The notes below the pieces were generated by a model. The model searched no databases. It saw only the letters and a program-made list of their open reading frames with translations, and had not been told where the DNA came from. Below, one piece after another: positions 1 to 46,280 of a DNA stretch of 46,280 bases (position 1 is the first letter of the stretch; each line of letters starts with the position of its first letter). The position numbers and the translations under genes were made by a program. The stretch comes from Bacillota bacterium (GTDB taxonomy: Bacteria > Bacillota > Desulfitobacteriia > Desulfitobacteriales > JAJXUE01), in the NCBI GenBank assembly GCA_021783135.1, contig JAJXUE010000023.1, positions 1-46,280 of the forward strand. Reading direction: 5' to 3'.

Positions 1-692
1 TTGTGGTGCCGTATTTGTTGGCACACGGCATCAAACAGCTGGACGGTGTGTTCATGACGCATCCGCACGATGATCATGACGGAGGGCTCCTGGCAGTGGT
101 GGAAACACTGCCGGTGAAGGCTTTTTATCAACCGCCTGTGGTAGATACGCAAGAAAGCTCCGGCTTGTGGCCGGAGCTGCAGCAACAGTTAACAATCGCT
201 AAGATTCCGCGCACTGTGTTACAGGCGGGAGCACAGCTTAACCTTGATGCCGGGGTGAATTTGCAAGTATTAGGTCCAGTAAGTATGTTGACAGGCAGCC
301 ATTCCGATTTTAACAACAATTGTCTGGTGATGAGCGTGACTTACGGTGGGCAATCTGTGTTACTCACCGGGGATATGGAGTTGGCAGCGCTGCAACTTTT
401 AAACGGTCGGATAGGCCAAAATTACAGCGTGGTAAAAGTGCCGCATCATGGGAGTAAATATGGCTTGGATCGGGACTTCTGGGATAAACTTAATCCGAGC
501 CTGGCTGTCATCTCCGTGGGCAAAAATAATTTTGGCCAGCCTACGCCGGAGGTTATTAACTATTGGCGCCAACGCGGCATACCGGTATTGCGCACTGATA
601 TTGACGGCATGGTAGATGTCAAAACAGATGGAGCTAGGTTGCAGATCTACACAGGACGACAGGAAAAATTAGCAAGCCCGGCGGCAAAGTGA
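1..692 (+). CDS. comEC: ComEC/Rec2 competence protein, C-terminal metallo-beta-lactamase domain (5' truncated)
   Basis: The reading frame is open at the left edge, so only about the last 230 residues are visible. They match the C-terminal metallo-beta-lactamase-like domain of ComEC, the inner-membrane channel protein that carries single-stranded DNA into the cell during transformation. Visible motifs are HPHDDHDGG (HxHxDH metal site), NNNCLVMSV followed by LLTGDME, and KVPHHGSKYG, in the usual order for ComEC. The membrane channel and OB-fold parts would lie upstream, outside the window. In Firmicutes comEC often precedes holA; here a spore germination gene sits between them. The C-terminus ends normally at TGA. 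The alternative, a stand-alone ComA-like hydrolase, is less likely given this context. Confidence 0.88.
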   Translation, partial: VVPYLLAHGIKQLDGVFMTHPHDDHDGGLLAVVETLPVKAFYQPPVVDTQESSGLWPELQQQLTIAKIPRTVLQAGAQLNLDAGVNLQVLGPVSMLTGSHSDFNNNCLVMSVTYGGQSVLLTGDMELAALQLLNGRIGQNYSVVKVPHHGSKYGLDRDFWDKLNPSLAVISVGKNNFGQPTPEVINYWRQRGIPVLRTDIDGMVDVKTDGARLQIYTGRQEKLASPAAK

Positions 693-773
693 GTGCGGCA
701 AAGCTGTAGGGAGGATATTTTCGTCGGATGTCGAGAAAAATAAGGGGGAAGGTTGAAAGGAGGCCCATGCAGC

Positions 774-2309
774 GTGGCAGAAGCAAAACCTGAACCTGAA
801 CACGACCCCCTTCCGCCGATTTCTGTCGAACTTGATGCTAATGTTAAGTATCTGGATGAGTTGTTAGGAGTGGGACAAGGTCCGGGCCATAGTTGGGACA
901 TTATGGCGAAACCCTTCAACTTCTCCAATTTGCGCATGATGTCGTATGTTCTTAACGGCTATTTCCTCACTATGAATATGGTGCTGATCCTCGAAGACAT
1001 GGAGAAACGTATTCAGGTATTTTTAGCCGAGCATGACTCATATACGCTGCAAGAACTAATCAATTATCTCAATACAAATGTCGCTTTTGTTCAAGTGCAG
1101 CCTGTTACTAAGATGGAAGACGTGGTGCGGTTCATTCTATCCGGTCCAATGCTCACGTTTGTAGACGGTTTTGACGCGGCTTTATTGATAGATACCCGGA
1201 TTTATCCCATGCGGAGCATCCAAGAGCCGGAAGTTGAGCGACTAGTGCGAGGACCACGGGATGGATTCGTGGAAACGATGCTCATAAACACCGCATTGAT
1301 TCGACGCAGATTGCGAGAACCAAGCCTCCGCTCGGAATTGCTGCAAGTGGGCACAAGGTCAAAGACGGATATAAGCTTGATGTATCTGCAAGACGTAGCC
1401 AACCCTGAACTGGTAAACGATATGCGTGAGCGGTTAAAGGCAATCAAAACTGATACGGTCGCAATGGCTGAACAAGCCGTTACTGAATTGATCGGGCAAG
1501 TAAAATGGAATCCATACCCGATTACGCGTACCACAGAAAGGCCTGATGTAGCCGTAACCGCACTGGTTGAGGGTCACGTGGTGATTGTAGTGGACACCAG
1601 TCCTGAGGTTATTATTGCACCGATTACCTTTTTTCAGCTGTTGCAGCATCCGGAGGAATACCACATCTATCCTATGGTAGGAACTTACCGTCGCTGGGTG
1701 ATGCTCTTGGCAGTCTTTATTACAGTAGTGTTACCCGGCTTATTTCTCCTGTTAAACTTTCATCCTGAACTTGTGCCAAAACAGCTGGCTTTCTTTAAAG
1801 CAGAGCAAAATGATCCTTTACCATTATGGGCGGAATTGATTGCGGCGGAAATAGCGATAGACATTCTCCGACTTGCTGTGATGAATACACCGATTACGCT
1901 CGCGTCTATGGTCAGCATCATGGCGGCTATAATCTTCGGACAGTTTGCTGCGGTCATCCACCTTTTGCAGCCAGAAGTACTCGTGTACATGGCCTTTGTA
2001 TTGGTAGCCCAATTTGCGCTAACATCCTATGACCTGGCAACTGCCAATCAAGTGGCCCGATTGTTTATTCTCGTGTGTACCCAACTAGGGTTTGTCTTTA
2101 AATTGGGGGGCTGGGGATTCGCAGGTGCTGTTGTTTTCTGGCTGGTTTACTTGATTACACGTAAATCCTTTGGCGTACCATATTTTTGGCCTGTGATTCC
2201 GTTTAAGTGGAAAAATGGCTTGGATAATGTACTGCTGCGTAAGCCGTTTGTAAGTATCTCCGGTAGACCCGGCATACTGCGACCCAAGACGCTTAGACGC
2301 AGAGGGTGA
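774..2309 (+). CDS. spoVAF: GerA-family spore germination protein, SpoVAF type
   Basis: A GerA/SpoVAF-type membrane protein (PF03323) of 511 residues from the chosen start. Family hallmarks are RGPRDGFVETMLINTALIRRR near residues 159-182 and GTRSKTDISLMYLQDVANPEL near 193-213, followed by a C-terminal half with several hydrophobic segments beginning near residue 310 (VMLLAVFITVVLPGLFLLL). SpoVAF proteins sit in the spore inner membrane and act with SpoVA or germinant receptors. No gerB or gerC partner follows, which favours SpoVAF over a nutrient receptor A subunit. The frame can start at TTG 753, but an AAAGGAGG at 756-763 lies 10 nt before GTG 774, so 774 is preferred. It probably needs a forespore-specific promoter; I could not identify one. 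Confidence 0.85.
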   Translation: MAEAKPEPEHDPLPPISVELDANVKYLDELLGVGQGPGHSWDIMAKPFNFSNLRMMSYVLNGYFLTMNMVLILEDMEKRIQVFLAEHDSYTLQELINYLNTNVAFVQVQPVTKMEDVVRFILSGPMLTFVDGFDAALLIDTRIYPMRSIQEPEVERLVRGPRDGFVETMLINTALIRRRLREPSLRSELLQVGTRSKTDISLMYLQDVANPELVNDMRERLKAIKTDTVAMAEQAVTELIGQVKWNPYPITRTTERPDVAVTALVEGHVVIVVDTSPEVIIAPITFFQLLQHPEEYHIYPMVGTYRRWVMLLAVFITVVLPGLFLLLNFHPELVPKQLAFFKAEQNDPLPLWAELIAAEIAIDILRLAVMNTPITLASMVSIMAAIIFGQFAAVIHLLQPEVLVYMAFVLVAQFALTSYDLATANQVARLFILVCTQLGFVFKLGGWGFAGAVVFWLVYLITRKSFGVPYFWPVIPFKWKNGLDNVLLRKPFVSISGRPGILRPKTLRRRG

Positions 2310-2404
2310 GGAACTAAGTAAAATTTTTTTGCACAAGTATGTTTAGAAAAGGATACAGTGGGCAAATATATAAGGGAACATCTCTTTTCTCCTCCTCTTT
2401 TCTT

Positions 2405-2431
2405 GCCCTCCTGCAACAGGAGGGCTTTTTT
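2405..2431 (+). terminator. Rho-independent terminator after spoVAF
   Basis: A perfect 9-bp stem (GCCCTCCTG / CAGGAGGGC) with a CAA loop is followed directly by TTTTTT. It ends the comEC-spoVAF transcript about 95 nt after the spoVAF stop codon. Confidence 0.85.
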
Positions 2432-2559
2432 ATATTATGAAAGTATAACCTCGCCAACTAAGGCGAGGGCAGCGGAAGATAGTACGAGGAAAAGCGAGCG
2501 CAGAGGAAACCGATGCGCGCTTTTCTTGTATTCTAAAAAAGTCTAATAAGTGAATTACT
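2432..2559. other. Gene-free stretch with two hairpins; possible dispersed repeat or small RNA
   Basis: Together with 2310-2404 this makes a gap of about 315 bases between spoVAF and holA. A perfect 7-bp hairpin lies at 2449-2468 (CCTCGCC, 6-nt loop, GGCGAGG). A second stem at 2489-2525 pairs GAAAAGCG-AG-CGCA with TGCGCGCTTTTC, with a 2-nt bulge and an 11-nt loop. No open frame with a convincing ribosome site is seen. The structure has no strong T tract and lies upstream of the holA promoter, so it is not an mRNA leader of holA. It could be a dispersed repeat or a small RNA; neither can be shown here. Confidence 0.35.
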
Positions 2560-2588
2560 TTGACCAGGATAGGGCGGCGAGGTACAAT
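2560..2588 (+). promoter_or_regulatory. Sigma-A promoter of holA
   Basis: TTGACC at 2560-2565 and TACAAT at 2583-2588 are separated by exactly 17 nt. The start of transcription would be near 2595, about 30 nt before the holA start codon. Confidence 0.8.
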
Positions 2589-2624
2589 ACTGATAGCGCT
2601 ATGTAGGCAGGAGGAGGTAGTTGC

Positions 2625-3707
2625 GTGAAGGGATTTGAGACGTTGGTCAATAGTGTCAAGCGCGGTGTGATTTCGCCCGTTTATTTGTTGTACGGCTCAG
2701 AGCATTTCCTAATGCAGCGCGCATTAAATGCGCTTAAAGGGTTTATCGCCCAAGGAGGTCTGGCCGACTTTAACATAAGTGTACTTGATTGTGATAAGGT
2801 TAAGGCAGATGCAGTGGTTGAAGCAGCCAATACGCTGCCTTTTTGCGCGGAACGGCGTTTGGTAATCGCGGAAAATGCACCATACTTCAAGAACCGGCGC
2901 AAAAACGATAAAAACGATAAAAACGATAAAAACAATATAGATGATGGCGGCGGGAAGGAAGCGGATGAGGCAAGTCCGATATTGCTGAACTATCTGCTCC
3001 AACCTAATCCAACTACGTGCTTGGTGTTTACGTCCCCTGATAAGGCTAACCGCAACATGAAAGTAACCAAGGCGCTGGAGAAGAGTGGACAGGTCTTGGA
3101 ATTTGCCCCTCTGATAGGTAAGGAGCTCGAGGAATGGGTCAAAATGCGTTTAGCGAAGCGGGGTAAAAAAATTCAGGTTAATGCGCTAAACTATTTACTC
3201 GCTATTAACAGTAATGATTTAGGCATTTTGCAGGGGGAAATTGAAAAGCTCTCCTTGTTAGACCTTAAACGGGAAAGCTTGACGCTCGAGGATGTCAAAC
3301 TTCTTGCGTCTGCCTCCGCCGAAGCAAGTATATTTGACCTGGTTGATACTATCGGTGCCAAACGTAGTGGGCAAGCCATCCAGACTTTGCGAGAGATGTT
3401 GGGACAGGGCGAGCCACCCATCAAGGTCTTGGTTATGGTTACGCGTCAGCTCCGCCTAATTTTGGCAACAAAGTCACTGGGATCAGACCAAAGTCAGTTG
3501 GCGGCGACTTTAGGTGTCCATCCTTATGTTGCCCAAAAGCTGGCTCGGCAGGCCGCAAACTTTTCTGTACAGCAGTTGCGAGCTGCTTTAGAAACCTGTT
3601 TGGAAGTGGATATTGCTTTAAAAACAGGCAAAGGCGCGCCGGCGATATTAATGGAGTTGGCGGTAATTTGTATCAGTACGGGTCAAATGTTGAATTTATC
3701 GGCATAA
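2625..3707 (+). CDS. holA: DNA polymerase III subunit delta
   Basis: HolA (360 residues from GTG 2625) is the clamp-loader delta subunit that opens the beta sliding clamp. The N-terminus (PVYLLYGSEHFLMQRALNAL) is the standard HolA opening with the degenerate nucleotide-binding fold. The C-terminal region (EASIFDLVDTIGAKR, VLVMVTRQLRLIL) is the helical collar domain. GGAGGAGG lies just upstream of the start. Residues about 93-104 form a KND-repeat insertion encoded by a nine-base tandem repeat, which probably extends a surface loop. The neighbours are comEC upstream and rpsT downstream on the other strand, a very common Firmicute arrangement. The gene has its own sigma-A promoter and ends in a shared terminator. 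Confidence 0.93.
   Translation: MKGFETLVNSVKRGVISPVYLLYGSEHFLMQRALNALKGFIAQGGLADFNISVLDCDKVKADAVVEAANTLPFCAERRLVIAENAPYFKNRRKNDKNDKNDKNNIDDGGGKEADEASPILLNYLLQPNPTTCLVFTSPDKANRNMKVTKALEKSGQVLEFAPLIGKELEEWVKMRLAKRGKKIQVNALNYLLAINSNDLGILQGEIEKLSLLDLKRESLTLEDVKLLASASAEASIFDLVDTIGAKRSGQAIQTLREMLGQGEPPIKVLVMVTRQLRLILATKSLGSDQSQLAATLGVHPYVAQKLARQAANFSVQQLRAALETCLEVDIALKTGKGAPAILMELAVICISTGQMLNLSA
2901..2936 (+). repeat. In-frame nine-base tandem repeat inside holA
   Basis: Three exact copies of AAAAACGAT (2901-2927) are followed by one copy with a single change (AAAAACAAT, 2928-2936). They encode alternating Lys-Asn-Asp in a low-complexity loop of HolA. The nine-base period keeps the frame whatever the copy number. 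Confidence 0.9.
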
Positions 3708-3710
3708 TAA

Positions 3711-3744
3711 AAAGGAGTAGAAACTGATTTGTTTCTACTCCTTT
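3711..3744. terminator. Bidirectional terminator between holA and rpsT
   Basis: A perfect 14-bp stem (AAAGGAGTAGAAAC / GTTTCTACTCCTTT, 6-nt loop) begins 3 nt after the holA stop. A- and T-rich ends on both sides allow it to work on either strand. Confidence 0.8.
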
Positions 3745-3759
3745 GTGCTAGCCAAAATG

Positions 3760-3783
3760 AAAAAGCGACTAAGTCGCCTTTTT
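3760..3783 (-). terminator. rpsT terminator
   Basis: Read on the minus strand, GCGAC-TTA-GTCGC is followed by TTTTT and preceded by a complementary A run. It begins at the rpsT stop codon, so the stop is part of the hairpin. Confidence 0.75.
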
Positions 3784-4042
3784 AAACCGCTTTGTTGAAC
3801 TTCTTGGTCAGACGCGATTTTTTACGAGCGGCAGCATTTTTATGAATTAAGCCTTTTGCAACAGCTTTGTCCAATGCACGCACAACTTTAACCAAAACAG
3901 GCTTAGCTTGGACAGGATCCGTTGCCAGGGCCTCATCAAAACGTTTGAGTGATGTACGTAAAGCCGATTTAGCGGAGGCATTTTGCAAACTTCTTTGATG
4001 GGCGATGATAACGCGTTTTTTAGCAGATTTAATATTAGGCAT
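3782..4042 (-). CDS. rpsT: 30S ribosomal protein S20
   Basis: An 86-residue protein, normal length for S20, which binds 16S rRNA in the body of the small subunit. It is highly basic (AKKRVIIAHQRS, KNAAARKKSRLTKKFNKAV) with the typical N-terminus MPNIKSAKKR. On the minus strand AAAAGGAGGTG lies a few bases before the ATG. It is the only gene on the minus strand and is transcribed convergently with holA. No clear promoter was found upstream. A small inverted repeat GCCTTGC-GAAT-GCAAGGC lies about 70 bases upstream of the start (4110-4127). Confidence 0.95.
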   Translation of the reverse strand: MPNIKSAKKRVIIAHQRSLQNASAKSALRTSLKRFDEALATDPVQAKPVLVKVVRALDKAVAKGLIHKNAAARKKSRLTKKFNKAV

Positions 4043-4203
4043 TCTCAGTCACCTCCTTTTAAAATACAGTAACGCACAAAATCGTAACAGCCTATAGTTT
4101 AACATGGGTGCCTTGCGAATGCAAGGCTTAAGCCAAATTTGTATAGTTTGTCTGTCTGTGGGAAAACTAAAAAAAGATAAAACAGAAGGGTGGTGTTCTG
4201 TTC

Positions 4204-4536
4204 ATGCTTGGTACTATTGTAAGATTTATAGTGTCGGCAATTGTGCTGTTGGTAGTGAGTTGGGTTGTACCCGGTTTTACTGTATCGGGTTTTATCGGAG
4301 CGCTGATTGCCGCTGTGGTAATTGCCGCTTTGGGTTGGGTTATAGAGCGGTTCTTCGCAAAAGACAAAATTTCTCCATCTAATCGCGGTGTTATTGGTTT
4401 CTTGACATCGGCTGTAGTAATCTACCTAAGCCAGTTTCTCGTGCCGGGAGCTATCCATGCTTCCATTATAGGCGCTCTCTTGGCTGCCATAATCATTGGT
4501 GTTGTAGATGCCTTTGTTCCTACAGAACTTAAGTAG
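4204..4536 (+). CDS. PF04020 (holin superfamily IV-like) membrane protein
   Basis: A 110-residue, almost entirely hydrophobic protein with about four membrane segments and the pattern WVVPGFTVSGFIGALIAA ... LVPGAIHASIIGALLAAIIIGVVDAF. This twice-repeated V/L-PG...GALxAA pattern is typical of PF04020 (YvlD-like, annotated as phage holin family IV). No phage genes lie near, so a phage holin role is unlikely; the function is unknown. The start ATG 4204 follows a weak GGGTGG. It is a single gene, with rpsT divergent on the left and a hairpin on the right. Confidence 0.8.
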   Translation: MLGTIVRFIVSAIVLLVVSWVVPGFTVSGFIGALIAAVVIAALGWVIERFFAKDKISPSNRGVIGFLTSAVVIYLSQFLVPGAIHASIIGALLAAIIIGVVDAFVPTELK

Positions 4537-4551
4537 CAACTGTAGAAAGTA

Positions 4552-4580
4552 AACAAGCGGCTGCCTCGCGGCCGCTTGTT
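4552..4580 (+). terminator. Hairpin terminator after the PF04020 gene
   Basis: A 10-bp stem (AACAAGCGGC / GCCGCTTGTT) has a 9-nt loop and starts 15 nt after the stop codon. The T tract is weak (TTGTTGTC), so termination may be partial. Confidence 0.55.
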
Positions 4581-4655
4581 GTCTATGGATTTAGATGTAA
4601 TAGCTCAGGGTTGTCCCACATAAAATTAGTAAGAAACTACTATGGGGGGCAGCCA

Positions 4656-5735
4656 ATGCTGAGCAAATTATTGATAGGAGCAACCCAGGATCCATACCTC
4701 TGGCTGCAAAGGAAGCGCAGCAAGTGGTTATTAATTATGGTACTTATTGCTTTATTATTGGCAGCCGGGGCCAAACAGGCCAAATGGGCCTTTAAAGGTA
4801 TAATTTCAGTGGCAAGTCTAGAGGGGTTAGCAGGCGACAGCCTAAACTTTTTACGTGCGCAAGGCTTAGCGGAACAATTTTTACTAGTGGAGGGCATACC
4901 GTGGGTGGGCAGCGTTAATGACGCAGTTGTACAAGAGGGACGCACCCGACTCCTGACTTGGAGCTTTTATACCTTAACCTGTGTGGATCTAACCGAGCCC
5001 AAAACTTTCTTCACCGGACAACTTCCTGTTGCCGCCAAGGAGTTACATTCCAGCTTTAATCCGGGTGACCCTGAACAGGAAGGGCCGGTGTTGGAACTAT
5101 CACAACCGGAACCAAGCTTAACGCCGGACAATAGCGTGAAGCCTTCTGGATCTGCTCTTGTCGGTATCTATTACCCGCACAATTCGGAAAGTTATATCGG
5201 GGATGGCGGGAGTGACCATCTGCAGGGAAATGGGGAAATCAGCGAGGTTGCCACTGGATTAGCTCAAGCCCTGCGCAGTAAAGGTATTGTGGTGACCCAG
5301 AGTGATAAGGTCCATGACCGACCAGTCCTGGAAAGGGCCTATAGTCAATCCGTAATTACTGCCGCGCAGATGGTAAAGGACAACCCAAAGCTACAAGCGT
5401 TGTTAGATGTGCATCGTGATGGCGTACCGATCGGCAAAAGCAAGCGGGTGGTTATGGTTAATGGGCAGGCTGCGGCGCCGGTTATGATTGTTTTAGCGGA
5501 GAAACATTCAGGTTGGGAGCAAAATAATGCGTTCGCTACCCAGTTGGTAAGTATGGGTAACCGGTTATATCCTGGCCTGTTTTTACCTATATACTATGCC
5601 GCCGATGCACGTTACAACCAGCATTTACACCCCCATGCTTTACTATTGGAATTTGGTGACCAATATAACACTACAGCCGAAGCAATTAAATCAGCACAGG
5701 CGGTGGCTGCAGTGTTAGCCAAAATTATCAACTAA
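4656..5735 (+). CDS. spoIIP: Stage II sporulation protein P
   Basis: SpoIIP is a membrane-anchored cell-wall amidase and endopeptidase that, with SpoIID and SpoIIM, thins septal peptidoglycan and drives engulfment of the forespore. From ATG 4656 it has 359 residues: a basic N-terminus with one membrane helix (WLLIMVLIALLLAAG), a linker, and the catalytic domain. That domain shows GIYYPHNSESY, LLDVHRDGVP and LLEFGDQYNT, which supply the His and Glu metal and catalytic residues of the family. A TTG at 4611 in the same frame would add 15 residues, but GGGGGG lies 7 nt before ATG 4656. A small exported protein follows after 16 nt, probably in the same transcript. In other spore-formers spoIIP is transcribed by sigma-E. 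Confidence 0.93.
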   Translation: MLSKLLIGATQDPYLWLQRKRSKWLLIMVLIALLLAAGAKQAKWAFKGIISVASLEGLAGDSLNFLRAQGLAEQFLLVEGIPWVGSVNDAVVQEGRTRLLTWSFYTLTCVDLTEPKTFFTGQLPVAAKELHSSFNPGDPEQEGPVLELSQPEPSLTPDNSVKPSGSALVGIYYPHNSESYIGDGGSDHLQGNGEISEVATGLAQALRSKGIVVTQSDKVHDRPVLERAYSQSVITAAQMVKDNPKLQALLDVHRDGVPIGKSKRVVMVNGQAAAPVMIVLAEKHSGWEQNNAFATQLVSMGNRLYPGLFLPIYYAADARYNQHLHPHALLLEFGDQYNTTAEAIKSAQAVAAVLAKIIN

Positions 5736-5751
5736 AACAAGGAGGGACATC

Positions 5752-6027
5752 ATGGTGCAGAAGCTAGGGCCGAGTTTAGGTATTTGTCTATTACTTTTTT
5801 GGTGTTTACCTCTGTCTGTAGTCGCTGCGGCTGACGCCCCTGCACTGGTCGGACAACAAGCCCAATCAGAGCCACAAGGAGCTAAACGACTTTCCCCTGT
5901 TTTAGATCTTTTCGGGGAGGAACTTAACCGGATGGGCACAAAGCTAATGGATAACGTTGTCTATAGTATGCAAGAGCTGTGGCAGGATACCCTCAATTGG
6001 GACATAAGCAAAAAGACAAAGATATGA
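5752..6027 (+). CDS. Small exported protein of unknown function, downstream of spoIIP
   Basis: A 91-residue product that I do not recognise. It starts at ATG 5752 behind AAGGAGGG. Residues 1-26 form a clear signal peptide (GICLLLFWCLPLSVVAAADA). The mature part is polar with an amphipathic stretch (LDLFGEELNRMGTKLMDNVVYSMQELWQDTLNW) that could bind a membrane or a partner. Because it sits 16 nt after spoIIP and before a terminator, it is probably co-expressed with spoIIP in the mother cell and may act in engulfment; that is inference from position only. Confidence 0.7.
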   Translation: MVQKLGPSLGICLLLFWCLPLSVVAAADAPALVGQQAQSEPQGAKRLSPVLDLFGEELNRMGTKLMDNVVYSMQELWQDTLNWDISKKTKI

Positions 6028-6035
6028 AGATTACT

Positions 6036-6066
6036 AAAGACCCCGGCTAGGGTCTTTATGTTTTAT
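6036..6066 (+). terminator. Terminator after the spoIIP transcript
   Basis: An 8-bp stem (AAAGACCC / GGGTCTTT) with a 6-nt loop is followed by ATGTTTTAT. It lies 9 nt after the stop codon of the small exported protein. Confidence 0.7.
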
Positions 6067-6117
6067 CCGGCAGGTGATATATTAATTGAAGACTAATTGC
6101 CTGTAGGAGAATTATAA

Positions 6118-7668
6118 ATGTCAAATAAATCACTTGCTAAGGCCGCCGGCGTGATTGCGGTAGCTAGCTTGTTGTCACGCGTATTAGGTTTTCTGCGCGA
6201 AGCTCTCATTTCCGGGTTTTTTGGTAAAAGTTACGTTACTGATGCTTATTTAGCAGGATTTGCTGTACCGGATCTGTTTTATAATCTTTTAGTGGTGGGT
6301 GCGTTAAGTTCGGCGTTCATTCCTGTATTATCCGGTTACATAGCTAGTAAAAAACGTAAAGAGGCTTGGTACGTTGCCAGTGCTGTGATGAATCTGGTGG
6401 TAATCGTGCTGATTTTTATTACGAGCTTGGCGATGATTTTTGCACCCCAGATAATTGCCTTGTATATTCCGGATGCACCGATGAAAACAAAGGTTTTGGC
6501 TACGGGGATTACGCGAATCTTATTACTGCAGCCTATTTTGTTAAGTTTAAGTGGATTTAGCATGGGTATCCTTAATTCACTTAAAATATTTGCCCCTTCC
6601 GCCATCGGTTCTGTTGTTTATGTGTTATGCGTAGTGGTTTTTGGTACTATTCTTAAGCCGTATATGGGAATTAAAGGTTTTGCAGTCGGTGTAGTTATTG
6701 GGGCTATGGGCAATTTCCTAATTCAAATACCTGCACTGCGTAAGGTAGGTTTCCGTTACACCTTCACCTTGAATTTTCGCCATCCCGGTGTAAAAAGGAT
6801 TGCGGTGCTGGCGTTTCCGATTATTCTATCCTTCGCCTTGGGTCAGATTCCGGTTGTGGTGTATCAAAACCTGGCATCGGCATTACCGCCGGGAAGTTTA
6901 TCCTCTTTTATGTATGCGTATCGACTCCAACAGCTCCCGATAGGTATCTTTGCCTATAGTGTCGGCCTGGCTGTCTTTCCGACTTTAACCGAGGCGATAA
7001 GCCTCAACCGCTGGCAGTTATTTCGTGATTCCTTTTCGCTTGCCCTTCGGAGTATCATGTTTATTACTATCCCCATTTCGGTAATCATGATGGTTTTGGC
7101 CAAGCCGCTGATTGGGGTAGTGTTTCAACATGGGTTATTTACCTATAAAGACACACTCGCTACTGTTCCGTCGTTGGTTTTCTTCGCCTTTGGGATTGTG
7201 GAACAGTCGGCGTCTGTGGTTTTGCCCCGTACCTTTTACGCGTTACAGGATACCTGGACCCCGGTCTTGCTAAGCGGGATTACCTTAGTTGTCAATATCG
7301 TGTTGATGAACTTACTCGTTAAACCGTTTGCCCAAGGCGGGCTCGCCTTGGCTATTTCAATCAGTGGAATTGTCAATATGCTGCTGTTGTTATATTTTTT
7401 AAGACGGAAAATCGGCCTTATCGACGGACGGCGTATCGTAACGTCGCTGAGCAAGATTTTGCTGGCATCTGTCTTAATGGGTGGGACGGTGTGGTTGGTG
7501 TACCGCCTGACGTCCATTTTTGCCGGAGTTAACTTCCTTGGTTCGTTGATTAATCTAGTTATCGGCAGCCTGGTCGGCGCGTTAGTGTTCTTGGTCTTGG
7601 CAGTAATTTTGCGCATGCCGGAATTGAAATTTGTTCTTCAAATTGCGCGGCGTAGGATGGCTAAGTAA
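6118..7668 (+). CDS. murJ: Lipid II flippase MurJ
   Basis: A 516-residue polytopic protein of the MviN/MurJ (MOP exporter) family that moves the peptidoglycan precursor lipid II across the membrane. The N-terminus has the diagnostic ASLLSRVLGFLREALISGFFG, followed by TDAYLAGFAVPDLFYNLLVVGALSSAFIPV. About 14 hydrophobic segments follow, the usual number for MurJ, and an Arg-rich tail ends the protein. TAGGAGA precedes ATG 6118. The gene stands alone between a terminator and the lepA promoter. Clostridial genomes often carry several MOP paralogues, so a role in a spore-specific envelope cannot be excluded. Confidence 0.9.
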   Translation: MSNKSLAKAAGVIAVASLLSRVLGFLREALISGFFGKSYVTDAYLAGFAVPDLFYNLLVVGALSSAFIPVLSGYIASKKRKEAWYVASAVMNLVVIVLIFITSLAMIFAPQIIALYIPDAPMKTKVLATGITRILLLQPILLSLSGFSMGILNSLKIFAPSAIGSVVYVLCVVVFGTILKPYMGIKGFAVGVVIGAMGNFLIQIPALRKVGFRYTFTLNFRHPGVKRIAVLAFPIILSFALGQIPVVVYQNLASALPPGSLSSFMYAYRLQQLPIGIFAYSVGLAVFPTLTEAISLNRWQLFRDSFSLALRSIMFITIPISVIMMVLAKPLIGVVFQHGLFTYKDTLATVPSLVFFAFGIVEQSASVVLPRTFYALQDTWTPVLLSGITLVVNIVLMNLLVKPFAQGGLALAISISGIVNMLLLLYFLRRKIGLIDGRRIVTSLSKILLASVLMGGTVWLVYRLTSIFAGVNFLGSLINLVIGSLVGALVFLVLAVILRMPELKFVLQIARRRMAK

Positions 7669-7680
7669 GAGATACCTTTG

Positions 7681-7709
7681 TTGCCGCCTTGCGTGTTTCT
7701 TGGTATAAT
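7681..7709 (+). promoter_or_regulatory. Sigma-A promoter of lepA
   Basis: TTGCCG (7681-7686) and a perfect TATAAT (7704-7709) are separated by 17 nt. Transcription would start near 7716, about 45 nt before lepA. Confidence 0.8.
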
Positions 7710-7760
7710 TTAAATTTATTATGGCAGCAGAATTGAGTTGCTTGAAACGAGGGAAAATTG

Positions 7761-9566
7761 ATGGGAGAAGCGTCCCGGCATTTGCGGAACTTTTGTATTA
7801 TCGCGCATATTGATCATGGTAAGTCTACACTGGCTGACCGCCTAATCGAATATACCGGTACGTTGTCAGCGCGAGAAATGGAGGCCCAAGTCCTTGATAC
7901 CATGGATTTGGAACGCGAACGCGGCATTACGATTAAACTCCAAGCTGTAAGGTTGAACTACCGAGCCCAAAACGGCGAAATATACACGTTGAATTTAATT
8001 GACACCCCCGGTCATGTGGACTTTACCTATGAAGTTTCACGCAGTCTGGCGGCGTGTGAGGGTGCAGTTTTGGTGGTGGATGCAGCGCAGGGGATTGAGG
8101 CCCAGACCCTAGCTAACGTGTATTTGGCCTTGGAAAATAACTTGGAAATTATTCCCGTTATCAATAAAATTGATTTACCGAGTGCCGAACCGGAACGAGT
8201 TAAAGGTGAAATAGAAGATGTAATCGGGTTAGATGCCAGCGGAGCTATTCTTGCTTCCGCTAAAGCAGGCATTGGGATTGAAGCGATTTTGGAAGCTATT
8301 GTGCAGCAAGTCCCTCCGCCTCAGGGTGATGACAGTGCACCGCTCAAAGCGTTGATTTTCGATTCGCATTTTGACCCGTATAAAGGAGCTGTTTCCTATA
8401 TCAGGGTTGTGGATGGACAAGTGCGTAAAGGTACGAAAATGAAGATGATGTCCACCGGACGGGTTTTTGAAATTACGGAAGTCGGTATTTTTGTGCCGGC
8501 AATGAAGCTTGTGGACGTGCTGAAAGCCGGGGAAGTAGGCTTCGTCGCCGCCAGCATTAAAAATGTCAAGGACACTCAAGTAGGTGACACCATCACTGAC
8601 GCGGATAATCCGGCCTCAGTTGCACTGCCCGGGTACCGTAAGGCTACCCCCATGGTGTATTGCGGCCTGTATCCCGTGGACACAGCTGATTATGGCGATT
8701 TAAGAGACGCTCTGGAAAAGCTGCATTTGAATGATGCTTCCTTGGAGTTTGAACCGGAAACCTCGGTTGCCCTGGGGTTTGGGTTCAGGTGCGGATTTTT
8801 AGGCCTGCTGCATATGGAGATCATCCAAGAAAGGCTGGAGCGGGAATATAATCTCAATTTGATTACAACAGCGCCCAGTGTGGTATACCGGGTTAACAAA
8901 ATTGACGGAGAGAGCATATTTATTGATAACCCCAGCAATCTCCCGCCGGTGCAGGAAATTTTGACTATTGAAGAACCGCATGTTAAAGCGACGATTATGG
9001 CGCCAAGCGATTACGTCGGCGGGATAATGGAGCTTAACCAGGAAAAACGCGGAACTTACCTCAATATGGAATATCTTTCGGCTAAGCGTGTAATGCTAAC
9101 CTACGAGTTACCGTTAAGCGAGATAGTATTTGACTATTTTGACTTACTGAAGTCACGTACCAGAGGTTATGCTTCCTTGGATTATGAACTGGCAGGCTAT
9201 CGGGAGGCTGAATTGGTCAAGCTTGACATTTTATTAAATGGAGAAATTGTGGATGCGCTATCTTTCATTGTCCACAAAGATAAGGCCTACAGTCGTGGAC
9301 GCGGGTTGGTAGAAAAGCTGCGTAAAATTATTCCCAGACACATGTTTGAGGTGCCGATTCAAGCTACAGTCGGCAGCAGGGTGGTTGCGCGCGAGACTGT
9401 AAAGGCGATGCGAAAAAATGTTTTAGATAAATGCTATGGCGGGGATATTACGCGTAAGCGGAAGCTTTTAGAAAAACAAAAAGAGGGTAAGAAACGCATG
9501 AAGCAGGTAGGCAGCGTGGAAATTCCTCAAGAAGCTTTTATGGCCGTGTTACAAATTGATGACTAA
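7761..9566 (+). CDS. lepA: Elongation factor 4 (LepA)
   Basis: LepA/EF4 is a ribosome-bound GTPase involved in ribosome assembly and back-translocation. From ATG 7761 (GAGGG 7 nt upstream; TTG 7758 is a less likely start) it has 601 residues, the normal family length. The GTPase motifs are AHIDHGKST at residues 15-23, [15 protein letters not shown] and NKIDLP. The LepA-specific C-terminal domain shows the end pattern [23 protein letters not shown]. It has its own promoter and a strong terminator directly after the stop. lepA followed by hemW and then hrcA is a classical Firmicute order. Confidence 0.97.
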
Positions 9567-9568
9567 TT

Positions 9569-9604
9569 AATAGGGGAGAAGCTAACTTCTCCCCTATTGT
9601 AATT
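9569..9604 (+). terminator. Terminator after lepA
   Basis: A perfect 13-bp stem (AATAGGGGAGAAG / CTTCTCCCCTATT) has a CTAA loop and is followed by GTAATTTT. It starts 2 nt after the lepA stop and ends about 25 nt before hemW, so hemW is either expressed by read-through or from an unseen promoter. Confidence 0.8.
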
Positions 9605-9627
9605 TTGGGCGATGAGGAGACTTGGGT

Positions 9628-10758
9628 ATGGGTTTGGCGGTTTATATCCATATACCGTTTTGCGAACGCAAGTGTAATTACTGTGACTTTCCATCATATC
9701 CAGCTGCCGCTTATGATATTGACGCCTATTTACGGGCCTTGGAATTGGAATTGCTACGTCGGAGCTCGGACGTGCGCAAGAGTATCAGCAGCTTATTTGT
9801 CGGCGGGGGAACGCCCAGTATTTTGCAGGAGAGTCAACTTACCGTTTTGTTTGGCATGGTACAAGCTAATTTTGGGTTGGAGCCAGATGCGGAAGTGAGC
9901 ATCGAAGCTAATCCTGGGTCTTGCAGCGCCGGTAAATTCGCGCTTTTACGAGAACTGGGAGTGAACCGCTTGTCACTGGGTGTACAAAGTCTGCAGTCTG
10001 ACTTGCTCCGGCGTTTAGGGCGGTGTCATACACCGGCAGAAGCCATTGAGGCCGTGCACCTTGCACGTGACGCGGGCTTTGATAATATCAACCTCGATTT
10101 TATCGCTGGAGTACCGGGTCAGGACTTGGCTGCGTGGCAGGCTACCTTGCAAACTGCCCTGGAATTGCAGCCGGAGCACTTGTCGCTATACGGGCTGTCG
10201 ATTGAGCCCAATACTCCCTTTGGGTCGCAGTGGGCTGATGGTTGTCTGGAGGTGCCGGACGATGAGGCTCAGGCAACCATGTTAGAGTGGTCGCAACATT
10301 TTCTGGCCGAACAGGGATATGGACATTATGAGATCTCTAATTATGCGTTGCCAGGTAAGGCTTGCCGGCATAACCAGGTATATTGGCGTAATTTACCCTA
10401 TCTTGGTTTCGGTGCCGGAGCGGCCTCCTATTGGCAGGAACAACGCAGCACTAATTTAGCTCGGGTAGAAGAATATGTTGCTGCCGTAAATCTCGGGGTA
10501 GTGCCAGTGGCGGAGAAGGAACATTTAAGCGTGGAGTTGCAAATGGCGGAAACTTTGTTTCTCGGCTTACGGCTTTTAGCGGGAGTGGAAAAAAGAGACT
10601 TTGCCCGAAGGTTTAACCTGAATATTGATGATGTGTACGGAGAAAAAATAAAGGTTTTGCAAAATAAGGGTTTGCTTGAAGACTCAGGTAAGGTAGTAAA
10701 ACTGAGCAAAAGAGGGATATTATTGGCTAATGAGGTTTTTTGCGAGTTTCTCCCCTGA
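9628..10758 (+). CDS. hemW: Radical SAM heme chaperone HemW
   Basis: A 376-residue radical SAM protein of the HemN/HemW family. The cluster motif CERKCNYC (CxxxCxxC) lies near the N-terminus after VYIHIPFC, and the GGGTPS and LSLGVQSL motifs of the SAM-binding core follow. The protein has the short N-terminus of HemW rather than the longer one of true HemN, so heme delivery is more likely than coproporphyrinogen oxidation. ATG 9628 has GAGGAGA 7 nt upstream; TTG 9622 is too close. It lies between lepA and the heat-shock operon, the usual place in Firmicutes. Confidence 0.92.
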   Translation: MGLAVYIHIPFCERKCNYCDFPSYPAAAYDIDAYLRALELELLRRSSDVRKSISSLFVGGGTPSILQESQLTVLFGMVQANFGLEPDAEVSIEANPGSCSAGKFALLRELGVNRLSLGVQSLQSDLLRRLGRCHTPAEAIEAVHLARDAGFDNINLDFIAGVPGQDLAAWQATLQTALELQPEHLSLYGLSIEPNTPFGSQWADGCLEVPDDEAQATMLEWSQHFLAEQGYGHYEISNYALPGKACRHNQVYWRNLPYLGFGAGAASYWQEQRSTNLARVEEYVAAVNLGVVPVAEKEHLSVELQMAETLFLGLRLLAGVEKRDFARRFNLNIDDVYGEKIKVLQNKGLLEDSGKVVKLSKRGILLANEVFCEFLP

Positions 10759-10768
10759 CGTTCTGCGC

Positions 10769-10797
10769 TTGACAAAAAAAACAACGGATGGTATTTT
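10769..10797 (+). promoter_or_regulatory. Sigma-A promoter of the hrcA-chaperonin-grpE-dnaK-dnaJ operon
   Basis: A perfect TTGACA (10769-10774) and TATTTT (10792-10797) are separated by 17 nt. The CIRCE operator begins 12 nt after the -10 box and covers the expected transcription start. Confidence 0.85.
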
Positions 10798-10808
10798 TTA
10801 ATTAGATT

Positions 10809-10835
10809 TTAGCACTCGTTAAATGAGAGTGCTAA
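10809..10835 (+). promoter_or_regulatory. CIRCE operator (HrcA binding site)
   Basis: TTAGCACTC, nine bases, GAGTGCTAA: a perfect match to the CIRCE inverted repeat. HrcA bound here blocks transcription when folding capacity is ample. It is the only CIRCE I see in the window. Confidence 0.97.
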
Positions 10836-10851
10836 CAAAAGTAAGGGGTTG

Positions 10852-11895
10852 ATGGAGTTGCAAATGGATGAGCGGAAAGATAAGGTGCTTCAGGCAATTA
10901 TTCTTGATTACATTACTACCGCTGAACCTGTCGGTTCCAGAACCATCGCCCGTAAGTTTGACCTTGGCGTAAGTTCGGCCACAATTCGCAACGAAATGGC
11001 GGATCTGGAGGAAATGGGGCTGATTGAACAGCCACATACGTCTGCCGGTCGTGTACCCTCTGACGTAGGCTATCGTTATTATGTGGATTGTTTGATGCAA
11101 AAAGCATTTCTATCTGAGGGCGAGAAAGATATCGTTGACGGCATTATCTCCCAGCGCATCCAAAAGATCCAAGGGTTGGTGCAGGAGACCTCAAAGCTTT
11201 TGTCACAATTGACCAATCTTACAACAGTAGTACTGGCACCGCAGCAGGGCAAAAGTGCTTTGCATCAAATTCATCTGTTGCCGTACCAACCTGCCAAGGC
11301 TTTAATGGTAGTGGTGCGAGAAAATGGAGCTGTAGAGAATCAGATTATCGATGTGTCGGAGAGCACCAGTGCGGAAGACCTACAAAAGGTTAGCCAGATT
11401 TTAAACAAAAAAATGAAGGGCTATACCCTTGATAAGATCAAAAGCTCTCTCTTAAATGAAATATATGCGGAGTTGGCGCGGCAAAAAGAGCTTATCACGA
11501 TGGCGATGGAGGTCTTAGAGCCTATCTTGAATTCCAATGACCATGATAGCCTAGTGCTTGGCGGCACTTTTAATATGTTAAATCAGCCGGAATTTAAGGA
11601 CATCGCTAAACTAAAAAGCGTCCTTAGGATTTTTGAAGAAGATCATGAATTAAAGCAGATTTTAAGTGAAGTATCCGGGCAAGGATTAACCATACGAATT
11701 GGTGGAGAGAATAAATTGGAGGAAATGCAGGAATGCAGCTTGATTACGGCCACTTTCCAAATTGACGGGAACAATGTTGGGACTATAGGTGTGCTGGGTC
11801 CAACCCGCATGGATTATGCCAAAACGTGCAGCCTGTTGGAATTAATGTCGAAAAATATGTCTCGGGTTATTCGACGCAGGTACGATGGCTTTTAA
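10852..11895 (+). CDS. hrcA: Heat-inducible transcription repressor HrcA
   Basis: HrcA represses class I heat-shock genes at CIRCE sites. The N-terminal winged helix shows DERKDKVLQAIILDYITTAEPVGSRTIARKF and SSATIRNEMADLEEMGLIEQPHTSAGRVPS, both highly diagnostic. The GAF-like and dimerisation parts follow (NMLNQPEF, IGGEN, GPTRMDYA). Length is about 347 residues, normal for the family. Several starts lie close together: ATG 10852, TTG 10858 and ATG 10864. AAGGGG at 10843-10848 is 3 nt from the first and 9 nt from the second, so the exact start is open by up to four residues. It is the first gene of the heat-shock operon and so represses itself. Confidence 0.95.
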   Translation: MELQMDERKDKVLQAIILDYITTAEPVGSRTIARKFDLGVSSATIRNEMADLEEMGLIEQPHTSAGRVPSDVGYRYYVDCLMQKAFLSEGEKDIVDGIISQRIQKIQGLVQETSKLLSQLTNLTTVVLAPQQGKSALHQIHLLPYQPAKALMVVVRENGAVENQIIDVSESTSAEDLQKVSQILNKKMKGYTLDKIKSSLLNEIYAELARQKELITMAMEVLEPILNSNDHDSLVLGGTFNMLNQPEFKDIAKLKSVLRIFEEDHELKQILSEVSGQGLTIRIGGENKLEEMQECSLITATFQIDGNNVGTIGVLGPTRMDYAKTCSLLELMSKNMSRVIRRRYDGF

Positions 11896-11957
11896 GCGAG
11901 TTTGGGGCAGAAGTCATATTCCTTGTTTATTTTTGCTGATTTGAAGGGGGTTTCCAG

Positions 11958-13508
11958 TTGAGCACAAAGGCTGCCAACAGTTCTGAGCCAGAAGAACGTT
12001 TTTCTGCTTTAATCACCAATGCCAACGCCGTGCGAGCCATTACTGCTGCAGTTGAAGGCACAATCGGGCCTAAGGGGCTTGATACTATGCTGGTGGATAA
12101 GTTTGGCGATGTCGTAATTACAAATGACGGCGTGACAATATTAAATCTGATGGAAGTGAATCATCCCGCAGCGAAGATGATTATTAATATGGCCAAGTCG
12201 CAACAAAATGAGATTGGGGACGGAACGACTACTGCTACTATTTTAGCCGGGGGATTGGTTGCCGCCGGAGTAGAGCAGGTTGTCAAGGGGGTGCCGGTAG
12301 CCAGAGTGATTGAAGGTTTACGCATCGGCATGAGGCAAGCCTTGCAGACTTTGGCGGCCAATTCCAGGCCGGTAGAAGATTTGGACAGTGAGGTTTTACA
12401 TCAGGTCGCCATGGTTGCCGGGCGGGAAAATGGGGACATCGCGCACTTGGTTGTGGCTGCGGCTAAACTTGTCGGCCTAGAAAAGCTTAGACAAAACGGC
12501 TTTCTGCTGGCGGATACAATTATGGCTGAAGAGGGAGCGGAAAACGAAGTATTCCAGGGAGTAATTATTAATAAGGCTCCGATGACGCGCCATATGCCCA
12601 AGGATTTGAGTGATTTGCGGGTCTTGGTAGTGGATGATGCGTTGGAACCGGAGGAAGTGGAAGATGAAGCGCTTGGCACTGATGCCGGTTTTGCCCGCTA
12701 TTTAAAACTACAGGAAGAGTTTAAACAAAATTTGTCTAAAGTCAGAGATTTGGGGATTAAACTGGTGCTGGTGGACAGAGGGGTCAGCGATGCTGCCGAA
12801 GAACTGCTCACTGACTGGGGCGTAATGGTGTTGCAACGTGTGCCGAATAAGGAACTGCTTCAGGTAGCAGAACATACGGGAGCCAGACCGATAAAACGAA
12901 CCGGCCTCAAGAAAAGCGAGGACGATTTGGCTAAGGTCACGGGGCGGGCCGCAAGGGCTTACTTAGATGAAAAGTTGGAGCACGTTAGAATTCTGCAGGG
13001 TGCAGGGAAGCCGACAGCGACAGTTTTAGTCGGTGCGGCAACTGCGGAAATCGTGGGTGAGCGGGAACGTATTGCGAAGGATGCTGCCTCAAGTGTGCAA
13101 GCTGCAGTCCTGCAAGGCATCGTGCCCGGCGGCGGGGCGGTGGAACTCGCAGTGGCGCGCGAAGTTGAAAAGACCCGCCAAGACACGCGCGGGATGCCGG
13201 CCTACGGCGTAAAGTGCGTGGAGGAAGCCTTACAACGTCCATTTAGCCAAATTGTGTTAAATGCCGGGTTTAATCCGCTGGAGAAATTAGGCGATGTAAT
13301 TGCCGCTCAGGTGGAGACCGGTAAGGATTCGCTGTCAATCGACTGTGACAGCGGTGAGGTGGTCGATATGCTGGAGAAGGGGGTTGTGGATCCTGCCATG
13401 GTAAAAATTCACGCGCTCCGGGCAGCGGGGGAAGTGGCAGAAGCTATTTTGCGTATCGATACTATTATTCGAAAACGTGATGAAGACGCTAGGGAGCACG
13501 AGTTTTAG
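11958..13508 (+). CDS. Group III (archaeal-like, thermosome-related) chaperonin
   Basis: A 516-residue Cpn60/TCP-1 fold protein that resembles archaeal thermosomes, not GroEL. Thermosome-type motifs are [14 protein letters not shown] (34-47), NDGVTIL (56-62), HPAAKM, GDGTTT (87-92), KDAASS around Asp375 and PGGGAVE (390-396). The C-terminus ends in a charged stretch without the GGM tail of GroEL. Such group III chaperonins are known from Carboxydothermus and some other Firmicutes, where they lie in the dnaK operon; they form ATP-driven folding rings that close without GroES. Here the gene sits between hrcA and grpE behind the CIRCE promoter. Start TTG 11958 has GAAGGGGG 7 nt upstream. Confidence 0.93.
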
Positions 13509-13527
13509 GTAAGAAAGTGGTGAAACT

Positions 13528-14157
13528 GTGAATAAGCAAGATAGGGAATTTAAGGAAGCTGAGGCTAAAGCCAAGGCCGGCTATGCTGCCGGAGCGGCAA
13601 ACAATAACGTTAAGGATGAAGAACCGGAAGGTTACCAAGTCACTGGCGAAGAGGCAGACAACCAGGATAAGCCTAGTATTGACCCTCAAGAGCTACTCTT
13701 AGAGATGCGTAGGGAGTTTGAACGTGAGAAGGCGGTAAGTGCAGAATATTTGCGCCGCTTGCAAAATTTGCAAGCCGATTACGATAATTTCCGTAAACGA
13801 ACCCAACGCGAAAAGGAAGAACTGGCTAAATATGCTTCGGAAAAATTAGTGGAAGCACTGCTGCCTGTACTGGATAACCTGGATCGAGCCTTAGAAGCGA
13901 GCAGTAAAACTCAGGATTTCGCCAGTTTGGCTAAAGGTTTAGAGATGATTCAGCGCTTGTTGGCAGGGACCTTGGAGAAGGAAGGACTTGCCTGCATCGA
14001 ATGCGTGGGTCAAGAATTTGACCCAGCATTACATGAAGCCGTGATGCACGCAGAGTCACAAGAACACGACTCGAATATCATCATTGACGAATTCCAAAAA
14101 GGTTATTATCTAAAGGATAAGGTACTTAGACCCAGTAAGGTTAGGGTTAACAAGTGA
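13528..14157 (+). CDS. grpE: Nucleotide exchange factor GrpE
   Basis: GrpE (209 residues, GTG start) releases ADP from DnaK. A polar, poorly conserved N-terminal 55 residues leads into the long dimerising coiled coil (EFEREKAVSAEYLRRLQNLQADYDNFRKRTQREKEEL). The C-terminal beta domain with VGQEFDPALHEAVMH and KGYYLKDKVLRPSKVRV follows; all are standard GrpE signatures. It lies 19 nt after the chaperonin and 33 nt before dnaK, clearly in the same operon. No irregularities were seen. Confidence 0.95.
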   Translation: MNKQDREFKEAEAKAKAGYAAGAANNNVKDEEPEGYQVTGEEADNQDKPSIDPQELLLEMRREFEREKAVSAEYLRRLQNLQADYDNFRKRTQREKEELAKYASEKLVEALLPVLDNLDRALEASSKTQDFASLAKGLEMIQRLLAGTLEKEGLACIECVGQEFDPALHEAVMHAESQEHDSNIIIDEFQKGYYLKDKVLRPSKVRVNK

Positions 14158-14190
14158 GTTTAAACATAATATTATAGGGGGATTGCAACT

Positions 14191-16023
14191 ATGAGTAAAA
14201 TAATCGGTATTGATTTGGGAACTACTTATTCATGTGTGGCTGTTATGGAAGGCGGCGAGGCAGTCGTTATACCAAATGCGGAGGGTGCGAGGACCACTCC
14301 TTCGGTGTTAGGATTTTCAAAGACCGGTGAAAGATTGGTTGGCCAGGTTGCTAAACGCCAGTCCGTCACTAATCCCGACAGAACTATCAGCTCGATTAAA
14401 CGGCAAATGGGCACAGATTTTAAGGTCAATATTGACGATAAAACCTATACTCCGCAAGAAATTTCCGCGATGATTCTGCAAAAATTAAAAGCGGATGCAG
14501 AAGCGTACTTAGGTGGTACTGTAACCCAAGCTGTTATTACTGTGCCGGCATACTTTACGGACAGCCAACGCCAAGCTACTAAGGATGCCGGAAGAATTGC
14601 CGGTCTGGATGTCCTGAGGATTATTAATGAGCCTACGGCAGCAGCGCTGGCCTATGGCTCCGATAAATCGGAAGACCATACTATCTTGGTGTTTGACCTT
14701 GGCGGTGGGACTTTTGACGTATCGATTCTCGAGTTGGGCGACGGAGTATTTGAGGTTAAGGCTACCAGTGGTAATAACCGACTCGGTGGCGATGACTTTG
14801 ACCAAAAGATTATGGACTGGATTGTAAGTGAATACAAAAAGTCGCACGGCGTAGATTTGGCTAAAGACAAAGTTGCGATGCAACGTCTGAAAGAAACTGC
14901 CGAGAAAACTAAAATTGAATTATCCGGTGTATTGAGCAGTAATATCAACCTACCGTTTATCACGATGACTGATGAAGGCCCGCAACACTTAGACCTGAAT
15001 CTGACGCGTGCTAAGTTCGACGAATTGACGCGTGATCTCGTGGAAATGACAGTTGGGCCGACAAAACAAGCCTTGGCGGATGCAAAATTAAGCGCGAAGG
15101 ACATCGATAAAGTTATTTTAGTCGGTGGGTCGACACGGATTCCGGCTGTGCAAGAAGCCATCAAAAACCTTATTGGTAAAGAACCGCATAAAGGGGTTAA
15201 TCCGGATGAGGCAGTTGCCCTAGGTGCCGCAATTCAAGCGGGCGTCTTGGCGGGTGAAGTGAAGGATATCGTTTTGGTTGATGTTGCTCCCTTGTCTTTA
15301 GGGATTGAAACTATGGGCGGTATTTTTACCCGCATTATTGACCGCAACACCACTATTCCTACCTCCAAATCGCAAACCTTTTCGACTGCCGCTGATAACC
15401 AACCCAGTGTGGAAATTCATGTCTTGCAAGGTGAGCGGGAAGTAGCCCAGTATAACAAAACCCTAGGTCGCTTCAACTTAGGCGGTATTCCGCCGGCGCC
15501 GCGCGGCATTCCGCAAATCGAAGTTAAGTTTGATATCGATGCCAATGGTATCGTGCACGTGTCCGCTAAGGATATGGGTACAGGCAATGAACAAAAGATT
15601 ACCATCAGTGCCTCTACGGGCCTATCCAAAGAGGAAATCGATAAGATGGCTAAAGATGCAGAGCTACATGCGGAAGAAGATAAAAAACGCAAGGAAATGG
15701 TAGAGGTCAAGAATCAAGCCGACTCGTTGGTGTACCAAACCGAGAAATCGCTGAAGGATTTCGAAGGAAAAGCCAGCGCCGCTGAGGTGGAGCCGATTAC
15801 CAAAGCGCTGGAAGAACTTAAAGAAGCGATTAAGAATGATGATACAGACAAAATGAAAGCTAAGTCCGAAGAAGTTACTAAAGTGCTCCATCCATTTATT
15901 GAAAAAATGTATGCCCAAACGTCTCAGGCCAACCCGGGCGAGCAGGCTCAGAATACGGCAGAGGAAAATCCTAAAGACAATGTAGTGGATGCCGAATATA
16001 CTGAAGTAAACGACGATAAATAG
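14191..16023 (+). CDS. dnaK: Chaperone protein DnaK (Hsp70)
   Basis: DnaK is the ATP-driven Hsp70 that binds unfolded peptides together with DnaJ and GrpE. The 610-residue protein has the ATPase domain ([51 protein letters not shown]), the linker [15 protein letters not shown], the substrate-binding domain and a lid ending in the acidic [14 protein letters not shown]. The N-domain lacks the extra loop of proteobacterial DnaK, as usual for Gram-positives. GGGGG precedes the ATG. A large stem-loop without a T tract lies between dnaK and dnaJ. Confidence 0.98.
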
Positions 16024-16048
16024 TGACATGATTAACGGTTGTAGGGTT

Positions 16049-16094
16049 CAGTCGGTTCCGGGCGTTGCAGGCAACGCTCCGGGACTTCTGACTG
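16049..16094 (+). other. Long stem-loop between dnaK and dnaJ
   Basis: A core GCGTTGC-AG-GCAACGC (16062-16077) is extended by CCGG/CCGG with one bulged base and, after internal mismatches, by CAGTC/GACTG. No T tract follows, so it is not a standard terminator. It may act as a processing or stability element that adjusts the DnaK to DnaJ ratio (inference). Confidence 0.55.
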
Positions 16095-16137
16095 CCCGGC
16101 CTCAGGCGTTAGACCAAAGTATTATGGGGGCTGTACG

Positions 16138-17256
16138 ATGAAAAGAGACTATTATGAGGTTTTTGGAGTAGCAAAAGACGCCAGTGCTGAAGAGATAAAA
16201 AAGGCCTATCGTAAGCTAGCCCGCCAATACCATCCGGACGTGTGTCCCGGGGACAAAGAAGCTGAGGCTAAGTTTAAAGAGGCTGCTGAGGCCTATGAGG
16301 TCTTAAGCGATGACCAAAAGAGAGCGAGATATGACCAGTTCGGGCATGCGGGCATGGATCCTAATCAAGGCTTCGGCGGTGGAGGTGGAGCCGACTTTGG
16401 GTCGTTTGGCGATATCTTCGGTGATATTTTTGACATGTTTGGCGGCGGAGGACGGCGCCAGGGCGGGGCGCGTCGCGGCTCTGACCTGCGCTACGATTTA
16501 GAGATCAGCTTTGAAGAGGCTGCTTTTGGCGCGGAAAAGGAAATCAAAGTGCCGCGCCAGGAAGCGTGTCAGGAATGTCAAGGCTCCGGTGCTGCACCCG
16601 GAACTCATCCGGAAACCTGTGCCCAATGTCATGGCACGGGGCAGGTGACGATGGTTCAGGCGACGCCGTTTGGGAGAATTCAGACCTCTCGACCCTGCAA
16701 TACATGTCGGGGCCAGGGTAAGATTGTGCGTACCCCTTGCCCAAAATGTTCCGGACAAGGTAAATTACGCAATGTGCATACCCTGAAAATTAAGGTTCCA
16801 GCCGGCACTGAGGATGGTTTACACTTACGCCTAAACGGCGATGGTGAGGCCGGTGAACAAGGTGGTCCGCCGGGAGATCTTTACGTGGTGCTAAACGTTC
16901 AGCCGCATAAGCTCTTCGAGCGTGAAGGCAATGATGTGTATTGTGAGATGCCCGTGACCTTTATCAATGCTGCTTTGGGCGGCGAGGTCGATGTACCAAC
17001 GCTTGATGGCGCGGTAAAAATGAAGGTGCCGGAAGGCACCCAGACCGGAACGATGTTTCGCTTACGCGGGCATGGTATTCCGCATCGGCGCGGCAGCGGA
17101 CGGGGCGATCAGCATGTGCGGGTTAGAGTAATGACTCCGACTAAACTGACGGAGCGGCAGAAAGAACTGCTGCGTGAGTTTGACAGCAGCACAACCTCGG
17201 AACAACAAATGGGCAAAAAGTCATTATTTGATAAATTGCGCGACGCGATTGGATAA
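16138..17256 (+). CDS. dnaJ: Chaperone protein DnaJ
   Basis: DnaJ (372 residues) delivers substrates to DnaK and stimulates its ATPase. The J domain is complete with YHPD (HPD motif), followed by a Gly/Phe-rich linker ([28 protein letters not shown]). Four zinc-binding repeats follow: [24 protein letters not shown] and CPKCSGQG. The C-terminal substrate domains have [23 protein letters not shown], so this is a class A DnaJ. GGGGG lies 7 nt before the ATG. prmA and rsmE follow closely, the usual Firmicute arrangement. Confidence 0.97.
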
Positions 17257-17276
17257 ATGGCAAAGGGGCAATGCTA

Positions 17277-18206
17277 GTGGAATGGCAAGAACTTGCGGTG
17301 ACAGTTTCAACCCAGGCGGTCGAAGCTGTCGCCGAACTTTTTTATGCGTTAGGGTGCACCGGAGTAACCATCGATGACCCCAATTTGTTGCGGGAATATA
17401 TCCAAACTGCGGACTGGGATTACCACATATTCTCGCTGCCTGATGTTTCAGACACTGTAGTAGTTAAAGGATACTTTGCCGCAGATGAATTTTTAAGTGC
17501 GCGCCAAGGACGGCTCGATGCCGGATTACACGCATTACTAGATGTTTTTCCGGGCATTGTCCTACGCCTAAAACAAGGGACTGTCCGGGAGGATGACTGG
17601 GCGACAGCTTGGAAGGCCTATTTCAAGCCTGTTAAGGTTGGGCAAAGAATTGTGATTAAACCAAGTTGGGAAAGTTATTTGCCTGGCCCGGATGAATTGG
17701 TGCTAGAGCTTGACCCAGGCATGGCCTTTGGTACCGGTACTCATCCTACCACTGCATTGTGTATCAAAGCACTCGAAAGAACGGTACAACCCGGCAGCCT
17801 AGTGTACGATATTGGCACTGGCTCCGGAGTTTTGGCAATAGCGTGCGCGATGTTAGGGGCACAGGTTAAAGCGGTGGATTTAGATCCTGTGGCGGTAAAA
17901 ATTGCCCGTGAGAATGTGGCGCTGAATGCGCTTGAGCAGCAAGTAGAGGTTTATCATGGTAATTTGGCCGATGTGCTTGCTGATAGCGCAGATTTAGTCG
18001 TGGCAAATATTATCGCCGATGTAGTAATAGTGCTGGCCCAAGATCTGAAACGCATTTTGCGACCGGGTGGAGTGTGTCTTGCTTCCGGTATTATCGGCGA
18101 ACGCGGGCAAGAAGTCGTAGAGGCCTTCGAGGCCCAGGGCCTGCGAGTTCAGCAAGTCGATGAGGAAAAGGGCTGGGTATTAGTGCAGGCCGGGAGGAGA
18201 AGTTAA
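17277..18206 (+). CDS. prmA: Ribosomal protein L11 methyltransferase
   Basis: PrmA methylates amino groups of ribosomal protein L11 using S-adenosylmethionine. The AdoMet fold shows DPGMAFGTGTHPTTALC, YDIGTGSGVLAIACAMLG, AVDLDPVAV and VVANIIADV. GTG 17277 gives 309 residues starting MEWQELAV, matching other PrmA N-termini (M-x-W). AAAGGGG lies 8 nt before it, while ATG 17271 is only 2 nt from that site. The stop overlaps the rsmE start as TAATG, which suggests translational coupling. Confidence 0.93.
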   Translation: MEWQELAVTVSTQAVEAVAELFYALGCTGVTIDDPNLLREYIQTADWDYHIFSLPDVSDTVVVKGYFAADEFLSARQGRLDAGLHALLDVFPGIVLRLKQGTVREDDWATAWKAYFKPVKVGQRIVIKPSWESYLPGPDELVLELDPGMAFGTGTHPTTALCIKALERTVQPGSLVYDIGTGSGVLAIACAMLGAQVKAVDLDPVAVKIARENVALNALEQQVEVYHGNLADVLADSADLVVANIIADVVIVLAQDLKRILRPGGVCLASGIIGERGQEVVEAFEAQGLRVQQVDEEKGWVLVQAGRRS

Positions 18207-18964
18207 TGCACCGTTTCCGGATTGAGCCGGCGGACGTCCAAGGCGACGAACTCAGCATTCGTGACCAGGAGGCACATCATCTGTACAAAGTACTGCGCCT
18301 GGTTGCAGGGGAACAGATAGTCGCGTTTGATAATTCCGGCCTAGAATACCGAGCGCTAATTCAAAGCGTAACTGACGGTGAGGTTCGTTGCCAAATTATT
18401 GCCGTAGTTACTACGAACAAGGAAGCGCCTTTGGATGTCTATCTGGTGCAGGGTCTGCCCAAGGCCGATAAAATGGAATTAATTATTCAAAAGACTACCG
18501 AACTAGGCATCAAAGGTCTCTATCCTGTGCGTACCAGCCGTGCCATTGTGCAACTTGAAGGCAAGAAGGCTATGGAAAGAGTGGAACGCTGGCAGAAAAT
18601 TGCGGCGGAAGCCGCTAAGCAATGCGGCCGCTCGGTAGTGCCGTCCATCCAACCGGTAATGAGCCTCGGGGAAGCCCTGAAAAACCTGCCGCCGATGGTT
18701 AATATCTTGGCTTGCTATGAAGCAGAGGCAACCCAAGGACTCAAGCGAGCCCTCGAAACCTATGAGCAAGGACCAATCGCAATTGTTGTCGGTCCCGAAG
18801 GGGGCTTTACGGAGCAAGAAATTGAACTGCTGCGTGCCCAAGGCGCCATGAGCATCAGCCTGGGCCCACGCATCCTACGCACCGAAACAGCAGGCCTAGC
18901 GGCCCTAACCATGGTCCTCTACGAACTGGCCGACCTGGGCAGCCCGCCAACCGGCATAAGTTAA
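18206..18964 (+). CDS. rsmE: 16S rRNA (uracil-1498-N3)-methyltransferase RsmE
   Basis: A 252-residue SPOUT-class methyltransferase that modifies U1498 of 16S rRNA. The N-terminal PUA-like domain has MHRFRIEP and HHLYKVLRLVAGE. The knotted C-terminal domain has GIKGLYPVRTSRA, EAAKQCGRS, VGPEGGFTEQEIELL and LGPRILRTETA, the AdoMet-binding motifs of RsmE. It overlaps prmA by one base. No terminator is evident before mtaB, though an 8-bp stem with a long loop (18999-19034) lies in the gap. Confidence 0.93.
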   Translation: MHRFRIEPADVQGDELSIRDQEAHHLYKVLRLVAGEQIVAFDNSGLEYRALIQSVTDGEVRCQIIAVVTTNKEAPLDVYLVQGLPKADKMELIIQKTTELGIKGLYPVRTSRAIVQLEGKKAMERVERWQKIAAEAAKQCGRSVVPSIQPVMSLGEALKNLPPMVNILACYEAEATQGLKRALETYEQGPIAIVVGPEGGFTEQEIELLRAQGAMSISLGPRILRTETAGLAALTMVLYELADLGSPPTGIS

Positions 18965-19058
18965 AGTTACACCAGCCGGCCCACGAAGCCGCAAAGAAAG
19001 ACAGTGCCGCGTCCAATCCACGCCCACACTGTCTGATATCGAATGGGAGGGCGAGTAA

Positions 19059-20366
19059 TTGAAGGCCGCATTTTACACCCTGGGCTGCAAAGTAAACCAG
19101 ACTGAAACTGAAGCCATCACCGCCATCTTCCGCAATGGGGGCTATGAAGTTGTTCCCAGCGAAGAACAAGCTGATGTTTACGTCATCAATACGTGTACCG
19201 TTACGAATATGGGCGATCGCAAATCACGCCAAATTATACGGCGGGTTAATAAAACCAACCCGGCAGCCCTTGTGGTGGTAATGGGTTGTTATGCGCAAGT
19301 TTCCCCCGACGAAGTCAGCAAAATTCCCGGGGTAGATTTGGTGCTTGGAACCAAGGACAGAGGCCGGATACTGGAACTCCTTGCCCAAGTAAGGCAAGCT
19401 GAGCACTCCCTGAGTCTGGTGCAGGATGACTGGCGGGATACGCTCTTTGAAGAACTGCCGATGTTAGAAACTGAAACGCGGGTACGTGCCACGTTGAAAA
19501 TAGAGGAAGGGTGCAACCAATTTTGCACTTATTGCATCATACCCTATGCCAGAGGACCTGTACGCAGTCGTCAGCCGGACAGGGCCTTAGCTGAAGCGGC
19601 TAAACTGGTGCACGCAGGGTATAAGGAGGTAGTGCTGACAGGCATCCATACTGGAGCGTATGGACAGGATTTGGGGCTTGACTTGAATTATCTGGTGTCA
19701 CGCATGGCTGATTTACCTGGGTTAGAGCGTTTGCGCCTTAGTTCCATTGAACCGGTGGAATTTTCGGCGGACTTAATTGCCACTATCGCCGCCAACCCCA
19801 ATATTTGTCCGCACCTGCACGTGCCGCTGCAAAGCGGGTGCGATCAGACCCTGCTCCGTATGCGGCGGCCGTACGATACCGAGGTTTATGCCGCAATAAT
19901 TGCCAATTTGCGGGAAGCAATCCCCCGTGTCGCCATTACAACGGATTTGATTGTCGGTTTTCCTGGTGAGACGGATGCGGAGCATCGAGCGTCCTGGGAT
20001 TTTGCCCGTAGGATGGAATTTGCCGCCATACATGTCTTTAAGTATTCGCCACGTCGGGGTACACCGGCTGCAGATTATCCCAATCAAGTTGCAGCAACGC
20101 TAAAAGAGGCCCGCAGCAAAGAGTTTCACGCCTTGTCGCGGGAGAATTGGCGCCGCTATGCCGAGGGCTTTCTAGGCGAGACTATGCCGGTGCTGGTCGA
20201 ACAGGCAGTTGCTGACGGCAAGTGGGAGGGACATACGGCAAATTATCTGCCGGTAAGGTTTAACTGCGCAGGGGAGCAACGGGGCCAGCTGGTTGACGTT
20301 AGCTTACGCCAAGTGGCCGATGGTTATATGTTAGGCGCAGTTAATTTTTCGCAGTCGGAAGGATAA
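19059..20366 (+). CDS. mtaB: tRNA t6A37 methylthiotransferase MtaB
   Basis: A radical SAM enzyme that adds a methylthio group to t6A at position 37 of tRNAs. The N-terminal UPF0004 domain carries the auxiliary cluster cysteines (LGCKVNQTE, INTCTVTN, MGCYAQ). The radical SAM motif is CNQFCTYC, and a TRAM domain closes the C-terminus. At 435 residues it is normal for MtaB (YqeV), and the RSRQPDRAL region supports MtaB over MiaB. Start TTG 19059 follows GGGAGGG. In Firmicutes it commonly follows dnaJ-prmA-rsmE, as here. Confidence 0.92.
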   Translation: MKAAFYTLGCKVNQTETEAITAIFRNGGYEVVPSEEQADVYVINTCTVTNMGDRKSRQIIRRVNKTNPAALVVVMGCYAQVSPDEVSKIPGVDLVLGTKDRGRILELLAQVRQAEHSLSLVQDDWRDTLFEELPMLETETRVRATLKIEEGCNQFCTYCIIPYARGPVRSRQPDRALAEAAKLVHAGYKEVVLTGIHTGAYGQDLGLDLNYLVSRMADLPGLERLRLSSIEPVEFSADLIATIAANPNICPHLHVPLQSGCDQTLLRMRRPYDTEVYAAIIANLREAIPRVAITTDLIVGFPGETDAEHRASWDFARRMEFAAIHVFKYSPRRGTPAADYPNQVAATLKEARSKEFHALSRENWRRYAEGFLGETMPVLVEQAVADGKWEGHTANYLPVRFNCAGEQRGQLVDVSLRQVADGYMLGAVNFSQSEG

Positions 20367-20413
20367 GCTTCCTTCCCGCGCGAATATGGTATAGGGAAAT
20401 GGAGGTGAGCATT

Positions 20414-20758
20414 TTGGCAGACTGTTTGTTTTGTGCCATTGCTAACAAAACTATTCCTGCTACTATCGTATATGAAGATGAATTGGTAATTGCCTTTAAA
20501 GATATAAATCCGGTTACTCCGGTGCACGTGTTGCTAATTCCCAAAAAACATATCGATAGTTTGGCAACAGTTGCGCTTGAAGATAAGGAATTGCTAGGGC
20601 ATATGCTTTTAAGCGTCAAAAAGGTAGCGGAGCTATTGCAAATTGACCAAGACGGGTATCGACTAGTCAGTAATTGTGGTGAAAATGGCGGTCAGGTAGT
20701 GAAGCATTTGCATTTTCACTTGCTAGGTGGTAAAAAATTGGGTACAAAATTGAGCTAA
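20414..20758 (+). CDS. HIT family (histidine triad) nucleotide-binding protein
   Basis: A 114-residue Hint-type protein with N-terminal DCLFCAI (zinc cysteines) and the histidine triad HLHFHLLGG. Family members hydrolyse adenosine phosphoramidates and acyl-AMPs. TTG 20414 has GGAGGTG 6 nt upstream and yields the usual MADCLFC start; ATG 20399 overlaps that ribosome site and is unlikely. It follows mtaB by 47 nt, and rpsU with its own promoter follows directly. Confidence 0.9.
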   Translation: MADCLFCAIANKTIPATIVYEDELVIAFKDINPVTPVHVLLIPKKHIDSLATVALEDKELLGHMLLSVKKVAELLQIDQDGYRLVSNCGENGGQVVKHLHFHLLGGKKLGTKLS

Positions 20759-20760
20759 AG

Positions 20761-20789
20761 TTGACGCTCCCAAGGGCTTATAGTATAAT
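20761..20789 (+). promoter_or_regulatory. Sigma-A promoter of rpsU-yqeY
   Basis: TTGACG (20761-20766) and TATAAT (20784-20789) are 17 nt apart, close to consensus. It begins 2 nt after the HIT gene stop. The leader to rpsU is about 75 nt. Confidence 0.88.
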
Positions 20790-20871
20790 AAAATATGTTT
20801 ATTATGAGCAATTGGTTTAGTGGTAAATTAAGCTAATTGGCCCTACGTTTATGGTGGAGGGAGGGATGTAG

Positions 20872-21048
20872 ATGAGCGAGGTCCGAGTTGGTAAAAATGA
20901 ATCCCTGGATAGTGCACTCCGCCGTTTCAAGCGTACTTGTCAGAAGTCTGGGGTTTTATCAGAGCTCAGAAAGCGTGAACACTATGAGAAACCCAGTGTG
21001 AAAAGGAAGAAAAAATCTGAGGCTGCCAGAAAGCGCAAGTTTAGCTAA
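20872..21048 (+). CDS. rpsU: 30S ribosomal protein S21
   Basis: A short gene of 58 codons starting [16 protein letters not shown], followed by [26 protein letters not shown] and a basic tail; this is S21, which lies near the anti-Shine-Dalgarno region of 16S rRNA. GGAGGGAGG precedes the ATG. It is followed by yqeY after 29 nt, the standard Firmicute pair, and has its own strong promoter. Confidence 0.97.
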
Positions 21049-21077
21049 GCTTTGGGTTTGTTTAAGGAGTGTTCCGA

Positions 21078-21530
21078 TTGTCCCTAAAAGAAAGACTCAC
21101 TGAGGATATGAAAACTGCCATGAAGGCCAGGGAAGAAGGAAAGCAGCGTCTTTCTGTAATTCGTATGGTCCGGGCTGCCATAAAGAATGCCGAGATTGAC
21201 AAGAAATCGGAATTTGGCGATACCGAAGTAATTGAAGTTTTGGCCCGCGAGGTTAAAATGCGCCGGGATGCGGCGCTTGAATTTGCCAAGGGTAACCGAC
21301 CGGATACTGTCGAAGCTTTACAACAGGAAATAGCGATATTGTTGGAATACCTGCCCCAACAGCTCAACGAAGCTGAGGTACGGCAGTTAGCCAGTGAAGT
21401 TATTGCCCAAGTCGGCGCCCAAGGACCGAAGGATTTAGGCAAGGTTATGGGGGCAATTACCCCAAAGACTAAGGGCAGAGTTGATGGTAAACTTGTTAAC
21501 CAAATCGTCAGAGAACTTCTAGGGGCCTAA
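21078..21530 (+). CDS. yqeY: GatB/YqeY domain protein
   Basis: A 150-residue protein equal to the helical YqeY domain found at the C-terminus of GatB, the tRNA-dependent amidotransferase subunit. Signatures are SLKERLTEDMKTAMKAREE, LPQQLNEAEV and GKVMGAITPKTKGRVDGKLVN. Its role as a free protein is not settled; a tRNA-related function is inferred. AAGGAG (21064-21069) is 8 nt before TTG 21078, whereas GTG 21069 overlaps it, so 21078 is chosen. A strong terminator follows. Confidence 0.92.
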   Translation: MSLKERLTEDMKTAMKAREEGKQRLSVIRMVRAAIKNAEIDKKSEFGDTEVIEVLAREVKMRRDAALEFAKGNRPDTVEALQQEIAILLEYLPQQLNEAEVRQLASEVIAQVGAQGPKDLGKVMGAITPKTKGRVDGKLVNQIVRELLGA

Positions 21531-21543
21531 GTCAAGAGCGTGT

Positions 21544-21583
21544 AGAGCCTGCTTTCCAAAATGGAAGGCAGGCTCTTCTTATT
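21544..21583 (+). terminator. Terminator after yqeY
   Basis: A 14-bp stem (AGAGCCTGCTTTCC with GGAAGGCAGGCTCT, one G-U pair) has a 5-nt loop and is followed by TCTTATTGTTT. Confidence 0.75.
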
Positions 21584-21604
21584 GTTTATATAGCTACGAT
21601 TCCC

Positions 21605-21633
21605 TTGACATGTGTTAACCATGAACATATAAT
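21605..21633 (+). promoter_or_regulatory. Perfect consensus sigma-A promoter of the DUF1836 gene
   Basis: TTGACA (21605-21610) and TATAAT (21628-21633) with a 17-nt spacer match the consensus at every position. Such a strong promoter ahead of a regulator gene usually goes with repression; a direct repeat lies over the expected start site. Confidence 0.9.
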
Positions 21634-21640
21634 ATAGATA

Positions 21641-21665
21641 TAGTTATCACGTAAATAGTTATCAC
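21641..21665 (+). repeat. Direct repeat overlapping the transcription start; operator candidate
   Basis: TAGTTATCAC occurs twice (21641-21650 and 21656-21665) with a 15-nt period. The first copy covers the expected +1 of the consensus promoter. It may be an autoregulatory operator of the downstream HTH protein (inference). Confidence 0.5.
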
Positions 21666-21693
21666 ATATATCAAGCATGGTGGTGGTTAAACA

Positions 21694-22296
21694 ATGCAAT
21701 TAACGCCAGGAACGGATGTCACAGGTATTTTGGCAGATATTGAACCTAAGCAGAGGGCGCTCCCCTATTTGGAGTTAGATTCAATGATGCTGGCCCAAGT
21801 TGTAGAAGTAGCCCAAATGGTAAGCCAAAATGATATCAATAGTACACATATTCAAAACTGGGTAAGACGCAAATTTATACCAAATCCGATCAAAAAGAAG
21901 TATAGTCGTGAGCAGGTGGCTAACATCCTCCTAATTAATGAGTTGCGTAATATCTTACCCCTGGAGCAGATTAAGGGTTTGTTGTCCTTTGTCAACCAAG
22001 ACTTGCTGCAGACTGATGACGACAGAATTAATCCCACCAAACTTTATCGCTATTACTGTGAAATATTTGATCGTGCTACTTTGGATTGGAAAAAGTCGTT
22101 GCAAGATTTGGAACGTGAAGTTGGCGGGGTGCTGGCCCAGGAGGAGCTGACAGGGCAGGACAAGACAACTGTGACGACGACTTTGCTGATACTTAACTTA
22201 CTGGCTCGGGCCAATTTCTACAAGCTGATTGCTGAAGACTGGCTGAGTAGTTTGGCCGCACAGGAACAGCCGGGAGAAAAGGAAGGGAGAGAATAG
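21694..22296 (+). CDS. DUF1836 protein, MerR-like helix-turn-helix regulator
   Basis: A 200-residue protein with the DUF1836 pattern: an N-terminal HTH-like segment (DINSTHIQNWVRRKFIPNPIKKKYSREQVANILLINELRNILPLEQIKGLL) followed by a helical region. The arrangement resembles MerR winged helices, so DNA binding is likely, but targets are unknown. It has a perfect consensus promoter and a direct repeat near +1. It is followed by nfeD after 3 nt, so it probably shares a transcript with nfeD and floA. The start is ATG 21694, with a GGTGGT upstream. Confidence 0.75.
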   Translation: MQLTPGTDVTGILADIEPKQRALPYLELDSMMLAQVVEVAQMVSQNDINSTHIQNWVRRKFIPNPIKKKYSREQVANILLINELRNILPLEQIKGLLSFVNQDLLQTDDDRINPTKLYRYYCEIFDRATLDWKKSLQDLEREVGGVLAQEELTGQDKTTVTTTLLILNLLARANFYKLIAEDWLSSLAAQEQPGEKEGRE

Positions 22297-22299
22297 GTC

Positions 22300-22788
22300 G
22301 TGTTGGGACTAATTGCGCTACTGGCGATCGCCGGCATTATTTTGCTAGCGGTAGAGATTTTTGTCATTCCCGGGTTTGGCGTTAGCGGTATTTTGGGCAT
22401 AATTGCCCTAACAGCGGCTATCATCATCGCGGCTAAGTCAGTTGTGGAGGCCTTGCTGTATGGTGGAATTGTTTTAATTCTCATCGGTCTGGCCGTTTAT
22501 TATGCCTTGCGAACTAATAAACTACAAAAGAGGTTGTTTCTGAAGACGCGGCAGGCGAACAGTGACGGATATGTGGCGCCGCGTGTTAATGACATTGATC
22601 TCCCCGGACGCTGTGGCAGGGCACTTACCCCGCTGCGACCTGCGGGAACAGCCGAATTTGACGGCGAAAGACTCGACGTGGTGACGGAGGGTGGTTTTAT
22701 TGCCAAAGGAGCAATTGTAAAGGTTTTGCGAGTCGAGGGAGCAAGAATAATTGTTAGGGAACCAGAACCGGGGGAAAAGGCGGAATAG
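22300..22788 (+). CDS. NfeD-family membrane protein
   Basis: A 162-residue short NfeD protein. Three hydrophobic segments (LGLIALLAIAGIILLAVEIF, GILGIIALTAAIIIA, LYGGIVLILIGLAVYYAL) are followed by a C-terminal OB-fold domain (GRCGRALTPLRPAGTAEFDGERLDVVTEGGFIAKGAIVKVLRVEGARIIV). NfeD proteins pair with SPFH proteins such as flotillin, and floA lies just downstream. The larger serine-protease form is not present. Start is GTG 22300 behind GGAAGGGAGA. Confidence 0.88.
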   Translation: MLGLIALLAIAGIILLAVEIFVIPGFGVSGILGIIALTAAIIIAAKSVVEALLYGGIVLILIGLAVYYALRTNKLQKRLFLKTRQANSDGYVAPRVNDIDLPGRCGRALTPLRPAGTAEFDGERLDVVTEGGFIAKGAIVKVLRVEGARIIVREPEPGEKAE

Positions 22789-22830
22789 GTGTGTGAGCCT
22801 TCCGACCAAACTTAATGGAGGTGAAGCCCG

Positions 22831-22848
22831 TTGGTAGCGGGCAAGTAA
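22831..22848 (+). other. Possible five-codon leader ORF overlapping floA
   Basis: GGAGGTG (22817-22823) is spaced 7 nt from TTG 22831, which opens TTG-GTA-GCG-GGC-AAG-TAA. Its stop overlaps the ATG 22848 of floA as TAATG. No in-frame floA start fits that ribosome site, so floA may be translated by termination and re-initiation. This rests on spacing only. Confidence 0.3.
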
Positions 22849-23846
22849 TGAATACAACATTAGTTATTGGCGTAGTCTTAGTAATTGTAATATTGGTGGT
22901 GTTAAGTCTTCTGCTGTCCTTTATTCCGGTAGGTTTGTGGATTTCAGCTATGGCTGCAGGTGTGGATGTAAGTATATTTTCGTTAGTAGGCATGCGTTTG
23001 CGCCGGGTTCCTCCGCTGAAGATAATGGCGCCGATGATTAAGGCCCATAAAGCGGGACTTGACGTTAATACGACTCAGCTGGAAGCACATTATCTGGCAG
23101 GCGGTAATGTCGACAGAGTAGTGAATGCTTTGGTTGCCGCCGAACGGGCAGCCATTCCCTTGCCGTTTGAAAGAGCAGCTGCGATTGATTTGGCTGGCCG
23201 AGATGTTCTCCAGGCAGTGCAAATGTCGGTTAATCCCAAAGTTATTGAGACTCCCACCGTTTCCGCGGTTGCGAAGAACGGTATCGAACTTAGGGTAAAG
23301 GCCAGGGTAACTGTGCGGGCCAACATCGATCGCTTAGTGGGTGGTGCAGGTGAAGAAACAATTATCGCCCGGGTCGGGGAAGGCATTGTAACGGCCATTG
23401 GTAGTTCAGTCGATCATAAAGCGGTATTGGAAAATCCGGACACTATTTCACGCACGGTCTTGGCGAAGGGACTTGACGCCGGATCGGCCTTTGAAATCCT
23501 GTCAATCGATATTGCCGATGTTGATGTGGGTAAGAATATCGGCGCCCAGTTACAAACTGATCAAGCAGAAGCTGATAAGCAAATTGCGCAGGCCAAGGCG
23601 GAGGAACGCCGTGCGATGGCCGTTGCCAAGGAACAGGAAATGAAAGCCTCGGTTCAGGAAATGCGGGCAAAAGTTGTCGAAGCTGAAGCAGAAGTGCCGC
23701 GGGCCATGGCAGAGGCTCTGCGCGAAGGCAAGCTGGGCGTGATGGATTATTATCACATGCAAAATATCCAGGCCGACACCCAAATGCGCGAAAATATTGC
23801 AAAGCCGGGCACTGCCGATAACGCCGGCAATAAACCGATCAAGTAG
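22848..23846 (+). CDS. floA: Flotillin-like protein FloA
   Basis: FloA is an SPFH scaffold protein of functional membrane microdomains. It has an N-terminal hydrophobic hairpin ([36 protein letters not shown]), then the near-invariant [65 protein letters not shown] and a C-terminal coiled coil rich in [15 protein letters not shown]. From ATG 22848 it has 332 residues, the usual length. ATG 22815 in the same frame would add 11 residues but overlaps the ribosome site. It partners with the adjacent NfeD protein. Confidence 0.95.
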
Positions 23847-23854
23847 GCGATAGT

Positions 23855-24241
23855 ATGAGTACAGTCATTTTTACGGTTGTTGCATTTATTATTTTCGGCT
23901 ACATTTCCTCTCTAACGCAAAAACGTCCTGCCCCCCCTAGAATGAATCAACAACCCCCTCGCCGCCCGCAAACGGTGCAAACGGTGCAAACGGTACAGAC
24001 GGTACAGACGGTACAGACGGTACAGACGGCGCAAAAGCCCTACGAACCAGAACGTATCCCCCCAACCAATTACAAAGAAGTAATTAATGTGGTTGAGTTG
24101 ACGCCAGCACCGGAAGGCGTGAGTAAGCCCAGCAGCGATGTTGTAAGCACCGAACAGCAAGCTCTTGTTAATGGAGTAATTTGGGCTGAAGTCCTGGGCA
24201 AACCCAGGGCGATGCGTCCCTTTTCCGGGCCGCGCAGTTAG
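23855..24241 (+). CDS. Small membrane-anchored protein with VQT repeats, unknown function
   Basis: A 128-residue product. Residues 1-20 form a membrane anchor (STVIFTVVAFIIFGYISS), followed by a Pro/Gln-rich linker with a run of Val-Gln-Thr units encoded by a nine-base tandem repeat, then a more ordered tail with ALVNGVIWAEVLGKPRAMRPF. I believe the tail motif (AExLGxPRAxRP) recurs in small proteins of related Clostridia, but I cannot name a family. It starts 8 nt after floA and precedes a terminator, so it is probably the last gene of the nfeD-floA transcript and may act at the same membrane domains (inference). Confidence 0.7.
   Translation: MSTVIFTVVAFIIFGYISSLTQKRPAPPRMNQQPPRRPQTVQTVQTVQTVQTVQTVQTAQKPYEPERIPPTNYKEVINVVELTPAPEGVSKPSSDVVSTEQQALVNGVIWAEVLGKPRAMRPFSGPRS
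23972..24034 (+). repeat. In-frame nine-base tandem repeat, seven units
   Basis: Two ACGGTGCAA units, four ACGGTACAG units and one ACGGCGCAA unit run without interruption. They encode Thr-Val-Gln repeats. The homogeneous block of four ACGGTACAG copies suggests recent expansion. Confidence 0.93.
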
Positions 24242-24254
24242 CTAGCAAACAATG

Positions 24255-24299
24255 ACAGGCCGGTAATGCGTGATAATCGTATTGCCGGCCTGTTGTTGT
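24255..24299 (+). terminator. Terminator after the floA operon
   Basis: A 13-bp stem (ACAGGCCGGTAAT / ATTGCCGGCCTGT, one G-U pair) has a 13-nt loop and is followed by TGTTGTA. It starts 13 nt after the stop of the VQT-repeat gene. Confidence 0.7.
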
Positions 24300-24328
24300 A
24301 CTAGCCTGAAACTAGCTTCGGGTCGCTG

Positions 24329-24514
24329 GGGTCGAGTTTACTTTCTGCTTCGTTCAGCAAACTACAGCGCCTAGCATACTTATCGGCTCGCTGCCTCACT
24401 GCCGCAAACGGAGCCTTAAATGGGGCGCGAGCATGCGTGCTCTCGTTCGGGCGCTCGCCGAGTATGCTAACGGCGCTTCCGTAATGCTTCTCTGCGCAGA
24501 AAGTAAACTCACCC
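24329..24514. repeat. Large imperfect inverted repeat (MITE-like element or structured RNA)
   Basis: Within the gene-free stretch 24242-24651 two arms pair over about 186 nt. The outer arm GAGTTTACTTTCTGC (24334-24348) is a perfect complement of 24496-24510 and extends by GGGT/ACCC past one bulged base. Further in, AGCGCC (24366-24371) pairs with GGCGCT (24472-24477), TAGCATACT (24372-24380) with AGTATGCTA (24461-24469), and CGGC with GCCG. A small hairpin GAGCA-TGCG-TGCTC (24429-24442) lies at the tip. No transposase or convincing ORF is inside. A target-site duplication was not found. No copy occurs elsewhere in the window. The rest of the stretch to 24651 holds only short hairpins and the yqfC ribosome site. 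Confidence 0.75.
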
Positions 24515-24651
24515 TTGAGGTGAGTGGCCCTTGTTGCATTTTCCAGTGGTGCTGCAAAGCTGCATGGGGGTCTATTGTGGGTAAGCCCGGAGAGCCTGTA
24601 CTTATTCTTTTCCGCCCTGCATAGATTTTCTTAGAAGGGGGGAATTGACTT

Positions 24652-24927
24652 ATGGTATTCAAACAGTTCCAAGCCAAGCTCGGCAATGCACTGGATTTGC
24701 CACAAGAAGTAATGCTGAATGCTCCTAAGATTACTATTGTAGGAGACGTTCAAATTTGGATAGAAAATCATACGGGATTAATTGAATACTCCACCGAAAA
24801 GATTAGAGTCAATACTAATTTGGGTCACTTAAATGTCACCGGGCGCGATTTTAGCATTGTTAAGTTACTGCCTGCCGAGATTCTGGTAGAAGGAAAGCTA
24901 CAAAGGCTCGAATTCGGGGAGGCGTAG
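24652..24927 (+). CDS. yqfC: Sporulation protein YqfC
   Basis: A 91-residue YabP/YqfC-family protein with the pattern PQEVMLNAPKITIVGDVQIWIENHTGLIEYSTEKIRVNT, close to family members. YqfC proteins are made in the mother cell during sporulation and are always found beside yqfD, as here (5 nt apart). GAAGGGGGG lies about 10 nt before the ATG. The promoter must lie in the unusual 410-nt stretch upstream; I could not assign a sigma-E site. Confidence 0.9.
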   Translation: MVFKQFQAKLGNALDLPQEVMLNAPKITIVGDVQIWIENHTGLIEYSTEKIRVNTNLGHLNVTGRDFSIVKLLPAEILVEGKLQRLEFGEA

Positions 24928-24932
24928 ACAAT

Positions 24933-26087
24933 ATGCGATTAGCAAGCCTAAGTGACAAATTGTTCGGAGCATTAACTGTTACGGCGAGTGGCCGGGAGCT
25001 GGAACGGTTTTTCAACACCGCGTATAAACAAGGGATTGTGATGTGGACGGTGCGCAGGTTAAATCCTGCTAAGATCAGCTTTATGATTCGACCGGCAGCA
25101 TTTGCTGCTTTGCGTCCTTTAGTGCGGGGTACAGGGATACGCCTACAGATTGAGCGCAAAACCGGACTTCCCTTCATATGGTCGCGTCTGTCTAGGCGCA
25201 AAGGGATTTTGATTGGGGTGTTACTGTGCGGGTTGATAATTTATACCCTCAGTTCGTTTATTTGGTTTGTGGGCGTGAGCGGTAATAAAAAGCTCAGTCA
25301 ACAGCAAATACTGCAAGTGGCAGAGTCATTGGGCGTTAAGCCTGGGGTTTGGCGCAAGGAAGTGGATACTACGCAACTAGCGCGCGAGTTAAAGGAAAAG
25401 ATACCGCAAACGGCATGGGTTGGGGTGACGCTCAACGGCACAAGGGTTAACATTCAGATTGTAGAAAAAAAGGAACGTCCGGCACCGCCACCCGGTAAAG
25501 GTAATTTGATAGCCGCCAAATCAGGCTTAATCACCGATGTTTTGGTGATTAAGGGTGTACCGCAAGTCGTTGAGGGCCAGACCGTCAAGCGGGGTCAAGC
25601 CTTAATTGCAGCTGAGCAAAATCCGGCTGCCCAAGGTTTTGTTAGGGCTAGAGTGTGGTATACAGGGGTGGGAAGTGCCAAGTTGGTGGATGAGGGAGTC
25701 AGGCCAACCGGTAAAGTTTCGGCAAGCTTACGCATTAAAATTGGTACAAAGGTTATAATTTTAACGGGGAAAAATAGTCCGTACCAGCTCTACTCTGAGC
25801 AAAGCACGGTTAAGGCCCTGCCTAAATGGAGGAATATTCAGCTACCTGTCGAACTAGTTACAGTACATTACCAAGAAATGACTCATTATAAAAAGGTTAT
25901 GTCTAAAGAAGAAGCCACTAAGGCTGCTGAAGCGAAAGCAAGCAGCGACCTATTGGCGCAAGTGCCGGCCGGAGTTAAAGTATTGGCTAGGAAGACGGTT
26001 GTAGTGAAGAACTCGAACATCAATCTAGCTACTGTTCATATAGAGTTAGAAACTTTAGAAGAGATTGCGGTACATCAAGCTTTTTGA
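24933..26087 (+). CDS. yqfD: Sporulation protein YqfD
   Basis: A 384-residue protein with one membrane helix near residue 90 (GILIGVLLCGLIIYTLSSFIWFV), followed by an outside region with GNKKLSQQQILQVAESLGVKPGVWRKEVDTTQL, a POTRA/FtsQ-like module, and LIAAKSGLITDVLVIKGVPQVVEGQTVKRGQALI, the YqfD signature. It is required for efficient sporulation in Bacillus, though its molecular role is unclear. GGGGAGG precedes ATG 24933. phoH follows closely, as in most Firmicutes. Confidence 0.93.
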   Translation: MRLASLSDKLFGALTVTASGRELERFFNTAYKQGIVMWTVRRLNPAKISFMIRPAAFAALRPLVRGTGIRLQIERKTGLPFIWSRLSRRKGILIGVLLCGLIIYTLSSFIWFVGVSGNKKLSQQQILQVAESLGVKPGVWRKEVDTTQLARELKEKIPQTAWVGVTLNGTRVNIQIVEKKERPAPPPGKGNLIAAKSGLITDVLVIKGVPQVVEGQTVKRGQALIAAEQNPAAQGFVRARVWYTGVGSAKLVDEGVRPTGKVSASLRIKIGTKVIILTGKNSPYQLYSEQSTVKALPKWRNIQLPVELVTVHYQEMTHYKKVMSKEEATKAAEAKASSDLLAQVPAGVKVLARKTVVVKNSNINLATVHIELETLEEIAVHQAF

Positions 26088-26118
26088 GCAAAAATGCACC
26101 AATAGCGGAGGCATGGGT

Positions 26119-27081
26119 TTGAACAAAGAGATTGGCTTAGACATCGATAATGCTCAGGCGGCAGTCTTATTTGGCAGTAATGACGCCAACCTTAGGTTTA
26201 TCGAAGATACGTGTCGGGTTAAACTTGTCGTAAGAGAAGAAACAGTCCTACTGAGCGGTGAAGAAGCGGAAATTCAAGAAGCAGCGTCTCTGTTGGAAGC
26301 ATTGGTGCCAATCGTTGAAGCAGGGAACTTCTTAACAGTTAGTGATATTGCCTATGTAGTGGGCCAAATCAGGCGTAAAGATACCGGAGAATTGCACCAG
26401 GCATTGAGTGAAATACTGCTGAATAATTTTCGCGGCAAACCGGTTAAACCCAAAACTTTGGGTCAGTATCGCTATGTGCGCTCCATCCGAGCACACGACA
26501 TTGTCTTTGGCATTGGACCGGCCGGCACGGGCAAAACCTATCTGGCAGTGGTCATGGCTGTCGCTGCTTTAAAGAGCAAGCAAGTAAACCGGATTATTTT
26601 GACTAGGCCGGCAGTCGAAGCAGGCGAAAAGCTGGGTTTTTTGCCGGGTGATTTGCAAGAAAAGGTCGACCCTTATTTAAGGCCCCTGTACGACGGGCTC
26701 TATGATGTGTTGGGGGCTGAGGTTGCCCAGAAGTACGTGGAAAAAGGAATTATTGAAATTGCGCCGCTGGCGTATATGCGAGGCAGGACTTTGGATAATT
26801 CATTTATCATTTTGGACGAGGCGCAAAATACGACTCCGGCCCAAATGAAAATGTTTCTTACCAGGCTAGGCTTTGGCTCGCAAGCTGTAATCACGGGCGA
26901 TGTAACACAGGTGGACTTGTTGCAGGGTCAAAGGTCGGGGTTAATTCAAATCCAAGAGGTGCTAAAAGCAGTCAGCGGTGTGGATTTTCAATATCTACAA
27001 GCGGCGGATGTAGTACGCCATCCCCTCGTGCAAAGAATTATCTTGGCCTATGAGACGTTCGAACAGCAACAAAATACCTGA
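26119..27081 (+). CDS. phoH: PhoH-like ATPase
   Basis: A cytosolic P-loop protein of the PhoH/YbeZ family, thought to be an RNA-associated ATPase working with YbeY in rRNA maturation. It shows an N-terminal KH-like part, Walker A GPAGTGKTYLA, the conserved RPAVEAGEKLGFLPGDLQEKVDPYLRPLYD and Walker B FIILDEAQNTTPAQMKMFLTRLG. TTG 26119 has GCGGAGG 7 nt upstream and gives 320 residues; upstream starts at 26065 and 26113 lack a properly spaced site. The adjacency to pgpH and ybeY is strongly conserved. Confidence 0.94.
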   Translation: MNKEIGLDIDNAQAAVLFGSNDANLRFIEDTCRVKLVVREETVLLSGEEAEIQEAASLLEALVPIVEAGNFLTVSDIAYVVGQIRRKDTGELHQALSEILLNNFRGKPVKPKTLGQYRYVRSIRAHDIVFGIGPAGTGKTYLAVVMAVAALKSKQVNRIILTRPAVEAGEKLGFLPGDLQEKVDPYLRPLYDGLYDVLGAEVAQKYVEKGIIEIAPLAYMRGRTLDNSFIILDEAQNTTPAQMKMFLTRLGFGSQAVITGDVTQVDLLQGQRSGLIQIQEVLKAVSGVDFQYLQAADVVRHPLVQRIILAYETFEQQQNT

Positions 27082-27113
27082 TTTTTGACAAGACGTAAAA
27101 GCTCGAGGTGGCT

Positions 27114-29279
27114 ATGAAAGTTTTTTTGACGATAATCCGCGCATTGCGAACCGCATTAGGGCGTTTCTTTAAAAACTCGACAACTATATTGGTGCTAATT
27201 GGTGCTATCTATTTACTTTTGTTTACTTTTTTATTGTCCAGTGACTTATTTGTTAACCGGCCTGACATTAAAGCCGGCGATATTAGTCCGATGTTTATCA
27301 CAGCACCGTGGCCAAAGGTCGTTGAAGATCCCGTCCAGTGGGAAAAGGATAAAGCCGCGGCAGCCAGCAAGGTGCCGAATGTAATTGCAGCCGACGATAA
27401 TGTGATTACCAACTTTGCTAGTGATTTGACGGATATGTTTACGGCGTTACGGACGATTCAAGCTGAGCCTAAACAGGATGAAAAGACTAAAATAGCCGGG
27501 TTAAAACAAACTGTGCCTTTCACGACATTGTCCGACAGTGTGTTGGGGAGCTTATTGAAAGAACCGCTCAATGCAATCACCGCTGCGGAGCTTGATGGGG
27601 GCAGGGTGGTTGTAGACGTTGCTCGTAACCCGGCCACGGGTGCGCTTACGAATCAAGATGTACCTGCCTTACAGAGCCGGATTAAATCCGACCTTGGGCA
27701 GACGAGTATTGCCTCTGATTTGAAGGCGGCGCTGAATGCCTTTGTGGTCAGTAAGGTGGTTTCGCCTACCCTTTTGGTGGATAAGGTGCAAACCCAAATC
27801 GCCAAGCAGGCTGCCGAAGCTCAAGTGCCTATTCCTAAATACAGCTATACAACGGGGGAAAAGATTGTCGGTGTAGGTGAAAAGGTCACGAATCAAACCT
27901 ATTTGGTGTTGCAAGCCTATGGTTTGGTCCAAACCTTAGCCCCCTGGAAGGCTGCGTTGGGTATTGGGATTATAGTGTTAGCGGCAATGCTCTCCGTTTT
28001 ACTTTATTTATATCACTATAAACGCCAGATTTACGGTAAGAAGTCCAATCTCGTGTTGCTGGGCTTGGTCTCGGTGTTGGTAGTGGCACTGGGTAAAGGG
28101 GCTATTGCGCTTGACATCGGGAGTTATAAAAACTTGCTCGGTTTCCTCATCCCATTGGCCTGGGGTTCGATGTTAATTGCGATATTAATTGACGCTCAAT
28201 TAGCGATAGTTGTCACTTCAATCGTCGCCTTGTTTGTCGGCATTATGGTTGACCCTCAGTTTCATTCCCAGTATGGCTTACAAGCAGCTATTGTGACGGG
28301 CATGGGTGGGATTGTCGGGGTATACAGTGTGTCGAACTTAAGTCAACGCTCTGATTTGGCTCGAGCCGGACTACTGGTGGGGGCTGCAAATGTGGTAGGG
28401 GTATTGGCGGTGTGGCTTATTTCCGGGCTTACGCCGCAATCCTTGGCAGTGGGCGCAGTGTTGGCGGCAATTAATGGCATTGTGGCATCTGTCTTTACCG
28501 TGGGTACGCTGCACTGGTTTGAAACCGGTTTTAAAATTACATCTTCTGTAAGGTTGCTGGAGTTGTCTGACCCCAATCGACCTTTACTCAAACGTTTATT
28601 AATGGAAGCACCCGGAACGTATCACCATAGTATGCTGGTGGGCAATTTGGCCGAGGCCGCGGCGGAGGCGGTGGGAGCTAATGCCTTGTTGGTGCGGGTA
28701 GGAGCCATGTATCACGATATCGGCAAATTAAAGCGTCCGTACTTCTTTATTGAAAATCAGTTTTCTTCGGACAATCCGCATGATAAAATAGCACCAACTT
28801 TAAGCACCTTGATTATTACCTCGCACGTTAAAGACGGCTTGGAAATGGCCAAGGAGGATAAGCTGCCACAGCCCATTTTGGACATAATTGAACAACACCA
28901 TGCCAATAGCATGGTATCTTTCTTCTTTCACAAAGCAAAGGAGGGCGAAAAAGCGGATACTTTGAGCGAAGCAGAATTCCGTTATGATGCGCCAAAACCG
29001 CAAACGAAAGAAGCTGCGCTGGTCTGCTTGTCGGACAGCGTGGAAGCGGCAGTTAAATCATTGAAGGATGCCGCTTCTGGTCATGTACAGGGCTTGATTC
29101 GTAAAATTATTAACGAGAAATTGAACGATGGCCAATTGGATGAATGCGACCTGACGTTTCGTGATTTAAGCTTAATCGCAGGGGCTTTTGATCGGGTGCT
29201 AAGCGGGATCTTTCATACGCGCATCGAGTACCCTGAAATGAAAGATCTTGAAAGGAGAAAAAAACGCGGTGCAAGTTGA
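27114..29279 (+). CDS. pgpH: 7TM-HD family cyclic-di-AMP phosphodiesterase PgpH
   Basis: A 721-residue membrane phosphodiesterase (YqfF/PgpH) that hydrolyses c-di-AMP. One N-terminal membrane helix precedes a large extracellular 7TMR-HDED domain. Seven membrane helices follow from about residue 280, then the cytoplasmic HD domain with ELSDPNRPLLKRLLMEAPGTYHHSMLVGNLAEAAAE and GAMYHDIGKLKRPYFFIENQ (metal-binding HD). Later metal residues are in IIEQHHANSMVSFF. ATG 27114 follows GAGG by 5 nt. The end overlaps the ybeY start. Confidence 0.94.
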   Translation: MKVFLTIIRALRTALGRFFKNSTTILVLIGAIYLLLFTFLLSSDLFVNRPDIKAGDISPMFITAPWPKVVEDPVQWEKDKAAAASKVPNVIAADDNVITNFASDLTDMFTALRTIQAEPKQDEKTKIAGLKQTVPFTTLSDSVLGSLLKEPLNAITAAELDGGRVVVDVARNPATGALTNQDVPALQSRIKSDLGQTSIASDLKAALNAFVVSKVVSPTLLVDKVQTQIAKQAAEAQVPIPKYSYTTGEKIVGVGEKVTNQTYLVLQAYGLVQTLAPWKAALGIGIIVLAAMLSVLLYLYHYKRQIYGKKSNLVLLGLVSVLVVALGKGAIALDIGSYKNLLGFLIPLAWGSMLIAILIDAQLAIVVTSIVALFVGIMVDPQFHSQYGLQAAIVTGMGGIVGVYSVSNLSQRSDLARAGLLVGAANVVGVLAVWLISGLTPQSLAVGAVLAAINGIVASVFTVGTLHWFETGFKITSSVRLLELSDPNRPLLKRLLMEAPGTYHHSMLVGNLAEAAAEAVGANALLVRVGAMYHDIGKLKRPYFFIENQFSSDNPHDKIAPTLSTLIITSHVKDGLEMAKEDKLPQPILDIIEQHHANSMVSFFFHKAKEGEKADTLSEAEFRYDAPKPQTKEAALVCLSDSVEAAVKSLKDAASGHVQGLIRKIINEKLNDGQLDECDLTFRDLSLIAGAFDRVLSGIFHTRIEYPEMKDLERRKKRGAS

Positions 29280-29742
29280 AGTAAGTAATGAACAAGAACT
29301 ACTGGAGGTCTCAGAATCGCTGGAGGCCTACATAATCAAGGCGGCCGGTCTAACTTCCGAATTTGCCGGCGGCGACCCTGCGGGAGAAGCGAGCATTGTG
29401 TTAATTGACGACGCTCATATTCAGGAATTAAACAAGTCATACCGCGCTATGGACTGCGCCACAGATGTACTTTCTTTTGCTCTGATGGAAAGCAATGAGG
29501 CTGAACCGCAAATCTTGGGTTTGGACGAGGATCATCTGTTGGGGGACGTATTTATTTCCCTGGAGACAGCGCAGCGGCAGGCAATTGAGTACGGTCATTC
29601 TTTGACGCGGGAGATAGTTTTTTTGGCGGTGCATGGAATGTTGCACCTTTTGGGCTATGATCATCAAATTGAGTCCGATACGCTGATAATGCGGCAAAAA
29701 GAAGAAGAAATAATGGGTAAACTTGACCTGAGGAGAGAGTAA
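29269..29742 (+). CDS. ybeY: Endoribonuclease YbeY
   Basis: YbeY is a metal-dependent RNase needed for 16S rRNA 3' processing and ribosome quality control. The zinc motif HGMLHLLGYDH is near the C-terminus, preceded by SYRAMDCATDVLSFAL (TDVLSF). GTG 29269 gives 157 residues; AAAGGAG at 29251-29257 lies 11 nt before it. The longer frame from TTG 29248 would place that site inside the gene. The start overlaps the end of pgpH by 11 nt, suggesting coupling. dgkA follows after 2 nt. Confidence 0.93.
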   Translation: MQVEVSNEQELLEVSESLEAYIIKAAGLTSEFAGGDPAGEASIVLIDDAHIQELNKSYRAMDCATDVLSFALMESNEAEPQILGLDEDHLLGDVFISLETAQRQAIEYGHSLTREIVFLAVHGMLHLLGYDHQIESDTLIMRQKEEEIMGKLDLRRE

Positions 29743-29744
29743 AT

Positions 29745-30137
29745 GTGAAAGGCCTTGGTGCCAGTTTTTGCTATGCTTGGCGGGGGATAGTACGAGTCTG
29801 CCAAAGCGAAAGAAACATGAAGATCCACTTAGTTGCCGCTGCTTTGGCGTTAATCCTAAGTGGATTTTTCCACTTGTCTTGGCTGCAATTCATGTTCATT
29901 CTCGTGGCTATTGCCATGGTAATTGTGGCAGAAGCCATTAATACGGCAATTGAAGCTGTGGTGGATTTGGTCACGGCCGAAAAACATCCTTTGGCGGCGC
30001 AAGCTAAGGACATTGCAGCAGGGGCAGTGCTGGTTGCAGCTATATTTGCCTTTATTGTCGGAGTGGTTATCTTTGGCCCTCATTTCCTAGTGCTTTTTGG
30101 GGTAATACCGAACATAGATAAAATGGGGGGGATTTAG
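29745..30137 (+). CDS. dgkA: Diacylglycerol/undecaprenol kinase (DgkA family)
   Basis: A 130-residue small membrane kinase with three hydrophobic helices and the family motif VAEAINTAIEAVVDLVT, plus the N-terminal AWRGIVRVCQSERNMKIHL. In Gram-positives the enzyme phosphorylates undecaprenol, recycling the wall lipid carrier. GTG start directly behind the ybeY stop with AGGAGAGAG. cdd follows with no gap. The position between ybeY and cdd is standard. Confidence 0.92.
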   Translation: MKGLGASFCYAWRGIVRVCQSERNMKIHLVAAALALILSGFFHLSWLQFMFILVAIAMVIVAEAINTAIEAVVDLVTAEKHPLAAQAKDIAAGAVLVAAIFAFIVGVVIFGPHFLVLFGVIPNIDKMGGI

Positions 30138-30548
30138 GTGGATATCCAAGCGATAATTCCGGAGTTGCTTGCTGTGGCGGCAGAGGCTAGGGATAAAGCT
30201 TATGTGCCATATTCACATTATCCGGTGGGTGCCGCGGTCTTATTTGCCAGCGGCAAGATATATAGGGGCTGTAATGTGGAGAATGCCAGCTACGGGCTGA
30301 CCAATTGTGCGGAACGCACGGCAGTTTTTAACGGTATTGCGGCAGGGGAGAGAGAAATATTGGCCGTGGCAATCACTGTTAAGGGGAACAATGCCGGTTC
30401 ACCCTGTGGCGCGTGCCGTCAGGTAATACGAGAATTTGGCCCGCAAGCTTTGGTAATTAGTGCGGCTGAGAATGGGGAATACTTTACCAGAACATTAACA
30501 GAACTTTTGCCTGATTCGTTTGGGCCAGAATTTTTAGCCGGGAGTTGA
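30138..30548 (+). CDS. cdd: Cytidine deaminase
   Basis: A 136-residue tetrameric-type cytidine deaminase of pyrimidine salvage. The catalytic CNVENASYGLTNCAERTAVF contains the Cys-x-Ala-Glu site, and PCGACRQ supplies the other two zinc cysteines. It starts at GTG 30138 right after dgkA, with GGGGGG upstream. era follows after 6 nt. The nearby deoC also belongs to nucleoside salvage. Confidence 0.95.
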   Translation: MDIQAIIPELLAVAAEARDKAYVPYSHYPVGAAVLFASGKIYRGCNVENASYGLTNCAERTAVFNGIAAGEREILAVAITVKGNNAGSPCGACRQVIREFGPQALVISAAENGEYFTRTLTELLPDSFGPEFLAGS

Positions 30549-30554
30549 ATATTT

Positions 30555-31451
30555 TTGCAAAACAATTATCGTTCTGGCTTTGTGGCCATTGTGGGTCGAC
30601 CCAATGCCGGGAAGTCCACTCTGCTGAACAACATGGTAGGGCAGAAGATTGCCATTGTTTCGGACAAACCGCAAACTACACGCAACCGCATTCAGGGTGT
30701 AATGAGTGAACCAAGAGGTCAGGTTGTATTTCTTGACACTCCGGGCGTACATAAACCTAAGCACCGCTTAGGGGAGTACATGGCAGATATTACTCGCTCG
30801 TCCCTGCAAGGGGTTGACGTCATCCTCTACATGGTCGATGTTACAGCTAAATTCGGCAGTGGGGAGGAGTTTGTGCTCAATCTTCTGGCCAAAATTGACA
30901 CCCCTGTAGTATTGCTGCTGAATAAAGTGGACTTGGTGGCGAAGGAGTCTTTATTTCCCCTGTTGGCGGAATGGAACCAACGCGGTAAATTTGCCGCGAT
31001 AATTCCTGCTTCTGCTCTAACCGGAGACAACAGTGAAAGTATCAAGGCGGAAATTTTCAAGCTTTTGCCGGAAGGTCCGCAGTATTATCCCGAGGACGCA
31101 GTTACTGATCATCCGGAGCAGTTTATTATCGCTGAGTTTATCCGTGAAAAGGTTCTGCTCAAGACCAGAGATGAAATACCGCACTCCGTGGCGATAAACG
31201 TGGAAGAAGTGGTGGACAAGCCGGAGTTGGTGTCTATTCGAGCGGTTATCTATGTCGAAAGGGATTCGCAGCGGGGCATCATTATCGGTAAAGGCGGCAG
31301 CATGCTAAAAGAGATAGGTGCGGAAGCCAGGCGCGATATGGAACAACTCCTTGGCAGCAAGGTGTATCTGGAGTTATGGGTCAAGGTAAAAAAAGACTGG
31401 CGCAACCGGGATGATATGTTGCGCAATTTAGGGTATGATTCACGCGAGTAG
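30555..31451 (+). CDS. era: GTPase Era
   Basis: Era is an essential GTPase that binds the 3' end of 16S rRNA during 30S assembly. The 298-residue protein has GRPNAGKSTLLN (G1), DKPQTTRNRI (G2), DTPGVHKPKH (G3) and NKVDLV (G4). The C-terminal KH domain shows RGIIIGKGGSMLKEIG. The TTG 30555 start has GGGAG about 10 nt upstream. It closes the cluster of ribosome-assembly genes (ybeY, era) with cdd inserted, as in Bacillus. Confidence 0.96.
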   Translation: MQNNYRSGFVAIVGRPNAGKSTLLNNMVGQKIAIVSDKPQTTRNRIQGVMSEPRGQVVFLDTPGVHKPKHRLGEYMADITRSSLQGVDVILYMVDVTAKFGSGEEFVLNLLAKIDTPVVLLLNKVDLVAKESLFPLLAEWNQRGKFAAIIPASALTGDNSESIKAEIFKLLPEGPQYYPEDAVTDHPEQFIIAEFIREKVLLKTRDEIPHSVAINVEEVVDKPELVSIRAVIYVERDSQRGIIIGKGGSMLKEIGAEARRDMEQLLGSKVYLELWVKVKKDWRNRDDMLRNLGYDSRE

Positions 31452-31464
31452 GAGGGTAAGATTG

Positions 31465-32136
31465 ATGGATAAAATGGAATTGGCTGCGATGATTGATCAT
31501 ACTTTACTTAAGCCCCAGGCGACCGAAGGGGATATTGTGGCGCTGTGTCGTGAAGCCAAGCAGTACGGTTTTGGTGCGGTATGTATTAATCCCGGCTTTG
31601 TCAAAATCGCGCATATGCTCCTCACCGGCACAAACGTTAAGGTCTGTACCGTTATTGGCTTTCCCTTGGGTGCTAATACCCCTGAGGTTAAGGCCTGCGA
31701 AGCACGCGATGCCATGCGTAATGGCGCAGTTGAGCTGGATATGGTGTTAAATATCGGCGCTTTAAGGCAAGGTAATTATGAGTTGGTTAAGTGCGACATC
31801 GAGGGTGTAGTCAAGGAAGCGGCACAAGTGCCGGGAACCTTGGTGAAAGTAATTATCGAAACTTGCTTGTTAAACGAGGCGGAAAAAATCAAGGCCTGTC
31901 AACTTGTGGTGGAGTCCGGAGCGGACTTTGTCAAAACTTCTACTGGTTTTGCGAGTGGTGGCGCCACCAGTGACGATATCCGGTTAATGCGGCGCACGGT
32001 TGGAGCAACCATTGGCGTTAAAGCCTCCGGTGGAATTAAGTCCACTAGCGATGCTTTGGCCATGTTGGAGGCAGGCGCCAACCGGTTAGGGGCAAGCGCC
32101 GGGATTGCAATTTTGGAAGGTCTGCGCCAAAGTTAG
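31465..32136 (+). CDS. deoC: Deoxyribose-phosphate aldolase
   Basis: DeoC cleaves deoxyribose-5-phosphate to acetaldehyde and glyceraldehyde-3-phosphate. The 223-residue TIM barrel shows MIDHTLLKP at the start, IGFPLGANT, VIIETCLLN and the Schiff-base lysine in DFVKTSTGFASGGAT, then GVKASGGI. ATG 31465 lies 8 nt after GGAGGG. It is encoded 13 nt after era and ends the operon at a strong terminator. Together with cdd it supports deoxynucleoside breakdown. Confidence 0.95.
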   Translation: MDKMELAAMIDHTLLKPQATEGDIVALCREAKQYGFGAVCINPGFVKIAHMLLTGTNVKVCTVIGFPLGANTPEVKACEARDAMRNGAVELDMVLNIGALRQGNYELVKCDIEGVVKEAAQVPGTLVKVIIETCLLNEAEKIKACQLVVESGADFVKTSTGFASGGATSDDIRLMRRTVGATIGVKASGGIKSTSDALAMLEAGANRLGASAGIAILEGLRQS

Positions 32137-32176
32137 ATTGAATTGGATTGAGTTGGCACAGGTCGCAGGAAGTTAA

Positions 32177-32228
32177 GGGTAGCCTTAGTAGCTTATCGAG
32201 TTACTAAGGCTACCCTAATTTTATTTTA
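32177..32228 (+). terminator. Terminator after deoC
   Basis: A perfect 14-bp stem (GGGTAGCCTTAGTA / TACTAAGGCTACCC) is followed by TAATTTTATTTTA. Confidence 0.88.
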
Positions 32229-32318
32229 GGAAAATTAAGGGCTGTATAGTGTTTAGTAAAAATGACACACTAATTTTGTACGGAAGTATGGAAAATAACT
32301 GCAGAAAGGATGGTTGCT

Positions 32319-32468
32319 ATGACCAAAAAAGATGCTCTGTGGGACTTTTTCCGGGCAACTGGGTATATTGGGGCCTATTTACTGTACTGCGATGTGGCAA
32401 AACCAGAAAATATTGAGGGTGGGGTGCGAAACGGTAGGAGTGATGTGCGAGAGGTTGCAGGTATTTAA
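32319..32468 (+). CDS. YqzL-like small protein
   Basis: A 49-codon gene with AAAGGATGG upstream of its ATG. The product MTKKDALWDFFRATGYIGAY continues LLYCDVAKPEN, which fits the YqzL-like family (W-x-x-F-x-x-T-G-x-I-x-x-Y-L-L). In Bacillus yqzL lies between era and recO, exactly as here. The family function is unknown. The C-terminal 17 residues do not resemble the family. It was found by reading the gap between deoC and recO directly. Confidence 0.75.
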   Translation: MTKKDALWDFFRATGYIGAYLLYCDVAKPENIEGGVRNGRSDVREVAGI

Positions 32469-32484
32469 CTAATGGAGTCGAAAT

Positions 32485-32510
32485 TTCTCATAGATGGATC
32501 GCTATGAGAA
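32485..32510 (+). other. Hairpin just upstream of the recO ribosome site
   Basis: A perfect 9-bp stem (TTCTCATAG / CTATGAGAA) has an 8-nt loop and ends immediately before AGGA, the probable recO ribosome site. It could affect recO translation or mRNA stability; no T tract follows. Confidence 0.4.
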
Positions 32511-32525
32511 AGGAATGGTTGACAG

Positions 32526-33266
32526 GTGGCTGTGTACTCGACGGATGCGATTGTTATTCGTTCACGCGATTATGCGGAAGCAGATAAAATAATCACACTT
32601 TTCTCGCAGGATCTGGGTAAGATTCAGGCGATCGCCAAAGGCGCGCGCAAGCCAAAAAGCAAGTTGCGCGGCGGAATTCAGCTTTTTACCTATGCTGCGT
32701 TCCAACTGTATAAAGGAAAGAGTCTGGATACTGTAACCCAAGTGGAACCAAAGGAAAGCTTTTTCGGACTGTTAACCGATTTAGAACGTCTGAGCTATGC
32801 TAACTATATGGCAGAATTAGTTGATGCGGCTGTGCTAGAAAACGAAAATGGCCAGGAGATATTTCTCCTGACCTTGACATGTTTATACTTACTACAAGCT
32901 TCTACTTCGCCCAAGGTTGTAATTCGCAGTTTTGAATTGAAGCTATTGCAGTTGTTGGGTTATCAACCGCAAGTAGAGGAATGCCTTGGTTGTGGTCAGA
33001 CCACGACAGGTGGGAAAAACTATCTCAGTGCGGAAATGGGTGGAGTAATATGTCATAGTTGCCGGCACCTCGATATGAGGAGCTGGGAAATAAGTGGGGG
33101 TACGCTGGCAGTGCTAAAGCATTTATTGCAAATTGACTTACGCAAACTGGATCGCCTTAAAATTCCTTTCGCTCAAGAGGAAGAGCTGGCCCGCTTAAAC
33201 AAGCAGTTTTTAGGGTGCAAGTTAGAAAAACGATTTAAGTCGCTCGATATTTTAGCTAAGCTGTGA
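32526..33266 (+). CDS. recO: DNA repair protein RecO
   Basis: RecO (246 residues) anneals DNA and, with RecR, loads RecA onto SSB-coated gaps. The N-terminal OB-fold has TDAIVIRSRDYAEADKIITLFSQDLGKIQAIAKGARKPKSKLRG, a strong family signature. A zinc site CLGCGQTT ... GVICHSC lies in the C-terminal part. The GTG 32526 start is chosen for the usual MAVYSTDAIVI opening. It overlaps nothing upstream; the DUF4342 gene starts 14 nt downstream. Confidence 0.93.
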   Translation: MAVYSTDAIVIRSRDYAEADKIITLFSQDLGKIQAIAKGARKPKSKLRGGIQLFTYAAFQLYKGKSLDTVTQVEPKESFFGLLTDLERLSYANYMAELVDAAVLENENGQEIFLLTLTCLYLLQASTSPKVVIRSFELKLLQLLGYQPQVEECLGCGQTTTGGKNYLSAEMGGVICHSCRHLDMRSWEISGGTLAVLKHLLQIDLRKLDRLKIPFAQEEELARLNKQFLGCKLEKRFKSLDILAKL

Positions 33267-33280
33267 AGGAGGGAGTCCGA

Positions 33281-33742
33281 ATGACTGAGTTGGAAATGAT
33301 TGACGTACTAAGGCAGCGGATGCGACTTAGCTACGCCACAGCTAAAAAGGCCCTAGACGAAGCGGATGGTGACTTAGTTCAAGCCCTAATTAGGTGTGAA
33401 AGAGATTCACTTGAGGTGGGAGAACAGGTTAAGATGCGGGGAAAACAGGGCTGGGAATCGTTTAAATTAGGCTTTAGTAAAGCGGGCAAGACTAAAATCA
33501 GGCTAAAACGCGGTGAAAAGGTCTTGTTCACACTGCCGGCCCCGGTTGGAGCGCTGGGAATTTTGGGCGCTTTGGCCAGTACACAGTTGGCGGTGGTGGG
33601 ATTATTGGGTACAGGAGTTGCTTTGGCGAATAAGTGCAGCTTAGAAATTGACAGTGACCAGCCGCGCCCCCAGTACCAAGACCAGGATAATTCAGGGTTT
33701 GGGGATTCCAAGTTTGCGGATTCGAAGTTTGGGGATATCTAA
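33281..33742 (+). CDS. UBA-like/DUF4342 protein
   Basis: A 153-residue protein with an N-terminal UBA/NAC-like helical segment (EMIDVLRQRMRLSYATAKKALDEADGDLVQALI) and a DUF4342-like middle (KTKIRLKRGEKVLFTLPAPVGALGILGALAS) with a hydrophobic stretch. The polar tail repeats FGDSKFADSKFGD. AAGGAGGG lies 8 nt before ATG 33281; a longer frame from GTG 33263 would start inside recO. The function is unknown. UBA-like segments in such proteins are generally taken as protein-binding modules. Confidence 0.72.
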   Translation: MTELEMIDVLRQRMRLSYATAKKALDEADGDLVQALIRCERDSLEVGEQVKMRGKQGWESFKLGFSKAGKTKIRLKRGEKVLFTLPAPVGALGILGALASTQLAVVGLLGTGVALANKCSLEIDSDQPRPQYQDQDNSGFGDSKFADSKFGDI

Positions 33743-33753
33743 AATGAGTGATT

Positions 33754-33797
33754 AAAATCTCCCACCCAGGCAGTCTCCGGCAGGTGGGGGATTTTTT
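33754..33797 (+). terminator. Terminator after recO and the DUF4342 gene
   Basis: A 13-bp stem (AAAATCTCCCACC / GGTGGGGGATTTT, one G-U pair) is followed by TTTTTT overlap at 33792-33797. It ends within 9 nt of the ATG of the next gene. Confidence 0.88.
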
Positions 33798-33806
33798 GAC
33801 GTCAAA
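33795..33806. promoter_or_regulatory. 12-bp palindrome abutting the ABC ATPase start
   Basis: TTTGACGTCAAA is a perfect 12-bp palindrome whose last A is the first base of ATG 33806. It may be a regulator site or chance; a -35-like TTGACG lies within it but no good -10 box follows. Confidence 0.3.
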
Positions 33807-34585
33807 TGAGAGGGCTGGGATTGGTTGGCATGGATGCTGCGGGAATTGTAATAAGTGTTAGTGAACTGCATAAAACTTATGTCACAGGAAAAATAGAAGT
33901 GAATGCTTTAAAGCAATGTGAGCTGGTGGTAAGAGCCGGTGATTTTGTGGCGGTCATGGGGCCATCCGGGTCAGGCAAATCCACCTTGATGAATATTTTG
34001 GGCTGTCTGGATCGACCTAGTGGAGGGTCTTACCGGCTGCAGGGCAAGGAAATCAGCGAGTTGGATGATGTGGAGCTGGGTAAGGTACGTAACAAGCAAA
34101 TTGGCTTCGTATTTCAAACGTTTAATCTACTTCCGCGCTTATCTGTACTGCGCAACGTGGAATTGCCGATGCTTTATGCCGGTATTGCCCCGGCCCTGAG
34201 AAAACAAAGAGCCATGGAAGCATTGGAGCGGGTGGGCTTGGCTGATCGGGTTTTGCACAAGCCGAATGAAATTTCAGGTGGACAAAAGCAAAGGGTAGCA
34301 ATTGCCAGGGCTTTGGTCAATCATCCGGCAATTATTCTGGCTGACGAACCTACAGGCAATCTTGACACCCGCTCCGGCGAAGAAATAATGGCTATCTTTC
34401 AAGCGCTTAATCGCGAGGGCGTAACTATTGTAGTGGTGACGCACGAGACAGATATTGCCCGGCATGCCCGCCGGGTCATTTACTTTCGGGATGGATACTT
34501 GGTCAAAGATGAGGGGGTCAAGCAACCAATTGATGCCCGCGATTTACTGCAAGAGGCAGAATTCAAATTTTTTAGTAATGACTAG
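33806..34585 (+). CDS. ABC transporter ATP-binding protein (LolD/MacB/YknY type), orphan
   Basis: A 259-residue ATPase with Walker A GPSGSGKST, Q-loop VFQTFNLLP, signature SGGQKQRVAIARAL, Walker B IILADEPTGNLD and the switch His in VVTHETD. The sequence class is that of MacB, LolD and FtsE-like subunits, which pair with FtsX-type permeases, but no permease gene is next to it. The start is uncertain: ATG 33806, TTG 33821 or ATG 33830, none with a strong ribosome site. The short C-terminal extension (QPIDARDLLQEAEFKFFSND) is not part of the usual fold. The partner is probably encoded elsewhere. Confidence 0.88.
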   Translation: MRGLGLVGMDAAGIVISVSELHKTYVTGKIEVNALKQCELVVRAGDFVAVMGPSGSGKSTLMNILGCLDRPSGGSYRLQGKEISELDDVELGKVRNKQIGFVFQTFNLLPRLSVLRNVELPMLYAGIAPALRKQRAMEALERVGLADRVLHKPNEISGGQKQRVAIARALVNHPAIILADEPTGNLDTRSGEEIMAIFQALNREGVTIVVVTHETDIARHARRVIYFRDGYLVKDEGVKQPIDARDLLQEAEFKFFSND

Positions 34586-34619
34586 CAGGAAATTGTGCGT
34601 CGGAATAGTATATATAGTG

Positions 34620-34628
34620 TGGTACAAT
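34620..34628 (+). promoter_or_regulatory. Extended -10 promoter of ccpN
   Basis: TGGTACAAT matches an extended -10 (TGn-TACAAT). No good -35 lies 17 nt upstream. The run AGTATATATAGTGTG just upstream may add regulator sites. Transcription would begin near 34635, about 33 nt before the start codon. Confidence 0.5.
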
Positions 34629-34667
34629 AGTTAATAGTATGACACAATTTGCCTTGGGGGTGACTAT

Positions 34668-35324
34668 TTGGAACTTAATGAACGCCAAGAAAGAATAATT
34701 GAGATAGTCAAGGCCCATAGTCCGATTACCGGCGAAAAAATTGCGGACATACTCAATCTGACCCGAGCAACTTTGCGACCGGATCTAACGGTTTTAACTA
34801 TGGCAGGCTTGCTGGAGGCTAGACCGCGTGTGGGCTATTTTTCCAGCGGTAAGTCCAATGATTCTCTGGTAGCTGACAGGCTACGCAAATTAAGGGTCGG
34901 TGACTTTAAGTCAGTCCCGATTGTCGTGCGCGAATCAACTAATCTTTATGATTGTATTGTAACAATGTTCCTAGAGGATGTGGGCAGCCTTACTGTGGTG
35001 AGCGAAGGCGGGATTTTAGAAGGAGTAGTTTCACGCAAGGATTTACTTAAAGCTACCTTGGGCAACACAGATGTACACCGGGTGCCGGTAGGGGTCGTTA
35101 TGACTAGAATGCCGAATATTGTCTGGACCTTTGCGGATGAGCCGGTTCTGTTAGCTGCCAGGAAAATAATTCAGCATCAAATTGACTCCATGCCCGTCGT
35201 AAAAGTCCTGCAAGACGCTATGGGAAGAGAAAAGTATGAGGTAGTTGGTCGATTTACCAAGACTAATATTACGGCAATCCTAGTTGAGTTGGGAGAAATT
35301 CACTTGGTTATGGGAGGGAAATAA
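34668..35324 (+). CDS. ccpN: CcpN-like transcriptional repressor (HTH plus CBS pair)
   Basis: A 218-residue protein with an N-terminal winged helix (ERQERIIEIVKAHSPITGEKIADILNLTRATLRPDLTVLTMAGLLEARPRVGYF) and two CBS domains (residues about 75-205) that sense nucleotides. It matches CcpN/YqzB, the repressor of gluconeogenic genes in Bacillus. TTG 34668 has TTGGGGG upstream. The gene is followed by the PPDK regulatory protein and ppdK, so it likely controls the pyruvate/PEP node here; direct targets are not shown by the sequence. Confidence 0.85.
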   Translation: MELNERQERIIEIVKAHSPITGEKIADILNLTRATLRPDLTVLTMAGLLEARPRVGYFSSGKSNDSLVADRLRKLRVGDFKSVPIVVRESTNLYDCIVTMFLEDVGSLTVVSEGGILEGVVSRKDLLKATLGNTDVHRVPVGVVMTRMPNIVWTFADEPVLLAARKIIQHQIDSMPVVKVLQDAMGREKYEVVGRFTKTNITAILVELGEIHLVMGGK

Positions 35325-35325
35325 G

Positions 35326-36150
35326 ATTACTGACGACATATCACCGGTTATTTATGTTATATCAGACGCTTTAGGTGACACGGCTGAATTTGTGGCCAAG
35401 GCTGCTGCCAGCCAATTTAACGGCGGCACTACCGAAGTGCGCCGTGTTCCGTATGTGCACGACAAAACTCATCTCTTGCATGTATTGCAAGAAGCGTCAA
35501 CTAAACAAAGTTTAGTGGCGTACACTTTGGTTATTGAGGAATTGCGCGATTTTCTAGAAAAAAAGGCCAAAGAACTTGGCGTGCGTACGGTCGATATTCT
35601 TGGTCCGATGTTGAAAAGCCTCACTGAACTAACGGGGCATCAACCTAAAATGGTGCCAGACTTGATGCACAAGTTAGATGAACAGTATTTTCGTAAAGTT
35701 GAAGCGATTGAATTTGCGGTCAAATATGATGACGGCAAAGACCCGCGTGGCGTGCTAACTGCAGACATCGTTTTGATCGGGGTGTCACGCACCTCGAAGA
35801 CGCCGCTAAGTATGTATTTAGCCCACAAACAGTTGAAGGCAACGAACATTCCGCTTGTGCCGGAGGTATCGCCGCCGGAAGAACTGTTCAATCTCAAAAG
35901 GGGCAAGGTAATTGGGTTGACAATCAGACCGCAACTACTGAATCAAATCAGAACGGAGCGGCTTAAAACCCTTGGTCTGGCCTCTAATGCCGATTATGCT
36001 TCACTGGAAAGAATTTTAATGGAACTAGACTATGCAGAAGGTATTATGCGGCGCTTAGGTTGCCCGATCGTGGATGTTACGAATAAAGCTGTAGAAGAGA
36101 CTGCCAGTAAAGTACTAGAGATATATTATAAGGGGGATGGAAATGGCTAA
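35326..36150 (+). CDS. yqfL: Pyruvate, phosphate dikinase regulatory protein (PDRP, DUF299)
   Basis: This bifunctional kinase/phosphatase turns PPDK off by phosphorylating a threonine beside its catalytic histidine, using ADP, and turns it on by phosphorolysis. Signatures are PVIYVISDALGDTAEFVAKAA at the N-terminus, DILGPML and the P-loop-like GVSRTSKTPLSMYLA. The best start appears to be ATT 35326: GGGAGG (35312-35317) is 8 nt upstream, the ccpN stop ends 1 nt before it, and the resulting N-terminus matches the family. The only standard in-frame start, TTG 35284, lies 41 nt inside ccpN and has no ribosome site of its own. It overlaps ppdK by 8 nt. Confidence 0.9.
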   Translation: MTDDISPVIYVISDALGDTAEFVAKAAASQFNGGTTEVRRVPYVHDKTHLLHVLQEASTKQSLVAYTLVIEELRDFLEKKAKELGVRTVDILGPMLKSLTELTGHQPKMVPDLMHKLDEQYFRKVEAIEFAVKYDDGKDPRGVLTADIVLIGVSRTSKTPLSMYLAHKQLKATNIPLVPEVSPPEELFNLKRGKVIGLTIRPQLLNQIRTERLKTLGLASNADYASLERILMELDYAEGIMRRLGCPIVDVTNKAVEETASKVLEIYYKGDGNG

Positions 36151-38785
36151 AAAATATGTATATCTGTTTAACGAAGGAAAAGCCGATATGAAGGGTCTTT
36201 TAGGCGGTAAAGGGGCTAATCTGGCAGAAATGACGAATATTGATTTGCCGGTACCGCCAGGATTGACTATTACCACAGAAGCCTGTAATGAATATTACGA
36301 AAATGGCGAAGAGCTAGTTGAAGGACTGCTTGAGCAAATTGTAGCGGCTTTACGTGTAGTTGAGGCCAAGGTGGGTAAACAATTTGGTGACGTGCAAAAT
36401 CCCTTGTTAGTTTCGGTACGTTCCGGGGCTAAGTTTTCGATGCCGGGTATGATGGATACCATCTTAAATTTAGGCTTAAATGATGATACTATCCAAGGTG
36501 TAATTGCAGCGACGCAAAATGAACGCTTTGCGCTGGATTGTTATCGTCGCTTTATCCAGATGTTTTCCGATGTTGTTTTGGAAGTGGAACATCATAAGTT
36601 TGAAGCGGTTTTGGAAAAATATAAAGAACTTCAGGGAGTGCATTTTGACCATGAAATCGATATTGCCAACCTGAGGCTTATCGTGGAAGAGTACAAGAAA
36701 CTGGTGCAAAATGCGGTAGGTAAGCCCTTTCCGCAGGAACCTATGGCCCAACTGGTTGAAGCAATTAGGGCAGTATTCCGTTCGTGGAATAATGACCGGG
36801 CAATCATCTACCGCAAGCTGAATAATATCCCGGATGATATTGGGACCGCAGTCAACGTTCAGGCCATGGTTTTTGGCAATATGGGCTTGGATTCAGGTAC
36901 AGGTGTTGCTTTCACCCGCAATCCATCGACCGGAGAAAAGGCGTTGTATGGGGAATACTTGATGAATGCGCAAGGTGAGGACGTGGTCGCAGGAATTCGT
37001 ACACCGCTGCCAATTTCCAGCCTGGCTTCAGAGAATCCGGCGATCTATGATGAGTTTGTGCGTATTGCGAATGTGTTGGAAAGCCACTATGGAGATATGC
37101 AGGATATCGAATTCACCATTGAACGCGGTAAACTATACATACTGCAGACGCGTAACGGTAAACGCACTGCGCCCGCCGCGATCCGAGTTGCGGTAGAGTT
37201 ATGTGAGGAAGGGTATATCGGCAAGGAAGAGGCAATCACCCGGATTGAACCAGGCCAACTTGACCAACTGCTACATCGAAGAATGGATCCTGATGCAAAA
37301 CTAGAGGTAATTGCCAAAGGGCTGCCTGCCTCACCCGGTGCTGCATCCGGCAAGATAGTATTTGACGCTGACGATGCGGAAAAATTGGGTAAAAGCGGCG
37401 AAAAGGTAATTCTGGTTCGCACCGAGACCACGCCGGATGATATTAACGGAATTGTCCAAGCCCAGGGAATCTTAACAAGTCGGGGAGGCATGACGAGCCA
37501 CGCGGCTGTCGTTGCGCGGCATATGGGTAAGCCGTGTGTGTGTGGCTGTGATGCTTTAAAAATTGATTATATTGAACAAGTGGTGACAGTTGGTGGGCTT
37601 GTACTTAAACAGGGTGATTTGATTTCAATCGATGGGACTACCGGGCGAGTAATTTTAGGTCAAGTCCCGATGATTGATCCGGAGATATCCGGCAAATTCC
37701 AACAACTTTTGGTGTGGGCAGATGAAGTGCGTCGCCTGCGCGTGCTGGCTAATGCGGACAATCCGCCTGATGCGCAGAAGGCGCGTGACTTTGGGGCACA
37801 GGGAATTGGACTGTGCCGCACTGAACATATGTTTATGGATCCTAAACGCATACCCATCGTGCAAGAAATGATTCTGGCGGAAACCCTGGCCGAGCGGGAA
37901 ATAGCCCTAGCCAAACTTCTGCCCATGCAGCAAAGTGACTTTTACGGTATTTTGAAGGCGATGACCGGTTTGCCGGTAATAATTCGCTTGCTGGATCCGC
38001 CTTTGCACGAGTTTTTACCTAATGCAGAAGACTTAGTTGTGGATATAACGCGGCTCAAGCTTACGGGTGGGGACGAAGCTGAAATAGCTGATAAGGAAGC
38101 ATTATTGCGCAAAATCCGTAGCCTGTCAGAGTTTAACCCGATGCTCGGACACCGCGGCTGTCGGTTAGGGATTACTTTCCCGGAAATTTATGCGATGCAG
38201 GCTAGGGCGATTTTCCAAGCAGCGGCGCAATTAGTGCGTGAAGGCTATGAAATTCACCCGGAAGTAATGATTCCTTTGGTGATTCATGTCAAGGAACTGA
38301 GCATCTTGCGCAAGTTGACTGAAGAAACGGCCAAGGCGGTCATGGCAGAGCAAGGCGTTAATTTTGCCTACAAGGTAGGAACGATGATTGAGGTTCCCAG
38401 GGCAGCCCTAACTGCGGATGAAATTGCTGCAGAAGCGGACTTCTTCTCCTTTGGCACGAATGATTTAACCCAAACAACGCTGGGCTTTAGCCGTGACGAT
38501 GCAGAAGGAAAATTCTTACCTGCTTATCTCGAACAAGGTATTTTAGCTAATAACCCGTTTGCGGTCTTAGATCGCAATGGTGTCGGCAAACTGGTCCAAA
38601 CTGCTGTTAAACTGGGCCGGGGAGTTAAGCCAAACTTGGAATTGGGTATTTGCGGTGAACACGGCGGGGAGCCTTCTTCTATTGAGTTTTGTTATTTAAG
38701 CGGACTTGACTATGTCAGCTGCTCACCGTTTAGGGTGCCGATTGCCCGTCTGGCAGCAGCCCAGGCGGCCATTAACAATCGTTAA
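36143..38785 (+). CDS. ppdK: Pyruvate, phosphate dikinase
   Basis: PPDK interconverts pyruvate, ATP and phosphate with PEP, AMP and pyrophosphate. From ATG 36143 (AAGGGGG 6 nt upstream) it has 880 residues, the usual length. The nucleotide-binding domain has LLGGKGANLAEM. The swivelling phosphohistidine domain has TSRGGMTSHAAV with catalytic His453 and the regulatory Thr451 two residues before it. The C-terminal TIM barrel carries GFSRDD and the catalytic Cys837 in GICGEHGGEPSS. All key residues are present. It ends at a strong terminator, closing the ccpN-yqfL-ppdK set. Confidence 0.97.
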   Translation: MAKKYVYLFNEGKADMKGLLGGKGANLAEMTNIDLPVPPGLTITTEACNEYYENGEELVEGLLEQIVAALRVVEAKVGKQFGDVQNPLLVSVRSGAKFSMPGMMDTILNLGLNDDTIQGVIAATQNERFALDCYRRFIQMFSDVVLEVEHHKFEAVLEKYKELQGVHFDHEIDIANLRLIVEEYKKLVQNAVGKPFPQEPMAQLVEAIRAVFRSWNNDRAIIYRKLNNIPDDIGTAVNVQAMVFGNMGLDSGTGVAFTRNPSTGEKALYGEYLMNAQGEDVVAGIRTPLPISSLASENPAIYDEFVRIANVLESHYGDMQDIEFTIERGKLYILQTRNGKRTAPAAIRVAVELCEEGYIGKEEAITRIEPGQLDQLLHRRMDPDAKLEVIAKGLPASPGAASGKIVFDADDAEKLGKSGEKVILVRTETTPDDINGIVQAQGILTSRGGMTSHAAVVARHMGKPCVCGCDALKIDYIEQVVTVGGLVLKQGDLISIDGTTGRVILGQVPMIDPEISGKFQQLLVWADEVRRLRVLANADNPPDAQKARDFGAQGIGLCRTEHMFMDPKRIPIVQEMILAETLAEREIALAKLLPMQQSDFYGILKAMTGLPVIIRLLDPPLHEFLPNAEDLVVDITRLKLTGGDEAEIADKEALLRKIRSLSEFNPMLGHRGCRLGITFPEIYAMQARAIFQAAAQLVREGYEIHPEVMIPLVIHVKELSILRKLTEETAKAVMAEQGVNFAYKVGTMIEVPRAALTADEIAAEADFFSFGTNDLTQTTLGFSRDDAEGKFLPAYLEQGILANNPFAVLDRNGVGKLVQTAVKLGRGVKPNLELGICGEHGGEPSSIEFCYLSGLDYVSCSPFRVPIARLAAAQAAINNR

Positions 38786-38794
38786 TTTAGTCGC

Positions 38795-38835
38795 AAAACA
38801 GCCGCTCTACTAAGGATGTAGAGCGGCTGTTTTAA
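38795..38835 (+). terminator. Terminator after ppdK
   Basis: A perfect 16-bp stem (AAAACAGCCGCTCTAC / GTAGAGCGGCTGTTTT) with a 7-nt loop starts 9 nt after the stop codon. Confidence 0.88.
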
Positions 38836-38943
38836 TTGAGCTAGAACCCGAAGGATTTTTGCTAAGATTTAGCGAATGGTTTAGTTTGAGGCATTGTTGG
38901 TTATGCTTGACCGTAGTGGAAGCGGCATACAAGGAGGGAACAC

Positions 38944-39966
38944 ATGGATGTAAGACTAGCCATAGAGAAGCGTGAACTAAACTCACTGCACAAATTAGCA
39001 GCTAAGGCGTGTTATTCTAAGGGACGGGAACGGGAGGAAACCGAGGATGCTTTGCGGACCTGCTTTATGGTGGATAGAGATAGGATCATCCATTCTAAGT
39101 CGTTTCGCCGTCTGAAGCATAAAACGCAGGTCTATTTGGCCGCCAAGGGGGATCATTTTCGCACCCGTCTGACGCATACACTGGAAGTTAATCAAATTGC
39201 GCGGACGATAGGACGGGGCTTAGCCTTAAATGAGGACTTAATTGAGGCGATAGCTTTGGGGCACGATGTAGGCCATACCCCGTTTGCCCACTCCGGCGAG
39301 AGGGCCCTTAACAGGTTACTGCCGGGGGGGTTTCATCACAACGAGAACAGTGTGCGGGTGGTAACCCTAATTGAAAAACAACATGGGCTTAATCTTACCC
39401 ACGAAGTGTTAGACGGGATTAGGTGTCATAGTGGTTTTGATAAAGCTGCGGTTCAAGCGGAAACATTGGAAGGACAGGTTATTCGTTTGGCCGATAAGAT
39501 TGCCTACGTTCAGCACGACATTGATGATTCTGTTCGCGCTGGGTTGCTGGCTATAGATGAAATCCCGCAGGAGTACCTCGAGGTGTTGGGTTTTACGCAC
39601 GGGCAGCGAATAGCTACTTTGGTGGGGGATGTTATCAATGAGTCCTGCCAAATGATGCAAGCTGGCACTGCGGTAATCACCTTGAGTCCGACGGTCAGTG
39701 CGGCGCTAATTGGACTGCGTAAATTTATGTTTACCAAGATTTATTGTGGTCCATTATGCAAGGCGGAATCGGAAAAAGCTGAGTATATAGTGGAGTATTT
39801 ATTTAAATATTATGTGCAGCGGCCAGAGGCCTTACCGGAATTTTATCAAGCCATTGCCAGCCGCGAAGGGATAGAGCGGGCTGTAGCCGACTACATTGCG
39901 GGAATGTCAGACAACTATTGTATCAATATGTTTCAGGAAGTGGCCATTCCGCGCTCCTATTTTTAG
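38944..39966 (+). CDS. dgt: dGTP triphosphohydrolase-like HD protein
   Basis: A 340-residue HD-domain protein of the dGTPase family. It shows SFRRLKHKTQVYLAAKGDHFRTRLTHTLEV, GHDVGHTPFAHSGE (metal-binding HD) and LADKIAYVQHDIDD. Family enzymes cleave dNTPs to nucleosides and tripolyphosphate, controlling dNTP pools. AAGGAGGG lies upstream of ATG 38944. In many Clostridia it lies just upstream of dnaG-rpoD; here glnB and amtB are inserted between. No clear promoter was found. Confidence 0.9.
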   Translation: MDVRLAIEKRELNSLHKLAAKACYSKGREREETEDALRTCFMVDRDRIIHSKSFRRLKHKTQVYLAAKGDHFRTRLTHTLEVNQIARTIGRGLALNEDLIEAIALGHDVGHTPFAHSGERALNRLLPGGFHHNENSVRVVTLIEKQHGLNLTHEVLDGIRCHSGFDKAAVQAETLEGQVIRLADKIAYVQHDIDDSVRAGLLAIDEIPQEYLEVLGFTHGQRIATLVGDVINESCQMMQAGTAVITLSPTVSAALIGLRKFMFTKIYCGPLCKAESEKAEYIVEYLFKYYVQRPEALPEFYQAIASREGIERAVADYIAGMSDNYCINMFQEVAIPRSYF

Positions 39967-40036
39967 AGTGGGCAGTGGTATGTTGCCAGGTAACTATAAT
40001 GTGGTGTAAACTTAGATGGTGTTAGTAACGACGTGA

Positions 40037-40390
<354 letters not shown>

Positions 40391-40422
40391 TCGCTATAAT
40401 TTTGTATACATCATAAAAACAC

Positions 40423-40452
40423 TTGTCCATAAAAGGTAATATCTGATATACT
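40423..40452 (+). promoter_or_regulatory. Promoter candidate of amtB
   Basis: TTGTCC (40423-40428), an 18-nt spacer and TATACT (40447-40452) with TG one base upstream (extended -10). The expected transcription start is near 40459, just ahead of a terminator hairpin. Confidence 0.55.
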
Positions 40453-40477
40453 TTAAAAAAATATTTCTTTAGCAATG

Positions 40478-40527
40478 ACGCTAAAAGCCTTGGGATATCC
40501 CCAGGCTTTTAGCGTTGTTTCATTTTT
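40478..40527 (+). terminator. Terminator between glnB and amtB; possible attenuator
   Basis: A 13-bp stem (ACGCTAAAAGCCT / AGGCTTTTAGCGT), one mismatch and a further 3 bp close a 4-nt ATAT loop. TGTTTCATTTTTT follows. It ends about 20 nt before the amtB start codon and lies downstream of a promoter candidate, so it may be a leader attenuator rather than only the end of glnB. Confidence 0.8.
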
Positions 40528-40545
40528 TAAGATGGAGGGAAAGAA

Positions 40546-41859
40546 ATGCACGTGACTCTAGCTAGTTTGGCATCAGGGTTGGACACTGTCTGGGTTTTGT
40601 TGGCTGCTGCGCTGGTCTGGTTTATGGAAGCCGGTTTTGCCGCGCTAGAAGCCGGTTTTATCAGCAGTAAGAACAGTGTAAACATCATCATGAAGGTGTT
40701 TATGGACTGCACTGTAGGCTTGATAGGTTATTGGGCAGTCGGTTTTGCCATCATGTACGGGGCAGACCACTTCGGACTGTTTGGGGCCAGCGGCTTCATG
40801 TTTAACGGTGTCGGCCTTGTCCCGGCGGGTACATTGGTTGCACCGTACGCGTTTTGGCTGTTTCAGGCCGCATTTGCTGTTGCGGTAGCGACGATCGTTT
40901 CCGGTGCGGTTGCGGAGCGGATGAAGTTTGCCCCTTATATTGTTTTTAGTTTTGTAGCTACAGCACTTATTTATCCTTTGGCAGGTCACTGGGTATGGGG
41001 CCACGGGGGCTGGCTCAATAATTTGGGTATGTTGGATTTTGCAGGTTCGTCTGTAGTACACGCGGCCGGGGGTTGGGCAGCATTAGCAGCGATTCTCGTG
41101 CTTGGTCCGCGTAGAGCCAAATTCAATAAGGACGGTACACCTAACGTTATCCCAGGGCATAATCTGCCATTAGCTGCACTAGGTGCCTTCATTCTATGGG
41201 TAGGCTGGTTTGGGTTTAATCCAGGCAGTTCGTTAAGCGGCTTAAATCTTAATATTGCGCGGATTGCGGTTACCACAAACTTAGCTGCTGCTGCTGGCGG
41301 TGTAGTGGGAACATTGTTTACGATGAAGAAGTACGGCAAACCTGACCCGAGTATGATCATAAACGGCGTTTTAGCGGGACTGGTAGCCATTACCGCCGGA
41401 TGCGCCTATGTTGGCCCGGGAAGTGCGCTGATCATTGGCGGCATTGCGGGCGGCCTTGTAGTGATGGCGGTTGAACTATTTGATAGACTGAAAGCCGATG
41501 ATCCGGTCGGTGCAGTCGCCGTGCATGGCGTATGCGGAAGTTTTGGGACTTTGGCAGTGGGACTGTTTGCCGAAAAGGGCGGTTTATTGTTTGGCGGTGG
41601 GGCTAGGTTACTGGAAGTTCAAGCTTTAGGTTTGCTCGCAGTTTCCGTTTGGGCCTTCGCAGCCAGTTTCGGCGTATTTAGCATCCTGAAAGCTACTGTC
41701 GGCATTCGCGTGAGCGCCGAAGAAGAGGACGAAGGTTTAGACATCAGCGAGCATGGTGTAGGCGCGTACAATGAATTGATTGCGCAAGGACATATACCGA
41801 TGTTTGGCGCCGAACCAGCAGGGTTGGCTCACCAATTGCTTTTGTCGGATGTTGAATAA
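40546..41859 (+). CDS. amtB: Ammonium transporter AmtB
   Basis: A 437-residue Amt/MEP/Rh channel with 11 predicted membrane helices. Hallmarks are VWFMEAGFAALEAGFISSKN near the start, GHWVWG, the DFAGSSVVHAAGGWAALAA motif with the first pore histidine, WVGWFGFNPGSS, and DDPVGAVAVHGVCGSFGTLAVG with the second pore histidine. The cytoplasmic tail is short. GGAGGG precedes ATG 40546. It is the partner of the upstream P-II protein, though here glnB comes first. Confidence 0.96.
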   Translation: MHVTLASLASGLDTVWVLLAAALVWFMEAGFAALEAGFISSKNSVNIIMKVFMDCTVGLIGYWAVGFAIMYGADHFGLFGASGFMFNGVGLVPAGTLVAPYAFWLFQAAFAVAVATIVSGAVAERMKFAPYIVFSFVATALIYPLAGHWVWGHGGWLNNLGMLDFAGSSVVHAAGGWAALAAILVLGPRRAKFNKDGTPNVIPGHNLPLAALGAFILWVGWFGFNPGSSLSGLNLNIARIAVTTNLAAAAGGVVGTLFTMKKYGKPDPSMIINGVLAGLVAITAGCAYVGPGSALIIGGIAGGLVVMAVELFDRLKADDPVGAVAVHGVCGSFGTLAVGLFAEKGGLLFGGGARLLEVQALGLLAVSVWAFAASFGVFSILKATVGIRVSAEEEDEGLDISEHGVGAYNELIAQGHIPMFGAEPAGLAHQLLLSDVE

Positions 41860-41862
41860 AAC

Positions 41863-41887
41863 AAAGGTGGCTACGGCCACCTTTTTA
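41863..41887 (+). terminator. Terminator after amtB
   Basis: A perfect 9-bp stem (AAAGGTGGC / GCCACCTTT) has a TACG loop and is followed by TTTTT overlap at 41882-41886, 4 nt after the stop codon. Confidence 0.82.
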
Positions 41888-42158
41888 ATTTGCGCTGTAA
41901 TTGGAAAAACTAACAACAAAGAGTACAAAATCAGGCTTTCAGGCTGGAAATTGAGGTAAAAATAAGAGAAAAGAACAGGTTTCACCTTGGTAGGATAAAG
42001 TTACCAAGACAGGTGAGAATAAAGTTTAGACATGTATCAATTAGCACAAGTAAAAGAAGGATATATGTAAGATATGGCGAACAATTCTTTAAAGTAACTT
42101 TTGTTACCCCCATTTTTTGGGGGTAATGTTGCCACTTAGCGATGATTGGGTGGAAAAT
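41888..42158 (+). promoter_or_regulatory. dnaG leader region with overlapping hairpins and a sigma-H-like promoter
   Basis: This gene-free stretch of about 270 bases leads into dnaG-rpoD. GTAAC-TTTT-GTTAC (42094-42107) and TTACCCCC-7 nt-GGGGGTAA (42104-42126) share TTAC, so only one can form at a time. A sigma-H-like promoter is seen at 42056-42084: GAAGGATAT, 11 nt, GGCGAACAA (one mismatch in the -10). A further imperfect hairpin lies at 41983-42015. No convincing sigma-A promoter was found. Confidence 0.4.
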
Positions 42159-44057
42159 GTGAGTAATAGCTGGCCCGACTACTTGTTAGAAGATATACAG
42201 GCAAGAATTGATATTGTAGATGTAATATCGGATTATGTAGTTCTTACGAGAAAAGGCAAAAACTATCTTGGCTTGTGCCCTTTTCATAGCGAAAAAACGC
42301 CTAGTTTTACGGTGACGCCGGATAAACAAATGTTTTATTGTTTTGGCTGTCAGACCGGAGGCAATGCGTTTACCTTCCTACAGAAAAAAGAAAATATTAG
42401 TTTTGTCGAAGCGGTAAGGGTTTTAGCAACTAAAGCTGGGGTGCACCTGCCTGAAAAGGAATTGTCACCGGCAGAGAAGGCCTTGCATAAAGAAAGAGAG
42501 CTAGCGGAGCAAATTAATAAAGCTGCGCAAGAGTTCTTTCATTCAACTTTACTTACCAGCCCTAAGGCACAAGCAGCCAGGGATTATCTAAGCAACCGCG
42601 GTATTGCCCGCGATGCTATAGACGCTTTCCAGCTGGGTTTTGCCCTTGACGGGTGGTCTAATCTGGGCGATTTTCTGCTGGCTCGAGGTTATACTGTAGA
42701 ACAACTGGACAAGGTCGGGCTTGTTACGCCGAAGGATAATGTTCAATGTTATGACAGATTTCGTAACAGAATTATCTTTCCGATTTTTAACGTGCACGGT
42801 CATGTAATTGGCTTTGGCGGCAGAGTTTTGGATGACTCTCTGCCCAAATATCTCAATTCTCCCGAAACAGCGTATTTTAGTAAAGGACATAACCTTTACG
42901 GCATCAATCACGCCCATAAGGCGATGCGTGACAAAGGCGAAGCCTTGGTGGTTGAAGGTTATATGGATGTTATTGCTTGCCATAGCAACGGTTTCCCAAA
43001 TGCAGTGGCGTCATTAGGTACTGCGCTGACGCGGGAGCAGGGTAAGCTCATGATGCGTTATACCAGCAATGTATTGTTGGCATATGATGCCGATGCGGCC
43101 GGAATTAATGCAACTCACCGCGGCGCAGAGCTTTTACGCGACTTAGGGTGTAAAGTCAAAGTTCTTAGTGTGTCTGGCGGCAAAGATCCGGATGAATTTT
43201 TGCGCCACCACAAACCGGAGGATTTTGCGTCATTGGTGGAAAGCGCTCCCAGTTGGGTGCAATTTAAATTGGCCAGTTTAGTTAAGACTACACCATTAAG
43301 CGGCATCGATGCAAAGGTTAAAATTGTCAGTGAAATGGCTAATGATATTTTAAAAACAGAAAGTCTTGTGGAAAGAGAAGGATATATTCGTCTTATAGCG
43401 AATACTCTTGGAGTCACAGAACATGTTATATCTGCTGAAATTATGAGGATATCTGCAAAAAACCGAAAAAAGGGCTATTTTTCGGATAATTCTCACTCGG
43501 ATAGCCATACTAACATGGAACATTATCAGACTGAATTTGCCAATATTGGAAAAGAAAACACACTGGACGTTTTGCGGGTTAAGCCGGGAAGTTCGGTTAA
43601 CAAAATATATAGGGCAGAAAATTTGCTGCTGAGGCTGATGTTGCTTGATCCCAAAGTTATCGTTTTGGTCGCTGAGGAGCTACAATGGGAGTCTTTTACG
43701 GACACAATGCATGACCGGGTACTATGTTTAATCAAAGAGGCGTGGCAAAAAGGTAATTGGAACCCGCTCAACTGGGCAGCAGCTGTAAATGATGAAGCTT
43801 TAGGGAGTTACTTAGCCCAGATTAGCATGGAGGAAACAGGAATCGGTGATGTTTTAAAAGGAGCCGCGGACTGCATTCAAGTCATAAAAGGGCAGCAAAT
43901 TAAAGAGAAAATTAAAAGTTTGCAGGAAGAGGCACGTGTACTGCAGAACAGTGGGGATATGGAAAAAGCATTGGAGATTTTACTTGAAATTAATCGACTG
44001 GTTAAACAACCAGCGTCTGGGAAAAATAGATCGATAAAACCCTCAGGGAAGGGGTGA
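42159..44057 (+). CDS. dnaG: DNA primase
   Basis: DnaG makes RNA primers at the replication fork. The N-terminal zinc finger has CPFH ... CFGC (residues about 40, 43, 61, 64 from the chosen start). The TOPRIM core shows [10 protein letters not shown] and [10 protein letters not shown], and a C-terminal helicase-binding region follows. GTG 42159 gives 632 residues starting [13 protein letters not shown], like other clostridial primases; TTG 42117, ATG 42126 and GTG 42150 are in the same frame but poorly spaced. It overlaps the rpoD region closely and forms the macromolecular synthesis operon with it. Confidence 0.93.
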
Positions 44058-44062
44058 TAACC

Positions 44063-45166
44063 ATGAAAGAACTTGAAATCAAAAGTGAAGTTGCAGAACT
44101 GATCCAGCGCGGCAAAAAACGGGGATTGTTGACATACCATGAAGTTATGGACGCGCTGCAAGGTGTGGAACTTACCCCGGATCAGATTGATGAGGTTTAT
44201 GAGCACCTCGGTAGTATGGGGATTGATGTAGTGGCCGAGCATACAGGGATAGAAGAAATGCATAAACCGGCTGACGCTGAAGTCGACCCTGGTACCGAAG
44301 AGGAAATTGAAGTTGATTTATCAATCCCAGAGGGTATAGGTATCGATGACCCGGTTCGGATGTATTTAAAGGAAATCGGCAGGGTACCTTTGCTTAGCGC
44401 AGAAGAAGAAGTGGAACTGGCTAAGCGGATGGAAACCGGCGACGAACTGGCTAAACGTAGGTTGGCGGAGGCGAACTTGCGGTTGGTAGTGAGTATTGCC
44501 AAGCGGTATGTAGGTAGAGGGATGCTGTTTTTAGATTTAATCCAGGAAGGCAATTTGGGTCTGATTAAAGCAGTAGAAAAATTTGATTACCGCAAAGGGT
44601 ATAAATTCAGCACTTACGCTACTTGGTGGATTCGCCAGGCAATCACTCGGGCAATAGCCGACCAAGCCCGAACAATTAGAATTCCTGTGCATATGGTTGA
44701 GACTATTAATAAATTAATTCGGGTATCCCGTCAATTGCTGCAGGAACTTGGCAGAGAACCAATCCCTGAAGAAATAGCCAAGGAAATGGACATTCCGGAA
44801 GAACGGGTCAGGGAAATTATGAAAATTGCCCAAGAGCCAGTCTCCTTGGAAACTCCAATTGGTGAAGAGGAAGACAGCCATTTAGGCGATTTTATTGAGG
44901 ATGAAGATGCTCCGGCACCGGCTGAGGCTGCGTCGTTTATTTTGCTCAAGGAACAACTAGAAGAAGTTTTGGAGACTTTGACTCCACGTGAAGAGAAGGT
45001 GCTGCGTTTACGTTTTGGGCTGGATGACGGCCGCTCACGTACGCTAGAGGAAGTTGGGCAGGAATTCGGTGTTACCAGAGAACGTATTCGCCAAATTGAG
45101 GCCAAGGCGTTGCGTAAGCTACGCCACCCCAGTAGGAGCAAAAAACTAAAAGATTATCTTGATTAA
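44063..45166 (+). CDS. rpoD: Primary sigma factor RpoD (SigA)
   Basis: The housekeeping sigma factor, 367 residues from ATG 44063 (GGAAGGGG 8 nt upstream). Region 1.1 is short and acidic, as in SigA of Gram-positives. Region 1.2 has [16 protein letters not shown]. Region 2 has [36 protein letters not shown] and [18 protein letters not shown]. Region 4 has [15 protein letters not shown] and the [33 protein letters not shown]. All regions are complete. It starts 5 nt after the dnaG stop and ends at a terminator. Confidence 0.98.
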
Positions 45167-45207
45167 TAGATTAAAAATAAAATTAATAGGTTAACTTGAT
45201 TCAAAAG

Positions 45208-45243
45208 TTTGGGGTCAGTTATGAAGAACTGACCCCAAATTTA
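45208..45243 (+). terminator. Terminator after rpoD
   Basis: A perfect 13-bp stem (TTTGGGGTCAGTT / AACTGACCCCAAA) has a 6-nt loop and starts about 40 nt after the rpoD stop; TTTACC follows. Confidence 0.78.
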
Positions 45244-45313
45244 CCCTTTGCCGAAAATTGCTTACATAGCTAGTACCTCGGGTATTGCCTAAAGTAATTG
45301 CCAGGTGGCGGCC

Positions 45314-45343
45314 TTGACAATAGCTGGTATTATTTGAGATAAT
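45314..45343 (+). promoter_or_regulatory. Sigma-A promoter of the tRNA cluster
   Basis: A perfect TTGACA (45314-45319), an 18-nt spacer and GATAAT (45338-45343). The first tRNA begins about 80 nt further on. Confidence 0.7.
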
Positions 45344-45426
45344 AAATGTTAACAGATAAATTTTTCTATTTGTTTCCGCTTGACCATCTGAGCATTTTGT
45401 TTTATAATCCTTTATGTAGTTGGCAT

Positions 45427-45501
45427 TCCTCGATAGCTCAATGGTGGAGCAACCGGCTGTTAACCGGTAGGTTGTAGGTTCGAGTCCTACTCGGGGAGCC
45501 A
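45427..45501 (+). tRNA. tRNA-Asn (GUU)
   Basis: A complete cloverleaf of 75 nt with encoded CCA. The acceptor TCCTCGA pairs with TCGGGGA (one G-U). The anticodon loop CTGTTAA gives GUU (Asn). T-arm carries GGTTCGAG. Confidence 0.96.
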
Positions 45502-45519
45502 TTTTATTATGTTTAAAAC

Positions 45520-45595
45520 GGGCCTATAGCTCAGTTGGTAGAGCACGCGGCTCATAACCGCTTGGTCCCAGGTTCGAGTCCTGGTGGGCCCACCA
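45520..45595 (+). tRNA. tRNA with CAU anticodon (elongator Met or Ile2)
   Basis: A complete 76-nt cloverleaf with encoded CCA. The acceptor GGGCCTA pairs with TGGGCCC. The anticodon loop CTCATAA gives CAU. The paired first base and the lack of three G-C pairs in the anticodon stem rule out the initiator. Elongator Met and lysidine-modified Ile2 cannot be told apart by anticodon alone. Confidence 0.93.
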
Positions 45596-45605
45596 ATTAT
45601 GTGAT

Positions 45606-45766
45606 GTTCGAGGTATAAGGTTCGAGGTTCGAGGTATAAGGTTCGAGGTTCGAGGTTTGAGGTTCGAAGTTTGAGGTTAGAGGTTCGAGGTTTGAGGTTT
45701 GAGGTTTGAGGTTCGAGGTTTGAGGTTCGAGGTTTGAGGTTCGAGGTTTGAGGTTCGAGGTTCGAA
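45606..45766 (+). repeat. Heptanucleotide tandem array, 23 units, between two tRNA genes
   Basis: Twenty-three seven-base units run without any insertion or deletion: GTTCGAG ten times, GTTTGAG eight times, GTTCGAA twice, GTATAAG twice and GTTAGAG once. The first three units are repeated as a 21-base block, and the later part alternates GTTCGAG and GTTTGAG as a 14-base unit. It begins 10 nt after the CCA of the CAU tRNA and ends 45 nt before tRNA-Val. The main unit is identical to the T-loop sequence of the flanking tRNAs. Confidence 0.97.
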
Positions 45767-45811
45767 TGGTAGAGTCCGTTTTGCGCTTGGTACGTTGAAT
45801 CTATATTATTT

Positions 45812-45887
45812 GGGCGATTAGCTCAGATGGGAGAGCGCTTCCTTCACACGGAAGAGGTCGGCGGTTCGATCCCGTCATCGCCCACCA
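45812..45887 (+). tRNA. tRNA-Val (CAC)
   Basis: A complete 76-nt cloverleaf with encoded CCA. The acceptor GGGCGAT pairs with ATCGCCC. The anticodon stem CTTCC/GGAAG closes the loop TTCACAC, giving CAC (Val). Confidence 0.95.
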
Positions 45888-45896
45888 GTTTATAGT

Positions 45897-45914
45897 AAGG
45901 CCTGACGGCCTTTT
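45897..45914 (+). terminator. Terminator after tRNA-Val
   Basis: AAGGCC-TGAC-GGCCTT followed by TT lies 9 nt after the tRNA; short but well placed. Confidence 0.65.
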
Positions 45915-45933
45915 AACATTTACAAAATTCCGT

Positions 45934-45957
45934 GTGTATAGTAACGTGTATAGTAAC
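45934..45957 (+). repeat. Perfect 12-base tandem duplication
   Basis: GTGTATAGTAAC occurs twice head to tail. It lies between two terminators. TATAGT within each copy resembles a -10 box, so it might be a doubled promoter or operator element. Confidence 0.75.
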
Positions 45958-45980
45958 GGCAATTAGCGTTCCAGTGTTAG

Positions 45981-46010
45981 CACTTTTCCCTTTAGGGGAG
46001 GTGTTTTTTT
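45981..46010 (+). terminator. Terminator with long T tract
   Basis: CACTTTTCCC-TTTA-GGGGAGGTG forms a stem with G-U pairs and one bulge and is followed by TTTTTTT and then CTTTTT. No gene ends just upstream apart from tRNA-Val, which already has a terminator. Confidence 0.7.
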
Positions 46011-46104
46011 CTTTTTAAGAGTTCATTCATTTTGTCGGCGGCTCCTGTCTTTAGCCTGGGCATCACATCATTGATTACGAATAAGCCTTTTGGAGGTGAG
46101 TAGG

Positions 46105-46280
46105 GTGTGGACACTTGAGCAGGAAAAGATACTACTAAACTTAGTTAGGCCTTTCTTTGGGCGTAGGAGGCCCAGAACGAAGGGTGTTAAAGAGTTTGTC
46201 CGTTTACTTACCGAAGGCACTCTTAGGAGTACAAAACCGGACTTAAGCGATGACCAATATGAAGAGATTATTGAAAACTT
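46105..46280 (+). CDS. Unrecognised protein, N-terminal 58 residues only
   Basis: GGAGGTGAG (46092-46100) precedes GTG 46105, and the frame stays open to the window edge. The visible part starts MWTLEQEKILLNLVRPFFGR, is rich in Arg early (RRRPRTK), then contains KEFVRLLTEGTLRSTKPDLSDDQYEE-like polar helices. I do not recognise a family. The strong ribosome site supports it as a real gene. Confidence 0.6.
   Translation, partial: MWTLEQEKILLNLVRPFFGRRRPRTKGVKEFVRLLTEGTLRSTKPDLSDDQYEEIIEN

Follow-up and report, generated by a model that had tools for sequence, protein, structure and literature searches.

A heptad array between two tRNA genes of a Bacillota bacterium as a probable member of a spacer repeat family

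Tandem repeats of seven bases that lie between genes are an established class in bacteria. The described examples include GGGAATC of Xanthomonas and GGGGAYT of Nostoc, and a 2007 survey cited in the same source reports that heptamers are over-represented in bacteria; in the accessible part of that source no settled explanation is given, with an idea of polymerase contact advanced for the growth of these repeats (PMC4692102). Insertions in the 5S, 16S and 23S rRNA genes are known from Desulfitobacterium and relatives, according to the accessible part of a second paper (PMC7812874).

We analysed a stretch of 46,280 nucleotides from a Bacillota bacterium (the window), in which a long heptad array occupies the spacer between tRNA-Met and tRNA-Val genes. 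This array probably represents local overgrowth of the 5' edge in a heptad-phased family of spacer repeats, not a product of the tRNA genes beside it. Positions, orientation, the heptads present in the same slot of relatives and the predicted fold form the basis of this reading.

The array in the tRNA-Met to tRNA-Val spacer

Counted by eye on the sequence, the array comprises 23 heptads with zero indels (Table 1), made up of GTTCGAG (10 units), GTTTGAG (8), GTATAAG (2), GTTCGAA (2) and GTTAGAG (1). TRF describes it at period 7 with 22.9 copies, 0% indels and a score of 208, and at period 21 with a score of 230; the runner-up array anywhere in the window scores 93. Both the sequence and TRF thereby agree with the earlier note, which had described an uninterrupted run of 23 units between two tRNA genes, and its proposal of stepwise growth is backed by the duplicated 21-mer and the 14-base alternation. 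With its head-to-tail seven-base unit and its intergenic site (TRF, sequence), the array is a heptameric intergenic tandem repeat. It is in TTCG phase on the + strand and starts 10 nt past the end of tRNA-Met, such that TTCG-phase heptads stand right behind the upstream gene, as in two-armed heptad spacers. At the other end, the last 42 nt of the spacer contain no in-phase CGAA and display a faint period 7 (lag-7 shuffle p 0.05).

Table 1. Features of the tRNA cluster and its surroundings, in window positions
Feature	Position	Strand	Basis or remark
Sigma-70 factor gene (rpoD-like), upstream neighbour	44054..45166	+	Pfam, synteny
Promoter-like site before tRNA-Asn, TTGACC-17-TATAAT	45380..45408	+	consensus match only
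tRNA-Asn (GTT), first in cluster	45427..45501	+	ARAGORN, Rfam
tRNA-Met (CAT), GGTTCGAG in T arm at 45571-45578	45520..45595	+	ARAGORN, Rfam, sequence
Met-Val spacer, 216 nt, RNA fold -74.1 kcal/mol, z -8.57	45596..45811	+	ARAGORN, folding
Heptad array, 23 units	45606..45766	+	sequence, TRF
Two identical 21-base blocks GTTCGAG-GTATAAG-GTTCGAG (45606-45626 = 45627-45647)	45606..45647	+	sequence
Four rounds of 14-base alternation GTTTGAG-GTTCGAG	45704..45759	+	sequence
Remaining spacer, begins TGGTAGAG	45767..45811	+	several relatives: inverted CGAANNN heptads at 3' edge
tRNA-Val (CAC)	45812..45887	+	ARAGORN, Rfam
Terminator-like site past tRNA-Val	45979..46005	+	consensus match only

Within its own genome (2.71 Mb in 67 contigs, 96.7% complete), the window array is the only exact match to (GTTYGAG)x3. 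The same pattern read backwards, as a control, yields 0 matches in this genome and 0 in each of 82 class genomes.

The earlier note had also placed the array inside the primary tRNA transcript. By consensus matching, a promoter-like site precedes tRNA-Asn and a terminator-like site follows tRNA-Val, and no site of either kind is found within the spacer, so the array is probably transcribed together with the tRNAs.

The chance that the array is an assembly artefact appears negligible. Contigs of one Billgrantia genome begin in arrays of this type, which can therefore disturb assembly, but the window passes right through its array, the two flanks are unlike, the units are varied and the tRNA order is common with relatives.

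Beyond tRNA-Val, a perfect 12-base direct repeat, GTGTATAGTAAC, is present at 45934-45958; comparable paired repeats past tRNA-Val are seen in two relatives (L206 and L209), and are perhaps traces of an integration site. Next to tRNA-Val, a short stretch of the minus strand at 45979-46072 is open, reading NDVMPRLKTGAADKMNELLKRKKHLP and then a stop. It looks like a C-terminal remnant of what we take to be a tyrosine integrase.

The same slot in relatives and the tRNA T arm

The order sigma gene, tRNA-Asn, tRNA-Met and, in some cases, tRNA-Val is common within the taxonomic order. Sigma-Asn-Met loci were drawn from 30 of 70 matching genomes (73 searched); 29 were readable, and 18, the window's own included, have tRNA-Met and tRNA-Val adjacent. 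A period of 7 is present in the first 42 nt of 13 of these 18 Met-Val spacers (shuffle p ≤ 0.01, without correction), and 11 of the 13 carry at least two in-phase TTCG. The other two of the 13 (L205, L211) have no in-phase TTCG and contain CAGARGY-like heptads instead, three (L188, L189, L207) have a weak period 7 with p from 0.04 to 0.11, and two (L191, L196) give no period 7 signal in the first 42 nt. In a same-family genome (G001, locus L187), tRNA-Met is followed by five TTCG and tRNA-Val is preceded by five CGAA, in each case in phase. The 5' arms of relatives, whether of the same family or the same order, are shorter than the window array. Given the TTCG edge that relatives have after tRNA-Met, the window spacer thus exhibits the expected edge at a far greater length, together with a faint 3' edge.

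In five relatives (L197, L199, L200, L202 and L212) a tRNA-Glu follows tRNA-Met in the cluster, and in another (L210) it follows tRNA-Asn, with the spacer masked. The window's spacer may be the site of a lost tRNA-Glu.

TTCGA is the customary core of the tRNA T loop. The earlier note had proposed that the array arose by slippage from a tRNA 3' half, its main unit being T-arm sequence, and that the repeated T-loop-like sequence in the RNA could attract enzymes that process or modify tRNA. As it stated, GGTTCGAG is indeed T-arm sequence of tRNA-Met, and is present in both upstream tRNAs. However, such a match is cheap, because GTTCGA occurs in 68 of the 92 distinct tRNA genes of the loci fetched from the order (GTTCGAG in 20 of the 92), and its presence in most of the tRNA genes examined cautions against seeing T-loop likeness in repeats. 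Beyond the common TTCGAG, the array reads GTT where tRNA-Met reads TCC, and comparison of the unit with tRNA-Met finds no T-stem or acceptor sequence in the repeat. When the spacer is compared among relatives, as the earlier note had advised, this one slot is filled with different heptads: TTCGTGG, TTCGATA or CAGARGY-like units.

The position of arrays relative to tRNA genes argues in the same direction. According to the earlier note, arrays common at many sites with no link to tRNA genes would point to a general repeat family, and across many phyla they are common at sites lacking tRNA. Although the window's own array and some of those in relatives do lie near tRNA genes, only 4 of 119 cross-phylum arrays, among those listed, fall within 500 nt of a tRNA predicted by ARAGORN (at 1, 75 and 122 nt, the fourth being an unknown-type call on the array itself), a count in which a neighbouring tRNA could be missed where an array sits at the edge of the fetched stretch. 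We rejected a T-loop origin on the grounds of position, flanking bases and relatives' heptads. The window array is probably not a copy of a tRNA loop, and slippage out of a T arm with RNA mimicry of T loops is very improbable.

Place and strand of heptad arrays in the order and in other phyla

The motif TTCGNNNTTCGNNNTTCG occurs in 62 of 82 class genomes, often in tens of copies. Its maximum is 157 in one genome (G051), where the reversed control gives 3, and the window's own genome has 7 copies against 1 for the control; by eye, the reversed control equals or exceeds the TTCGNNNTTCGNNNTTCG count in 9 of the 62 genomes.

Array positions were tabulated for six genomes of the order. The set takes in every listed cluster of G001, G021, G031 and G061, 8 of the roughly 15 in G002 and, from the window's own genome, its four places outside the window. 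To count as an array, a stretch of four units had to match 14 or more of the 16 core bases; gene ends were those of a mechanical ORF caller, and the window array was left out of the resulting set of 98. Most of these arrays lie between co-directional genes (73), with 16 inside a called ORF, 7 between genes that are not co-directional and 2 at a contig edge. The two senses tend to occupy opposite ends of the spacer. CGAA-sense arrays are within 25 nt ahead of the next gene in 31 of 40 cases and within 25 nt of the previous gene in 4 of 40, and TTCG-sense arrays are within 25 nt behind the previous gene in 12 of 18 and ahead of the next in 1 of 18; the counts are not independent where arrays come from a single MAG or clade or from copies of an rRNA operon, and two near-identical rRNA operons of G031 enter them separately. 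A further 15 arrays are readable both ways; of these, 8 are close to the end of the previous gene, 5 to the start of the next and 2 to neither. The exceptions include 12 TTCG-sense or CGAA-sense arrays near neither gene end, the one TTCG array near the next start, and the four CGAA arrays at the end of the previous gene, two of which are also near the next start.

An unbiased 400 kb of G021, searched at a stricter threshold, contains 2 TTCG-heptad arrays, both CGAA-sense and located 8 and 17 nt before a start. Among eight control cores in the same 400 kb, TCTG gives 2, one core gives 1 and six give 0. TTCG heptads are therefore no commoner than TCTG in this segment; the family is sparse and its excess appears only genome-wide. 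Nor do the spacers of G021 have a general period 7, since the lag-7 match is 0.27 over 183 spacers, as at other lags. Array units and spacing are equal between a locus of G050 (L164) and one of Desulfosporosinus sp. I2 (L049), and genus g3 accordingly appears to take in Desulfosporosinus. In G001, a palindrome-rich GTCAAGGGGACAGTCCCC segment lies soon after a heptad arm (L303, about 2634-2700).

A looser scan of the window's own genome (RGTYYGAx3, up to two mismatches) locates five array places, namely the window and contigs C13, C19, C31 and C49. Four of the five are beside tRNA or 5S rRNA genes. C13 holds a second tRNA cluster, with both heptad orientations seen by eye between tRNA-Val and tRNA-Asp, and C19 and C31 each adjoin a 5S rRNA gene. 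The detected part of a CGAANNN run in C31 stops 19 nt before the 5S gene, with decayed units nearer to it by eye; at the corresponding place C19 has no CGAANNN heptads, and its own heptads lie 98 nt ahead of its 5S gene, at the contig end. The array of C49 is upstream of a protein gene and is TTCG-sense, 20 nt before a start, and thus is an exception to the rule.

Outside the order, at least 118 stretches with (GTTYGAG)x4 were found across named genomes, the hosts among the matches listed including Bacteroidota, Gammaproteobacteria, Polyangia, Desulfuromonadales, Chloroflexi, Cyanobacteria, Planctomycetota and others. Among those listed (116 arrays), where a sense-strand gene ends within 300 nt upstream of the array, that end is within 25 nt in 36 of 42, whereas the end of an opposite-strand gene downstream is within 25 nt in 9 of 47. 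The stop is often a TAA or TAG lying outside the repeat. Because GTTTGAG holds TGA and is able to create stops, arrays of GTTCGAG type provide the fair test: the GTTCGAG unit has no stop codon in any frame. For such arrays, among those listed, a stop lies within 25 nt in 17 of 21 sense cases versus 6 of 24 opposite ones (Fisher p 2.8e-4, a value that ignores shared ancestry, with ten of the 80 named loci coming from one Polyangia MAG). Under a slightly different definition of gene and array, 33 of 114 arrays, among those listed, are in called ORFs and 17 at edges, so the stop-codon rule covers the remaining arrays. A set of 14 further arrays agrees (5 of 7 sense versus 1 of 7 opposite), and of 28 other heptads in the same cross-phylum loci, 3 have a stop no more than 25 nt away.

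The two-armed form also occurs outside the order. An in-phase CGAA arm lies within 220 nt downstream in 2 of 120 cross-phylum arrays, one of them from a Geobacter MAG (L121), and in 4 of the 14 further arrays, all four from the genome (G467) that also holds L076 of Geobacter argillaceus; upstream there were 0. The arrays themselves are patchy: (GTTYGAG)x3 occurs in 2 of 398 phylum genomes and 12 of 82 class genomes, own included in both counts, and GTTCGAGx5 occurs in 2 of the 61 genomes of the family of G466 (Billgrantia), G466 included. In G466 (locus L120), contigs C1 and C13 open with GTTCGAG units, and 155 overlapping x3 matches are present genome-wide, a burst in one lineage. Virus contigs contributed 6 stretches, and of the five not counted before, three are inside called ORFs.

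Spacer folding, insertions and comparison with known systems

The RNA of the Met-Val spacer is predicted to form a long regular stem, with 0 of 200 shuffles as stable, and thus has the self-complementary stem of an RNA intervening sequence or processing stem (prediction, z -8.57). In the predicted fold, paired heptads match at six positions, G-U pairs included, and mismatch at one. The same spacer folds weakly as DNA (z -2.1, 6 of 200 shuffles), and the RNA of five relatives has z values from -1.9 to -5.5.

Own-partner pairing of arms, assessed over 30 mixed spacers, gave a p of 3.5e-4, which we put down to the mixing of kinds. Ten spacers judged to be without a clear arm pair were dropped: eight Met-Val spacers in which a heptad arm is missing or weak on one or both sides, the window's Met-Val spacer, and m_L307, which nearly duplicates m_L336. 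Own and swapped partners were then compared in the 20 clear two-armed spacers that remained (p 0.095), in the 18 without 23S (p 0.32) and in 9 Met-Val spacers (p 0.26). Partner-specific pairing was rejected because the preference is gone in the 20, and the case for a conserved functional hairpin is thus not made.

Arms also occur inside 23S rRNA. The 23S gene of G031 (Rfam; L324, 3119-6450) contains three inserts at sites that measure 12 to 15 nt in G061. Two of these (L324, 3397-3533 and 3821-3959), about 127 and 136 nt long versus 12 nt in G061, carry TTCG and CGAA arms at their ends or within about 10 nt of them, and no arms were detected in the third. A further TTCG array starts 9 nt past the end of this 23S gene, as the rule predicts.

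These stems and inserts bear on two other readings. If the spacer were a selected RNA processing element, heptad stems would mark cleavage sites (e.g. for RNase III) between tRNAs, beside 5S genes and in 23S insertions, as the long predicted stem in the window, the z values of relatives and the arms at or near the boundaries of two 23S insertions might suggest. Of the 73 clusters outside the window's own genome, 13 are in tRNA or rRNA regions, 6 of these in three near-identical rRNA operons, but the other 60 are elsewhere; moreover, the arms lack partner specificity and 5 of 18 Met-Val spacers lack a 5'-edge period 7 at p ≤ 0.01. We therefore regard a processing element as doubtful. The two-armed spacers could instead be short DNA inserts, mobile or template-switched, that end in inverted heptads and resemble intervening sequences; the window array would then be a decayed and re-expanded copy. 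Filled and empty sites, as in the 23S genes of G031 and G061, are consistent with such inserts, as are CGAANNN heptads that precede 5S in one of the two own rRNA operons and are missing there in the other, and two-armed copies in Geobacter loci. Heptads are also found as single arms, however, and an origin by insertion is unlikely.

Growth at the edge of a spacer repeat family accommodates these observations as follows. Spacers between co-transcribed genes of the order can carry TTCGNNN heptads immediately behind the upstream gene, whether this ends in a stop codon or is a tRNA, and inverted CGAANNN heptads immediately ahead of the next gene, close to its ribosome binding site or to the start of the tRNA. 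TTYGA heptads may pair with themselves over six of seven bases when G-U pairs are allowed, and this self-pairing might promote stepwise change by 7, 14 and 21 bases through slippage and unequal exchange. Such growth would be tolerated in a spacer that folds back and would be removed during maturation of the flanking tRNAs. In this way the 5' edge in the window could have expanded to 23 units from the roughly five seen in relatives, with decay at the 3' edge.

A broader generalization is tentative. TTCG heptads may be general gene-end marks across bacterial phyla, starting at the gene 3' end on the transcribed strand, with inverted copies before the next gene in some lineages, such that seven-base stems bracket transcript joints, be they between mRNA cistrons, at tRNAs or inside 23S rRNA. 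If so, the growth of heptads would not be random slippage but would be coupled to the ends of transcripts, by way of ribosome release, RNA processing or R-loops. For the question of why heptamers are over-represented, a family with a preferred place and strand would offer a handle, as it could help to tell mutation at the ends of transcripts apart from selection on an RNA stem.

The heptameric repeat of the window is real and belongs to a general kind already known, and the place-and-strand rule to which it led merits a proper survey. Heptameric intergenic repeats are already recognized as a class; in the accessible parts of the literature on the unit, on heptads and on inserts in Desulfosporosinus and Desulfitobacterium, no account was found of the heptad family or of the place-and-strand rule. 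As far as the accessible part of PMC7812874 extends, the rRNA insertions of Desulfitobacterium are similar in being inserts of related bacteria that differ between operons of one genome, and heptad-phased arms, or like arms in tRNA and mRNA spacers, are not mentioned there. As described in the accessible part of PMC4692102, the heptamers of Xanthomonas and Nostoc are likewise intergenic seven-base repeats of variable length, with some inverted pairs. They differ in having another unit, of G-quadruplex type, whereas the TTCG heptads reported here tend to lie behind gene ends on the sense strand, and the inverted ones before the next gene. The TAACTGA direct repeats of Beggiatoaceae are also heptanucleotides tied to gene boundaries and patchy across phyla; according to the accessible part of that account they mostly precede start codons in the main genome, whereas GTTYGAG arrays mostly follow stop codons (PMC4679880).
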